This document shows positions 1 through 42,040 of a stretch of DNA of 42,040 nt, one piece after another. The stretch spans positions 1-42,040 of IMG/VR virus record IMGVR_UViG_3300036768_000632; one strand, 5' to 3'. Made by a program: the position numbers and the translations under genes. Each line of letters opens with the position of its first letter. The stretch's first letter is position 1. The stretch comes from a virus. The notes under the pieces were generated by a model. It ran no database searches. It had not been told where the DNA came from and saw nothing but the letters and a program-made list of their open reading frames with translations.

Positions 1-331
1 AGATGGGATAACTGGACCACATTTTAGCCGCTTCGATGACGGCTTCCATGCGTTCGCCTTCCGAAAGCGCGTTGAAGTGTATGATTCCATCGTCGAAGCG
101 TTTGGTTGATTCTCTGAACCATTCGCCATCCAGGCTCATTCGCTGCCGTTTCAATCGCTTAAAGAATGCGTTCCGCCGCGTCTCAGAAACGCCCAGCGCG
201 TCGGCCAGTGCAGCGCCACCAAGAAAGCCGGTTGGCGAATCGGGGGTGAATGCGCGAGGTCCGTCTTGCGGAATATGCGGTTGAAGAATAAACTGAACAA
301 GCGTGTCGATTCCCTCACTGGCGAATGCGCG
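1..331 (-). CDS. Partial helix-turn-helix protein, cut by the left edge
   Basis: The minus strand is open from a stop at 332-334 to the left edge. It translates to a coherent protein with a helix-turn-helix-like stretch, ALADALGVSETRRNAFFKRL, followed by a basic segment (KRQRMSLDGEWFRES) and a helical tail. Such sequences suggest DNA binding. No ATG, GTG or TTG lies in frame before the conserved part, so the start is unresolved; a rare start codon or a damaged 5' end are both possible. It is divergent from the plus-strand gene at 360, so the shared space may hold divergent promoters. The first codons (QFILQPHIPQ) recur antisense near 41500, where the frame stops soon after. The family is not named with confidence. 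Confidence 0.5.
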
Positions 332-359
332 TTACGCGCAGCAACGGAGTGCCGCACAG

Positions 360-731
360 ATGCCGCTAGCGCAAATCGGTGAAGCCGTACAGGCCGCGAA
401 CAAAATTCTGGACCAATCCTCCCAATATGGGTATCTCGGTTACGCGCTGGCGGTGGTTTATCTCACCATGATTAGTGGACTCGGCCTGCACTTCTGGAAG
501 GTGGTGCTGCCTGAGCGTGACTCGCGAATCAAGGCGACGCAGTCAATGAGTGAATGCCTGGCGACGCTGAGTCAGCAGTCGATCAAGACTACGGCTGTCT
601 TGGAAGCTCAGGAAGAACTGCTACAGAAGCTGGACGGCCGTTTATCCACGATTGAAAGCACCGTCGAGCAGCGTCGCTGCGAGTGGCGCGAAGCCAATCT
701 GCCAAGGCGCACGTCATCGGCTCACACGTGA
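360..731 (+). CDS. Single-TM coiled-coil membrane protein, possible lysis component
   Basis: A 123-residue protein with one hydrophobic segment near residues 25-45 (GYALAVVYLTMISGLGLHFW), then a charged heptad-like region rich in Gln, Glu and Leu that looks like a coiled coil. The short N-terminus, one membrane span and coiled coil fit an inner-membrane protein such as a holin accessory or i-spanin-like protein, but no family is recognised. The ATG at 360 is preferred over the GTG at 303 because the diverged copy at 41610 is similar only from MPLAQIGEAV onward, gives the same length, and both have GGAG about 11 bases upstream. It opens a run of small membrane-protein genes. Confidence 0.7.
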   Translation: MPLAQIGEAVQAANKILDQSSQYGYLGYALAVVYLTMISGLGLHFWKVVLPERDSRIKATQSMSECLATLSQQSIKTTAVLEAQEELLQKLDGRLSTIESTVEQRRCEWREANLPRRTSSAHT

Positions 732-738
732 GTTTGCC

Positions 739-924
739 ATGTCACATCGTCGCACGAACAGCAATAAACACCCGGCATGGAATATCCTCGGCATTCTGGT
801 CGTCGGGTTGCTGGGCTTAGCCTTCTCGCACCTCATGTACGAAAACGGTGCGGACCCGCTCAAAGACGGATTGCTTATTGGTTTGATCGCTGGTCTCACT
901 AAACTTTGGGACAGGTTTTCGTGA
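739..924 (+). CDS. Small membrane protein, holin-like
   Basis: A 61-residue protein with a basic N-terminus (SHRRTNSNKH), a strongly hydrophobic segment around residues 14-31 (NILGILVVGLLGLAFS) and a second weaker hydrophobic stretch near 43-54 (LLIGLIAGL). Size, basic end and two possible spans resemble phage holins, but holins have no diagnostic motif, so this is inference. It begins 7 bases after the preceding stop and its stop overlaps the next start. The first 52 bases of the gene are repeated exactly at the right end of the window. Confidence 0.65.
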   Translation: MSHRRTNSNKHPAWNILGILVVGLLGLAFSHLMYENGADPLKDGLLIGLIAGLTKLWDRFS

Positions 925-1064
925 TGGACGCGCTGCTGTCTGTAATCGCACTAATAGCATCATTTCTCTCGGCAGCGCTAGTGTGGTACGCGGGCGAAGA
1001 CGAATTGGAGAGGCAGTGCTTCGAGAGAAGCGTGAAGCGAAGACCGAATTGCGAGGGTGAATGA
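924..1064 (+). CDS. 46-residue single-TM protein
   Basis: A short frame starting at the ATG that overlaps the stop of the gene before it (ATGA). It encodes an N-terminal hydrophobic helix (LLSVIALIASFLSAALVW) and a charged C-terminus with two cysteines. Length and topology fit a small lysis or membrane accessory protein. Support comes from the translational-coupling overlap, the clear membrane segment and the next gene starting immediately after. It is short enough to be missed by routine gene calling. No family is recognised. Confidence 0.55.
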   Translation: MDALLSVIALIASFLSAALVWYAGEDELERQCFERSVKRRPNCEGE

Positions 1065-1065
1065 C

Positions 1066-1470
1066 ATGTCTGGCTATAGATGGTTGGCGGCAGCAAGCGC
1101 CGCTGTGGCATTGATTAGCGTGGGAGCGGTGGCGAGCACAGTGTCGCCGGTAGTTTACGGCGCGGGCGAACTGACGGGAGCCGGGCAGGTCGGCATCGGC
1201 ATCGGATCACTGACCGCGATTGGCTCGGTAATCTCTTTCATCGTCTCAATTTTCAAAAGCGGGGGGGGGCAGGCACTGGTTACCGACGCGACGGAATTGC
1301 TCGGACCTATCGTGAAGGGTGAATCGAACGTGGCTCAATCGGCGGTGCGAGTGTCGCTGTTCATTCTTCAGATTGATCGCGCGCAACGCGGCGACACCGA
1401 AGGGTTGAAGATGGTGCAAGACCTGTCCGCGAGAATCCTCATCGCGCCGAAAGAGTCAGAGAGAAGATGA
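1066..1470 (+). CDS. Membrane protein of unknown function
   Basis: A 134-residue protein with two hydrophobic stretches, one at the N-terminus (AAASAAVALISVGAVAS) and one around residues 45-65 (IGSLTAIGSVISFIVSIF), then a soluble helical domain. ATG 1066 is preferred over GTG 1057 because GAGGG lies 8 bases upstream. A run of nine G bases at 1261-1269 encodes Gly-Gly-Gly and is a possible slippage or sequencing-error site. It sits in the run of small envelope proteins before the cysteine peptidase, so a lysis-related role is plausible but unproven. Confidence 0.65.
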   Translation: MSGYRWLAAASAAVALISVGAVASTVSPVVYGAGELTGAGQVGIGIGSLTAIGSVISFIVSIFKSGGGQALVTDATELLGPIVKGESNVAQSAVRVSLFILQIDRAQRGDTEGLKMVQDLSARILIAPKESERR

Positions 1471-1501
1471 GTTTGATGGCGTGACGCAACAGGACAACAA
1501 C

Positions 1502-1906
1502 ATGAATCATCCGCGAATCAAGCTGGGAGTCGATGATCGCTTTCTGGCGTTCGTGCTGGCGTTGCTGCTGATCGGTTGCGTCGGCCAGCCTGGCCAAAAA
1601 GCACGCGACAACAAGCCGTCATCTTCGCTGGAGCAGATCGCCTACGAGTCGTTCCAGAAGCGCGATGCACTCCGCTCGGAAAAACTGATGGCGGTGGCAG
1701 ATCGCATCAAATCCGGCGAGTTGAAATACGACGGCCCGATCCAGAAGGCTATCGAGGAAGCTGGCGCGCAGGCCTCACAGGAAACGTGGAAACCTGTCGC
1801 TGAAAAGCTGCAACAACTGCTAGGCGGCGGCGAAAAGCTCGATGCCGCGAAGGCCGAGCAAGCCGTCAGAGACATCGCCAGAGGAGCAGCGAGGGCCTCA
1901 AAATGA
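1502..1906 (+). CDS. Predicted lipoprotein
   Basis: A 134-residue protein with a type II signal: basic N-terminus, hydrophobic core FLAFVLALLL and lipobox LIGC, which would place the lipidated cysteine at residue 26. The mature part is short, charged and probably helical, with a C-terminus rich in Ala and Arg. ATG 1502 is chosen because AGGA sits 7 bases before it and it gives a compact signal peptide; GTG 1481 is an alternative. Its stop overlaps the start of the next gene. A lipoprotein next to small membrane proteins fits an outer-membrane disruption role, but no spanin family is recognised. Confidence 0.65.
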   Translation: MNHPRIKLGVDDRFLAFVLALLLIGCVGQPGQKARDNKPSSSLEQIAYESFQKRDALRSEKLMAVADRIKSGELKYDGPIQKAIEEAGAQASQETWKPVAEKLQQLLGGGEKLDAAKAEQAVRDIARGAARASK

Positions 1907-2199
1907 ACCGCAGCTTGGTGGCGGAAAGAATAGTGTTCGTTGGTCTCCATCGCATGAGCGACGGCGCAACATTCCTGTTCCAGCTAGATGACTGCGAAGA
2001 ATCACTGCGAGCATTGCGCCAGACGCTCGGCGATATGGCGATGAACGGCGAACTGAAATGGAAAGAAGCCGTGGACGTGGTCAATGCCGCAAGCCGTGAA
2101 TTGGCGGAATGCGTACTCGACGATTGCGGCGACGAGGACGACTACGACGACGAGTGCGACGAAGAATACGATGACGAGCGTGAGGACGAGTACGAATGA
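1903..2199 (+). CDS. Small protein with strongly acidic C-terminus
   Basis: A 98-residue protein starting at an ATGA overlap with the lipoprotein gene. The N-terminal two thirds are mixed alpha/beta in appearance (ERIVFVGLHRMSDGATFLF). The last ~25 residues are almost all Asp and Glu with Tyr, including DDYDDECDEEYDDE. Such tails can mimic nucleic acid or bind metal or basic proteins, but nothing here decides. Its stop overlaps the start of the peptidase gene, so the two are probably translated together. No homologue is recognised. Confidence 0.65.
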   Translation: MNRSLVAERIVFVGLHRMSDGATFLFQLDDCEESLRALRQTLGDMAMNGELKWKEAVDVVNAASRELAECVLDDCGDEDDYDDECDEEYDDEREDEYE

Positions 2200-3008
2200 G
2201 TGACTGGCTCGGACTGATAATCGACGAGCGGCACGAGGCGACAATCAACTCGTTCGAGGCCGTGCCGCCGCTGTTTGGCGCTGGCGATAACGTGCCGGAC
2301 GAGTGGTATCCGTCGCTTGTTGTCGAGAATCAAGGACGTACCAACTCATGCGCGGGGCATTCGCTAGCGCTGGCGTTTTCGCACGCGAACTACGTGGAAA
2401 CCTTGGAAGTCAGGCGATTCTCGCGACGATTCGCGTACATCACCTCGCAAATCGAGGGGGGCTTCGCGGGACGCGACCAGGGAACTTCAATCACGAGCAC
2501 GCTCGACGCCAGCGTGAAATATGGTTGCTGCTTGGAGGAGGATTGTCAGTTCACGGAACGCTACAGCACGACCATTGACGCTCGCGCTTACGATATCGCG
2601 GCGCAGCACAAACACTTGGGCGATAGGCGCTATGACTGCCGAGATTACGCGACAGCCATCAATTGGCTCACGGATCGGCGCTGCATCATTATCGGCACGA
2701 AATGGATGGAGAATCAGAACTGGTGCAACGGGATTGAAGACCTGAAAACCGGTAGCGGCGGAAGATTCCAAGGCTATCACGCGAGACTGCTGATAGGCTT
2801 CCGCAAACACGATGGCGCGTTGTGCCCGGTTGTTCAAAACTCTCACGGCAAGGATTGGGGCATGAACGGTCGCGCAATCATCACGCCTGATCTGTGGGAA
2901 TGGTGGAGAAAAGACCCGAATTTCTTCGCGCTGGGATTCGGAAGGATCAACGAGGTGCAGCCGCGTCGTCTCTCGTGGATGATCTCGAACATTGGCGACC
3001 GCTGCTGA
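2196..3008 (+). CDS. Papain-like (C1 family) cysteine peptidase
   Basis: A 270-residue protein with the papain-type active-site pattern. An oxyanion Gln and nucleophile Cys lie in NQGRTNSCAGHS (Gln46, Cys52), a histidine in GYHARLLIGF (His195), and an Asn in QNSHGKDWGMNG (Asn215), matching the QGxxxSCW...H...NSWG order of C1A peptidases, although the Trp after papain's Cys is Ala here. No signal peptide or propeptide is evident. It sits among small membrane proteins and lipoproteins, and no lysozyme, amidase or transglycosylase is visible in the window, so it is the best candidate for a lytic enzyme; processing of virion or host proteins is the alternative. Confidence 0.8.
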   Translation: MSDWLGLIIDERHEATINSFEAVPPLFGAGDNVPDEWYPSLVVENQGRTNSCAGHSLALAFSHANYVETLEVRRFSRRFAYITSQIEGGFAGRDQGTSITSTLDASVKYGCCLEEDCQFTERYSTTIDARAYDIAAQHKHLGDRRYDCRDYATAINWLTDRRCIIIGTKWMENQNWCNGIEDLKTGSGGRFQGYHARLLIGFRKHDGALCPVVQNSHGKDWGMNGRAIITPDLWEWWRKDPNFFALGFGRINEVQPRRLSWMISNIGDRC

Positions 3009-3086
3009 CACCTCGCTTCCCGCCAGAAATCTTCGGCGTCCAAAAAAAATTTTGGGTGGGGGGGGCATAACACGGAGGGGCAGGAG

Positions 3087-3443
3087 ATGTTGAATTACGA
3101 CAAGCAACAAGCGGCCTCCGCTGCCGTATCGGAATTGAATCGCGAAGGGTTGCTGCGCGCGACTTCCGACGAGGATAAACAACGCGCGGCATACGCTATC
3201 TTCGACATGCTGCATGAATGGTCCGCAGAGAACATGCCTTACGGAGCGAACGCAGAGATCAGTGAGAGGTATATCAACAAGGGTCTGCAAGCCGTTCGAG
3301 TCAAGGCCAACCGGATGGCTCGCGAACAGCCGCAAGAACTGGAGCAGAAGTACGGCGTCGATCCGATCACGATTCTTTCCGTCATTGGCGCGCTGTTCTC
3401 GATTGTCGGCTGGTTGATTCGGTGGCTCAGAGGAGAGGTATGA
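3087..3443 (+). CDS. Protein with C-terminal membrane anchor
   Basis: A 118-residue protein with a soluble, helical, charged N-terminal ~90 residues and a hydrophobic C-terminal helix (ITILSVIGALFSIVGWLI) followed by Arg and Gly. The ATG at 3087 follows GGAG closely. The 78 bases before it contain an A8-T4 run and a G8 run. Its stop overlaps the start of a tiny lipoprotein gene, so this pair could act like a two-component lysis or spanin unit; the topology (tail anchor) is not that of classical i-spanins. Confidence 0.6.
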   Translation: MLNYDKQQAASAAVSELNREGLLRATSDEDKQRAAYAIFDMLHEWSAENMPYGANAEISERYINKGLQAVRVKANRMAREQPQELEQKYGVDPITILSVIGALFSIVGWLIRWLRGEV

Positions 3444-3559
3444 ACCGCGACGATCCTCGCTGGCGTGAGATTACGAGTTGCGTGTTGGAGTGGGCACTAT
3501 TGGTTGCTTTGGCGTTGTTATTGTTGTCGTTCGGATGCGTTCAAAATCGCGGGGGATAG
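3440..3559 (+). CDS. 39-residue lipoprotein, o-spanin-like candidate
   Basis: A very short frame starting at ATGA overlap with the previous gene. It encodes a hydrophobic segment (WALLVALALLLLSFGC) ending in a lipobox-like LSFGC at residues 29-33, then only six residues. Tiny lipoproteins encoded beside membrane proteins in lysis regions are typical of Rz1-like outer-membrane spanin subunits, though the mature part here is unusually short. AGGAGAGG precedes the start. No sequence family is recognised. Confidence 0.5.
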   Translation: MNRDDPRWREITSCVLEWALLVALALLLLSFGCVQNRGG

Positions 3560-3561
3560 CC

Positions 3562-4383
3562 ATGAGCACACGTCTGTTCCTGCTGAAGCTGGTGGCGATG
3601 TTGGCCGCGTTGATCGCAGGCGGTTGCATCGCGCCGATTCACCGTCCGTCCGATGACGTGGAGCCGAAGCCACCAATCGACGACGTAGGCCAGCTAGAAC
3701 CGAGCACAATCGCCGTCAGCATGTCGTCGGACGACTTCGCAAACGTCGTGCGGTGGTTCGGCGAATCGAACAGCATCACGCTCCACGAACCGCTCAAAGT
3801 CTCGCACGACAAAGTGTCGCTCGATTTTCCGGCCAACACGCACGCGCATTACACGACCAACGACGCCGAGGTAGTGATCACGTTTGACAAGCCGTACCCT
3901 GTCGTGAAAGCCGGTCTAGCAAAGCTGATCGGCGGAGTGTCATTGAGGTCCGTGAAGATCAACGCCGACGGCAGCGGAGAGGCAGGCACAATACTCGGCA
4001 ACTTCGGATTCCGATGGAACGAGGAAGTCGCGGGAGTGGCCGATCTGCCCGAAGTGTATCTCTACGTTACGTCGGGCTGTCCCGCCTGCGAGGTCGCGAA
4101 ACGGGAACTCGAAAAGGCTACCGACCTGCCGTTCAAGGTGATCGTGAAAGATACCGCTCCGTCTTGGGTCACGATGTATCCGACGCTGCACTGGCAGGTT
4201 AGCGGCGACGACTGGCGATACCGCGTGGGCTGGGACGGCGTTCCAAGGTTCGTCGAAATTTGGAAGAAAAGCAGGGCTGCGCATCTTGCCAACCTTACCA
4301 ACCTTACCACCCCTGCCGCCGCCCGCCCAGGGTCCTTCACTAGGGAAAAAGCCCAGACTACCGCAGGGAACCGTCACAAATAG
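3562..4383 (+). CDS. Lipoprotein with thioredoxin/glutaredoxin-like domain
   Basis: A 273-residue protein starting three bases after the preceding tiny lipoprotein. It has a lipobox signal (LAALIAGGC, Cys22), an extended Pro/Asp-rich linker, a beta-rich domain (about residues 45-150) and a C-terminal redox-like domain with VYLYVTSGCPACEVAKREL, giving a CxxC at Cys173 and Cys176. CxxC after a beta strand followed by a helix is the thioredoxin/glutaredoxin active-site layout. It would act at the periplasmic face of an envelope membrane, perhaps altering host envelope disulfides or exclusion of other phages. An upstream start at 3478 would run antisense-like through the previous gene and lose the signal peptide. 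Confidence 0.7.
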   Translation: MSTRLFLLKLVAMLAALIAGGCIAPIHRPSDDVEPKPPIDDVGQLEPSTIAVSMSSDDFANVVRWFGESNSITLHEPLKVSHDKVSLDFPANTHAHYTTNDAEVVITFDKPYPVVKAGLAKLIGGVSLRSVKINADGSGEAGTILGNFGFRWNEEVAGVADLPEVYLYVTSGCPACEVAKRELEKATDLPFKVIVKDTAPSWVTMYPTLHWQVSGDDWRYRVGWDGVPRFVEIWKKSRAAHLANLTNLTTPAAARPGSFTREKAQTTAGNRHK

Positions 4384-4421
4384 CAGCAGAGTTTGTTTTG
4401 CTTGTCTGACCGAGGCTGTGC

Positions 4422-4988
4422 ATGAAGATCGAGCATTGGAAGATCTGTGACGTGACGCCATACGCTGGCAACCCAAGGCTTAACGACGATGCCGTTGACG
4501 CTGTTGCTGCGAGTCTGAAGGAGTTTGGATTCCGCCAGCCCATAGTGTTAGACGGCAACGGTGTCATCATCTGCGGACACACGCGCTACAAGGCAGCGCT
4601 CAAGCTCGGCTTGGAGAAAGTGCCAGTCCATGTCGCCAAAGACCTGACGCCGGAGCAGATCAAGGCGTATCGCATCGCGGACAACCAGACGGCATCGCTA
4701 GCCACCTGGAACTACGACCTACTACCGATCGAGTTGAATAGCGCTTTACAAACCGACATCGATTCAGAACTGCGCGAACTGCTCCAGGCTCTACTTCCAG
4801 AAAACAGGTACGAATTGAGGCAGCTTGAAACGAAACCGCCATGTCGTATGACCTGGGTATTGATTGGCATACCGACCGTCCGTTACGGTGAGATTGCCGC
4901 CCAAGTGGAAACGCTGGCGCAACTTCCAGGAATCGTGTGCGAAACGACGAGCAACGATGACTATCAACAAAAAAACAGACAACAGTAA
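4422..4988 (+). CDS. ParB/Srx-domain protein
   Basis: A 188-residue protein whose first ~100 residues match the ParB N-terminal-like fold: an opening strand-helix (AGNPRLNDDAVDAVAASLKE), then FRQPIVLDGNGVIICG and GHTRYKAALKLG (residues 52-63), the nucleotide-binding GHxRxxAA motif, then a TPEQIKAYRIADNQT helix. In phages such single-domain ParB proteins commonly sit beside DNA methyltransferases near the terminase. The C-terminal ~80 residues are not recognised. Its 3' end overlaps the methyltransferase-like gene by about 32 bases. Some members of this superfamily act as nucleases or CTPases; which applies here cannot be told. Confidence 0.8.
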   Translation: MKIEHWKICDVTPYAGNPRLNDDAVDAVAASLKEFGFRQPIVLDGNGVIICGHTRYKAALKLGLEKVPVHVAKDLTPEQIKAYRIADNQTASLATWNYDLLPIELNSALQTDIDSELRELLQALLPENRYELRQLETKPPCRMTWVLIGIPTVRYGEIAAQVETLAQLPGIVCETTSNDDYQQKNRQQ

Positions 4989-5544
4989 CATGCGAGCCAA
5001 GCTGGAGTTGAGGCGGTACTTTTTGCGTAAGTACCATGCCGATGGACGAGCGCGCGTGCTTGATTGTTGCCAAGGTTCCGGGCTGATCTGGAACACCCTG
5101 CGGCAAGAATTTGATCTGGATAGCTATTGGGGCGTGGACCTAAAACCAAAGCGCGGCCGGCTTAAAATAGATAGCACCCGTATTCTGTCACAACCAGGCT
5201 GGACTCAAAATGTCATCGATATAGACACTTACGGAAGTCCATGGAAACACTGGACAGGGATGTTACCGAACGTCACGCAGCCAACCACTGTATTTCTGAC
5301 AGTTGGCCAAATCACTAAGGGGAAAGTTGGGAGTGTTGACAACATTAGCTTGCGCGCCGCCGGTCTGGTGTTCCCGACTTTGCGCTTGCCCGCAGCCTTT
5401 CATGTCAAGCTGGCTGATATTTTTCCAAGTTATTGCCTTGCAATAAGTTGCGATCATGACATAATCATCACGGAAGCGGTAGAGGCAGTCTCTACTGGCA
5501 GCGCTCGCTATTTCGGTGTCCGCCTGAGACCAACTCACAGTTAA
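4957..5544 (+). CDS. SAM methyltransferase-like protein
   Basis: A 195-residue protein with a class I methyltransferase-like motif I, RVLDCCQGSG (residues 33-42), a following strand ending in acidic Asp (WGVDLKPK) and a motif IV-like VIDIDTYGSPW. No DNA-methyltransferase catalytic signature such as DPPY is present, so the substrate is unknown; tRNA or another nucleic acid is possible. ATG 4957 is chosen, overlapping the ParB-like gene; ATG 4990 is an alternative and neither has a strong Shine-Dalgarno. The stretch from here to about 6470 is visibly more AT-rich than the flanking genes, suggesting recent acquisition as a block. Confidence 0.55.
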   Translation: MTINKKTDNSNMRAKLELRRYFLRKYHADGRARVLDCCQGSGLIWNTLRQEFDLDSYWGVDLKPKRGRLKIDSTRILSQPGWTQNVIDIDTYGSPWKHWTGMLPNVTQPTTVFLTVGQITKGKVGSVDNISLRAAGLVFPTLRLPAAFHVKLADIFPSYCLAISCDHDIIITEAVEAVSTGSARYFGVRLRPTHS

Positions 5545-5559
5545 GAGGGATTGTAGTCC

Positions 5560-6474
5560 ATGCCTAATCAAATCAATCTCGAGATCGGCAGCCGGGGCAT
5601 AGAATGGTGCGATGAAACGCGCAATCCCATCGGTGGTTGTTTGCATGATTGCAAGTGGCAAATGCCGGATGGCACGGTGGCCGGCTGTTACGCGAAGAAG
5701 CTAGCTGAGCAAGGCGAGGCAGCGTCTGCTTATCCGCATGGGTTTGCCTATCATTACTGGCGCCCGAATGCGGTGAAACAGCTGACGCAGGGCAAAGAGC
5801 CGCTCCTGATTTTCGTGGACTCCATGTCAGACATGTTTGCAGCCAATGTCCCGGAAGAGCAGGTCGGCGTTATTCTTGACGCGATCGCGAAAGCGCCGCA
5901 CCATACCTATCAGTGTCTGACGAAGGCAGCGCCACAACTGCTCAAATACGTAGACCAGATGCCACCCAATCTTTGGGTCGGTGTTTCCTCGCCGCCTGAT
6001 TTTTTTATGGGGAAACGTCTCTCTCATCATCAGCAGCAAGCGATGCTGCGTCGTAGTTTGGAAGTCCTCGCAGAGGTGAAGCATCGCACCAAGAACATAG
6101 TATGGATGAGTGCCGAGCCTGTTTCATGGGACCTCACGTCTGTTATAGATACCTCGCACCCGCTCGACTGGATCGTGATCGGTGCTGCAAGCAATGGGCC
6201 TCGGTATTTCCAGCCGGACCATAACCATGTACGCAATTTGCTTGCCGTGATGGACGAGACGAAAACCCCTGTGTTTTTCAAGGGGAACTTGCGCCAGTTG
6301 TTCAAAGACCATGACTTGGGACGGCCAGAGTTGAACCGCTGGCGCGAAGACTTCCCGATGACGTATTGGGATCATCGTCCTATTCCAGCAGTCGCCAGGA
6401 GGCAGCAGCTGTGCAGGGTATACGGCTGGACACAGAGTCGAGACGTGAGAGGAGTCGGCGTTGCTCAATCTTAG
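5560..6474 (+). CDS. DUF5131 / phage Gp37Gp68-like protein
   Basis: A 304-residue protein typical of the DUF5131 (phage Gp37/Gp68) family. It has an N-terminal cysteine cluster in RNPIGGCLHDCKW and AGCYAKKL (Cys27, Cys31, Cys43), then YPHGFAYHYWRP, the acidic FVDSMSDMFAANVPEE, CLTKAAPQLLKYVD, NLWVGVSS and SAEPVSWDLT. The family is thought to resemble radical SAM enzymes and is frequent in phages and next to ParB or methyltransferase genes; its reaction is not established. AGAGGGA precedes the ATG. Base composition is lower in GC than in the terminase gene that follows. Confidence 0.85.
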   Translation: MPNQINLEIGSRGIEWCDETRNPIGGCLHDCKWQMPDGTVAGCYAKKLAEQGEAASAYPHGFAYHYWRPNAVKQLTQGKEPLLIFVDSMSDMFAANVPEEQVGVILDAIAKAPHHTYQCLTKAAPQLLKYVDQMPPNLWVGVSSPPDFFMGKRLSHHQQQAMLRRSLEVLAEVKHRTKNIVWMSAEPVSWDLTSVIDTSHPLDWIVIGAASNGPRYFQPDHNHVRNLLAVMDETKTPVFFKGNLRQLFKDHDLGRPELNRWREDFPMTYWDHRPIPAVARRQQLCRVYGWTQSRDVRGVGVAQS

Positions 6475-6559
6475 TGCTATGCCTTTGGCAGTTTTGACTG
6501 ATCTCGAAGATGTGCAGGCCCCGTCCGCTGAGGCGACCCCCAAAATCGCAATTGCATGA
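6461..6559 (+). CDS. Possible 32-residue peptide upstream of the terminase genes
   Basis: A short frame that could start at TTG 6461, with GGAG about 6 bases upstream, or at ATG 6479. It ends at the TGA that overlaps the next ATG (ATGA at 6556-6559), the arrangement used throughout this genome. The peptide (for example LAVLTDLEDVQAPSAEATPK) has no recognisable domain. The case rests on the overlap and gap filling; it could equally be a noncoding spacer. Confidence 0.3.
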   Translation: MLNLSAMPLAVLTDLEDVQAPSAEATPKIAIA

Positions 6560-6759
6560 CCGGAGATGCTGTCAATCCGAATGCCTTAAGCGTGGCGCAA
6601 GTAGTTCGTTTGCTGGCCACCGCCGGGCTCGAAGCGCCGGTCACGGAGGAGATGATCCGGGCCGACATAGCCGATGGTGCGCCGGTAAACGCGGACGGTA
6701 CAATCAACCTAGTGCATTATTGCGCGTGGCTTTTGAAGGAAATGGCGCGTGGCGAGTGA
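6556..6759 (+). CDS. Small DNA-binding-like protein, small terminase subunit candidate
   Basis: A 67-residue protein with an HTH-like arrangement (SVAQVVRLLATAGLEAPVTE, then MIRADIADGAPVNADGT) and a final helix containing HYCAWLLKEM. It lies directly upstream of, and overlaps by 11 bases, the large terminase gene, where the small subunit is normally encoded. It is shorter than most small terminases, and the large subunit carries its own similar N-terminal module, so the recognition function may be shared. The assignment rests on position and fold-like appearance, not on a recognised family. Confidence 0.5.
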   Translation: MTGDAVNPNALSVAQVVRLLATAGLEAPVTEEMIRADIADGAPVNADGTINLVHYCAWLLKEMARGE

Positions 6760-9025
6760 CCCGCGGCGAATGCGACAGAGCGAACTCTGCCGCCTGTTGA
6801 ACTCGACGCCATTAGGCGAAGCGACCAGCGAGCGGCAGATATACCGATTACGCTTGCGGTTCGGACGCCATATCGGCGATGGCAAATATGTTGATCTGCT
6901 GCGGTTGATAGCGAAACTTATTGAAAGTCGCCACGCGCCGAAACCTGAGCCGAAGGGTGATCCCTACGAGAAGCTGAAAGAGCGAGCACGCGCGCGGAAC
7001 GTGGCGCTAGCAATCGCTGGCCGTGATATCGGCGAACTGCCTGGCGTCGTGAATCCTGAGCGAAAGGCGCGAGCGGCGGCAGACTTCCGCTTCTTCTGCG
7101 AGTCGTACTTCCCGCAGACGTTCCATTTGCCGTGGTCGCCGGACCACTTGAAGGTAATTGCCAAGATCGAGCAGGCCGTGTTGCGCGGCGGCCTGTTCGC
7201 GATGGCGATGCCGCGTGGCAGCGGGAAATCTTCGGTCAGTGAGTGTGCCTGCATCTGGGCCGTGCTCTACGGTCATCGTGAGTTCGTGGTACTGATCGGC
7301 GCGAGCGAGATTCACGCGGAGGAGATGCTTGGCTCGATCAAGATGGAACTCGACGGCAACGACCTGTTGCTCGAAGACTTCCCAGAGGTCATTTATCCGA
7401 TCCAGCGCTTGGATGGCATCGCCAATCGCTGTAGCGGCCAGCTATACAAGGGAGAGCGCACGCACATCGCGTGGACATCGAAAGAGATCGTGCTGCCGAC
7501 AATCGCAGGCTCGAAGGCGTCGGGCGCGATCATCAAGGTTGCCGGTATCACTGGCCGCATCCGTGGCATGAAATACAAGCGCGCCGATGGCGTGGCTGTT
7601 CGACCGTCATTGGTTGTTCTCGACGATCCGCAGACGGACGAATCGGCTCGGTCGCTGTCGCAGTGCGCAACGCGCGAAAGCATTCTTGCTGGCGCGGTGC
7701 TGGGCCTCGCTGGTCCCGGCAAGAAGATCAGCGGAATCATGCCTTGCACGGTCATCCGTCCTGGTGACATGGCCGACAACATCCTCGACCGCGACAAGCA
7801 TCCAGAATGGAACGGCGAGCGCACGAAGATGGTCTACTCGTTCCCGACCAACGAGAAGCTCTGGCAGCGCTACGCGGAGATTCGCGCCGACAGCCTGCGC
7901 CGAGAGCATCACGGCGAGGAGGCGACTGAGTTCTATCGAGCCAATCGCGAAGCGATGGATGAAGGCGCGGTAGTCGCATGGCCGGAGCGATTCAACCATG
8001 ACGAGCTATCGGCCATTCAGCACGCGATGAATTTGAAGTTGCAGGACGAGGTCGCGTTCTTCGCGGAATATCAGAACGAGCCGATTGTTGTGCGTGCGGA
8101 AAGCGAAGGACTGCTCACCGCCGACGAGATCGCTTCCAAAACGAACGGACTGAAGCGCGGCTGTGTGCCGTTGAGCGCGACCATACTGACCGGTTTCATA
8201 GACGTGCAGCAAAAGGCGCTTTTCTGGATGGTCTGCGCGTTCGCAGAGGACTTCACTGGCGCGATCGTGGACTACGGCACGTATCCAGAGCAGCATCGAA
8301 ACTACTTCACGCTCGCAAACCTTACGGAGACAATTCAGTCAAGGCACGCATCTGGTGGGATTGAGGCGGCCATCACGGCGGCATTGGCCACTCTGGAAAC
8401 GCAACTCATGTCGCGCGAATGGGAGCGGGAAGACGGGGCTGCGATGCACATTGATCGGCTGCTGATAGACTCTGGTTGGGGCGAGCACACGGAGTTGGTC
8501 TACGAGCACTGCCGCCGTAGCCAGTATTCTGCGAATGTGCGCCCCTCGAAGGGGCGCAGCGTAACCAGTAGCTCCAAGCCGATTGATGAGTGGGAGCGGC
8601 AAGCAGGCATGAGGGTTGGACCCGGTTGGGCGGAGCGCGCGATACCAAATATGCAACGCTCGCGGCTAATCCATTACGATACAAACAAATGGAAGTCGTT
8701 CGCGCAAGCGCGACTAAGTACGCCAGTCGGCGACCGCACGTCGCTGACCCTTTTCGGAAGAGACCCGCACCAGCACATATTGCTTGCGGACCACCTAACG
8801 TCGGAAATAAGGGACCGCAAAACGAGCGAGCGCACCGGCCGCACCGTTGAAGAGTGGCGATTGCCGGCGCATAGACCGGACAACCACTGGCTCGACTGTC
8901 TTGTAGGCTGCTGCGTCGCCGCGAGCTACCAAGGAGCGAGCACGATAACGAAGACGAAGGCAGTGAAAGCGAAAGAACGTAGAACGCTCGCCGAGATCGC
9001 GGGCGGCATTCCGTCGCGTGCGTAG
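6749..9025 (+). CDS. terL: Terminase large subunit with N-terminal HTH-like module
   Basis: A 758-residue DNA-packaging motor. The ATPase domain has a Walker A-like MAMPRGSGKSS near residues 152-162 and a Walker B SLVVLDDPQTDE near 286-297; the C-terminal nuclease half has acidic motifs in GFIDVQQ, RLLIDSGWGEHT and HWLDCLVG. It would translocate DNA into the prohead and cut the concatemer. The first ~60 residues (RQSELCRLLNSTPLGEATSE, RQIYRLRLRFGRHIGDGKY) resemble the DNA-binding module of a small terminase, so recognition may be fused to the motor. The start is GTG 6749, overlapping the upstream small gene. Confidence 0.92.
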   Translation: MASDPRRMRQSELCRLLNSTPLGEATSERQIYRLRLRFGRHIGDGKYVDLLRLIAKLIESRHAPKPEPKGDPYEKLKERARARNVALAIAGRDIGELPGVVNPERKARAAADFRFFCESYFPQTFHLPWSPDHLKVIAKIEQAVLRGGLFAMAMPRGSGKSSVSECACIWAVLYGHREFVVLIGASEIHAEEMLGSIKMELDGNDLLLEDFPEVIYPIQRLDGIANRCSGQLYKGERTHIAWTSKEIVLPTIAGSKASGAIIKVAGITGRIRGMKYKRADGVAVRPSLVVLDDPQTDESARSLSQCATRESILAGAVLGLAGPGKKISGIMPCTVIRPGDMADNILDRDKHPEWNGERTKMVYSFPTNEKLWQRYAEIRADSLRREHHGEEATEFYRANREAMDEGAVVAWPERFNHDELSAIQHAMNLKLQDEVAFFAEYQNEPIVVRAESEGLLTADEIASKTNGLKRGCVPLSATILTGFIDVQQKALFWMVCAFAEDFTGAIVDYGTYPEQHRNYFTLANLTETIQSRHASGGIEAAITAALATLETQLMSREWEREDGAAMHIDRLLIDSGWGEHTELVYEHCRRSQYSANVRPSKGRSVTSSSKPIDEWERQAGMRVGPGWAERAIPNMQRSRLIHYDTNKWKSFAQARLSTPVGDRTSLTLFGRDPHQHILLADHLTSEIRDRKTSERTGRTVEEWRLPAHRPDNHWLDCLVGCCVAASYQGASTITKTKAVKAKERRTLAEIAGGIPSRA

Positions 9026-9035
9026 GAGTCATCGG

Positions 9036-9248
9036 ATGACTGAGCAGCCGAGCGACCAAAGGCCAAGCCTATCGCAACTGGCCGCGCAAGCGGAGTCTGA
9101 CCCCTGGGCGTGTCCGCGCTGCGGCTGTCGCATGTGGCGCGTCGTGAATACTTACGGGTGCAAGACGGACAGAAGCATCCATCGCCGTCGCATCTGCCGA
9201 CATTGCCACCACGTGAGAATATCCGTCGAGACGATGCGGCCAGAGTAG
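9036..9248 (+). CDS. Small zinc-ribbon protein
   Basis: A 70-residue protein with CPRCGC and, 25 residues later, RICRHCHH: two CxxC-type pairs that would bind one zinc ion in a ribbon. An upstream CxxC and downstream CxxCHH with intervening basic residues fit a nucleic-acid- or protein-binding zinc finger. ATG 9036 follows GGAG by a few bases; an ATG at 9018 is an alternative within the end of the terminase gene. It lies between terminase and gpW-like genes, so it may help packaging or late transcription. No named family. Confidence 0.65.
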   Translation: MTEQPSDQRPSLSQLAAQAESDPWACPRCGCRMWRVVNTYGCKTDRSIHRRRICRHCHHVRISVETMRPE

Positions 9249-9334
9249 TGCGAAACCATCATATCAGTGCCATAAGTGGCATAACGATCGTGCTCATCTT
9301 GTGCGACATGATGCCGCGCATTAGAAACGGCATC
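9249..9334 (+). promoter_or_regulatory. Short gap with a small hairpin
   Basis: An 86-base gap in an otherwise tightly packed late operon. It contains the perfect short inverted repeat TGCCA-TAAG-TGGCA at about 9268-9281. No clear promoter pair was seen. It could be an mRNA processing or regulatory structure for the portal-side genes, or an unannotated N-terminal extension of the next gene. Confidence 0.25.
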
Positions 9335-9538
9335 ATGGACGACGATTTGAGAGAAAAGATCGTAAACGCCGTGGATACGCCGCAGTTCGTGGGCGTGGAC
9401 GGGCAGCAAGTCGCGCAGCGGCCTATCAAGGACATCATCGAGGCCGACCAATATCTGGCCGCAAAGGCCGCGCAGACCAATAAGCGGCCTGGCTTCGGCA
9501 TGTCGTTTCAGAAAATCATTCCGCCCGGCGGAGGCTGA
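9335..9538 (+). CDS. gpW-like head-tail joining protein
   Basis: A 67-residue protein located between terminase and portal, exactly where lambda-type phages encode gpW. The sequence has the family look: an N-terminal helix (LREKIVNAVDTPQFVGV), a GQQV beta turn (VDGQQVAQRPIKDIIEADQY) and a second helix ending in a Gly-Pro-rich tail. gpW-like proteins seal the head after packaging and form part of the connector. ATG 9335 is the chosen start; ATG 9308 or 9311 would add about nine residues, and neither has a strong Shine-Dalgarno. Confidence 0.55.
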   Translation: MDDDLREKIVNAVDTPQFVGVDGQQVAQRPIKDIIEADQYLAAKAAQTNKRPGFGMSFQKIIPPGGG

Positions 9539-9544
9539 CAGCGC

Positions 9545-11017
9545 ATGAAGTCGGTCCTATACGACCAGAATGGTCAACCGCTGCGGAACGGCACGAGTCC
9601 TCGCAAGGAACTGTACGAGTCTCTGGCCACTCGAATGCCTGTACGCACGCGGCAAATTAGCGCGAGCTACGACGCCGCCCGCGATTCTGATGAGTTTCGC
9701 AATTACTGGGCGAACGCCGACTCGCTGGACGCCGATTCGGCGAATAGCCGAGCAGTCCGCGCGAAGCTGGTCCCGCGATCACGATACGAGGTCGCCAACA
9801 ACGGCTTTGCGGACGGCATAGTCCAGACGTATGCCACGGACCTGGTTGGTATTGGTCCGTCGCTCCGCATGAAATCCGCTGACCTCGCGCTGAATCAGCA
9901 AACCGAGGTGCAGTGGAAGCGCTGGGCGAAAGCCACGCAGCTTCGGCGCAAGCTGTGGTGCATGGCGCACGCGAAAGTTCAGGACGGCGAGGCATTCGCG
10001 ATTATCCGCTCGAATCCGAGGATAAACCACGGAGTAAAGCTGGACTTGGTGCTGATCGAAACAGAGCAGTGCCATACGCCTAATCTGCCGACCAATGTCG
10101 ATGGATATATCGACGGAATCAAGTTCGACGAGTTCGGCAATGCGGAGTGGTACGACGTTCTGAAGTACCATCCCGGAAGTCACAGCACGTTGCTATTCAC
10201 GAGAGAAACCGAGCGCATTCCCGCGCGTTACATGCTGCATTGGTTTCTGCTGAGGCGGCCTGGCCAGCATCGTGCAGTTCCTGAGTTCCGATCCACATTG
10301 CAGGTCGGGGCTGCGTCTCGGCGGTGGCGAGAGGCCACCATTGCCGCCGCCGAGACAGCCGCCGATATCTCGATTCTGCTGAAAACAAACTTGCCGCCGG
10401 ACGGCACGGCTGACCAAATTGCGGCGCTGTCGTCTGTCGAATTCAAGAAGCGCATGATGACAGCCGCACCGATGGGCTGGGACGCTGGGCAGATGAAGGC
10501 TGAGCATCCCAACGCGACCTACGAGAGCTTCAACAAGGCTCTGATCAACGAGCAGGCTCGCCCAAAATCCATGCCGTATAACAAAGCGGCATGTGACAGC
10601 AGTTCGTACAACTACAGTTCAGGCCGACTTGACCACGGCACGTATTACGGCGCGCTTGATGTCGAGCGCGAGGACGGGAACGACCTAGTTCTCGATCCGA
10701 TGTTCGCGGTGTGGTGGCAGGAAGCCGTTCTAGCATTCGGCTGGGACGCGAACCCCGACGAACCGCCAGATCACCAATGGGACTGGCCGAAGCATCCGAT
10801 TGCCGACGTTGAGTCGGAAGCCAATGCGATCAACACGAGCCTGCGGAACGGCAGCAAGTCTCTGAGTCGCGTATACTCGGAGCAAGGCATTGATTTCGAG
10901 GAAGAGGTAGTCCAGATGTCGAAGGACTTCGGCATCTCGGTCGATCAGATGCGGCAGAGGTTGCTCGAATGCCTCTTGCCTACTACGGCACAGCCTATGC
11001 CAAGTAGTGACACGTGA
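9545..11017 (+). CDS. Phage portal protein, lambda family
   Basis: A 490-residue protein of the lambda-type portal family (Phage_portal_2). Recognisable stretches include SADSANSRAVRAKLVPRSRY-type opening segments, ATDLVGIGPSLRMKS, VQDGEAFAIIRSNP, LDLVLIETEQCHTPN, RETERIPARYMLHWFLLRRP and QHRAVPEFRSTLQ. It would form the dodecameric ring at the packaging vertex. The placement right after the gpW-like gene and before the protease-capsid gene is the lambda order. The C-terminus ends in a short low-complexity tail. Length is within the usual range for the family. Confidence 0.92.
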   Translation: MKSVLYDQNGQPLRNGTSPRKELYESLATRMPVRTRQISASYDAARDSDEFRNYWANADSLDADSANSRAVRAKLVPRSRYEVANNGFADGIVQTYATDLVGIGPSLRMKSADLALNQQTEVQWKRWAKATQLRRKLWCMAHAKVQDGEAFAIIRSNPRINHGVKLDLVLIETEQCHTPNLPTNVDGYIDGIKFDEFGNAEWYDVLKYHPGSHSTLLFTRETERIPARYMLHWFLLRRPGQHRAVPEFRSTLQVGAASRRWREATIAAAETAADISILLKTNLPPDGTADQIAALSSVEFKKRMMTAAPMGWDAGQMKAEHPNATYESFNKALINEQARPKSMPYNKAACDSSSYNYSSGRLDHGTYYGALDVEREDGNDLVLDPMFAVWWQEAVLAFGWDANPDEPPDHQWDWPKHPIADVESEANAINTSLRNGSKSLSRVYSEQGIDFEEEVVQMSKDFGISVDQMRQRLLECLLPTTAQPMPSSDT

Positions 11018-11072
11018 AAACGAATGCCACTAATGTCAATAAGCATGGATTGCAATTGAGGCAGGATGTGCA

Positions 11073-13241
11073 ATGGCTATAAGTCGCGCCATGAGCGATG
11101 CAATGCACAATCAGGAAATCAATGCCGAAGTCGCAGACGCGGAGTGTGTGACGCTTACTGCGGACGTTGAACTCGCCGCCGCAGCCGCCGACTCGAAGGG
11201 GCCGCGTGCCTTTTCCATTATGGCGTATACCGGCGGCAAGATTGAGGTCAACGGATTCGATCTGCCTGTCGTGGTGGACCTGAAGGGGCTTACAAGCGCG
11301 AAATCCGTGGTCGCAAACTTGTTCCACGATAGAACCAAGATCGTGGGACATGTCACAGAGAAGCAGAACGACGGCAGAACTCTGCGGCTCAGCGGCCTGA
11401 TCTCTGGTGCTGGAGAGGCGCCGGCGGAGCTTATTGCATCGCACGATAATGGCTTCCCGTGGCAGGCAAGTATCGAGGCTAATAATCTCAAGATGGTGCG
11501 CATACCTCCCGGCAAGTCCGTGGAGGTGAATGGCCAGGTCTTCGATGGGCCGGTTCTGATTGCAAGAAAAGCACGCTTGCGAGGCGTGGCTTTTGTTCCA
11601 CAAGGCGCAGACGAAAACACGTCCGTCAAAATCGCCGCCGGAGCGAAATCCGGTAATGTTCAACAGAAAGGTGATAACATGAGCTTCGACCAGTGGATCG
11701 AATCACTCGGACTTGAGGCGGCGGAACTCAGCGACAAGCAAAAGAGCTTGCTGAGAGCGAAGTACGACGCGGAGATCAAGGCCGGCGCAAAGCAGAACGA
11801 AGAGACTTCCGAGGAGGGACAGTTCGACCTTGATGAAATCAAGGCCGCTGCGGCGCAGTATATGGCCGACCTTGAGGCCGTTTTCGCGAAGCACGAAGAC
11901 TCGGTCGGCGACCACAGGAAGTTCGCAGAGGTCAAGGCGGCTGCGATCAAAAAGTCGCGTGAACTCAAGGCACAGGCCATCGACGAACGTTGGCCGTCTA
12001 CTCGGCTCGAAGTCGAGGCCGTCAAGGCGCTCAGTGCCGCCGAGCTAGAGCTTGTGCGTGCGGAGCGACCTGTTGGGCCGATGATTCGAGCGAGCACGCG
12101 AGACATGAGCGGCAAGGTCATCGAGGCGGCACTGTGCCAAAGCCTCTCGCTGCCCGGACACGAGAAGGAGTACGATGAACAAACGCTGCAAGCGGCGCAC
12201 ACGGCGTTTCGCGGCAGGCTTGGTCTGCAACAGTTGTTGATTCTCGCTGCCGCCGCGAACGGCTACGACGCGCAGCCGGGTGAGCGAGTCAACAGCGGCA
12301 ACATTCGGACGGTGCTGAAGCACGCGCTCGCCATCGAGGCCGCTGGGCCGTCGTCGCTGTCGTTGCCCGGCATCCTGTCGAACGTCGCGAACAAGGAGCT
12401 ATTGGCTGGCTACCAAGAAGAAGATCAGGTGTGGCGAGAAATCGCGACGATCAAGTCGGTCAGTGATTTCAAGGCTGTGACCTCGTATCGCCTGCTGGAC
12501 AACTTCGAGTACGAAGAGATCGGGCAGAACGGCCAGATCAAGCACGGCACGCTAGGCGAGGAGTCCTACACTCGCCAGGCACGCACCTACGCGAAGATGT
12601 TCTCGTTGAGTCGAACGGATATCATCAACGACGACCTCGGCGCGTTCGACGATCTGCGCACCCGACTCGGTCGCGGTGCTTCGCAGAAGTTCAACCGCAT
12701 CTTCTGGTCCACGTTCGTGAACAACGGATCGTTCTTCACTGCGGAACGCACCAACTACATCTCCGGCGCTAACACTGCGTTGCAGACCGATGGAGTTGGT
12801 CTGGGGCTCGCGGTGCGGCAGATGCGCAAGATGACCAGCCCGTCTGCGGATGGCAATAAGCGCGTTGGTGCTGGCGTTACGCCTAAGCTGCTGCTTGTTC
12901 CGCCTGAGTTGGAGGCGACGGCGGAGATGCTGTATAAGGCCACGAACCTTGCGTCGGTGAAGGCGTCTGATGCCAACATCTACGCGAACAAGTACCGCCC
13001 GGTTGTCGCGTGGCAGCTTAGCGATCCTGACTATACCGGATCGTCTAGCACGGCCTGGTATCTGCTGAGCGATGTGATCCGCCCGATGGTCGTGAGCTTC
13101 CTGAATGGCGTGCAAGCGCCGACCGTTGAATCCGCGGATGCCGATTTCGATACGCTCGGAGTTCTTTTCCGTGGCTATCACGACTTCGGTTGTGATCTCG
13201 CGGAATACCTCTGCGGAGTCAAGAGCAAGGGTGCGGCCTAG
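11073..13241 (+). CDS. Prohead protease - scaffold - major capsid fusion
   Basis: A 722-residue polypeptide with three zones. Residues 1-~190 look like a head maturation protease domain (LFHDRTKIVGHV, HDNGFPWQASIEAN, ARLRGVAFVPQGADE). Residues ~203-320 are charged, Ala/Lys/Glu-rich and helical, like a scaffold. Residues ~330-722 are the capsid region (RTVLKHALAIEAAGPSSLSL, SYTRQARTYAKMFSLSRTDI, FNRIFWSTFVNNGSFF, LLVPPELEATAEML), reminiscent of Mu gpT-like major head proteins. An in-frame ATG at residue 203 has its own Shine-Dalgarno, so scaffold-capsid may also be made separately. Self-cleavage would release the capsid subunit. The gene lies directly after the portal. Confidence 0.85.
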   Translation: MAISRAMSDAMHNQEINAEVADAECVTLTADVELAAAAADSKGPRAFSIMAYTGGKIEVNGFDLPVVVDLKGLTSAKSVVANLFHDRTKIVGHVTEKQNDGRTLRLSGLISGAGEAPAELIASHDNGFPWQASIEANNLKMVRIPPGKSVEVNGQVFDGPVLIARKARLRGVAFVPQGADENTSVKIAAGAKSGNVQQKGDNMSFDQWIESLGLEAAELSDKQKSLLRAKYDAEIKAGAKQNEETSEEGQFDLDEIKAAAAQYMADLEAVFAKHEDSVGDHRKFAEVKAAAIKKSRELKAQAIDERWPSTRLEVEAVKALSAAELELVRAERPVGPMIRASTRDMSGKVIEAALCQSLSLPGHEKEYDEQTLQAAHTAFRGRLGLQQLLILAAAANGYDAQPGERVNSGNIRTVLKHALAIEAAGPSSLSLPGILSNVANKELLAGYQEEDQVWREIATIKSVSDFKAVTSYRLLDNFEYEEIGQNGQIKHGTLGEESYTRQARTYAKMFSLSRTDIINDDLGAFDDLRTRLGRGASQKFNRIFWSTFVNNGSFFTAERTNYISGANTALQTDGVGLGLAVRQMRKMTSPSADGNKRVGAGVTPKLLLVPPELEATAEMLYKATNLASVKASDANIYANKYRPVVAWQLSDPDYTGSSSTAWYLLSDVIRPMVVSFLNGVQAPTVESADADFDTLGVLFRGYHDFGCDLAEYLCGVKSKGAA
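11667..11681 (+). promoter_or_regulatory. Internal ribosome-binding site and start inside the protease-capsid gene
   Basis: AAAGGTGATAACATG lies in frame inside the fusion gene, with an AAAGGTG Shine-Dalgarno 5 bases before ATG 11679. The position matches the boundary between the protease-like and scaffold-like zones. Use of this start would yield a 520-residue scaffold-capsid protein in excess over the full-length product, similar in principle to nested starts in phage head genes. Confidence 0.5.
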
Positions 13242-13272
13242 TTAGAGCAAAACATAACACGAGGGATTTATT

Positions 13273-13611
13273 ATGGCGCAAGCAACTTTTCGTAATGGAT
13301 GCCCGCTGTTCGTGGACTATACGCCGTCAGGCTCAAGCGTCTCGGCTGGCGATGTGGTGGTCATCGGAGACAGCACGTTCATCGCGCACGCGGACATTCC
13401 GAATGGCAGGAAGGGTGCGTTGGCCGCAAGCGGCGGAGTGTACCGCGTTGTCGCTGGCGGAGCTATCGCGCAGGGGAAAAAGGCGTACTGGGACAGTTCC
13501 GCCCATAAGGTTGTTGCTGCCTCGGAAGGCAATACACCAATCGGGTTTGTTGCCCCCGGTAGTTCTGCCGCCGCTGATGGCGACGTGATCGAAGTGATCC
13601 ATCTGCCATGA
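13273..13611 (+). CDS. DUF2190 capsid decoration (cement) protein
   Basis: A 112-residue beta-rich protein with the DUF2190 pattern: GDVVVIGDSTFIAHADI, GALAASGGVYRVVAGGAI, QGKKAYWDSSAHKVV, PIGFVAPGSSAAADGD and a final VIEVIHL strand. This family forms capsid-stabilising decoration proteins in phages with Mu/lambda-type heads and is usually encoded just after the capsid gene, as here. It follows the capsid stop by 31 bases with GAGGG upstream, and its stop overlaps the next start (ATGA). Confidence 0.85.
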   Translation: MAQATFRNGCPLFVDYTPSGSSVSAGDVVVIGDSTFIAHADIPNGRKGALAASGGVYRVVAGGAIAQGKKAYWDSSAHKVVAASEGNTPIGFVAPGSSAAADGDVIEVIHLP

Positions 13612-13994
13612 CCTCAGTGATAGATATGCAGCTATCCGCTGCATTGGATACCGTTCGCAAGATGAAAGGTCGCCAGGTCGTATATTATCCCGGCGACACG
13701 CTCAACGATCCGATCACGATTTACGATGCGGTTGTCGGGGCGCTGAAGACCTTTCATCGAGATCAGCAAGTTGTCGAGGCGCGCGATTTTCTGATCAAGG
13801 CGTCGGTTCTGGTGGACAGAGACGGCAACCAGGTCGTTCCCGTCGCTGGCCACAGAATTCACGAGGAGCAGGATGGATTGCTCCGCATATACGAGGTGGC
13901 GGCGGAAGAAGACCAGCCGTTTTGGCGTTGGTCTGATCCGTCGAACACCACGCGCAGGATTCACACCATCTTCATCAAGAGTGAAAGGTTGTAA
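13608..13994 (+). CDS. Head-tail connector-like protein
   Basis: A 128-residue protein starting at an ATGA overlap with the cement-protein gene. It has an N-terminal helix (LSAALDTVRKMKGRQVVYYP), then mixed strands (ARDFLIKASVLVDRDGNQVV) and a C-terminal part rich in charged and aromatic residues (EEDQPFWRWSDPSNTTRRIH). Its position between the cement protein and the neck/tail genes fits a head-closure or head-tail adaptor. I do not recognise the exact family, so the call rests mainly on gene order and size. Confidence 0.6.
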   Translation: MTSVIDMQLSAALDTVRKMKGRQVVYYPGDTLNDPITIYDAVVGALKTFHRDQQVVEARDFLIKASVLVDRDGNQVVPVAGHRIHEEQDGLLRIYEVAAEEDQPFWRWSDPSNTTRRIHTIFIKSERL

Positions 13995-13996
13995 GA

Positions 13997-14521
13997 GTGC
14001 CAGGTGGAGCGGCTGACATTGATAGCCTATGCGACGCAATAGCAGCGCAGTTGAACTCCCAGACGTGGGAGATTGGCTTCACCGCAGTCGTTGATGACAC
14101 CCCGTATTACACCACGGAGGAACTGGAGGATTTGCGAGTCACGATACTGCCGTTCGGGTTGGCGTGGGACGTACATACTCGCACGGCGGACAAGCTGATC
14201 CATACGGTCGAGATTAGTTTCCAGAAGAAGGGGCCGCCGCAGCCGCCACCGCCAGACGTTGACCCACTGATTGACATGTCGCGTTCGCTCAGAAGGTTGC
14301 AACGCGACGTAGCGATGTACCTCAGGAAACCCGCCAACCGGACGCCGCCAATGTACCCGCACGCCATGCTGCTCAACATCAAGGACGGCAAACAGAACAT
14401 GACCGATTCGGTGCGTTCGGAGACGGAGCACAAACCTCTGTATTCCGCAGCCATACTGGGAAAGGAGCGAACGTTTATCGGAGTGCTGCACCTAACTTAC
14501 GTGGAGACCGTGGGGCATTGA
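13997..14521 (+). CDS. Neck or tail-terminator-like protein
   Basis: A 174-residue protein starting at GTG, two bases after the previous stop. It shows an N-terminal helix (DSLCDAIAAQLNSQTW), strands with ELEDLRVTILPFGLAWDVHT, a proline-rich loop (KGPPQPPPPDVDPL), a helix DMSRSLRRLQRDVAMYLRKP, and a final strand VLHLTYVETVG. Helix-strand-strand architecture and location before the HK97 gp10-like gene fit a tail terminator or minor tail protein. Gene order is the main support. Confidence 0.55.
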   Translation: MPGGAADIDSLCDAIAAQLNSQTWEIGFTAVVDDTPYYTTEELEDLRVTILPFGLAWDVHTRTADKLIHTVEISFQKKGPPQPPPPDVDPLIDMSRSLRRLQRDVAMYLRKPANRTPPMYPHAMLLNIKDGKQNMTDSVRSETEHKPLYSAAILGKERTFIGVLHLTYVETVGH

Positions 14522-14522
14522 T

Positions 14523-15095
14523 ATGGCAGCAATCGAGCCGCCCAAAATTCGCGTCGCAATCCGCAACTTCTTCGACAAGGAAGCGGTAATAGCGCGTCTA
14601 CCGCCGGCCACTCGAAAAGCCATGTCGAAAGCTGGGGCGTACATTAGGTCGGATGCGATCCGAGCCATCAGCAGATATGGCGAGAAAAAGCAGAAAGTGA
14701 GCGTAGTTGACGAGAAAAAGCGGCCAATCTTGGTGCGCGGCAAGCGCAAGACTGTTCAGCTAAAGATTAAGGCGAGCAGCAAGCCGGGCGAGCCGCCAAG
14801 AAGCCAGACAGGACAACTAAAGAAGTTCATTTACAGTTCATACGATCAGAACACTAACAGCGTGGTCATCGGGCCGTCGGCGCTCAACAAGCCGGGCAAA
14901 GCGCCAAGGGTGCTAGAGTATGGAGGCACGACGACCATGATGATAAGGTATAGGCAGGTTGACGACGACACCGTGATGAAGCTATCGAAGCCGATAAAAG
15001 CAAAGGTCAAGATCGAAAAGCGGCCATACATGGGACCGGCGCTTGAGCGCAACATGAGCGTGGTTGCCGAGGTGTGGAAGAACGCCATCACTTGA
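14523..15095 (+). CDS. HK97 gp10-like tail completion protein
   Basis: A 190-residue basic protein with the features of HK97 gp10-like neck/tail-completion proteins: an early helix (LPPATRKAMSKAGAYIRSDA), the GEPPRSQTGQLKKFIYSS motif, the VLEYGGTTTM motif and the C-terminal EKRPYMGPALERNMSV motif (family pattern GxPPxxxTGxL, EfGT, rPFmxPAl). It would join tail to connector. It starts two bases after the preceding gene. Rich in Lys and Arg. Confidence 0.75.
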   Translation: MAAIEPPKIRVAIRNFFDKEAVIARLPPATRKAMSKAGAYIRSDAIRAISRYGEKKQKVSVVDEKKRPILVRGKRKTVQLKIKASSKPGEPPRSQTGQLKKFIYSSYDQNTNSVVIGPSALNKPGKAPRVLEYGGTTTMMIRYRQVDDDTVMKLSKPIKAKVKIEKRPYMGPALERNMSVVAEVWKNAIT

Positions 15096-15109
15096 TACAG
15101 AGGGTCAAC

Positions 15110-15427
15110 ATGACGGACCTGAAACCTCTTCACGACAGGGCTAGCGCCATTGCTGCAACGTCTCAACACCGGCTCTGCTCGGTTACGGCTGGAGAACTGG
15201 CGGAGCTTGTGCAGCAGACTGCTGGCAAACTTCCGAAGGCGGATGCCGAGGGGGCGTCGCAGATTCTCGATACTCACGCCGCGCTTTCCGCCGCAAGCCA
15301 GAATGCGCCACAGACGGTGTGTCGCGTTGCGGCTGCGGCGGTCTTGTCCCTGACAACCTTGCTGTTCGGGACACCGATCACGACCTCCAAGAAAGAACCT
15401 GGAAAACCCGCGAATCCGGCGACGTGA
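15110..15427 (+). CDS. Small protein of unknown function in the tail region
   Basis: A 105-residue protein starting at ATG 15110 with GAGGG upstream. It has a helical N-terminal part (HDRASAIAATSQHRLCSVTA, GELAELVQQTAGKLP) and one hydrophobic stretch near residues 70-85 (AAAAVLSLTTLLFGT), then a Lys/Pro tail. It lies between the gp10-like and tail-tube genes. No family is recognised; a small tail or membrane-interaction protein is possible. Confidence 0.55.
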   Translation: MTDLKPLHDRASAIAATSQHRLCSVTAGELAELVQQTAGKLPKADAEGASQILDTHAALSAASQNAPQTVCRVAAAAVLSLTTLLFGTPITTSKKEPGKPANPAT

Positions 15428-15466
15428 GCCGGTTGCAGATAACCACGAGCAATAAGGGGCCGAGCT

Positions 15467-15922
15467 ATGGCATATTCAGCAGGACTGTTTGATAAGCTCT
15501 ACCGCAACACCGGCACTTACAATACGCCGGTTCTTGTTGAAATTGACATCGTCAGTGATGTCAAAATCCCGGATGAGCGGAGCGAGATTACTGGCAAGCT
15601 GCGAGCCAACGACCACGAAGCGGTTCTGACTGGTCAGCGGAAGCTCGGATTCGAGTTCAAGCTGGCGACCGATCCCACGAACGCGAACTGGACTGCATTG
15701 CAGTCGGCGTATTTGAATCACACCACGGTCGAGCTATTTGCGTTCTACCATTACGTGGACAACGCTGGCCAGCCGGGCACGGGGAGCAAGGCGATCCGGG
15801 CGATCTGTGAGGTCGTCGCGTTTCCAATGGAACAACCGCTGGAGGATTTGGACGCCGGTGATGTCGTGTGCAAGCCTTCGCTGAATGCAGACCACGCACC
15901 GAGCATCTACACCGTGGCATAG
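15467..15922 (+). CDS. Major tail tube protein candidate
   Basis: A 151-residue beta-rich protein with N-terminal FDKLYRNTGTYNTPVLVEID, then VSDVKIPDERSEITGKLRAN, LTGQRKLGFEFKLATDP, an insertion-type loop (HYVDNAGQPGTGSKAIRAIC) and DLDAGDVVCKPSLNADHAPS. Pattern, size and position (two genes upstream of the chaperone pair and tape measure) fit a major tail tube protein, the repeated ring that lines the tail. A good Shine-Dalgarno-like GGGG/CCGAG region precedes the ATG. Confidence 0.7.
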   Translation: MAYSAGLFDKLYRNTGTYNTPVLVEIDIVSDVKIPDERSEITGKLRANDHEAVLTGQRKLGFEFKLATDPTNANWTALQSAYLNHTTVELFAFYHYVDNAGQPGTGSKAIRAICEVVAFPMEQPLEDLDAGDVVCKPSLNADHAPSIYTVA

Positions 15923-15925
15923 CCT

Positions 15926-16390
15926 ATGCGGATCGTAACGCTAGAGCGACCAATTGCGATCAACATAACAGTTGGTCGGGCACTCAGGCTCAAAGAACTA
16001 GGATTGCTGGACATTCTGGCAATACCTGGTGATGTGAAGCAGCTAACTGACGTGCTTGCTGACCCGATGCTGTTTACGCGCGTGCTGTGGGAATGCACGG
16101 ATCAGAACGGCATGACCTTCGAGGCGTTCGCGGCATTGTTTACCGCGAGCGATCTGGAGCAGATGGGGGAGGCGTTCACGCGTGAAGTGATTGATTTTTT
16201 CCCAGAACCGATTCGCAACCTGTTCGCGAACGCAATCGACCAACAAGAGCAGGATCAAGCGACCCCTGGCAGCAGCTTTGGAGACTCGCGGGACTCATCG
16301 GCGTCGATCCGAGACCTTTCACATTACGCCAACTCGACGATATGGGTTACGGCAGGCAGCGAGCGGAATGGACGCGGCATTCACACATGA
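15926..16390 (+). CDS. Tail assembly chaperone (G-like), zero-frame product
   Basis: A 154-residue protein in the position of lambda gpG, between tail tube and tape measure. It shows ITVGRALRLKELGLLDILAI, a helical segment EAFAALFTASDLEQMGEAF and EVIDFFPEPIRNLFANAID. The last ~45 residues (SSFGDSRDSSASIRD onward) look like non-native readthrough in the wrong frame, while the -1 frame becomes protein-like over the same bases. That is what a programmed G/GT frameshift predicts: most ribosomes finish here, a minority shift and make the longer fusion. Confidence 0.7.
   Translation: MRIVTLERPIAINITVGRALRLKELGLLDILAIPGDVKQLTDVLADPMLFTRVLWECTDQNGMTFEAFAALFTASDLEQMGEAFTREVIDFFPEPIRNLFANAIDQQEQDQATPGSSFGDSRDSSASIRDLSHYANSTIWVTAGSERNGRGIHT
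16195..16201 (+). promoter_or_regulatory. Candidate -1 frameshift slippery sequence TTTTTTC
   Basis: In the chaperone frame the codons are GAT TTT TTC, so TTTTTTC fits the X-XXY-YYZ heptamer for a -1 shift. The -1 frame has a stop at 16192-16194 and opens exactly here, so any shift must occur at or after this point. The protein-like part of the -1 frame becomes convincing only from about 16261, so a second, less canonical site near ACCCCTGG (16262-16269) is also possible. Confidence 0.45.
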
Positions 16391-16569
16391 TGGCGTTGAT
16401 CGCTAACATTCACCGCGACCGCAAAAAACAGAGGCGGCCATTCAAGCCGAACGACTTCAACCCATATCGTGACCCACCACCGCCGATGACTGAAGAGCAG
16501 CGAGCCGCTTGGCAGGCGCGGAAGATCGCAATTGCCGAGTCTCTTGTTGCTAATCACGCGAGGCGGTGA
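16201..16569 (+). CDS. Tail assembly chaperone T-like segment, -1 frame of the G gene
   Basis: The -1 frame relative to the upstream chaperone gene encodes about 122 residues to 16569. From 16261 it reads PWQQLWRLAGLIGVDPRP, FTLRQLDDMGYGRQRAEW and MMALIANIHRDRKKQRRPFK, ending NDFNPYRDPPPP and a helical tail. This TLRQL...W...A.IAN...PFxPxDFxP pattern is typical of the second tail chaperone domain. An ATG at 16342 lies inside the conserved part, so independent initiation would lose its beginning; production as a G-T fusion (about 214 residues if the TTTTTTC site is used) is more likely. Confidence 0.6.
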   Translation, partial: PRTDSQPVRERNRPTRAGSSDPWQQLWRLAGLIGVDPRPFTLRQLDDMGYGRQRAEWTRHSHMMALIANIHRDRKKQRRPFKPNDFNPYRDPPPPMTEEQRAAWQARKIAIAESLVANHARR

Positions 16570-16590
16570 TGCCATAACGGAGGCGCGGAC

Positions 16591-18756
16591 ATGCCGGGGA
16601 AATCAGAGGCCATTCGCGCGGGCGGCGCTTTCGTTGAGCTATTCGCCGACAAGAGCAAGCTGATAAAAGGACTGAAGTCAGCAGGCGAATCGGTGGAGAA
16701 GTGGGGATCGACCATCCAAAAAGCGGGCCTCGGCATGATGGCTGGGGCAACTGCAATGGGCGCTCCGCTGGCCGCGTCTATTGTTACATTCGCGCGCACC
16801 GGATCGGAATTGTCTGATATTTCCGCGCGCACTGGCGTGAGCGTTGAGTCGTTTCAGCGTCTCGCTTATGCCGCCGGCCAATCCGGTGTATCGCAAGGTG
16901 CGCTAGAAAAATCTCTGACGAAGCTACAGAAGAACCTCAGTGCTGCTGCCTCAGGAAGCAAGCAGGCCGCCGCATCCTTCTCGAAGATCGGCCTCGACGC
17001 AAACGAACTGATCGAGATGGCCCCGGAGCAGCAGTTCGCCGCTATTGGTGACGCACTCGCGAACATTCGCAATCCATCGCTGCGCACGGCTGCCGCGCTG
17101 GAGATATTCGGTCGGTCTGGAAATGTCCTGCTCACGATGTTTGAGCGTGGCTCGGCGTCGATGCTCGAACTGATGGATCGCTTCGATCAGCTTGGCTTGG
17201 TCATGTCCACTTCCGATGCGCAAGCAGCGGACCTTCTGGGAGATCACTTTGAGGACGTAGGCCGTATTGCCAAAAGAACGAGCCAGATCATTGGTGCTGC
17301 CTTAGCTCCAGCCGCTCAGACGCTAACAGATGAGCTAATCAGTGTGGCTGTCGCGGCAAATCAGTGGATTAGCGAGAACCCTGGCGTTGTCACATCGGTT
17401 GTCGGGATTACTGGTGCTGTTGGTGCTGCCGGAGCGGCGACTATCGGCCTGGGCTATTCAATGAAGTTCGCTGGCGACGCGATGCAGGTTCTCGCGCGTC
17501 AGCTTCCATTGCTTAGTGCTCCGGTTCTTGTGTCAGGCGGCATTGCTGGTCTCGGCTACATGCTGGTGACGCAGACCGAGATCGGCAAGGGTGCGCTTCA
17601 GTCGCTGCTTACGACGTTTCCGGGGATAGCGACCACCGCCGAGCAGAGCTTTACCCATATCGTCGATGCGATGCGCGACTTGGGCGATACGGCATGGACC
17701 ACATGGCATGGCATCACTGATGCGGTCGCGGCTGGCGACCTTGCATTGGCTGGCGAGGTCGCGATGGCCGGCCTGAATGCGGTCTGGCAAGCAGGCGCTC
17801 GCGAGATTAGCGACATCTGGACTGTAACCACCACCGCACTGCTGCAAACTTGGAACACGGTTAGTAGCGCAATGTCGAAGGTTGGAGAATACGCGACAGC
17901 CTTTCTAACTAGGCTATGGATTGATGCGGCCAGCGCAATTATGGATGCCTGGGACGCCGCCGTTCGCGTAATTATGTGGGGTCAGGAACACGCTGCATCA
18001 CTATTCATTGATGTTGGCTATGGCTTGGGCATCTTTTCTGGCAGCAAGGAGGACGCCAAGGCCGCGCTGCGAGACCAATATAGCCAGAAGAACGCGGAGC
18101 GAGATCGAGCACAGGCTGAGCGCAATGCGGCATTTGAGCAGTCACGCCAAGCAGCGCGCGAGAACCTGGAAGCTGGGCTGCAAGGAATTGAGCAAGGACG
18201 GCAGAAGCGAGCGGCTGAACTCCAAGCGTCTCAAGACGCAGCCATAATCGCGAGCGAGAACAAAAAGAACGCGGCGCGCGCGAAGCTCGACGAACTGCGA
18301 GCACAAGCTGCGGACGAAAAGAAAAAAGCGCTCGAGAAAAAAGACGCAGGCAAAGAGGCAGGCGATAACGAAGCAGGCGACGGCACGGAAGCAGGCGCGG
18401 GCTTGCCGACCGAAGCGGCGCTCTCTGAGCGTGATGCTGGCACGACAAGCGGGCTGGTCGCGAATCTGAATCGCGGGGCAATCGCATCGCCGATTGATCG
18501 ACTTGTCGAGGCTCTCGAAAACAACACGGCGGCACTAGAGCAGCAGTATCAGAATTCTCCGGGCTTGATGGAGGATTCCGTTGAGGAAGAACTAGCCGCG
18601 CTACAGATGCCAGCGTTCGAGGATTATCTTGCACCTTACGCGCCATCGGTGGCCAGCGCGGAGACTGGAGGACAAGACCCCGTCTTCGCCGAGATCAGGG
18701 ATATACTGATTCGGTTGGATCAGCACGTTGCTGAGACAGGAACACTAACGGCTTAG
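16591..18756 (+). CDS. Tail tape measure protein
   Basis: A 721-residue protein, the longest tail protein here, directly after the chaperone pair. It starts GAFVELFADKSKLIKGLKSA, then SAGESVEKWGSTIQKAGLGM and SDISARTGVSVESFQRLAYA, all typical of phage tape-measure N-termini, followed by hydrophobic segments (AGAATIGLGYSMKFAGDAM; PVLVSGGIAGLGYMLV) and a long charged coiled-coil region about residues 490-590 (QAERNAAFEQSRQAARENLE). It sets tail length and may contact the host membrane during DNA entry. The tail it implies is short to medium. Confidence 0.88.
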   Translation: MPGKSEAIRAGGAFVELFADKSKLIKGLKSAGESVEKWGSTIQKAGLGMMAGATAMGAPLAASIVTFARTGSELSDISARTGVSVESFQRLAYAAGQSGVSQGALEKSLTKLQKNLSAAASGSKQAAASFSKIGLDANELIEMAPEQQFAAIGDALANIRNPSLRTAAALEIFGRSGNVLLTMFERGSASMLELMDRFDQLGLVMSTSDAQAADLLGDHFEDVGRIAKRTSQIIGAALAPAAQTLTDELISVAVAANQWISENPGVVTSVVGITGAVGAAGAATIGLGYSMKFAGDAMQVLARQLPLLSAPVLVSGGIAGLGYMLVTQTEIGKGALQSLLTTFPGIATTAEQSFTHIVDAMRDLGDTAWTTWHGITDAVAAGDLALAGEVAMAGLNAVWQAGAREISDIWTVTTTALLQTWNTVSSAMSKVGEYATAFLTRLWIDAASAIMDAWDAAVRVIMWGQEHAASLFIDVGYGLGIFSGSKEDAKAALRDQYSQKNAERDRAQAERNAAFEQSRQAARENLEAGLQGIEQGRQKRAAELQASQDAAIIASENKKNAARAKLDELRAQAADEKKKALEKKDAGKEAGDNEAGDGTEAGAGLPTEAALSERDAGTTSGLVANLNRGAIASPIDRLVEALENNTAALEQQYQNSPGLMEDSVEEELAALQMPAFEDYLAPYAPSVASAETGGQDPVFAEIRDILIRLDQHVAETGTLTA

Positions 18757-18761
18757 AAATC

Positions 18762-19607
18762 ATGGCGATACGAGTAGAAGAGACATACGATTCGCGCAGC
18801 GTAAACGGCTCGCTCGATCCGAACCAGCGCAGCATCGAACTGGAGTTCCTGGTTTGGGACGACACGACTCCGCCAGTAGACACCGATCCGGTGACGCTTG
18901 GCAACGCTGTTGCAGCGCGGCTGGCAGACCCGCCGTATGGCGATCCGCTTTACGGCCTGCACTTGCAATCAATCAGCTTGCGGGAGCTCACGAACTTCTG
19001 TTCCGTGGCGACCGTGCGTTACGGTGTCTCATCGCCGCCGAGCGCGCAGCAGATCAAGTTCGGATTCTCCACGGCTGGCGGTACAGAGAATATCACGCAT
19101 TCGATGGCCACCATCGCAGCTTACGCAGCGACTGGCTACTACGCGCCGGATTACGGCCAAGCGATCAACGTCACGAAGAGCGGAATAAAGGGCACGTCGC
19201 GCATCGTGCCGCAGCTTGCGTTCTGGGTCACTGGATATTTTGATCCGGCTGACTGGACGGCGGCCACGTGGCTCAACCTGACCGATCTAGCGGGCTGCTG
19301 GAATCTCTACGAGTGGCACGGCTGGCCACCAAAATACGTGCTGTTTGAGCACGCGGAAGCGCCGGAAATTGTGCTCGGTGAGCCGGAGCTAGTGCCGGTG
19401 AAATTCTACTTTAAGGCTCGCAGACCTGAGGTCGTGGCCAATGCTCCCGGCATATCATTTATCAAAGACCCGTGGGACTATGTTTGGACGGACTTCGTCC
19501 CGGTAGCCGACAATTCCGCGAAGGCGATGGGGCAAGCGGTCAGAGCAGTGTACCGCGAGCAAATATATGCTGGAGCGGACTTCGCGTTGCTTGGGCTTGG
19601 GAGCTAG
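18762..19607 (+). CDS. Distal tail / baseplate-like protein
   Basis: A 281-residue beta-rich protein directly after the tape measure. Notable stretches are SIELEFLVWDDTTPPVDTDP, PPYGDPLYGLHLQSISLREL, ATGYYAPDYGQAINVTKSGI, PQLAFWVTGYFDPADWTAAT and VKFYFKARRPEVV. Position and beta content suggest a distal tail or baseplate component linking tube and fibre. I do not recognise a named domain. It starts five bases after the tape-measure stop. Confidence 0.6.
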   Translation: MAIRVEETYDSRSVNGSLDPNQRSIELEFLVWDDTTPPVDTDPVTLGNAVAARLADPPYGDPLYGLHLQSISLRELTNFCSVATVRYGVSSPPSAQQIKFGFSTAGGTENITHSMATIAAYAATGYYAPDYGQAINVTKSGIKGTSRIVPQLAFWVTGYFDPADWTAATWLNLTDLAGCWNLYEWHGWPPKYVLFEHAEAPEIVLGEPELVPVKFYFKARRPEVVANAPGISFIKDPWDYVWTDFVPVADNSAKAMGQAVRAVYREQIYAGADFALLGLGS

Positions 19608-19612
19608 CGCGC

Positions 19613-20440
19613 ATGGTCGATCTGCCGTACTTCAGTCCTGGGGATCGCCGCCCGCGTTCCGCAAGCCAACTGAACGCGATGATCGCAGCGGCACGCGAAC
19701 ACAAGGCATATCACGAGCCTTCGCCGCAGTTGTTTGCGTCAGCGCCCGATCTGATACAGGTCGTCAACAACACTGGCTACGACCTCGACCGATACGCGAT
19801 TGTTGGATTGAGCGCGCCAGTCTTCGACACGGCGGAATCGCCGCTTACGCTGGAGTCCTTCTTGCGCGATCCGGTGATGATTGGTGAGCCGCCGGGAAAC
19901 GATCATCGAGGCCGATTCGCTATCTTGGAAGAGCCAGTCCTTGCGGGACAGATTGCGAGAGCTCGCGCGACTGGGCTTGCACTCTGCCTGGTGTCGTCGG
20001 ATGTGGAGACCGGGGATTACGTCGATGTAGATGAGAGCGGGCGTATTGCCGAAAACGTTCTTGATTGGGTCCCGAACGGATCGGCACATGTGCTGTGGTG
20101 CGGGGCGGCTGCTGGCTTGTCGGAAGATACGAAGCTCGCCGTTGTGCGACTGCTATCGTATCCCGGCCCGCAACTGCTGAGCGGGCGTTTGGCGGCTGAC
20201 CTTGATGCGGCAGCTGATCCTGAGTGTGGTCCGAGCGAGGGCATACTAGAAGTCTTGAGGTGGTCTGATTCAGAGTGTGGCGCTGTGTGGACTGGAAAGT
20301 TCGTCTTTTTCCGCAATCGCGATCTGGACGCCTCGGCGGCGAAGGGGACATACGCACGCATTGGCTGGGACCATGAGTTGCGTGAGTGGGGGCTGGTGTG
20401 GCTAGGCTGCTCGGATGACGGCGGCACTAGCGACGAATGA
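19613..20440 (+). CDS. Tail-associated structural protein
   Basis: A 275-residue protein starting at ATG 19613, five bases after the preceding stop. It opens LPYFSPGDRRPRSASQLNAM, then VVNNTGYDLDRYAIVGLSAP, and continues as short beta segments ending FVFFRNRDLDASAAKGTYAR. The N-terminal helix followed by many strands resembles phage tail-tip or fibre-base proteins. It is encoded just before the Cys-rich and serine-rich proteins, so it may be the attachment platform for the fibre. No specific family is named. Confidence 0.55.
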   Translation: MVDLPYFSPGDRRPRSASQLNAMIAAAREHKAYHEPSPQLFASAPDLIQVVNNTGYDLDRYAIVGLSAPVFDTAESPLTLESFLRDPVMIGEPPGNDHRGRFAILEEPVLAGQIARARATGLALCLVSSDVETGDYVDVDESGRIAENVLDWVPNGSAHVLWCGAAAGLSEDTKLAVVRLLSYPGPQLLSGRLAADLDAAADPECGPSEGILEVLRWSDSECGAVWTGKFVFFRNRDLDASAAKGTYARIGWDHELREWGLVWLGCSDDGGTSDE

Positions 20441-20865
20441 TGTCGCGCAGCGTTGGGGGCCGACGGATGCCAAGGCAATGTCAATATCGAGGCGAGCCGC
20501 GTGAGGAAATTGTGTGTCCTCCGTGCAGTCGAGGGCGGAATCGCAACAGTCATGTGCAAGCGTATGTGTGCTTGCATCCGCAACTGTCGGGCCGCCTGTG
20601 CACGGAGCACAAGATAGCGCGTGCCTCAAAGGCAGAGGGCGTTGCTCCGCGTGCATGTAGTCTGTGCGATCTCAAGACGCCGATCATTACACCCGTGGAG
20701 CAGTGCATACACCGTGGCCAGCGGCTTTCGCTTGGTGATCAAGAGCTATATGAGTGCTTGTCGCCGCGCCGAAGGCATCATCCTGTATGCACGCTGGAAT
20801 CGGTGACGGTCTACGATGGCGCGCTAACGGTGCTGTCATGTGAACGCTGCAAAGCACGGGAATAG
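20437..20865 (+). CDS. Cys-rich zinc-ribbon-like protein
   Basis: A 142-residue protein starting at ATGA overlap with the upstream structural gene. It has clustered cysteines: CQYRGEPREEIVCPPCSRGR, VCLHPQLSGRLCTEH and CSLCDLK in the first half, then further CxxC-like pairs near the C-terminus (LSCERCK). These pairs suggest two small zinc-binding units. Its place just before the serine-rich fibre gene suggests a tail-tip or fibre-assembly part rather than a regulator. ATG 20467 would be an alternative start. Confidence 0.55.
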   Translation: MMSRSVGGRRMPRQCQYRGEPREEIVCPPCSRGRNRNSHVQAYVCLHPQLSGRLCTEHKIARASKAEGVAPRACSLCDLKTPIITPVEQCIHRGQRLSLGDQELYECLSPRRRHHPVCTLESVTVYDGALTVLSCERCKARE

Positions 20866-20868
20866 ATC

Positions 20869-22560
20869 ATGGGCCGGCCAAACGATTGCAGTTGCCACTG
20901 TGAAAGCTCGTCGAGTTCGTCGCCGAGTAGCTCGCCCAGTAGCTCTTCTCCGAGCAGCAGTTCATCGCCGTCGAGTAGTTCGCGGAGTAGCTCGTCGCGG
21001 AGCAGTTCATCTCCGAGCAGTTCGTTGAGTAGCTCCCTGTCGAGTAGTTCGCGGTCGAGCAGTTCATCGCTCAGCAGTTCCTCACCGAGTAGCTCCTCGC
21101 AGAGTAGCAGTTCTTCGCTGAGCAGTAGTTCCTCGTCGAGTAGCTCCTCGCCCAGTAGTTCGTCATCGAGTAGTTCTTCGCTGAGTAGCAGTTCGTCACC
21201 GAGTAGCTCTTCTCCGAGTGGCTCATCGCAGAGCGGCTCTTCTCAGAGCAGTTCTTATCCGAGCGGCTCTTCGCTGAGTTCGTCGTCGTTTGGTAGCTCC
21301 TCATCGAGCAGTTCTTCTCTGAGCAGTTCTTCGCCGTCGAGTTCTTCGTCGAGCAGTTCGCCGAGTAGCTCGATGCCGAGCAGTTCCTTGTCTAGCAGTT
21401 CGCATAGCAGTTCCTCGCTGAGCAGTTCTTCGCAAAGTAGCTCCTCGTCGAGTTCGCCGTCGAGTAGCTCGCCATCGAGCAGTTCGCCGAGTAGTTCCGC
21501 GTCCAGTTCGCCGTCGAGTAGTTCTTCTCCGAGCGGTTCTTCGTCGATTTCCTCGTCGAGCAGTTCTATTCCGAGCAGTTCGTCCGCTAGTAGCTCATCA
21601 CTGAGTAGCTCACTGTCGAGTAGCTCTCCGAGTAGTTCGCCGTCGAGTTCGTCGCAAAGTTCCTCGTCGAGTTCTTCGCCTAGTTCATCCGATAGCAGTT
21701 CGTCCGCTAGTAGTTCCTCGCTGAGTTCGTCGCAGAGTAGCTCGTCGCCGAGCAGTTCTTCTCATGGAAGTTCTTCGCAGAGTAGTTCTTCGCCGAGTTC
21801 TTCTCAGAGTAGTTCATCGCAGAGCAGCAGTTCCTCACAGAGCGGCTCGCCGAGCAGTTCCTCGTCGAGTTCGCCATCGAGCAGTTCATCGCCTAGCAGT
21901 TCCTCGTCGAGTTCGTCTCCGAGCAGTAGTTCGCCGTCGAGTAGTTCTTCTCCGAGCAGCAGTTCTTCGCCGTCGAGCGGCTCATCTTCGAGTAGCTCTT
22001 CGCTGTCGAGTAGTTCGTCGCCTAGCAGTTCGTCCGCTAGCAGTTCTTCGCTGGCGAGTTCCTCGCAGAGTTCGTCATCGAGCAGTTTGTCGCAGAGCGG
22101 CTCGTCGCAGGGCAGTTCTCTGGCTGGCAGTTCATCCGTTAGCGGCTCTTCTCAGGGCGGTTCATCGCAAAGCAGTTCCTCGTCGAGCGGTTCGTCGCAG
22201 AGTTCGTCATCGAGTTCCTCGTCGAGCGCGAGCGAAGCCATGACCTGTCCCGATTTCGGCGCGACGATGTACGGCACGATTGTGGGCTGCGGGTCGAACG
22301 TGCTGGGGAGCTTTCAGATTCAAAACTGCGTGCACGCCTACAACCTCCATCCAGAGCTACAACAGTTGCGATTCTGTTGTAACGGCAGTAGCTATACTGC
22401 GGAGGCGTGGACCGGGGTGCTGGCGAGTTATTCCGTAGGCACAGTGGTTTCCGTGAATACTAACCCGCTCGAAATCTGCTTTGAGTTTCGGCAACAGTAT
22501 CCAGGTCCGCCGAATTTGTTCGCAGGCTGCGAAGTCTTGACGATATGTTTCACGCTTTGA
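20869..22560 (+). CDS. Giant serine-rich fibre-like protein with C-terminal Cys domain
   Basis: A 563-residue protein. After CSCHCES at the N-terminus, about 440 residues are nearly all serine, interrupted by Pro, Gln, Leu, Gly, Ala and a few others in irregular SSSSP-like units. From residue 458 a normal 106-residue globular domain follows, with about seven cysteines (TCPDFGATMYGTIVGCGSNV; LQQLRFCCNGSSYTAEAW; EVLTICFTL). Architecture is that of an extended stalk with a terminal head, like a tail fibre or adhesin. Two glycosyltransferase-like genes follow, the first overlapping it, so heavy O-glycosylation of the stalk is a reasonable inference. Confidence 0.75.
   Translation: MGRPNDCSCHCESSSSSSPSSSPSSSSPSSSSSPSSSSRSSSSRSSSSPSSSLSSSLSSSSRSSSSSLSSSSPSSSSQSSSSSLSSSSSSSSSSPSSSSSSSSSLSSSSSPSSSSPSGSSQSGSSQSSSYPSGSSLSSSSFGSSSSSSSSLSSSSPSSSSSSSSPSSSMPSSSLSSSSHSSSSLSSSSQSSSSSSSPSSSSPSSSSPSSSASSSPSSSSSPSGSSSISSSSSSIPSSSSASSSSLSSSLSSSSPSSSPSSSSQSSSSSSSPSSSDSSSSASSSSLSSSQSSSSPSSSSHGSSSQSSSSPSSSQSSSSQSSSSSQSGSPSSSSSSSPSSSSSPSSSSSSSSPSSSSPSSSSSPSSSSSPSSGSSSSSSSLSSSSSPSSSSASSSSLASSSQSSSSSSLSQSGSSQGSSLAGSSSVSGSSQGGSSQSSSSSSGSSQSSSSSSSSSASEAMTCPDFGATMYGTIVGCGSNVLGSFQIQNCVHAYNLHPELQQLRFCCNGSSYTAEAWTGVLASYSVGTVVSVNTNPLEICFEFRQQYPGPPNLFAGCEVLTICFTL
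20904..22230 (+). repeat. Serine-codon low-complexity tract
   Basis: About 1.3 kb of DNA made of imperfect 6- to 15-base units such as AGCAGTTCT, TCGCCGAGTAGC and TCGTCGAGC. All codon families for serine (AGC, AGT, TCG, TCC, TCT, TCA) are mixed, so the protein repeat is kept while the DNA repeat is broken up. This would reduce slippage and indicates selection for serine content. Confidence 0.85.
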
Positions 22561-23516
22561 CCGATTGCAGTGAATTGCCTGGACGATTACGCGAAATCTG
22601 CGAGGGGCGGAGTGGTCTGCCGCGCGCGACGGAGAACGCCTATCGCACGCGGTGGGGTCTGCCGCCGCTGCCTGAGGCGGGCGTAGAATGGACGCTTCCT
22701 GCGGGGCAACTGGTTTGCGGAGTGACAACAGCGCCGCGACCTGAGAACACGAGCTATCTGGGCCGTTGCGTGGAATCTCTGGTGCGTGCTGGTGCTACCG
22801 ATGTTCGCATATTCGCCGAGCCTGAAAGCTATCTGGGCGACGTAATCAATAAGACGCACGTAACAGTAGTCCAGCGTCCTTATCGTTTCGGTGCGTGGTA
22901 CAACTGGCTGGCGATGGCCAATCAGCTATTGGACGAGTCCTCGGCCCCGATGATTATGACGGTGCAGGACGACACCGTATTCGCGACCGATGCTTTACGC
23001 TACGCCGCCGATCACTGGTGCGAACTTCTCGACGTGGGCTTTCTCAGTCTCTACACGCCGAAGCATTATCAGGTGAAGTGGCTCGTGAAGCGCGGTGACA
23101 GAGCGTTGCGGCACGCGGCTACTGAGGAAGAGGCGGCGCGCTTCGCGGCCAAGCTGCCGGGCGGATACCACGAGAAATACACATGGCCCGAAGGCATCAA
23201 CAGGATTCGCACGCGAGCTTTGTGGGGCACATGTGCCGTGATATTCCCGCGCGAGGTGCTTCGTCAGGCGATCAATACGCGGATTGCTGCCAGATGGAAA
23301 GGGGTTGCCAGTAAGCGCAAAAGGGAGCGAGAGCCTTGGGAAATCGCCAACGTGGACACGGCTATCGGGCGCATGATGAATCAGTTGCGGCGCAGCATGT
23401 ATTTCGTCAATCCCGCGATGGCGCAGCATATTGCCGACGTGTCTGCAATCGGGCATGGCGGGCGTGGCGGTCGGCGTGAAGCGATGCGCGTTGTGAAAGA
23501 GCTTGAGGGCGTCTGA
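22545..23516 (+). CDS. Glycosyltransferase-like protein (GT-A type)
   Basis: A 323-residue protein overlapping the end of the serine-rich gene by 16 bases. It has an N-terminal helical region, then a nucleotide-sugar-binding-like strand VCGVTTAPRPENTSYLGRC, a second strand VRIFAEPESYL, and a metal-binding-like acidic motif MTVQDDTVFA (Gln-Asp-Asp, residues 141-143) after a helix, then LLDVGFLSLYTPKHYQ and ALWGTCAVIFPREVL. This order (strand, DxD-like motif, acceptor region) matches GT-A glycosyltransferases. Target: likely the serine-rich fibre encoded immediately upstream, by overlap and position; host polysaccharide is the alternative. Confidence 0.7.
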   Translation: MFHALTDCSELPGRLREICEGRSGLPRATENAYRTRWGLPPLPEAGVEWTLPAGQLVCGVTTAPRPENTSYLGRCVESLVRAGATDVRIFAEPESYLGDVINKTHVTVVQRPYRFGAWYNWLAMANQLLDESSAPMIMTVQDDTVFATDALRYAADHWCELLDVGFLSLYTPKHYQVKWLVKRGDRALRHAATEEEAARFAAKLPGGYHEKYTWPEGINRIRTRALWGTCAVIFPREVLRQAINTRIAARWKGVASKRKREREPWEIANVDTAIGRMMNQLRRSMYFVNPAMAQHIADVSAIGHGGRGGRREAMRVVKELEGV

Positions 23517-23518
23517 TA

Positions 23519-24172
23519 ATGAAGATTGTTTTCGCGACGCGGTCGTTATATCCCAAAGGCGTCAGCGAGTCGCGACGGAGTATATGTGAGGCCGTCACGA
23601 TAAGGTCATTGACTTCACAGACTGACCAATCCTTTGAGTGGTGGATCAGAACGGATGAGCCGACGCGGTTCGCATCCTGCGGGCTACAGGTCTCCACGTG
23701 CAAGAACTTCAAGAGTCTCGTTGACTCCCAGACTACGCCGTTCGTCATGTTCCGCCTGGACGACGATGACGCTGTTAGTACCGACTTTGTCGCGCGTGTA
23801 CGCGGGTTTCTTGCGTCTAACGATCTATCGCGTCCGCTGCTTTCGTTTCCTTGCGGATACGCGCTCTGGCGACGGCAAGTGCGGCAGATGACGCATCCGA
23901 CGAACATGTTCATTGGTCGCGTCAACGGCAACATCTTCGACAGAAACCATAATCATTGGCCGAAAAGGTTGTTTCACTTCATCGACACAAAACCGGCCTG
24001 GTTGTGGGTGCGTCATGCTGAGTCGGCGTCGGCTGGCGGTAGATTGCCCGGCGTTCGCGTTCTAACCAAGCTGCCGATCTGGCGGCGCTTTGGCATTGAT
24101 TGGGCTGTTGCTTTGAGCGCCAGCGACGGCGGTCGTCAAGGTGAATCGGTGTCTGATTCGGAATTGCTGTAA
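23519..24172 (+). CDS. Second glycosyltransferase-like protein
   Basis: A 217-residue protein starting two bases after the first glycosyltransferase. It has IVFATRSL, a segment FEWWIRTDEPTR resembling the strand after the first helix of rhamnosyltransferase-like enzymes, FVMFRLDDDDAVSTDFVARV carrying the acidic DxD-type metal motif (Asp81-Asp84), and ALWRRQVRQMTHPTNMFIGR. It is shorter than many GT2 enzymes but keeps the catalytic-looking core. With its neighbour it could build a short glycan on the fibre. The stop is TAA immediately followed in frame by TGA. Confidence 0.65.
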   Translation: MKIVFATRSLYPKGVSESRRSICEAVTIRSLTSQTDQSFEWWIRTDEPTRFASCGLQVSTCKNFKSLVDSQTTPFVMFRLDDDDAVSTDFVARVRGFLASNDLSRPLLSFPCGYALWRRQVRQMTHPTNMFIGRVNGNIFDRNHNHWPKRLFHFIDTKPAWLWVRHAESASAGGRLPGVRVLTKLPIWRRFGIDWAVALSASDGGRQGESVSDSELL

Positions 24173-24274
24173 TGAGCGTCACGATCAATCTTCGAGAACG
24201 CCAAGCTCCGTGCGATCCGCCGCGAGGCCGCCAACGTTATTGACCGATGTTGGGAAGTCGGATAACCTGTCGGT

Positions 24275-24502
24275 ATGGCAAAGAATCCACAGAAACAACT
24301 CAAGGACCTGGTCGCCAGACGTATTCGCGAACTGCGACTTCGGCGAGGAATGACGCAAAGCCAGCTTGGAGAGCACATCGGCTCAGCAAAACCGCATGTG
24401 AGCGAGTTAGAGAACGGCAAGACCAGCCCTGGCATCGGCTTGCTGGCAAAGCTCGCAGCCGCATTACAAGTCGAACCAGCCGACCTGCTCCGCGAGGGCT
24501 GA
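24275..24502 (+). CDS. XRE-family HTH regulator
   Basis: A 75-residue protein that is little more than a Cro/C1-type HTH domain: RRIRELRLRRGMTQSQLGEH, IGSAKPHVSELENGKTSPGI, LLAKLAAALQVEPADLL. The MTQSQLGEHIGSAKPHVSELE core is the helix-turn-helix. It would bind DNA as a dimer. A second XRE-type protein is encoded 66 bases downstream, so the two may form a regulatory switch at the late/early boundary. No obvious promoter was identified for it. Confidence 0.88.
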   Translation: MAKNPQKQLKDLVARRIRELRLRRGMTQSQLGEHIGSAKPHVSELENGKTSPGIGLLAKLAAALQVEPADLLREG

Positions 24503-24568
24503 TGATCGCGGCGACCACAACGAAAACCGCTATGCAGTGCTTTTCGATATAGTAACGGAGGCGATACA

Positions 24569-24826
24569 GTGAGCATCGAGGCAGAATCCGGCCTATCCGT
24601 GGTTGCGCTCAGGGACCACTTGAAGGCGCTATTCGCGCAGCCTGGCGCGCCGACACAATCCGAGGTGGCCAAAAGAGCGGGAATTACCCGCGAAAATCTC
24701 AATAGAATCATCAACGGACGCCAGCGCCCAACGCTGGATCACGCGGCAGCAATCGCGCTGGCGACCGGGACAACGCTTTCCAGAATTTTGAGAAATTCTG
24801 AAAAAAGATCGCTCGCTCAGGCTTGA
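24569..24826 (+). CDS. Second XRE-family HTH regulator
   Basis: An 85-residue HTH protein: LSVVALRDHLKALFAQPGAP, TQSEVAKRAGITRENLNRII, NGRQRPTLDHAAAIALATGT. It begins at GTG with AACGGAGG upstream. The helix-turn-helix is TQSEVAKRAGITRENLNRII. A perfect palindrome lies right at its 3' end (24827-24842), next to a TTGACA hexamer, so autoregulation or control of the early genes that follow is likely. An inverted repeat CAGAATT/AATTCTG also occurs in its coding end at 24781-24800. Confidence 0.85.
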   Translation: MSIEAESGLSVVALRDHLKALFAQPGAPTQSEVAKRAGITRENLNRIINGRQRPTLDHAAAIALATGTTLSRILRNSEKRSLAQA

Positions 24827-24851
24827 CAAACTGTGAAGTTTGGGTCACAAA
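24823..24851 (+). promoter_or_regulatory. Candidate early promoter with embedded operator palindrome
   Basis: TTGACA at 24823-24828 is a perfect -35 hexamer. Between it and a weak -10-like CACAAA at 24846-24851 (17-base spacing) lies the perfect palindrome CAAACT-GTGA-AGTTTG (24827-24842). A repressor bound there would block RNA polymerase. The two HTH genes just upstream supply candidate repressors. The -10 is poor, so the promoter call is tentative; the palindrome is certain. Confidence 0.45.
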
Positions 24852-24919
24852 ACCGCCCCTGAAAATGGCTCGCCTCGTTAGCCATTGGTTGGTAGAGCGT
24901 TGTCCGACGGAGTGACACT

Positions 24920-25297
24920 GTGGCAACCATGCTGTTGAAACCAAGGAAGCTGCGGCCTACTCGGCTGGTTGCGAAGATCGTCGTCTTGTTCCGCGAAAGT
25001 GGTCTCGGCGACGAAGCGATTGGCCAAGCTATCGGTCGTGCTGCGTCGAGGTACGACCTGAGCGATGAACACCTGCTTGCGAAGCTAGCGTTCGGGTCGC
25101 TCGACTCCGTGCAGATCAGCGGATCAGTCGTCTGCTGCCGCTGTCGGCGGCGGATTTCAACGATCCCGTGCGTCGGCTGTCGCTGTGATGGTGTGCAGCC
25201 GCCGTTCTGGAACTACCAGCCGCAGAACTGTTCGAGGAACGAGCAAGAGCGTACACCGATGGTGTATCGCGCACCGCGTTTGCGAGGGGTTAGATGA
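24920..25297 (+). CDS. Small early protein with Cys-rich zinc ribbon
   Basis: A 125-residue protein starting at GTG 24920, with GGAG about 6 bases upstream. N-terminal helices (RLVAKIVVLFRESGLGDEAI, GQAIGRAASRYDLSDEHLLA) are followed by a knuckle VVCCRCRRRISTIPCVGCRC with CxxC pairs that would bind zinc, then a basic tail. It is the first gene after the operator-like palindrome, hence probably an early gene. The DNA- or RNA-binding role is inference. Its stop overlaps the next start. Confidence 0.6.
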   Translation: MATMLLKPRKLRPTRLVAKIVVLFRESGLGDEAIGQAIGRAASRYDLSDEHLLAKLAFGSLDSVQISGSVVCCRCRRRISTIPCVGCRCDGVQPPFWNYQPQNCSRNEQERTPMVYRAPRLRGVR

Positions 25298-25530
25298 CTG
25301 ACACATCAACACAAGGTCAAGATTCACGGGCCGCCGCGCCATATATGACGCTCGCGGACGCGAGGCAACGCGAGACAGAAGCATGGATGGCGATGGTGGC
25401 TGCCGAGAAGCGGCTACACCAGTCGGAGCTATGGAAGGAGTATGCCAAAAGGGAGGACGAGTGGTTCGCGGCTCATCAATTGGTCGCGGCCATGCGGCTG
25501 GCAAATAACAGGGAAGCGCCGAGCAAATGA
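25294..25530 (+). CDS. Small helical early protein
   Basis: A 78-residue protein beginning at the ATGA overlap with the zinc-ribbon gene. It is mostly charged and helical: ADARQRETEAWMAMVAAEKR, LHQSELWKEYAKREDEWFAA, HQLVAAMRLANNREA. No domain is recognised. It is part of a run of three short overlapping or abutting early genes between the HTH regulators and CsrA. Confidence 0.55.
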   Translation: MTDTSTQGQDSRAAAPYMTLADARQRETEAWMAMVAAEKRLHQSELWKEYAKREDEWFAAHQLVAAMRLANNREAPSK

Positions 25531-25531
25531 G

Positions 25532-25774
25532 ATGAGCGCGTCAAGGTCAAATGAAGACATAATCATCACCGAGTCGGTAGTCGAGTTGGCCGCATGGATC
25601 GTCAACGCGCGGCATACTCGACTTGCGGAGGTTGTCGCCCGCCTGAGACGCGAGTTGATGGCGGTTTATCTGCGAGGTGTTTCAGACGGGAAACGTATGC
25701 GGAAGCAAGATGCCGATGATGGTTCGCCGCGTTCCACGGCAGGGACTCCCAACACGGATGTTGGGACGGAGTGA
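25532..25774 (+). CDS. Small early protein of unknown function
   Basis: An 80-residue protein starting at ATG one base after the previous gene's stop (TGAGATG). It has a helical core, SVVELAAWIVNARHTRLAEV, then VARLRRELMAVYLRGVSDGK, and a flexible Ser/Thr/Asp-rich end. No recognisable family. Coupled by position to the gene before it. Confidence 0.5.
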   Translation: MSASRSNEDIIITESVVELAAWIVNARHTRLAEVVARLRRELMAVYLRGVSDGKRMRKQDADDGSPRSTAGTPNTDVGTE

Positions 25775-25822
25775 GGAAGTATTTTCCGGCGGCGAATCTT
25801 ATCTATGAAAGAAAGGAATCTT

Positions 25823-26053
25823 ATGTTGGTGCTAACGCGAAGAGAGCAGCAGTCCATCAACCTGCGGTGCGGGGACGAGTTGATCGAGATTTACGTGCTG
25901 TGGGCTGCTGGTGGCCGCGCCAAAATCGGAGTCAAAGCGGACGGCAGGTGGAATATCGCCCGCAAGGAAGTGGACAGGTACACAAGCGGGAAGATTCAAG
26001 CCGGACCGGAAGACGTGGCCGACCTGGGCCGGAGGACATCATGCGAGGGTTGA
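25823..26053 (+). CDS. csrA: CsrA-like translational regulator
   Basis: A 76-residue protein that opens with the CsrA signature MLVLTRREQQSINL and continues LIEIYVLWAAGGRAKIGVKA and NIARKEVDRY, matching the five-strand CsrA pattern (MLVLTRKxGExIxI...VxVxxxxGxxxRIGIxAPxxVxVxRxEV). CsrA dimers bind GGA motifs in mRNA hairpins and usually block ribosome binding. ATG 25823 is chosen because it matches the conserved N-terminus and is preceded by GAAAGGA; an ATG at 25805 would add six non-conserved residues. The C-terminus is longer than in host CsrA. It overlaps the nuclease gene by 13 bases. Confidence 0.85.
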   Translation: MLVLTRREQQSINLRCGDELIEIYVLWAAGGRAKIGVKADGRWNIARKEVDRYTSGKIQAGPEDVADLGRRTSCEG

Positions 26054-26943
26054 AAGTCGCCAGTCCGAACGATCCGGCATGGCGTGAGGCTCGTTATACC
26101 GGGATCGGCGCAAGCGAAGCCGCCGCTGCGTGCGGAGTCTCAGAGTACGAGACGCCGCTGCACATCTACATGAAGAAGCGCGGCGACCTGCCGGAGAGCG
26201 AAGAAACGCAGTCGATGCGGCTCGGTCGTCGGCTAGAGCCAATCGTCGTTGAAGAGTTCGCCGCCGTGACTGGTCTTGAGATCGGGAAGTACCCGGTCGA
26301 GATGCTGAGGCACGAGCAGCATTCGTTCGTGTTGGCGACGCCTGACGCATGGTTGGCGAACCAAGAGTTGTTGGAGGCGAAAACGACGACTTGGATGATG
26401 GCGAAGAAGCTCGGTGAGGAAGGTAGCGACGCTGTTCCAACCGAGTGGCTCATGCAGGTGCAGCAGCAGATGGCCGTCACCGGCGCAGAGCGTGCTCACG
26501 TGGCCGTGTTGCTAGACGGACGGACGCTCAAGACGTTCGTTGTCGAGCGTCATCAGGCGCTAATAGAGCGCATTATCGCTATCGAGTCCGAGCTATGGGA
26601 GCGCATTCGGGACGGCGATCCGCCTGAGCCAACATGGTCGCACGCGCGAACGCCAGAGTTGATAAGGCAACTGCATCGGGGCGTAGACACCGGTAGGGTC
26701 GTGGAGTTGACCGACGATGCCAGAAGTGCTTGGTCGAATTACGAATCGCTCACCAAGATGGCCAAGGAGATCGACGAGCAGCGCGAGGCCGAAAGGTCTC
26801 GCGTGCTGGCTCAGATCGGAGACGCCGAGTATGGCGACCTCGGCGATGGGTTTGTCATACGCCGCAAGTTGGTCGAGAAAACTCCCTATCGCGTCACGCC
26901 GAAGCCGTACATCGACATCCGAAAGATCAAACTCGAAAGATGA
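26041..26943 (+). CDS. YqaJ-type (lambda Exo-like) recombination exonuclease
   Basis: A 300-residue protein of the YqaJ viral recombinase/exonuclease family. It shows YTGIGASEAAAACGVSEYET, LGRRLEPIVVEEFAAVTGLE, then VLATPDAWLANQELLEAKTT, which holds the PD-(D/E)xK residues (Asp102, Glu112, Lys114), and PTEWLMQVQQQMAVTG. It degrades one strand of double-stranded DNA ends to expose ssDNA for the RecT annealase encoded directly downstream. GGAGGACATCATG gives the start. The C-terminal ~100 residues are charged and helical. Confidence 0.88.
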   Translation: MRGLKVASPNDPAWREARYTGIGASEAAAACGVSEYETPLHIYMKKRGDLPESEETQSMRLGRRLEPIVVEEFAAVTGLEIGKYPVEMLRHEQHSFVLATPDAWLANQELLEAKTTTWMMAKKLGEEGSDAVPTEWLMQVQQQMAVTGAERAHVAVLLDGRTLKTFVVERHQALIERIIAIESELWERIRDGDPPEPTWSHARTPELIRQLHRGVDTGRVVELTDDARSAWSNYESLTKMAKEIDEQREAERSRVLAQIGDAEYGDLGDGFVIRRKLVEKTPYRVTPKPYIDIRKIKLER

Positions 26944-26954
26944 AAGGTTGAACG

Positions 26955-27980
26955 ATGACTGCGAATAACACTACCGCTCCCGCGAATTCCGTGGCAAAAC
27001 CGACCGGCATCAAATCTTTGATCGTCAGCGACGCATTCAAGGCACAAATCACCCCGGTGCTCCCCAAACATATAACGCCAGAGCGCCAAGTCAGGGTCGC
27101 TCTGACGACATTGGCGCGAACTCCGAAGCTCGCCGAGTGCGAGCCAGCATCGTTCTTTCAGTGCTTGTTGACGCTGTCTCAGTATGGATTGGAGCCGGAC
27201 GGGCGGCACGCACACTTGATCCCATTCGAGAACCGCAAGCGGGGGGTCGTCGAGTGCCAGCTTATTATCGACTACAAAGGACTGGTCGATTTGGCGATGC
27301 GGTCCGGCAAGGTGGCAAACATCCATGCCGATACTGTCTGCGAGCACGACGAGTTCGAGTTTGACCGTGGCGAACTCAAGAAGCACAAGATCGACTTTCG
27401 TAAGCCGCGAGGTGCTGTTTATGCGGTTTACGCATTGTGCCGCTTCAAAGACGGCACGGAAAAGTGCGAGGTTATGACCCGCGACGAGGTCGAGTCTATT
27501 CGCCGTCGCTCGAAGGCCGGGACCAATGGTCCGTGGGTCACGGATTGGAACGAAATGGCGAAGAAGACCGTATTCCGCCGTCTCTCGAAATGGTTGCCGT
27601 TGTCTTCGGAATTCCGAGACGCCGTCGATGCCGATGACGACACGCTGATCGACACCTCGCGCGTCGTGCATACCACAGTTGATGCGCCGGCTCCAGAAGC
27701 GAAAACACGATCCGACGAACTCGCCGCGCTGTTGATGAGAAATCAATCTTCGGATGTCGGCGAGGAGTCGCAAGAGGAATCGGTCGATGGCAACGATGCG
27801 GTTTCGTACTGGCTCGGTGTCATCGCCGAGGCTCGCGACCGTGCGGCACTGATTCGCAAGCACGAGCGGTTTGACAGCGTCCGAGCAGACCTGACGACCG
27901 AGGAGCAAGAGCAGATCGAGGCCGCGTTTGCGGCACGTATGGCCGCATTCGGCGAGACGACACCACGACGCGAGACTTGA
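26955..27980 (+). CDS. recT: RecT-family ssDNA annealing protein
   Basis: A 341-residue RecT-type recombinase. Diagnostic stretches are LPKHITPERQVRVALTTLAR, TPKLAECEPASFFQCLLTLS, QYGLEPDGRHAHLIPFENRK, CQLIIDYKGLVDLAMRSGKV, and WVTDWNEMAKKTVFRRLSKW. RecT binds ssDNA exposed by the YqaJ exonuclease and promotes annealing, in phage replication and repair. It starts 11 bases after the exonuclease stop. The C-terminal ~100 residues are variable and acidic, normal for the family. Confidence 0.93.
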   Translation: MTANNTTAPANSVAKPTGIKSLIVSDAFKAQITPVLPKHITPERQVRVALTTLARTPKLAECEPASFFQCLLTLSQYGLEPDGRHAHLIPFENRKRGVVECQLIIDYKGLVDLAMRSGKVANIHADTVCEHDEFEFDRGELKKHKIDFRKPRGAVYAVYALCRFKDGTEKCEVMTRDEVESIRRRSKAGTNGPWVTDWNEMAKKTVFRRLSKWLPLSSEFRDAVDADDDTLIDTSRVVHTTVDAPAPEAKTRSDELAALLMRNQSSDVGEESQEESVDGNDAVSYWLGVIAEARDRAALIRKHERFDSVRADLTTEEQEQIEAAFAARMAAFGETTPRRET

Positions 27981-28006
27981 TGGGTCTATGTAATCGGAAC
28001 GAGAGG

Positions 28007-28025
28007 GCGGCTAGATAGCAGCCGC
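28007..28025 (+). promoter_or_regulatory. Leader hairpin upstream of the DUF1064-like gene
   Basis: GCGGCT-AGATAGC-AGCCGC forms a perfect 6-bp stem 17 bases before ATG 28043. It resembles the GGCGGC/GCCGCC leaders further right in sequence and position but lacks the long purine-rich Shine-Dalgarno. Confidence 0.4.
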
Positions 28026-28042
28026 AATATCTGAGGCACGCG

Positions 28043-28420
28043 ATGTTCCACAGAAGGTTCGCCAGATTCGGCGACAACTCGAAGTATGGAAAGCGTCACA
28101 GGCCTGGCGAGATGAACTCGACCGAGGCGAAGTACGCGGAGCATCTGCAAGCGCGGAAACTCGCTGGCGAAGTGATCGAGTGGCTGTTCGAGCCAGTGAC
28201 GCTCAAATTAGCGACCGACTGCCGCTATACGCCGGACTTCCTCGTTCTGCACGCCGACGGGACGCTTGAGTTCGTGGACGTGAAGGGCGGCGGCCCGATG
28301 GACGAGAAGTCGCGTGTGAAGATCAAGTGTGCGGCGGAGAAGTTCTTCTGCTTCCGGTTTTCCATAGCGAAAACCCGTCCAAAGCGCGATGGTGGCGGTT
28401 TCGCGATGGAGCAGTTCTGA
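28043..28420 (+). CDS. DUF1064-like phage nuclease
   Basis: A 125-residue protein with the DUF1064 look: NSTEAKYAEHLQARKLAGEV, FEPVTLKLATDCRYTPDFLV, LEFVDVKGGG, then a Lys/Arg-rich tail. The YTPDF...VDVKG spacing is a PD-(D/E)xK nuclease core. Such proteins accompany phage replication and recombination genes and may resolve branched DNA. It follows the RecT gene. Confidence 0.75.
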   Translation: MFHRRFARFGDNSKYGKRHRPGEMNSTEAKYAEHLQARKLAGEVIEWLFEPVTLKLATDCRYTPDFLVLHADGTLEFVDVKGGGPMDEKSRVKIKCAAEKFFCFRFSIAKTRPKRDGGGFAMEQF

Positions 28421-28431
28421 GAGGTGGCGGA

Positions 28432-28620
28432 ATGAGGATCACGGAACAGGTGCGAGATGTCCTGATGGATGCCAGTCGCCGCATCGAGCGTATTGGTAGG
28501 CGTCAGCACAGGCCGTCGCCGACGGTTGACAAAGCGTTGGTCTTGCTGGCCGAGTTGCGTTCGCAGGTGGCTGATGATACGCGGGGCCGTGATCGCGTGC
28601 GCGCAATTGCTGACGATTGA
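28432..28620 (+). CDS. 62-residue protein of unknown function
   Basis: A small, mostly helical, basic protein (ITEQVRDVLMDASRRIERIG, ALVLLAELRSQVADDTRGRD) starting at ATG 28432 with GAGGTGG upstream. It lies between the DUF1064-like nuclease and the replication-associated gene. No family is recognised. Confidence 0.5.
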   Translation: MRITEQVRDVLMDASRRIERIGRRQHRPSPTVDKALVLLAELRSQVADDTRGRDRVRAIADD

Positions 28621-28673
28621 TTGCACGATTGATTGTGCGCGCGCGATTAGGTAGTAATCAGAGGGAATTGATC

Positions 28674-29555
28674 ATGCCGAATCGCGTCGTGCGAGAGGGG
28701 ATCATTGACAGCCCTAGGATAGAACAGCTTGTCAGAGAGGTAGGCTGGGCAGGAGAGGTTTTTTATCGGCGTTTGCATCAAATTGTTGACGATTACGGTC
28801 GCTTCGATGGTCGCCTTACCATGTTGAAGGCGCGGGCCTTCCCGACTGTGATGGACCTAGTTCGAGACGCCGACCTGGAACGATGGATCGCTGCGTGCGT
28901 GAAGTCCGGCCTGGTACGCGTCTACGAAGTCAAAGGCCATCGTTATCTGGAACTGCTCGACTTCCGACAACAGGTACGCGCCAAGACGAGCAAATACCCT
29001 GATCCTCCACAGTCTGACGCAGACGATCAGCATTCGCTAAGCATGCGAGAAACGCATGCTCAGCAGACGTTGTGCGCGCGAGACGCACCTGCGCAGCAGA
29101 TGCTAAGCACGTGCGCAGCAGATGCGCACTTAGACGAAGACGAAGTCGAAGACGTAGTCGAAGGCGCTAGTAATAAAGGTGGTGCAGAGCAGAAACAGCT
29201 TGTCGTGCTCTCGCCAGCGTCGCCGTCTCCAGTGCTGCCGTTCGAGTCCGAGGAGTTTCGGCAGGCTTGGTCGGACTTCGTGTCCATGCGCAAGGAGATC
29301 AAGAAGCCGCTGAGGCCAACGGCCACAAAGGCGATGCTCAAAAAACTTCAAGCGGCGGGGGAGCAACTAGCCATCGAGGCTCTTCGAGAGTCCACAGCCA
29401 ATCAATGGCAGGGCGTTTTCCTGCAAAAAGGGGGCAATCATGGATCGGGAGCAAGCCGCGCCGCGAGCCTATTTGAGCGCGAACAGCAACGCGAACAGCA
29501 GCAACTCAACGTTATCGCGAAGTGGGCCTCAGAGCGATCGCTGCCCGCCCGCTGA
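28674..29555 (+). CDS. Replication-initiation-like protein
   Basis: A 293-residue protein. The N-terminal ~100 residues look like a winged-helix or DnaD-N-like domain (IDSPRIEQLVREVGWAGEVF, YRRLHQIVDDYGRFDGRLTM, WIAACVKSGLVRVYEVKGHR, YLELLDFRQQVRAKTSKYPD), followed by an acidic linker rich in Asp, Gln and Ala, and a C-terminal domain with FRQAWSDFVSMRKEIKKPLR and AMLKKLQAAGEQLAIEALRE. This layout is typical of phage replisome-organiser proteins encoded before a helicase loader. ATG 28674 follows GAGGG. The assignment is by domain appearance and context. Confidence 0.6.
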   Translation: MPNRVVREGIIDSPRIEQLVREVGWAGEVFYRRLHQIVDDYGRFDGRLTMLKARAFPTVMDLVRDADLERWIAACVKSGLVRVYEVKGHRYLELLDFRQQVRAKTSKYPDPPQSDADDQHSLSMRETHAQQTLCARDAPAQQMLSTCAADAHLDEDEVEDVVEGASNKGGAEQKQLVVLSPASPSPVLPFESEEFRQAWSDFVSMRKEIKKPLRPTATKAMLKKLQAAGEQLAIEALRESTANQWQGVFLQKGGNHGSGASRAASLFEREQQREQQQLNVIAKWASERSLPAR

Positions 29556-29874
29556 ATTCGCGCGAGCGATGGCGCACCTCTGCGAGATGAAGCGCACCGC
29601 TCATCTCACGAGGACTCAGCTAACGGCCTGGCATAGCGTATTGGGCGTGTTCGACACCGACATCGTGAACGCCGCGATGCTGGAGCTTTCGCTCACAGAG
29701 AGCAGATTCCCAGAACTCGGCGAGTTGTACCAACTCTGCCGCGAAAAATCGTTCAGGTGCGGTCGCCGGGAGCGTCCGTACTCGCCGCATGGACAAGGCG
29801 AGAAGGACGCCACAAGGCCGACGACCAACGAGATAAGGGAGATCGCCGCGAGGTTCGGGTTGAAGGTTCCGTGA
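29440..29874 (+). CDS. Helicase-loader-like small protein
   Basis: A 144-residue protein overlapping the 3' end of the replication-like gene by 116 bases in another frame. It has a low-complexity Ser/Asn N-terminus and then a helical domain (AEFARAMAHLCEMKRTAHLT, RTQLTAWHSVLGVFDTDIVN, AAMLELSLTESRFPELGELY) that resembles phage helicase-loader/inhibitor proteins. The real start may be later than 29440, for example near MAHLCEM, since the first 40 residues look non-native. It ends in EIREIAARFGLKVP. Confidence 0.45.
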   Translation: MDREQAAPRAYLSANSNANSSNSTLSRSGPQSDRCPPAEFARAMAHLCEMKRTAHLTRTQLTAWHSVLGVFDTDIVNAAMLELSLTESRFPELGELYQLCREKSFRCGRRERPYSPHGQGEKDATRPTTNEIREIAARFGLKVP

Positions 29875-29885
29875 AAGGTGGCACT

Positions 29886-30509
29886 ATGATGACTGAGGCT
29901 GAAGTAAATTTGCTGAGACCGGAGATTGCCGGTTTGCTGCGGAAGGTTCCCGAATCATGGGCCGAGTTCGCGTCAGATTCGCTGACTTCGATTCATGCGG
30001 ACGCTCTGTTTCTGTTGACGGCGGCGGGGTTGGTGGCGCGGCGCATCTGGGTTCGCGCGAAGATGGCGAATCACGACACTTGCTTTCAGTGGCGGTTTCA
30101 GGTGACTGGCGAGGGCGGCTACGCAAAGGTTGCGGAGGAGGTTGCGCCGGTGTTGTACGAGACGTGGGCTGATGCGTGGCGGAAGTGGCGCGCTGGGGAA
30201 ACCCGCGACTGTTGCCCGTTTATTATCACGGGAATCGAGCCTCAAGAGTGGCGGTTGACGAAGCGCGGAATACGCTCCCGCGATTTCATTGGAGATTCGG
30301 AACTGCCGCGCCCAGCTGTTGAGGGCTACGGTGGGATTCTGGAGATATGGAAGTTGGGCCGAATAGCCCCGTCGGTGAAAGATGCTGGCGGCTGGGACTG
30401 GCCGGATGGCGCGGACAGCTTCAAGAAAGCGTTCAGCACGACGGCGACGCCGCTGCTGGGGCGGCTAGTTGCGCCGAGTAAGCGCGAACCGGCGGGTCCG
30501 GACTCCTAA
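29886..30509 (+). CDS. Protein of unknown function next to the candidate origin
   Basis: A 207-residue protein starting at ATG 29886 (a tandem ATGATG; the second lies at 29889). It is mixed alpha/beta: LRPEIAGLLRKVPESWAEFA, LTAAGLVARRIWVRAKMANH, DTCFQWRFQVTGEGGYAKVA, WRAGETRDCCPFIITGIEPQ. No signal peptide or domain is recognised. It is the last gene before the 529-base noncoding region with iterons. Confidence 0.55.
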   Translation: MMTEAEVNLLRPEIAGLLRKVPESWAEFASDSLTSIHADALFLLTAAGLVARRIWVRAKMANHDTCFQWRFQVTGEGGYAKVAEEVAPVLYETWADAWRKWRAGETRDCCPFIITGIEPQEWRLTKRGIRSRDFIGDSELPRPAVEGYGGILEIWKLGRIAPSVKDAGGWDWPDGADSFKKAFSTTATPLLGRLVAPSKREPAGPDS

Positions 30510-30740
30510 ACGTCAACTTTCCGACCCGACCTCAATAAATGCGTCTATAGGCGTCGCCGGTCATTGCACGAGGGTTGAGTCGCGTTTTCGATTTGGATGC
30601 GTTGTGCGCAAACGTCGTGCGTTTGGCGCGGTCTTGGTTCAAGAGCCGGTCGTAGTCGTGTCGAGCACGAGATTGGAGAGGTTGTGCTGTAGCTGCAGGC
30701 GGTCGGCACGCTGTCAGGCGCATGGATACCGGCGGGCGAC

Positions 30741-30810
30741 TCGGAGCAAATCGGAGAGAATCGGAGAGAGTCGGAGAGAGTCGGAGCAAATCGGAGAGAA
30801 TCGGAGAGAG
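30741..30810 (+). repeat. Iteron array, 7 x 10 bp
   Basis: Seven directly repeated 10-base units, TCGGAGCAAA, TCGGAGAGAA, TCGGAGAGAG, TCGGAGAGAG, TCGGAGCAAA, TCGGAGAGAA, TCGGAGAGAG, with consensus TCGGAG(A/C)(G/A)A(A/G). Units 1-3 and 5-7 are the same triplet of variants, so the array looks like a duplicated block with one extra unit. Regular iterons near replication genes are a hallmark of origins where an initiator binds. Confidence 0.75.
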
Positions 30811-30860
30811 CAGTCGAGACCTCGCGGCCTGGCTCGCCGCTAGTCTCGCCAGTTCGATCA

Positions 30861-30926
30861 GCGAAATTTCCCGCGAAATTCCGCGATTTCCAGAAATTTT
30901 GAAAATTTTTCGATTTTTTCTTGCCG
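30861..30926. other. AT-rich segment beside the iterons, possible DNA-unwinding element
   Basis: A region dense in A/T runs (AAATTTTGAAAATTTTTCGAT near 30893-30914, ATTTTTTCTT) and with repeated GCGAAATT-type motifs, in contrast to the GC-rich genome. It begins about 50 bases downstream of the last iteron, the spacing expected of an unwinding element. Confidence 0.45.
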
Positions 30927-30950
30927 ATGCTCTTGACTAATGGTTCTGCA

Positions 30951-30982
30951 ATCGCCAAACTATTGCCCAGACGGTTGGCGAT
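30951..30982. promoter_or_regulatory. Inverted repeat, possible operator or stem
   Basis: ATCGCCAA (30951-30958) and TTGGCGAT (30975-30982) form an 8-bp inverted repeat with a 16-base spacer, upstream of the accessory cassette that starts at 31039. A TTGACT is nearby at 30933-30938. It may be an operator, a stem-loop or part of the origin. Confidence 0.35.
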
Positions 30983-31003
30983 GTGGCTGACCGAAAACAA
31001 ACC

Positions 31004-31019
31004 GGCGGCAACGACCGCC
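31004..31019 (+). promoter_or_regulatory. Leader hairpin copy 1
   Basis: GGCGG-CAACGA-CCGCC, followed by CACAACGCGAGGAGAGAGAC and ATG 31039. First of eight similar 5' leaders in the accessory region. Confidence 0.7.
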
Positions 31020-31038
31020 ACAACGCGAGGAGAGAGAC

Positions 31039-31350
31039 ATGGACAAGGCGGCAGTTATTGAGCTAGAGAAGATCGGAGGAAACAAGCCCTGGGTCGCGCG
31101 AATTGTCGGGACCGACCCGAAGTACGGACTAGCCCGCGAGTTCGTTGACGGCGCGGTTGACTACAGCCGCGCAAACCGCCCCCGCACGCGCGGGGTTTAC
31201 TACACATACTACTTGAAAAACGGCTACTACGAGGTCAAAGGCGGCCACTCTTGGGGGCACGCGAACGACAGGAAGTTCGTTCGCGTAACGTCCGGCAAGG
31301 TCGAGCCGGCGACGCTACAAGAAGTGCTGGAGTCGATTCAGAGGTCGTAG
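31039..31350 (+). CDS. Accessory protein of unknown function
   Basis: A 103-residue basic protein, first gene of the accessory region, with the shared hairpin leader and a strong GAGGAGAGA Shine-Dalgarno. It reads as a small beta/alpha domain: KAAVIELEKIGGNKPWVARI, VGTDPKYGLAREFVDGAVDY, YYTYYLKNGYYEVKGGHSWG, then a short helix. Many Tyr, Trp and Lys residues. No family is recognised. It has its own downstream hairpin (31381-31404), so it appears to be an independent cassette. Confidence 0.6.
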   Translation: MDKAAVIELEKIGGNKPWVARIVGTDPKYGLAREFVDGAVDYSRANRPRTRGVYYTYYLKNGYYEVKGGHSWGHANDRKFVRVTSGKVEPATLQEVLESIQRS

Positions 31351-31380
31351 TGCGACCACGAAGCTACAAGTTTCCAATCC

Positions 31381-31404
31381 GCCGCCCGCTGATCGGCGGG
31401 CGGC
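31381..31404. terminator. Intergenic hairpin, repeated element copy A
   Basis: GCCGCCCGC-TGATCG-GCGGGCGGC: a perfect 9-bp stem with 6-base loop. It lies in a near-identical intergenic sequence that recurs at 32565. No U-run follows, so it may be a terminator or an mRNA-stabilising stem. Confidence 0.5.
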
Positions 31405-31416
31405 ATATCTAACCCA

Positions 31417-31433
31417 GGCGGCTAATGGCCGCC
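31417..31433 (+). promoter_or_regulatory. Leader hairpin copy 2
   Basis: GGCGGC-TAATG-GCCGCC, a perfect 6-bp stem, followed by ACATAAGAGGAGGAGAGAAA and ATG 31454 of an LRV-repeat gene. Confidence 0.75.
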
Positions 31434-31453
31434 ACATAAGAGGAGGAGAGAAA

Positions 31454-32155
31454 ATGTTCTCAGAGAAGGCCCGCGAATTGTTGATGCAAGTTGCCGACCG
31501 CATCGAGCGGTCTCCTGAGTCGTATGACCAGGGTGATTGGTGTCGCGATACCGAGCACGGCACTATTGCCAACATTGCAGCGCACATCTGCGACATCGCA
31601 GGTGTGCATAGTCTCACGCCAGACAGCGGATTCAGGTGGGCGGAAAACGCCCGCCGGGCACTCGGCGTCGCCGACATCGGGCCGCTGTTTCGTTGGGAAT
31701 TTCACCCAACGATGGGCATGTCCGCGTACCTGCGGCTAATTGCCCGCGAGGGTCAGTTCCGGCTCCTCGCGCCAGAGGAAGAGCCGGACGCGGAGACCAG
31801 GAACGTAGTCGCTCACTGCATTCCGCGTGAGCGGATTGAGAGTGTTCCATCTCCCACTGAAGAACCCAACGCCTCGGTGCGGCGGAAAATCGCCCGCCGC
31901 ATCCCTGAGGAGCGGCTGAACAAGCTCCTCGCACCCGCCGAGGAGCCAGATTCGGAGGTGAGATGGACTGTCGCAAACCGAATACCCGTTGAACTTCTGC
32001 CAAGGCTCTTAACTCCCTCCGAGGAGCCTGAAGCGAAAGTGCGGTGGGAAATCGCCCACCGCATTCCGGCGGAGCGAATCGCGCACATGCCGTCGGAGGA
32101 CGAGGAACCAAGCAAAAATGTGCGCTGGGTTATCTCCCAGCGCCTCGGCCAGTGA
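31454..32155 (+). CDS. LRV-repeat solenoid protein with unique N-terminal domain
   Basis: A 233-residue protein. Residues 1-~95 form an unrelated helical domain (SEKARELLMQVADRIERSPE, DPGDWCRDTE-like segment, FRWAENARRALGVADIGPLF). After this come four complete 27-residue repeats and two partial ones, each of the form Rxx(V/I)AxRIPxERLx(R/K)L, then x(S/T)PxEEPDxxV. The pattern resembles the LRV (leucine-rich-repeat variant) family (VRxxVAxxxxxPxELLxxLAxDPDxxV) but with a 27-residue period and no 4Fe-4S cysteines. It probably folds as a short alpha solenoid for protein binding. The hairpin leader and downstream terminator make it a self-contained cassette. Confidence 0.75.
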   Translation: MFSEKARELLMQVADRIERSPESYDQGDWCRDTEHGTIANIAAHICDIAGVHSLTPDSGFRWAENARRALGVADIGPLFRWEFHPTMGMSAYLRLIAREGQFRLLAPEEEPDAETRNVVAHCIPRERIESVPSPTEEPNASVRRKIARRIPEERLNKLLAPAEEPDSEVRWTVANRIPVELLPRLLTPSEEPEAKVRWEIAHRIPAERIAHMPSEDEEPSKNVRWVISQRLGQ

Positions 32156-32172
32156 CACGCCTCCCGGCGTGT

Positions 32173-32215
32173 GCGCCCCGAGCGCCGGTAGCTCGATCCA
32201 TCGGGGCGCTTTCTT
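32173..32215 (+). terminator. Rho-independent terminator
   Basis: GCGCCCCGA (32173-32181) pairs perfectly with TCGGGGCGC (32201-32209), and TTTCTT follows. It lies 18 bases after the LRV gene. A sister terminator at 34333 is nearly identical, including flanking TCCCGGCGTGTG. Confidence 0.75.
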
Positions 32216-32256
32216 GCGAGCGGGTGGTCCGCACGCGACATCACCACACAAAACCA

Positions 32257-32272
32257 GGCGGCAACGACCGCC
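32257..32272 (+). promoter_or_regulatory. Leader hairpin copy 3
   Basis: GGCGG-CAACGA-CCGCC, then CACAACGCGAGGAGAGAGAT and ATG 32292. Nearly identical to copy 1, including the Shine-Dalgarno. Confidence 0.7.
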
Positions 32273-32291
32273 ACAACGCGAGGAGAGAGAT

Positions 32292-32555
32292 ATGAAGACC
32301 AAGACCACGACACTAACGGAAGACATGATCCGAGAACTCGGCAGCATGGTGACCCGCGACGATTCGGGGCGGCACTTCACCGAGTGGTCGCGACACTATG
32401 AGGATTTGGAAGCCCTTGGGCTGGTGGAAATTCACCGGCCCATACACGAATCAACCGGCGTGGACTATGCGCCGGAGTATTGGACAGTCGAGGTCACGGC
32501 GGACGGCCAAGAGATCGTCGAGGCCCACCCGGAGTTGTGGCCCGACGCTGAGTAG
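32292..32555 (+). CDS. Small accessory protein
   Basis: An 87-residue acidic protein: TTTLTEDMIRELGSMVTRDD, SGRHFTEWSRHYEDLEALGL, VEIHRPIHESTGVDYAPEYW, then TVEVTADGQEIVEAHPELWP. The helix-helix-strand-strand order looks like a small winged-helix protein of the type that regulates transcription (a helix pair followed by a beta wing), but no family is recognised. It uses the shared leader, copy 3. Confidence 0.6.
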   Translation: MKTKTTTLTEDMIRELGSMVTRDDSGRHFTEWSRHYEDLEALGLVEIHRPIHESTGVDYAPEYWTVEVTADGQEIVEAHPELWPDAE

Positions 32556-32564
32556 TTTCAATCC

Positions 32565-32588
32565 GCCGCCCGCTGATCGGCGGGCGGC
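32565..32588. terminator. Intergenic hairpin, repeated element copy B
   Basis: GCCGCCCGC-TGATCG-GCGGGCGGC, identical to the copy at 31381, including the flanking CAATCC and ATATCTAAC. A shorter relative (GCCCGC/GCGGGC) lies at 33049-33066. It is a dispersed intergenic element placed after genes. Confidence 0.5.
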
Positions 32589-32604
32589 ATATCTAACAAC
32601 CAAC

Positions 32605-32621
32605 GGCGGCTAATGACCGCC
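32605..32621 (+). promoter_or_regulatory. Leader hairpin copy 4
   Basis: GGCGG-CTAATGA-CCGCC, then CACAGGCGAGAGGAGTAGAC and ATG 32641. Confidence 0.7.
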
Positions 32622-32640
32622 ACAGGCGAGAGGAGTAGAC

Positions 32641-33042
32641 ATGAACACATACGACGGACCCTTCTATTGCTGCTCGTTTTGCGTGCATCAGCACAAAGAT
32701 TTCTGCACTACATCACTCCAAGATTTCGCGGAGCGGTTGGTTGATGTGATAAGAGAACTAGAAGGTGATGTATGGTTCGCGGCCCACGTCCTGCCGAAGA
32801 GAACGGTCGGATGGGTCGCAGATTGCGACCAGTTCGACGATGCTGGAACCGGTTATCACCCCAGCGAGGACGGCGCAAAGGCGGCGTTCTGGAGAGAAAA
32901 CACGTTCTCCGAAAGTGAACGCGAGCGGGTTTGTGTCTATGCCCGCGAAGTAGAAATTGGGCCGGACGAGGTGATAAACGCACTTCGCATGGCCTTCGGA
33001 GGCTACAGCAGCCCCGCGCTCGGAATCGAGGCGCTCGCATAG
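32641..33042 (+). CDS. Accessory protein with Cys-rich start
   Basis: A 133-residue protein. The N-terminus, YCCSFCVHQHKDFC, has two CxxC-like pairs and a His that could bind zinc. Next come SLQDFAERLVDVIRELEGDV, VADCDQFDDAGTGYHPSEDG and YAREVEIGPDEVINALRMAF. Helical and acidic overall. It uses the shared leader (copy 4) and is followed by the short GCCCGC hairpin. No family is recognised. Confidence 0.55.
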   Translation: MNTYDGPFYCCSFCVHQHKDFCTTSLQDFAERLVDVIRELEGDVWFAAHVLPKRTVGWVADCDQFDDAGTGYHPSEDGAKAAFWRENTFSESERERVCVYAREVEIGPDEVINALRMAFGGYSSPALGIEALA

Positions 33043-33119
33043 CCTCCAGCCCGCTGATCGGCGGGCGCGTTGTTGCCTTTGTCGGTCGGTGCGTCGCCGA
33101 TCGCGGAATCTGAAACACC

Positions 33120-33135
33120 GGCGGCGATGGCTGCC
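33120..33135 (+). promoter_or_regulatory. Leader hairpin copy 5
   Basis: GGCGGC-GATG-GCTGCC; one G-U pair replaces G-C, keeping the stem. It is followed by ACGATACGAGGAGAGAGTC and ATG 33155. Confidence 0.7.
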
Positions 33136-33154
33136 ACGATACGAGGAGAGAGTC

Positions 33155-33820
33155 ATGGAGTATTACGAATACAACGACGGTCGCCGGCCCGGTTGCCGTC
33201 ACCCGCGATTATACCTCGCCAAAGGCGGCGAGGTACGCAAGTTTACCGGGGAGAATATCCCAGGATTTTGCGCTGTTGCAACTTCTGAGTATGATAAGGC
33301 GGGCAAGTGGTCTAACACAGACTACCGGCTCGTGCTCGCCCCCGGTGTGCGACCGCTCTACTTCCTCTCGCCACTGCACGGCATGTGGGGCGACGACCTC
33401 GCCTCGTGGGGCGAGGTTGCCGAGAAGTTGGGCCTGCCAGTCGAGGTGGCCCAGGCCGTGGTCCGCGAGGAGTACCCAAGCACGGCAGAACGCCTCGACA
33501 AGTTGGAGGCGTTCACTTCGGAAATAGAGTCCGAGGGCGTGACCACAGAGACGGTCGTCGTCTCATTCGGATCGCCGACCAACCGCGCGATCAGCGCGGG
33601 ATACTGGTCGCTGCCGAAGAGCGGCTGGACCACGGATGGCCGGACTGTGACCGTGAAGCCCGGCCAGCGCGCGAGCGGTGGACCAGACTGGTCGGCCCCG
33701 GAAGTGGTAGAGCCGGTGGGCGCGAAGGTTCTTTCGTCCCGGCACAAGCCGGGGATACACGGCGGCTACTGGTCCGTGGAAGTTCTGGTCCCAATCGCCA
33801 CCAATGAACCAGAAGAGTAA
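33155..33820 (+). CDS. Accessory protein of unknown function
   Basis: A 221-residue protein with leader copy 5. N-terminal part: YNDGRRPGCRHPRLYLAKGG, PGVRPLYFLSPLHGMWGDDL, ASWGEVAEKLGLPVEVAQAV, ending with a beta-rich C-terminal half (ETVVVSFGSPTNRAISAGYW, WTTDGRTVTVKPGQR). No catalytic motif or domain is recognised. The two halves differ in composition, so it may have two domains. Confidence 0.55.
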   Translation: MEYYEYNDGRRPGCRHPRLYLAKGGEVRKFTGENIPGFCAVATSEYDKAGKWSNTDYRLVLAPGVRPLYFLSPLHGMWGDDLASWGEVAEKLGLPVEVAQAVVREEYPSTAERLDKLEAFTSEIESEGVTTETVVVSFGSPTNRAISAGYWSLPKSGWTTDGRTVTVKPGQRASGGPDWSAPEVVEPVGAKVLSSRHKPGIHGGYWSVEVLVPIATNEPEE

Positions 33821-33861
33821 TTGGATTTCGCGGCGTTGCTGACCGCGATATTTGAAACCAC

Positions 33862-33877
33862 GGCGGCCAGTGCCGCC
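33862..33877 (+). promoter_or_regulatory. Leader hairpin copy 6
   Basis: GGCGGC-CAGT-GCCGCC, then ACAAACATGAGGAGAGAGAT and ATG 33898. The perfect stem with a different loop again shows the pairing is conserved, not the loop. Confidence 0.75.
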
Positions 33878-33897
33878 ACAAACATGAGGAGAGAGAT

Positions 33898-34308
33898 ATG
33901 AAAAAGTTCTTGTTTGTATCGCGTCACGAACCCACGGCTCGCCAGCACGAGCTGGCTGCCGAGAAAGGGATCAAGCTCGTCCACGTCGGTGATGTGGATG
34001 CGTTCGAGGGGGACGTGTCCCACTTGTTCCCCAAGTGGGACGGCCCCGACAGATGGACAGTTGGCGACGAGACCCACGCCGCCTACGAGAAGTGGGCGGC
34101 GGAAGAGAAGGTGCACGGTGTGATCGTCGTGCACCCGGCGTTGGCGCTCCGGCTGATCCCTGGCCTCGTTGTTGGTGTCTTTGAAAACGCGAATCGCGCG
34201 GCGCCTGGAGAACCGCCGAAGTTCGAGGCTAAGGCGCTGCACCTTTGGTCGGATATGACGCACCTCGACGGAGGTGTGGCCATAATCGAGAAGGTTGACA
34301 GGGTCTAG
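33898..34308 (+). CDS. Accessory protein resembling small Rossmann-like (Csx16-type?) proteins
   Basis: A 136-residue protein: KKFLFVSRHEPTARQHELAA, EKGIKLVHVGDVDAFEGDVS, HGVIVVHPALALRLIPGLVV and KFEAKALHLW. The strand-VSRH-helix opening and the later strand/loop segments recall the small CRISPR-associated Csx16 (VVA1548) family, which starts with FFVSRHxGA. The resemblance is weak and there is no CRISPR array here, so it may be an unrelated alpha/beta protein. It has leader copy 6 and a terminator 25 bases downstream. Confidence 0.5.
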   Translation: MKKFLFVSRHEPTARQHELAAEKGIKLVHVGDVDAFEGDVSHLFPKWDGPDRWTVGDETHAAYEKWAAEEKVHGVIVVHPALALRLIPGLVVGVFENANRAAPGEPPKFEAKALHLWSDMTHLDGGVAIIEKVDRV

Positions 34309-34332
34309 CGCTAACTCTCCTCCCGGCGTGTG

Positions 34333-34376
34333 TGCCCCGAGCGCCGGAATCTCGCCATCATCGGGGCATTTTCTTT
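34333..34376 (+). terminator. Rho-independent terminator, sister of the one at 32173
   Basis: TGCCCCGA (34333-34340) pairs with TCGGGGCA (34361-34368), followed by TTTTCTTT. Flanks and loop are near-identical to the terminator at 32173-32215, which marks a duplicated cassette end. Confidence 0.75.
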
Positions 34377-34457
34377 CGAGCGGGCGGTCCGCTCGCGCTA
34401 TGGACTAGCGACGGCCTCTGTGCCGATCTGCGATTCTTACAGCAAGTGGGAGGAGAT

Positions 34458-35969
34458 ATGTTGCTTTCTCACATGAAGGCGGTCACCGGGGCCGTCTTCA
34501 TCGAGACTCGCGAAGAGAAGCGGCTAATGGCCAGCCTGTTTTCTGAACTGGCTGGTATCGCCAAGGAATTCGCGGTCGTCGCCGCGCCGAACGGCGTTGT
34601 CCGTTCCTTCAGAGTTGTCGGTGGCTCTGTGTCCACCAGCAAAGAACCGCTGGTGAGTCCCGCCGGTGGCCAGATGACGCTTATCGCGGCCTATGAGTGG
34701 GTCGCTGCGTCGCCAAAGCGAGTGCTAGTCGTCCAGGACTGGCACGTTCTAGCGAACACGCCGGTGCACTGGAGGCTAGTGTCGGACTACTTGTCCCGAT
34801 GGCAGAACCCGGCGGGCAGGCATCCCGGAGAACCGCCATCGCTGGTCGTATTCGTGGGGCCAGCACTGACGCTGGACTCGAACAACCCTCTAAAAGGGCT
34901 GCTGCCGATTCTTCAGTTCGACCTCCCGTCCCGCGACGATTTACGGGCGGTAGCAAGCGGAGTCGCTGAATTGCCCGCTGGCGCCGCCGGAGAGGCGCTG
35001 GTTGATGCTCTGTGCGGCCTGACTGCGGACGCCGCCGAGCAAGTCTGCGCTGAAACGGTGGCTCGCGGCCAAGGCTGGAACCTGGATTCACTGCTATCCG
35101 GCAAGCGGCAAGTGCTACGCGAGAGTGGTGTCAACCTGCTCCCGCCCGTGAAGCAGATCGGCGGTCTTGGCCGCCTGACAGGTTTCGTTCACAGCGAACT
35201 CATCCCGTGGTTGCGCGATCCGATGCTCGCCGAGCGACGCATCCTCTTGTACGGCATGATGGGGTGCGGCAAGAGCTTGTTTGCCCGCTGGTTGGCCGGG
35301 CAACTTGGCTGTCTCGTTGGCGAAACCTCGATGTCTAGCCTGAAGGCTGGCATCGTCGGTGCGTCTGAGGCGAACCTGCGCCGCGCGCTGCGCATAGCCG
35401 ACGAGATGGGGAGGCACGCACCGTACATCATGTTGCTGGACGAGATTGATACCATTCCGCGTGATGGGCTGGATGGTGGCACTTCCAGCGGGATGATGCA
35501 GATTCTCTTGACCACGCTCAACGATTGGTTGAGCACAGGTCAGAACCAGGTGATCGTTGTCGCCACGGGCAACGACTTGGAGAGGCTTGATCCGGCTTTG
35601 GAGAGTCGGTTCACGAGCCGCTGGTTCGTAGACTTGCCGACGTATTCTGAGCGGCGCGAAATCGCCGCACTGCACTTCTCTCAGTACGGCTGCGTCAACG
35701 TCGATTGCGCAGCAAAGCTGGTGGCGGAACTGACCGAAGGATACTCCGGGCGTGAGATCGGAATGGATATCTGCCGATCTGCGGCTCGGCTCTCCAATCG
35801 CAAGCTGGACTCCGACACTGTGCGACTGGCAGTCAAGAGGACAACGCCGGTGAGCGTTACACAGCCGGAAAAACTCAGCAAGATGCGGTCAGCAGCCGCG
35901 TCTCTGCGCAAGGCAAACAACGAGGACGACGGTGTAGACCCTAGCCCTACGCGCAGGGTCATGGCATAA
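34458..35969 (+). CDS. Ycf46-like AAA+ ATPase
   Basis: A 503-residue AAA+ protein. The N-terminal part (LSHMKAVTGAVFIETREEKR; VLVVQDWHVLANTPVHWRLV) matches the pattern of Ycf46-type ATPases. The AAA module has Walker A LYGMMGCGKSLFARW near residues 264-278, Walker B MLLLDEIDTIP near 323-333, a sensor-1-like ATGNDLERLDPALESRF and arginine-rich LESRFTSRW. It is followed by a DUF1257 gene, also a Ycf35 relative. The ATG at 34458, after GTGGGAGGAGATAT, is preferred over the upstream ATG at 34332, which lies in the terminator. The role may be remodelling or loading of an unknown complex. Confidence 0.85.
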   Translation: MLLSHMKAVTGAVFIETREEKRLMASLFSELAGIAKEFAVVAAPNGVVRSFRVVGGSVSTSKEPLVSPAGGQMTLIAAYEWVAASPKRVLVVQDWHVLANTPVHWRLVSDYLSRWQNPAGRHPGEPPSLVVFVGPALTLDSNNPLKGLLPILQFDLPSRDDLRAVASGVAELPAGAAGEALVDALCGLTADAAEQVCAETVARGQGWNLDSLLSGKRQVLRESGVNLLPPVKQIGGLGRLTGFVHSELIPWLRDPMLAERRILLYGMMGCGKSLFARWLAGQLGCLVGETSMSSLKAGIVGASEANLRRALRIADEMGRHAPYIMLLDEIDTIPRDGLDGGTSSGMMQILLTTLNDWLSTGQNQVIVVATGNDLERLDPALESRFTSRWFVDLPTYSERREIAALHFSQYGCVNVDCAAKLVAELTEGYSGREIGMDICRSAARLSNRKLDSDTVRLAVKRTTPVSVTQPEKLSKMRSAAASLRKANNEDDGVDPSPTRRVMA

Positions 35970-35980
35970 GGAGAACAACA

Positions 35981-36583
35981 ATGCTGAAGAGATTCGATTG
36001 CGATAGGACGTGCCCGATGGCTCACGAGCACTTCTGTCGGTTCAATGCGGTCTTCGAGAAGCTCGGACCTACTGTGGTGGATAGCCATACGGCTACCATC
36101 AAGACCGAGTTTCGCGACATGGATACACTCGCCGCAGCCGTCAAAGCGCTCGGCGGAAGCGTGCTCGGAATGGGCACGCATCGGCTTTACTCGGAGAGCA
36201 AAGCGGGCTTCGGCTTCACGCTGCCGGGCTGGCGATACCCGATCATCTGCCAGTCGGACGGAACGTTGGCCTTCGATGCTTACAACGGCGCGTGGGGCAA
36301 CGTCGCCGACTTGGAACGGCTCAAGTCGGAATACGTCATCGCAACCGCTGAGATGGCCGCACAGGCTCAGGGCTGGTTGACGGAGCGCAACGGCGGGACG
36401 CTCACAATTCACCACCCGTCGGGCGGAACGTTGACAGTCACCGCGAACGGAGCCGAGGCGATTGGATTCCTTGGAACAGGATGCCATGAGGCTCTGATGA
36501 GTCTGAACCTGCCGATGGCGGAGCTAGTCGCCAAGCCAGAATACACACAGGCAGCCGTCGAGGTGCGGCAAGGAATCGCGTAA
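35981..36583 (+). CDS. DUF1257 (Ycf35-like) protein
   Basis: A 200-residue protein with the DUF1257 look: VVDSHTATIKTEFRDMDTLA, AAVKALGGSVLGMGTHRLYS (SHxxxxxTxxxD..AL..LG), YPIICQSDGTLAFDAYNGAW, RLKSEYVIATAEMAAQAQGW. Function is unknown; in cyanobacteria and plastids the relative is Ycf35. It begins 11 bases after the AAA+ stop with AAGGAG, so the two are probably made together. Ycf46 and Ycf35 relatives are found paired in several phages, but their shared role is not established. Confidence 0.75.
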   Translation: MLKRFDCDRTCPMAHEHFCRFNAVFEKLGPTVVDSHTATIKTEFRDMDTLAAAVKALGGSVLGMGTHRLYSESKAGFGFTLPGWRYPIICQSDGTLAFDAYNGAWGNVADLERLKSEYVIATAEMAAQAQGWLTERNGGTLTIHHPSGGTLTVTANGAEAIGFLGTGCHEALMSLNLPMAELVAKPEYTQAAVEVRQGIA

Positions 36584-36594
36584 TTACACCCGAA

Positions 36595-36797
36595 GCGCTG
36601 GCGGGTTGAGACCAGCGCAAATCTCCAACCGAGTGCGGGAGCGATCCCGCGTTGTTGGCCCAGCTAGGCTGTTCGGAGTCTTTCCCCGATGAATCGTCGG
36701 GCGAGAGCGCACCGACTTGGTCGCCATGAAATCCGGGCGGAAGCGATTCCGGACGCATGAAGGCCGGACGTAGTGGCAATCAGGAAGGCGAGGACGG
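36595..36797 (+). ncRNA. Candidate structured RNA upstream of the reverse transcriptase
   Basis: A 214-base gap without a credible gene, made of consecutive hairpins. H1: GCGCTGG/CCAGCGC (36595-36601, 36612-36618), perfect 7-bp stem. H2: GCGGGA-GCGA-TCCCGC (36635-36650), perfect stem with GNRA loop. H3: CCCGAT-GAATC-GTCGGG (36685-36701). H4: CGAC-TTG-GTCG (36713-36723). H5: TCCGG/CCGGA (36732-36753). An ordered row of stems directly before a retron-like RT is the layout of a retron msr region. A clear a1/a2 pair and branching G were not identified, so the retron assignment is tentative. Confidence 0.55.
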
Positions 36798-37877
36798 ATG
36801 GCCGCAATGGAGTCACACAGAGGATTGAAACGCCATCGTCGTAGTCGTCCAAAGAGTTGTCCGACTACTCCTCTGTCGCTTCAATCTGTGGGCCAGAAAG
36901 TAGGCGTTGTGCGAATCGCGAAAATCCCCAAGGGGGGCGGTAAGCTCAGGACGATTTACTGCCCCAACTCAAAAGAGAAACGGCAGTATCGCGCGCTGCT
37001 GCCGAAGCTCCACGAGCTACACGCAAAGTTGGTGGAGCAGCACGGGACTCGCGGGGTGGCACACGCCTTCGTGCCTAATCGCAACCCCGTGACCTGCGCG
37101 CTGCCGCACTGCGGATTCAAGGTCACGGTGAGCTGTGACCTGTCGAACTGGTTCGACAGTGTGACCATGAAGAACCTGCTCGATGCCGGATTCCCGCCGG
37201 AATTGGCCGAGGCGGTGACGCTGCCGGATGAGCAAGGCGTTCGGCGACTGCGCCAAGGACTGCCAACGTCGCCGGTCGCGGCCAACATCGCCGCCGTGAC
37301 GATGGACGCGGACATCCTGTGGTATTTGAGCAATATCAGGCGGAATTCGCAGGATATCTGCCACACCAACTTCGACTTCACCTATACACGCTACGCGGAC
37401 GACATCAATGTGTCGTTCACCGTGGATTTCGATGATGACGGCATCCGCGTATTGGTGCAGGCGATTGTGAAAATGGTCGCCATGTACGCGGCGATGCGTG
37501 GCTGGACCGTCGCGGAGCACAAAACGCGCGTACAACGCGCCGAGGCCGGGCGGCGGATCATCGTTGGGATCGCGGTCGATGACTATATCCACGCCACGCG
37601 CAAAACCCGGCGCAAGCTGCGCGCGGCCAGGCATCGGGCAGCGCTATGCAAAGGCCACAAGAAGCGAAACAAGGCAGCGATGTCCGCAAGTGGGCTGGCC
37701 GAGTGGGCGGCCTGTAAGCTGCCTCGATTGTGTCGCGGGACGCGGCAAGTGATGGGCGTCTTGGCTTCGATCAGCGCGAGCGCACCGCAGGCCACGACAA
37801 CCGAAGCGCCGAGACTGGCTGCCTACTCTGGCTCTGGTCGTGGAGTGCTTGTCGAGGTGAAGGACGAAAAGCTATGA
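36798..37877 (+). CDS. Retron-like reverse transcriptase
   Basis: A reverse transcriptase of up to 359 residues. RT motifs (numbered from ATG 36798): VVRIAKIPKGGGKLRTIYCP (RT0/1), VSCDLSNWFDSVTM with the first catalytic Asp114, RQGLPTSPVAANI (RT4), YTRYADDINVSF with the YADD catalytic pair (199-202), and RRIIVGIAV. QGxPTSPxxAN is the retron-like form; a DGR RT would have SQ there. The retron marker motifs are degenerate: CALPH in place of NAxxH and IVG in place of VTG. ATG 36798 has weak GAGGA spacing; GTG 36888, just before RIAKIPK, is a strong alternative. Its TGA overlaps the start of the LRV-repeat gene (ATGA). Confidence 0.85.
   Translation: MAAMESHRGLKRHRRSRPKSCPTTPLSLQSVGQKVGVVRIAKIPKGGGKLRTIYCPNSKEKRQYRALLPKLHELHAKLVEQHGTRGVAHAFVPNRNPVTCALPHCGFKVTVSCDLSNWFDSVTMKNLLDAGFPPELAEAVTLPDEQGVRRLRQGLPTSPVAANIAAVTMDADILWYLSNIRRNSQDICHTNFDFTYTRYADDINVSFTVDFDDDGIRVLVQAIVKMVAMYAAMRGWTVAEHKTRVQRAEAGRRIIVGIAVDDYIHATRKTRRKLRAARHRAALCKGHKKRNKAAMSASGLAEWAACKLPRLCRGTRQVMGVLASISASAPQATTTEAPRLAAYSGSGRGVLVEVKDEKL
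36816..36890 (+). ncRNA. Long imperfect hairpin at the start of the RT gene
   Basis: CACAG(AGG)ATTGAA at 36816-36829 pairs with TTCAAT-CTGTG at 36880-36890, and inside it GTAGTCG (36841-36847) pairs perfectly with CGACTAC (36862-36868). The whole is a ~75-base stem with internal loops, resembling a retron msd hairpin. It overlaps the N-terminal codons if the RT starts at ATG 36798, but only touches the start if translation begins at GTG 36888. Confidence 0.5.
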
Positions 37878-38998
37878 ATAGTGTGTCATACGAGTTATTG
37901 ATGTCGGCAATCCAAGCTGTGGAGATCGAATGGGCGAGTATGTGCCCACGTCTCTTCACGCAGGCCGAAGTGCCGGATGCCAAGCTGCGGCGGCTAATCG
38001 CCGAGAAAATAGAAGCGGAGCGATTGGAACGCATACTAACGCCACAGGAAGAGCCGGACGAAGCAGTGCGGATGATGGTCGCCAGCCGCATTCCGGCGGA
38101 GCGTATTGATCGGCTGACTACAGTGGAGGAAGAGCCGGACAAAAAGGTTCGGCGTATTATCGCCCAGCGCATCACCGCCGAGCGGCTAACCAAGCTGCCC
38201 ACCACTGCCGAAGAGCCTAGCGGAGCGGTGCGGCGCTACCTTGCCGAGCGCATCCATGAGGATCGAATCGTAATACTGCCGTCACCGCAGGAAGAACCGG
38301 ACGTGCGCGTGCGACTCACTATCGCGGCACGCATTCCGCCGGAGCGTCTGGAACGGATTCGCTCACCTACTGAGGAGCCTGATTTGCAAGTTCGGTTCGC
38401 TGCCGCCGAGCGCATCCCTGCGGATCGAATCTTACGCATCCCGTCACCGCAGGAAGAGCCGGTCCCATCGGCGCGATTGTTGATCGCCTCGCGAATTCCA
38501 GAAGAGCGGATGGATAGGCTGCTCAGCATAGATGAAGAGCCGGATTCGTGGGTGCGGAGCAAAGTCGCCGAGCGCATCCCTGAGGATCGAATCATAAGAC
38601 TGCCATCACCGCAGGAAGAACCGGACGGATTGGCGAGGTGGATGGTCGCTCGCCGCATACCAGCGGAGCGTCTGACGCGGCTTCCCACATCCGCTGAAGA
38701 ACCCGACGTGCACGTGCGACTCTGGGTCGCTCGCCGAATTCCGGTGGATAGATTGGAGCGGCCACTTACGATGGAGGAAGAGCTGGACCAAGCTGTACGA
38801 CAAGTCGTCGCCGACCGCGTGCCTGCGGAGAGAATCGTCCGCATTCCGTCGCCGGACGAAGAGCCGCAATGGCGCGTTCGGCTGGCAATCGCTAAGCGCA
38901 TCCCTGTCGAGCGGCTGGAACGGCCACTCAAGATTAAGGAAGAGCCGTACTACCACGTGCGACGAACCGTAGCCGACCGCATTGGCTCGTCGAGGTGA
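37874..38998 (+). CDS. Large LRV-repeat solenoid protein coupled to the RT
   Basis: A 374-residue protein starting at ATGA overlap with the RT stop, so probably translated by the same ribosomes. N-terminal ~38 residues (SYELLMSAIQAVEIEWASMC) form a helical cap; next come 12 complete 27-residue repeats (Rxx(V/I)AxRIPxERLxRLxSPxEEPDxxV) and a final partial one ending DRIGSSR. Repeat ends are acidic (EEPD) and helices basic (RRIP). The solenoid would give a large surface for protein or nucleic-acid binding. A start further upstream at 37730 reads antisense-like through the RT end. AAGGA precedes the ATG. Confidence 0.85.
   Translation: MNSVSYELLMSAIQAVEIEWASMCPRLFTQAEVPDAKLRRLIAEKIEAERLERILTPQEEPDEAVRMMVASRIPAERIDRLTTVEEEPDKKVRRIIAQRITAERLTKLPTTAEEPSGAVRRYLAERIHEDRIVILPSPQEEPDVRVRLTIAARIPPERLERIRSPTEEPDLQVRFAAAERIPADRILRIPSPQEEPVPSARLLIASRIPEERMDRLLSIDEEPDSWVRSKVAERIPEDRIIRLPSPQEEPDGLARWMVARRIPAERLTRLPTSAEEPDVHVRLWVARRIPVDRLERPLTMEEELDQAVRQVVADRVPAERIVRIPSPDEEPQWRVRLAIAKRIPVERLERPLKIKEEPYYHVRRTVADRIGSSR
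38786..38880 (+). repeat. 95-bp block identical in two LRV genes, copy 1
   Basis: Identical base for base to 39544-39638, 758 bp downstream in the next LRV gene, then mismatch on both sides. It encodes the repeat with ADRVPAERIVRIPSPDEEPQ. Neighbouring repeats in the two genes differ widely, so this is a sharp island of identity. Confidence 0.9.
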
Positions 38999-39036
38999 GG
39001 GACGATAATCGAAACCAATAGCTAATGGTGTGATAT

Positions 39037-39780
39037 ATGAGCAGGGTGTCGTCAGAGTTGGCGAGGCGTGTCATCCAAGCGGTGGAGTTCGAGCGAGCGA
39101 TGATGTGCCCGCGTCTACTCACGCCGGCTGAGTCGCCGGATGTAGCGATGCGGCGGCTGATCGCCGATAACATCGAATCCGCGCGCTTGGAGCGCATACT
39201 AACTCAACAGGAGGAGCCGGACGAAACGGTACGTTGGACTGTTATTGTCCGCATCCCTGCTGATCGTATTTTCCGCCTGCTTGGCCAGAGTGAAGAGCCG
39301 AACGCGCTGTCGCGGTGGCAGGTGGCAAATCGCATCCCCGCCGAGCGCTTGCATCGGCTCATTACGCCGACCGAGGAGCCGGAAGAAGGTACGCGGTGGG
39401 TTGTCGCAGTCCGTATCCCATCCGAGCGGTTGGTCAAGCTGCCTACCCCTGGCGAAGAACCGAGCAGGAAGGTGCGGATTCGCGTGGCCGACCGCATCCC
39501 TGTCGAGCGGCTGGAGCGGCCCCTCACTGAGGACGAAGAACCAGACCAAGCTGTACGACAAGTCGTCGCCGACCGCGTGCCTGCGGAGAGAATCGTCCGC
39601 ATTCCGTCGCCGGACGAAGAGCCGCAATGGCGCGTTCGCCTGGCAATCGCCCGCCGCATTCCTGTGGAGCGATTGGAATGGCAACTCACACCTGCCGAGG
39701 AGCCGGACCAAGATGTACGTCAGGCCGTAGCCGACCGCATTGGCCGGAATCGACCCGCAACGGAGGATCAATATGATTAG
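39037..39780 (+). CDS. Second LRV-repeat protein of the RT region
   Basis: A 247-residue paralogue of the RT-coupled protein. The N-terminal cap matches it (SELARRVIQAVEFERAMMCP), then seven complete 27-residue repeats follow, ending DRIGRNRPATEDQY. It starts 38 bases after the previous stop without the shared hairpin leader. Its stop overlaps the next gene (ATGATTAG at 39773-39780), another case of translational coupling. A 95-bp island is identical to the previous gene, showing recent recombination between the pair. Confidence 0.8.
   Translation: MSRVSSELARRVIQAVEFERAMMCPRLLTPAESPDVAMRRLIADNIESARLERILTQQEEPDETVRWTVIVRIPADRIFRLLGQSEEPNALSRWQVANRIPAERLHRLITPTEEPEEGTRWVVAVRIPSERLVKLPTPGEEPSRKVRIRVADRIPVERLERPLTEDEEPDQAVRQVVADRVPAERIVRIPSPDEEPQWRVRLAIARRIPVERLEWQLTPAEEPDQDVRQAVADRIGRNRPATEDQYD
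39544..39638 (+). repeat. 95-bp block identical in two LRV genes, copy 2
   Basis: Copy of 38786-38880. Flanks diverge immediately (39543 A versus G; 39639 C versus G), consistent with gene conversion or exchange of one repeat unit. Confidence 0.9.
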
Positions 39781-40408
39781 GCTGAATCTGAAATCCACGG
39801 TCATCAGGGCCGCGTCCAAGCCATTGCGGAAGGACTTAGCGGCGGTGCAACTTGTACCAAGCGCCAACGAGGCCGAAGCGTTCGCCGCCGCGACTAATGG
39901 TCTAATCCTAGCTGTCAGCAGGGAAGCCACGAAGATCGACCGCCGCGTGTTTATTCCAGCCAGCGTCTGCCGGAGCAAGGCCGGCGAGGTTGAACATGAA
40001 ATCCTTTACGACGAGACAAATAAACAGTGGTCTCGAAACTCATGGAATCGCAGGCGGAAAAAGAAAGTAGTTACCGCACCTGAAAAGGGGCGGCGGTTCC
40101 CGCGAACGCAGGACGTGTTGCCGAATGTCAGCGGCGATACGCACATCGCCGTGACGCTGGACGCCAAGCAGTTGGCGAAACTCGCCAGCGCGATGGGAAC
40201 CAACAACGAGGAGAGTGATATCACGCTCTTTATCCCAGTACCAAAAAGGGGCGAGTTTTACGGACCGATCCCAGCGGTTCAAATATCCGATTCAACAAGC
40301 ATTGGGGCCATTGCTGTGGTCTGTTCCAATAGTGACCGCAATAACTCTTTCGCGGCCTACAACAGGCTGCGTGATGAGTACGTTTCGGCTGCTAACGCAG
40401 CCGAGTGA
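39773..40408 (+). CDS. Beta-clamp-like protein
   Basis: A 211-residue protein overlapping the LRV gene stop by 8 bases. The first part, VIRAASKPLRKDLAAVQLVP, then EAEAFAAATNGLILAVSREA and RRVFIPASVC, resembles one domain of a bacterial DNA polymerase III sliding clamp (helix, strand, then AxDGxRLAxxx, VxxPxxxL). The C-terminal part has SDITLFIPVPKRG and PIPAVQISDSTSIGAIAVV, like the clamp's last strands. A full clamp has three such domains, so this would be a single-domain or divergent form, and the role is uncertain. ACGGAGG precedes the ATG. Possibly a clamp decoy or polymerase partner. Confidence 0.5.
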   Translation: MIRLNLKSTVIRAASKPLRKDLAAVQLVPSANEAEAFAAATNGLILAVSREATKIDRRVFIPASVCRSKAGEVEHEILYDETNKQWSRNSWNRRRKKKVVTAPEKGRRFPRTQDVLPNVSGDTHIAVTLDAKQLAKLASAMGTNNEESDITLFIPVPKRGEFYGPIPAVQISDSTSIGAIAVVCSNSDRNNSFAAYNRLRDEYVSAANAAE

Positions 40409-40432
40409 AAGCGACGCCAGCACGTCTAACCC

Positions 40433-40448
40433 GGCGGCGCTGGCCGCC
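40433..40448 (+). promoter_or_regulatory. Leader hairpin copy 7
   Basis: GGCGGC-GCTG-GCCGCC, then ACGACAATGGAGAGAATT and ATG 40467. Stem perfect; the Shine-Dalgarno is GGAG. Confidence 0.7.
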
Positions 40449-40466
40449 ACGACAATGGAGAGAATT

Positions 40467-40817
40467 ATGGAATACAACTTCCCGAAAGAACGGTTGCAGC
40501 GACCTATAACCAAGTATGAGGAGCCTGATGCTGACAAGCGGTGGAGGGCCGCAATCCATGTCTCTACCGAGCACATAAACCGGCTATTGACTCAGGACGA
40601 GGAGCCGCAATCTCTGACGAGGTGGCATTTGGCGTTCTGCATCCCAGACGTTCGCCTAGTCCGCCTGCCGTCGCCGGGCGAAGAGCCTGATGAGCGCACG
40701 CGCAAGCTGATTGCCAAGCGCATCCCGGCGGAGCGGCTGGAGCGAACGCTAACTCCAGACGAGGAGCCAGACCAAGTCACACGACGAACCGTCGCCGAAC
40801 GTCTTCGCGAGCACTGA
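40467..40817 (+). CDS. Short LRV-repeat protein
   Basis: A 116-residue protein with a partial repeat at the start (EYNFPKERLQRPITKYEEPD), three complete 27-residue repeats and a terminal part ending AERLREH. It has no N-terminal cap domain, so it could be a minimal solenoid. The start is ATG 40467, with GGAG 6 bases before it and the hairpin leader upstream; an ATG at 40455 would place the leader's spacer inside the gene. It is paralogous to the next gene. Confidence 0.7.
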   Translation: MEYNFPKERLQRPITKYEEPDADKRWRAAIHVSTEHINRLLTQDEEPQSLTRWHLAFCIPDVRLVRLPSPGEEPDERTRKLIAKRIPAERLERTLTPDEEPDQVTRRTVAERLREH

Positions 40818-40829
40818 CCGTATCACCCA

Positions 40830-40845
40830 GGCGGCCTGTCCAGCC
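40830..40845 (+). promoter_or_regulatory. Leader hairpin copy 8, imperfect
   Basis: GGCGGC-CTGTCC-AGCC, a weaker stem with mismatches, followed by ACAAACCACAAGGAGCAAGCC and ATG 40867. ACAAGGAG fits the CsrA-type ACAxGGAx motif. Confidence 0.5.
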
Positions 40846-40866
40846 ACAAACCACAAGGAGCAAGCC

Positions 40867-41376
40867 ATGAACTACGATCATTTGCCTACGCCACAAGAGG
40901 AGACAAACCCGGCTGTTCGGCTGGTGATTGCCGAACGCATACCAGAGGAGCGGCTGACCCGCCTCCTCACACCAGAGGAAGAGCCGGACGCGGATGTGCG
41001 GCGGACTGTCGCCCAGCGCATCCCGGAGGAAATGTTGATGCGGCTCCCCGACCCGGACGATGAACCGGACTGCAAGGTGCGGCGCGTGGTCGCCAAGCGC
41101 ATCCTGCCGGAGTGGCTACTGCGGATTCCCGCGCCCGACGATGAACCGGACGAAGTAGTGCGGTGGCTGGTCGCCATCCGCATTCCGGTTGAGCGGCTGA
41201 TTCAGTTGCTCACACAGGCTGATGAGCCGGACGTGCAGACGCGGTGGATGGTCGCTCGCCGCATCCCGGTGCAGCGTATTGATTGGGTTCCTACGCCGGA
41301 GGAAGAGCCGAACAACGTCGTCAGGCTTGTAGTTGCCGAACGCCTCGGCTGGGGCTGGCCACTTCTCCCAGAGTAG
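40867..41376 (+). CDS. LRV-repeat protein, last gene before the right end
   Basis: A 169-residue protein with a short non-repeat start (NYDHLPTPQEETNPAV), five complete 27-residue repeats, and a terminal partial repeat with Trp-rich end (AERLGWGWPLLPE). Repeats match the consensus Rxx(V/I)AxRIPxERLxRLLTPEEEPDADV, with one deviating unit (KRILPEWLLRIPAPDDEPDE). It has leader copy 8 and is followed by a strong terminator, so it is its own transcriptional cassette. Confidence 0.75.
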   Translation: MNYDHLPTPQEETNPAVRLVIAERIPEERLTRLLTPEEEPDADVRRTVAQRIPEEMLMRLPDPDDEPDCKVRRVVAKRILPEWLLRIPAPDDEPDEVVRWLVAIRIPVERLIQLLTQADEPDVQTRWMVARRIPVQRIDWVPTPEEEPNNVVRLVVAERLGWGWPLLPE

Positions 41377-41609
41377 CAGTAGCTTCCATCCGCCGCTCTC
41401 CGAGCGGACCAACGCAGCCCCGGCCAGAGCATGACTGGTCGGGGTTATTGTTTCCCGCGCATCACACGGCAGCGGTTGCACGTGGTCCTTCTTGCGGAAT
41501 GTGCGGTTGAAGAATAAACTGAACAAGCGTGTCGATCCCTCTCTGGAGAAATCGCGTTACACGAAGAGACGGCTGCTTGGTTCTTATTAAGCAACGGAGT
41601 CCCGCACAG
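41377..41609. other. Noncoding stretch at the right end
   Basis: A 233-base gap with the terminator at 41418-41453 and, from about 41485, the start of the region that resembles 256-359 near the left end. In the antisense direction a frame reads QFILQPHIPQEGPRA, like the start of the left-end HTH gene, but stops soon after. Confidence 0.55.
41418..41453 (+). terminator. Strong rho-independent terminator
   Basis: CCCCGGCCAG (41418-41427) pairs with CTGGTCGGGG (41435-41444) with one G-U pair and a 7-base loop, followed by TTATTGTTT. It closes the accessory region. Confidence 0.75.
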
Positions 41610-41981
41610 ATGCCGCTAGCGCAAATCGGTGAAGCCGTACAGGCCGCGAACAAAGTGCTCGACCAATCCGCCCAATATGGATTTCTCGGTTACGCGCTGG
41701 CTGTGGTTTACCTCACGATGATCGGCGGACTCGGCCTGCACTTCTGGAAGGTGGTGCTGCCAGAACGCGATGCTCGGATCAAATCTACGCAGTCAATGAA
41801 CGAGTGTCTGGCGACACTAAGCCAGCAGTCGATTAGGACTACGGCAGTCCTGGAGTCTCAAGAAGCGCTGTTGCAAAAGCTGGACAACCGGCTGTCAACG
41901 ATTGAAAACGCCGTCGAGCAGCATCGCTGTGAGTGGCGCGAAGCCAATCTGCCAAGACGCGCGTCATCGGCTCACGCGTGA
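41610..41981 (+). CDS. Diverged second copy of the single-TM coiled-coil protein
   Basis: A 123-residue protein, the same length as the product at 360-731 and similar throughout (membrane segment GYALAVVYLTMIGGLGLHFW; coiled coil SQQSIRTTAVLESQEALLQK). Differences are mostly conservative (Ile/Val, Ser/Ala, Asp/Asn) with many silent changes, so the copies have diverged under selection for the protein. Either the genome carries two copies or two related strains are joined in one contig. GGAG precedes the ATG. Confidence 0.7.
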   Translation: MPLAQIGEAVQAANKVLDQSAQYGFLGYALAVVYLTMIGGLGLHFWKVVLPERDARIKSTQSMNECLATLSQQSIRTTAVLESQEALLQKLDNRLSTIENAVEQHRCEWREANLPRRASSAHA

Positions 41982-41985
41982 GTTA

Positions 41986-42040
41986 GCCATGTCACATCGT
42001 CGCACGAACAGCAATAAACACCCGGCATGGAATATCCTCG
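41986..42040. repeat. Terminal 55-bp repeat of 736-790
   Basis: The last 55 bases are identical to 736-790, while the base before them differs (41985 A versus 735 T) and the upstream ~480 bases are only similar. Exactly 55 bases is a common assembler k-mer length, so this probably marks where the assembly graph rejoins: the main genome would be a circle of 41,250 bp. Confidence 0.85.
41989..42040 (+). CDS. 5' end of the holin-like gene, cut by the window end
   Basis: ATG 41989 begins SHRRTNSNKHPAWNIL in the same frame as the gene at 739. Only 17 codons are present. It is either the same gene reached again on a circular map or a second copy. Confidence 0.6.
   Translation, partial: MSHRRTNSNKHPAWNIL

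Follow-up and report, generated by a model that had tools for sequence, protein, structure and literature searches.

Retrons, such as Eco1/Ec86 (St85 family) and Ec67, consist of an msr-msd RNA, a reverse transcriptase (RT) and an effector, and in DefenseFinder retron XIII includes an ARM-repeat component; to our knowledge, an effector is not known for every described retron. Retrons have so far been studied chiefly as bacterial defences and editing tools. In described retrons, as outlined in one report (PMC12548924), the RT, the ncRNA and the RT-DNA restrain a toxic effector until phage infection. Here, we analysed a 42,040-nt stretch of DNA (hereafter the window), a 42-kb phage record in IMG/VR whose genes include those for terminase, portal, capsid, tape measure, RecE and RecT. 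In a single co-directional run on the plus strand, it encodes an AAA+ ATPase and a DUF1257/DUF2997-like protein, followed by a 325-nt gap, an RT and two LRV repeat proteins. The RT resembles Eco1/Ec86 and Ec67 in lineage, fold, motif order and a long hairpin or gap directly upstream, but differs from them in its separate, mostly phage clade, its very short N-terminus, the markers CALPH and IVG, and an AAA+ module nearby; its upstream RNA is a candidate, and no known effector family was found beside it with PADLOC and Pfam. Our leading interpretation, held with modest confidence, is a retron carried by the phage, its RT belonging to a distinct clade that is almost entirely restricted to phages, in which the gap RNA would be copied and the resulting particle would work with the AAA+ module.

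The RT (322 aa; positions 36909-37877, plus strand) most likely starts at GTG 36909, within a longer ORF open from 36798, because its homologues start with 'MKIxKIPK' and its structural model is confident from residue 1. Consequently, a hairpin at 36815-36893 lies just upstream of the RT rather than within it. The intact ORF and its RYADDI and RQGLPTSP motifs bear out the RT with YADD and QGLPTSP described in an earlier note on this DNA, and the CALPH and IVG markers listed there indeed occupy the positions of the retron NAxxH and VTG motifs. CALPH and IVG are variants within the clade, whose member L025 carries TCARAH and VVG. A PADLOC profile search gave RT_XIII as the best match (1.6e-32), the top 25 of 40 matches all being retron types; RT_XIII ranks first with other retron types close behind, and the tree described below holds no certified type XIII RT. 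The clade relatives likewise matched retron profiles. Among NCBIfam profiles, retron St85 scored 4.6e-23, versus 3.9e-9 for group II and 0.14 for Drt2, and with the RT model as Foldseek query the 18 best PDB matches were retron RTs, the best DRT structure ranking 19th.

In an 83-row tree built by a quick method, with named retron types represented in part and neither DRT rows nor a certified type XIII RT, the window RT and 17 others formed one clade (SH-aLRT 99). This clade stands apart from the Eco1, Ec67-like, type I-A and RT-protease RTs, and the DGR (BPP-1 RT) and group II RTs fall outside it. The tree placement that the earlier note had proposed as a check thus puts the RT among retron RTs, with DGR and group II enzymes outside. 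Single-protein scans detected no close relatives of the window RT. A scan of IMG/VR found the RT family at 32-39% identity, and a scan of an 84,980-species genome collection found at least one clear clade member among the matches listed. The latter lies on a small Psychrobacter contig with MobA/MobL-like and transposase-like ORFs (read from their translations), and this contig is therefore probably a plasmid; the 18 clade RTs otherwise lie nearly all on phage contigs. A distinct phage RT clade is well supported by this tree, and the window RT is almost certainly a retron-lineage enzyme. That it might instead be a DGR, group II intron or DRT/UG enzyme, with which it shares general RT motifs, is hardly credible in view of the tree, the profile scores, the structure ranking and the QGLPTSP motif. 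The earlier reading of this enzyme as a divergent RT of retron type rather than a DGR is thus upheld by the tree, both profile sets and the structure comparison, as well as by retron-like RNA upstream of some clade relatives.

The gap between the DUF1257/DUF2997-like gene and the RT (36584-36908, plus strand) is a candidate msr-msd RNA by position and size. This tightly packed genome has 54 gaps with a median of 11 nt, among which it is the second largest. The nearest relative, L012, has a gap of equal size (~320 nt) before its RT and shares with the window the order AAA, DUF1257-like protein, gap and RT; sequence alignment of the two gaps gave no usable homology. At an msd-like position, the window gap contains the imperfect long hairpin noted above (plus strand; 30-nt arms, 73% complementary; z -2.1), whose location matches that of hairpins in L015, L016, L017, L020, L022 and L023. 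The row of hairpins described in the earlier note is present, but the fold is not clearly above chance, with z of about -1.2 to -1.6 for the upstream region (-1.2 over 337 nt) and 31 of 349 windows across the surrounding 14 kb folding equally well. No GUUUC hairpin and no a1/a2 arms above chance were found upstream of the window RT, and an Rfam search of the window returned zero matches. The pair TGGCCCA/TGGGCCA (near 36655 and 36888), picked out by eye as an a1/a2 candidate, was discarded, since the long-range pairing found there did not exceed that of controls. The upstream RNA is therefore plausible by position and not above chance by folding, and we lean slightly towards a functional ncRNA and msDNA in the window.

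Some clade relatives resemble known retrons more closely, having a1/a2-like arms and a GUUUC hairpin. In L027, 15-nt arms (CTCTGTCCGGCAGGG and CCCTGCTGGACAGAG) before the RT enclose a long imperfect hairpin as well as one with a GUUUC loop. In L027 and L015, the best long-range pairings beat 25 of 25 controls; for L015, the top pair shares bases with a terminator-like hairpin. The hairpin GGTGTTTCGCC, whose GUUUC loop is as in the RNA of retron Eco1 of laboratory E. coli, is common to L015, L016 and L027 at 160-186 nt 5' of the RT, and GGTGTTTCGCCG is likewise common to these three upstream regions, 160-186 nt ahead of the RT. Moreover, L022 and L023 each carry, 5' of the RT, the best hairpin of their locus, and L017 carries the second best of its own. 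Folding and long-range pairing revealed no clear RNA in several other clade members (L013, L019, L026, L103 and L167). Among cellular retron-type RTs, a GUUUC-loop hairpin was found upstream of 7 of 78 (L170, L177, L216, L219, L221, L226 and L238), versus 2.4% of control windows; this hairpin could be useful in searching for retron RNAs.

These RNA data bear on whether the RT has given up the classical msDNA role of its lineage or exchanged it for another, for example DNA synthesis that serves the phage itself, without a template or on other templates, and perhaps feeds RecE/RecT, with the gap acting as a promoter or leader. The lack of a clear msr-msd in the window and several relatives, the short N-terminus of the RT and the RecE and RecT genes of the phage would fit such a role, whereas the retron-like RNA features in L027, L015 and L016 and the retention of a gap of similar length in L012 argue against it, and we regard it as unlikely, though worth keeping in view. 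In the copied-RNA reading that we prefer, the gap would encode an RNA that the RT partly copies into a small RNA-linked DNA.

The earlier note had proposed that the protein encoded downstream of the RT is the effector, or the RT/msDNA partner, of a divergent retron type. The RT stop codon TGA (37875-37877) does overlap the ATG start codon (37874-37876) of this gene (37874-38998, plus strand), as noted earlier. The 374-aa product is an LRV repeat solenoid protein according to Pfam LRV (PF01816; 3.8e-10, above cut-off), a repeat HMM and a structural model. The count of 12 repeats given earlier holds for full 27-residue repeats, to which a partial repeat is to be added. Like other LRV proteins, it has the typical repeat pattern and an alternating helix/3-10 helix solenoid, with one helix and one 3-10 helix per 27 residues in the confident part of the model, residues 48-168 being poorly modelled. 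The model matches solved HEAT/ARM-type solenoids weakly and contains no catalytic domain. The protein matched no PADLOC model, so the parallel with the ARM-repeat component of retron XIII stays a lead. No close relatives of it were detected in single-protein scans.

What sets this phage apart from known LRV systems is the presence of five such genes, one of them translationally coupled to the RT. The second (39037-39780, plus strand) is a paralogue of the first with 67% amino acid identity across the shared part, and the others lie at 31454-32155, 5.4 kb upstream of the RT, and at 40215-40817 and 40867-41376; three of the five are not beside the RT. LRV neighbours share stretches of up to 84% DNA identity, which suggests recent duplication or repeat exchange and looks like the expansion of a repeat family within this one phage. 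In contrast, searches of whole records detected LRV genes in none of the other clade members covered, and 80 related viral RTs had no LRV repeats at distances up to 8 kb, so that the search for conserved RT-LRV neighbours found none, an outcome that the earlier note had itself set against its proposal. A cultured-phage collection likewise gave no match, and LRV was absent from 246 genomes of one phylum, a search run without a positive control.

Because the other clade records are without LRV while this phage has five, a retron type with an LRV effector is unsupported. A retron of three parts, with the LRV solenoid as effector or as RT/msDNA partner, would draw on the translational coupling implied by the ATGA overlap and on the general ability of alpha-solenoid proteins to serve as adaptors. 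The distribution just described, together with the three genes away from the RT, the missing PADLOC match and the lack of a catalytic domain, makes this improbable. LRV as an effector is therefore unlikely, a private effector or other role in this phage only is possible, and the RT-coupled LRV protein most likely serves for binding or as an adaptor in this lineage specifically, rather than as a conserved effector. That it works with the RT in this phage at all seems doubtful to us.

Upstream of the gap lies a two-gene module. The Ycf46-like AAA+ ATPase (34458-35969, plus strand; Pfam AAA 2.7e-23) is encoded in an ORF open from 34332, with homology from near 34455. The companion protein (35981-36583, plus strand) gave no Pfam match above cut-off and was assigned as DUF1257/DUF2997-like from its BLAST cluster with the DUF1257 proteins of L017 and L019 and a DUF2997-bearing protein of L012. 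In an all-against-all comparison of neighbours, Ycf46-like AAA with DUF1257- and DUF2997-type companions occurred in the window, L012, L017, L019, L023 and L024, and MoxR with DUF2201/vWA, or bpMoxR with vWA, in L013, L018, L020, L025 and L026, the domains being assigned with Pfam. Different modules occupy an equivalent place near the RT. The MoxR module with DUF2201/vWA is RavA-ViaA-like. The window module shares its gene pair or triplet and domain content with phage AAA+ modules of these kinds, but differs in being followed by a retron-type RT.

The position of the RT relative to AAA+ modules is non-random. Each of the 28 AAA genes shares the strand of the RT, with 26 lying upstream of it, and a DUF2201 gene, present in 17 of 50 whole records, lies at most 2 kb from the RT in 14 of the 17 (the exceptions being L012, L022 and L084). 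Several module-bearing phages are close kin, and occurrences were hence counted by RT lineage at 45% identity; a module gene was found within 2.5 kb in 14 of 48 such lineages. The Ycf46-RT link is looser than the DUF2201 link: ten strong Ycf46 matches comprise three less than 2 kb from the RT, three at 3.6-5.3 kb, two at ~10 kb and two far away. Near 63 other viral retron-type RTs, MoxR-DUF2201 occurred in 13 cases and bpMoxR in three, while no Ycf46 module was found within 8 kb. Some RTs outside the clade are among those that adjoin a same-strand MoxR/DUF2201 or bpMoxR/vWA pair (L013, L018, L020, L025, L026, L030, L034, L043, L046, L055, L058, L072, L081 and L086-L091), the companion gene lying a few hundred bases from the RT.

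In reverse sampling, an RT was found near 0 of 80 Ycf46-type loci and 1 of 80 DUF2201 loci, the sole case being the L018 phage itself. With 159 of 160 sampled loci lacking an RT, these modules are therefore common without RTs, and a tight two-way link between AAA+ modules and RTs was rejected. This result, and the different modules found at the same place, would also suit an RT cassette that is a moron-like accessory tending to insert behind AAA+ modules in the early-gene region, with neither the module nor the LRV protein working with the RT. That arrangement is conceivable but not what we favour, considering the shared strand and mostly upstream position of the AAA genes and the companions near the RT in several separate RT lineages. 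Overall, we judge a functional link of the RT to the AAA+ module to be an evenly balanced question.

If such a link exists, as our preferred interpretation supposes, the RT-RNA-DNA particle would cooperate with the AAA+ module, whether as sensor, brake or client. The particle could keep its partner in check, and judging from recurrence in the clade, the candidate partner would be the AAA+ module rather than LRV. The target might be competing phages or the host response, the phage gaining by excluding competitors. More tentatively, these loci may represent a phage retron type in which an AAA+ machine, either Ycf46 with DUF1257/DUF2997 or MoxR with DUF2201/vWA, takes the place of a classical toxin as partner of the particle, with LRV solenoids added to the RT operon here as extra binding proteins. 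We found no paper on phage retrons with AAA+ modules of these kinds. If true, an almost purely phage-borne clade linked to AAA+ machines would mean that phages use retron chemistry for purposes of their own. Its RTs, which in several members are compact (263-322 aa), would be of use in editing, and the link would open a first way into the function of AAA+ modules that many phages carry.

Several further features were observed. Four clade RTs (L014:4054-5409, L016:8058-9353, L022:7968-9338 and L027:8007-9347) have a common C-terminal extension of ~190 residues with WTSC... and ...RIYG... motifs and no Pfam match, which may represent a fused effector. At its two ends (251-790 and 41477-42040), the window record has 84% identical DNA and paralogous genes; either the paralogues are in tandem or the genome is circular and was opened between them, an exact terminal repeat being excluded. 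Between 31 and 34.4 kb, short DNA repeats close to gene starts (32160-32237/34319-34397, 31369-31449/32554-32639 and 30999-31041/32251-32294), with identities of 86-95%, may have a regulatory role. Past the tail genes, a 563-aa ORF (20869-22560) consists mostly of serine runs interrupted by P, Q, L and R and ends in a short ordered C-terminus.
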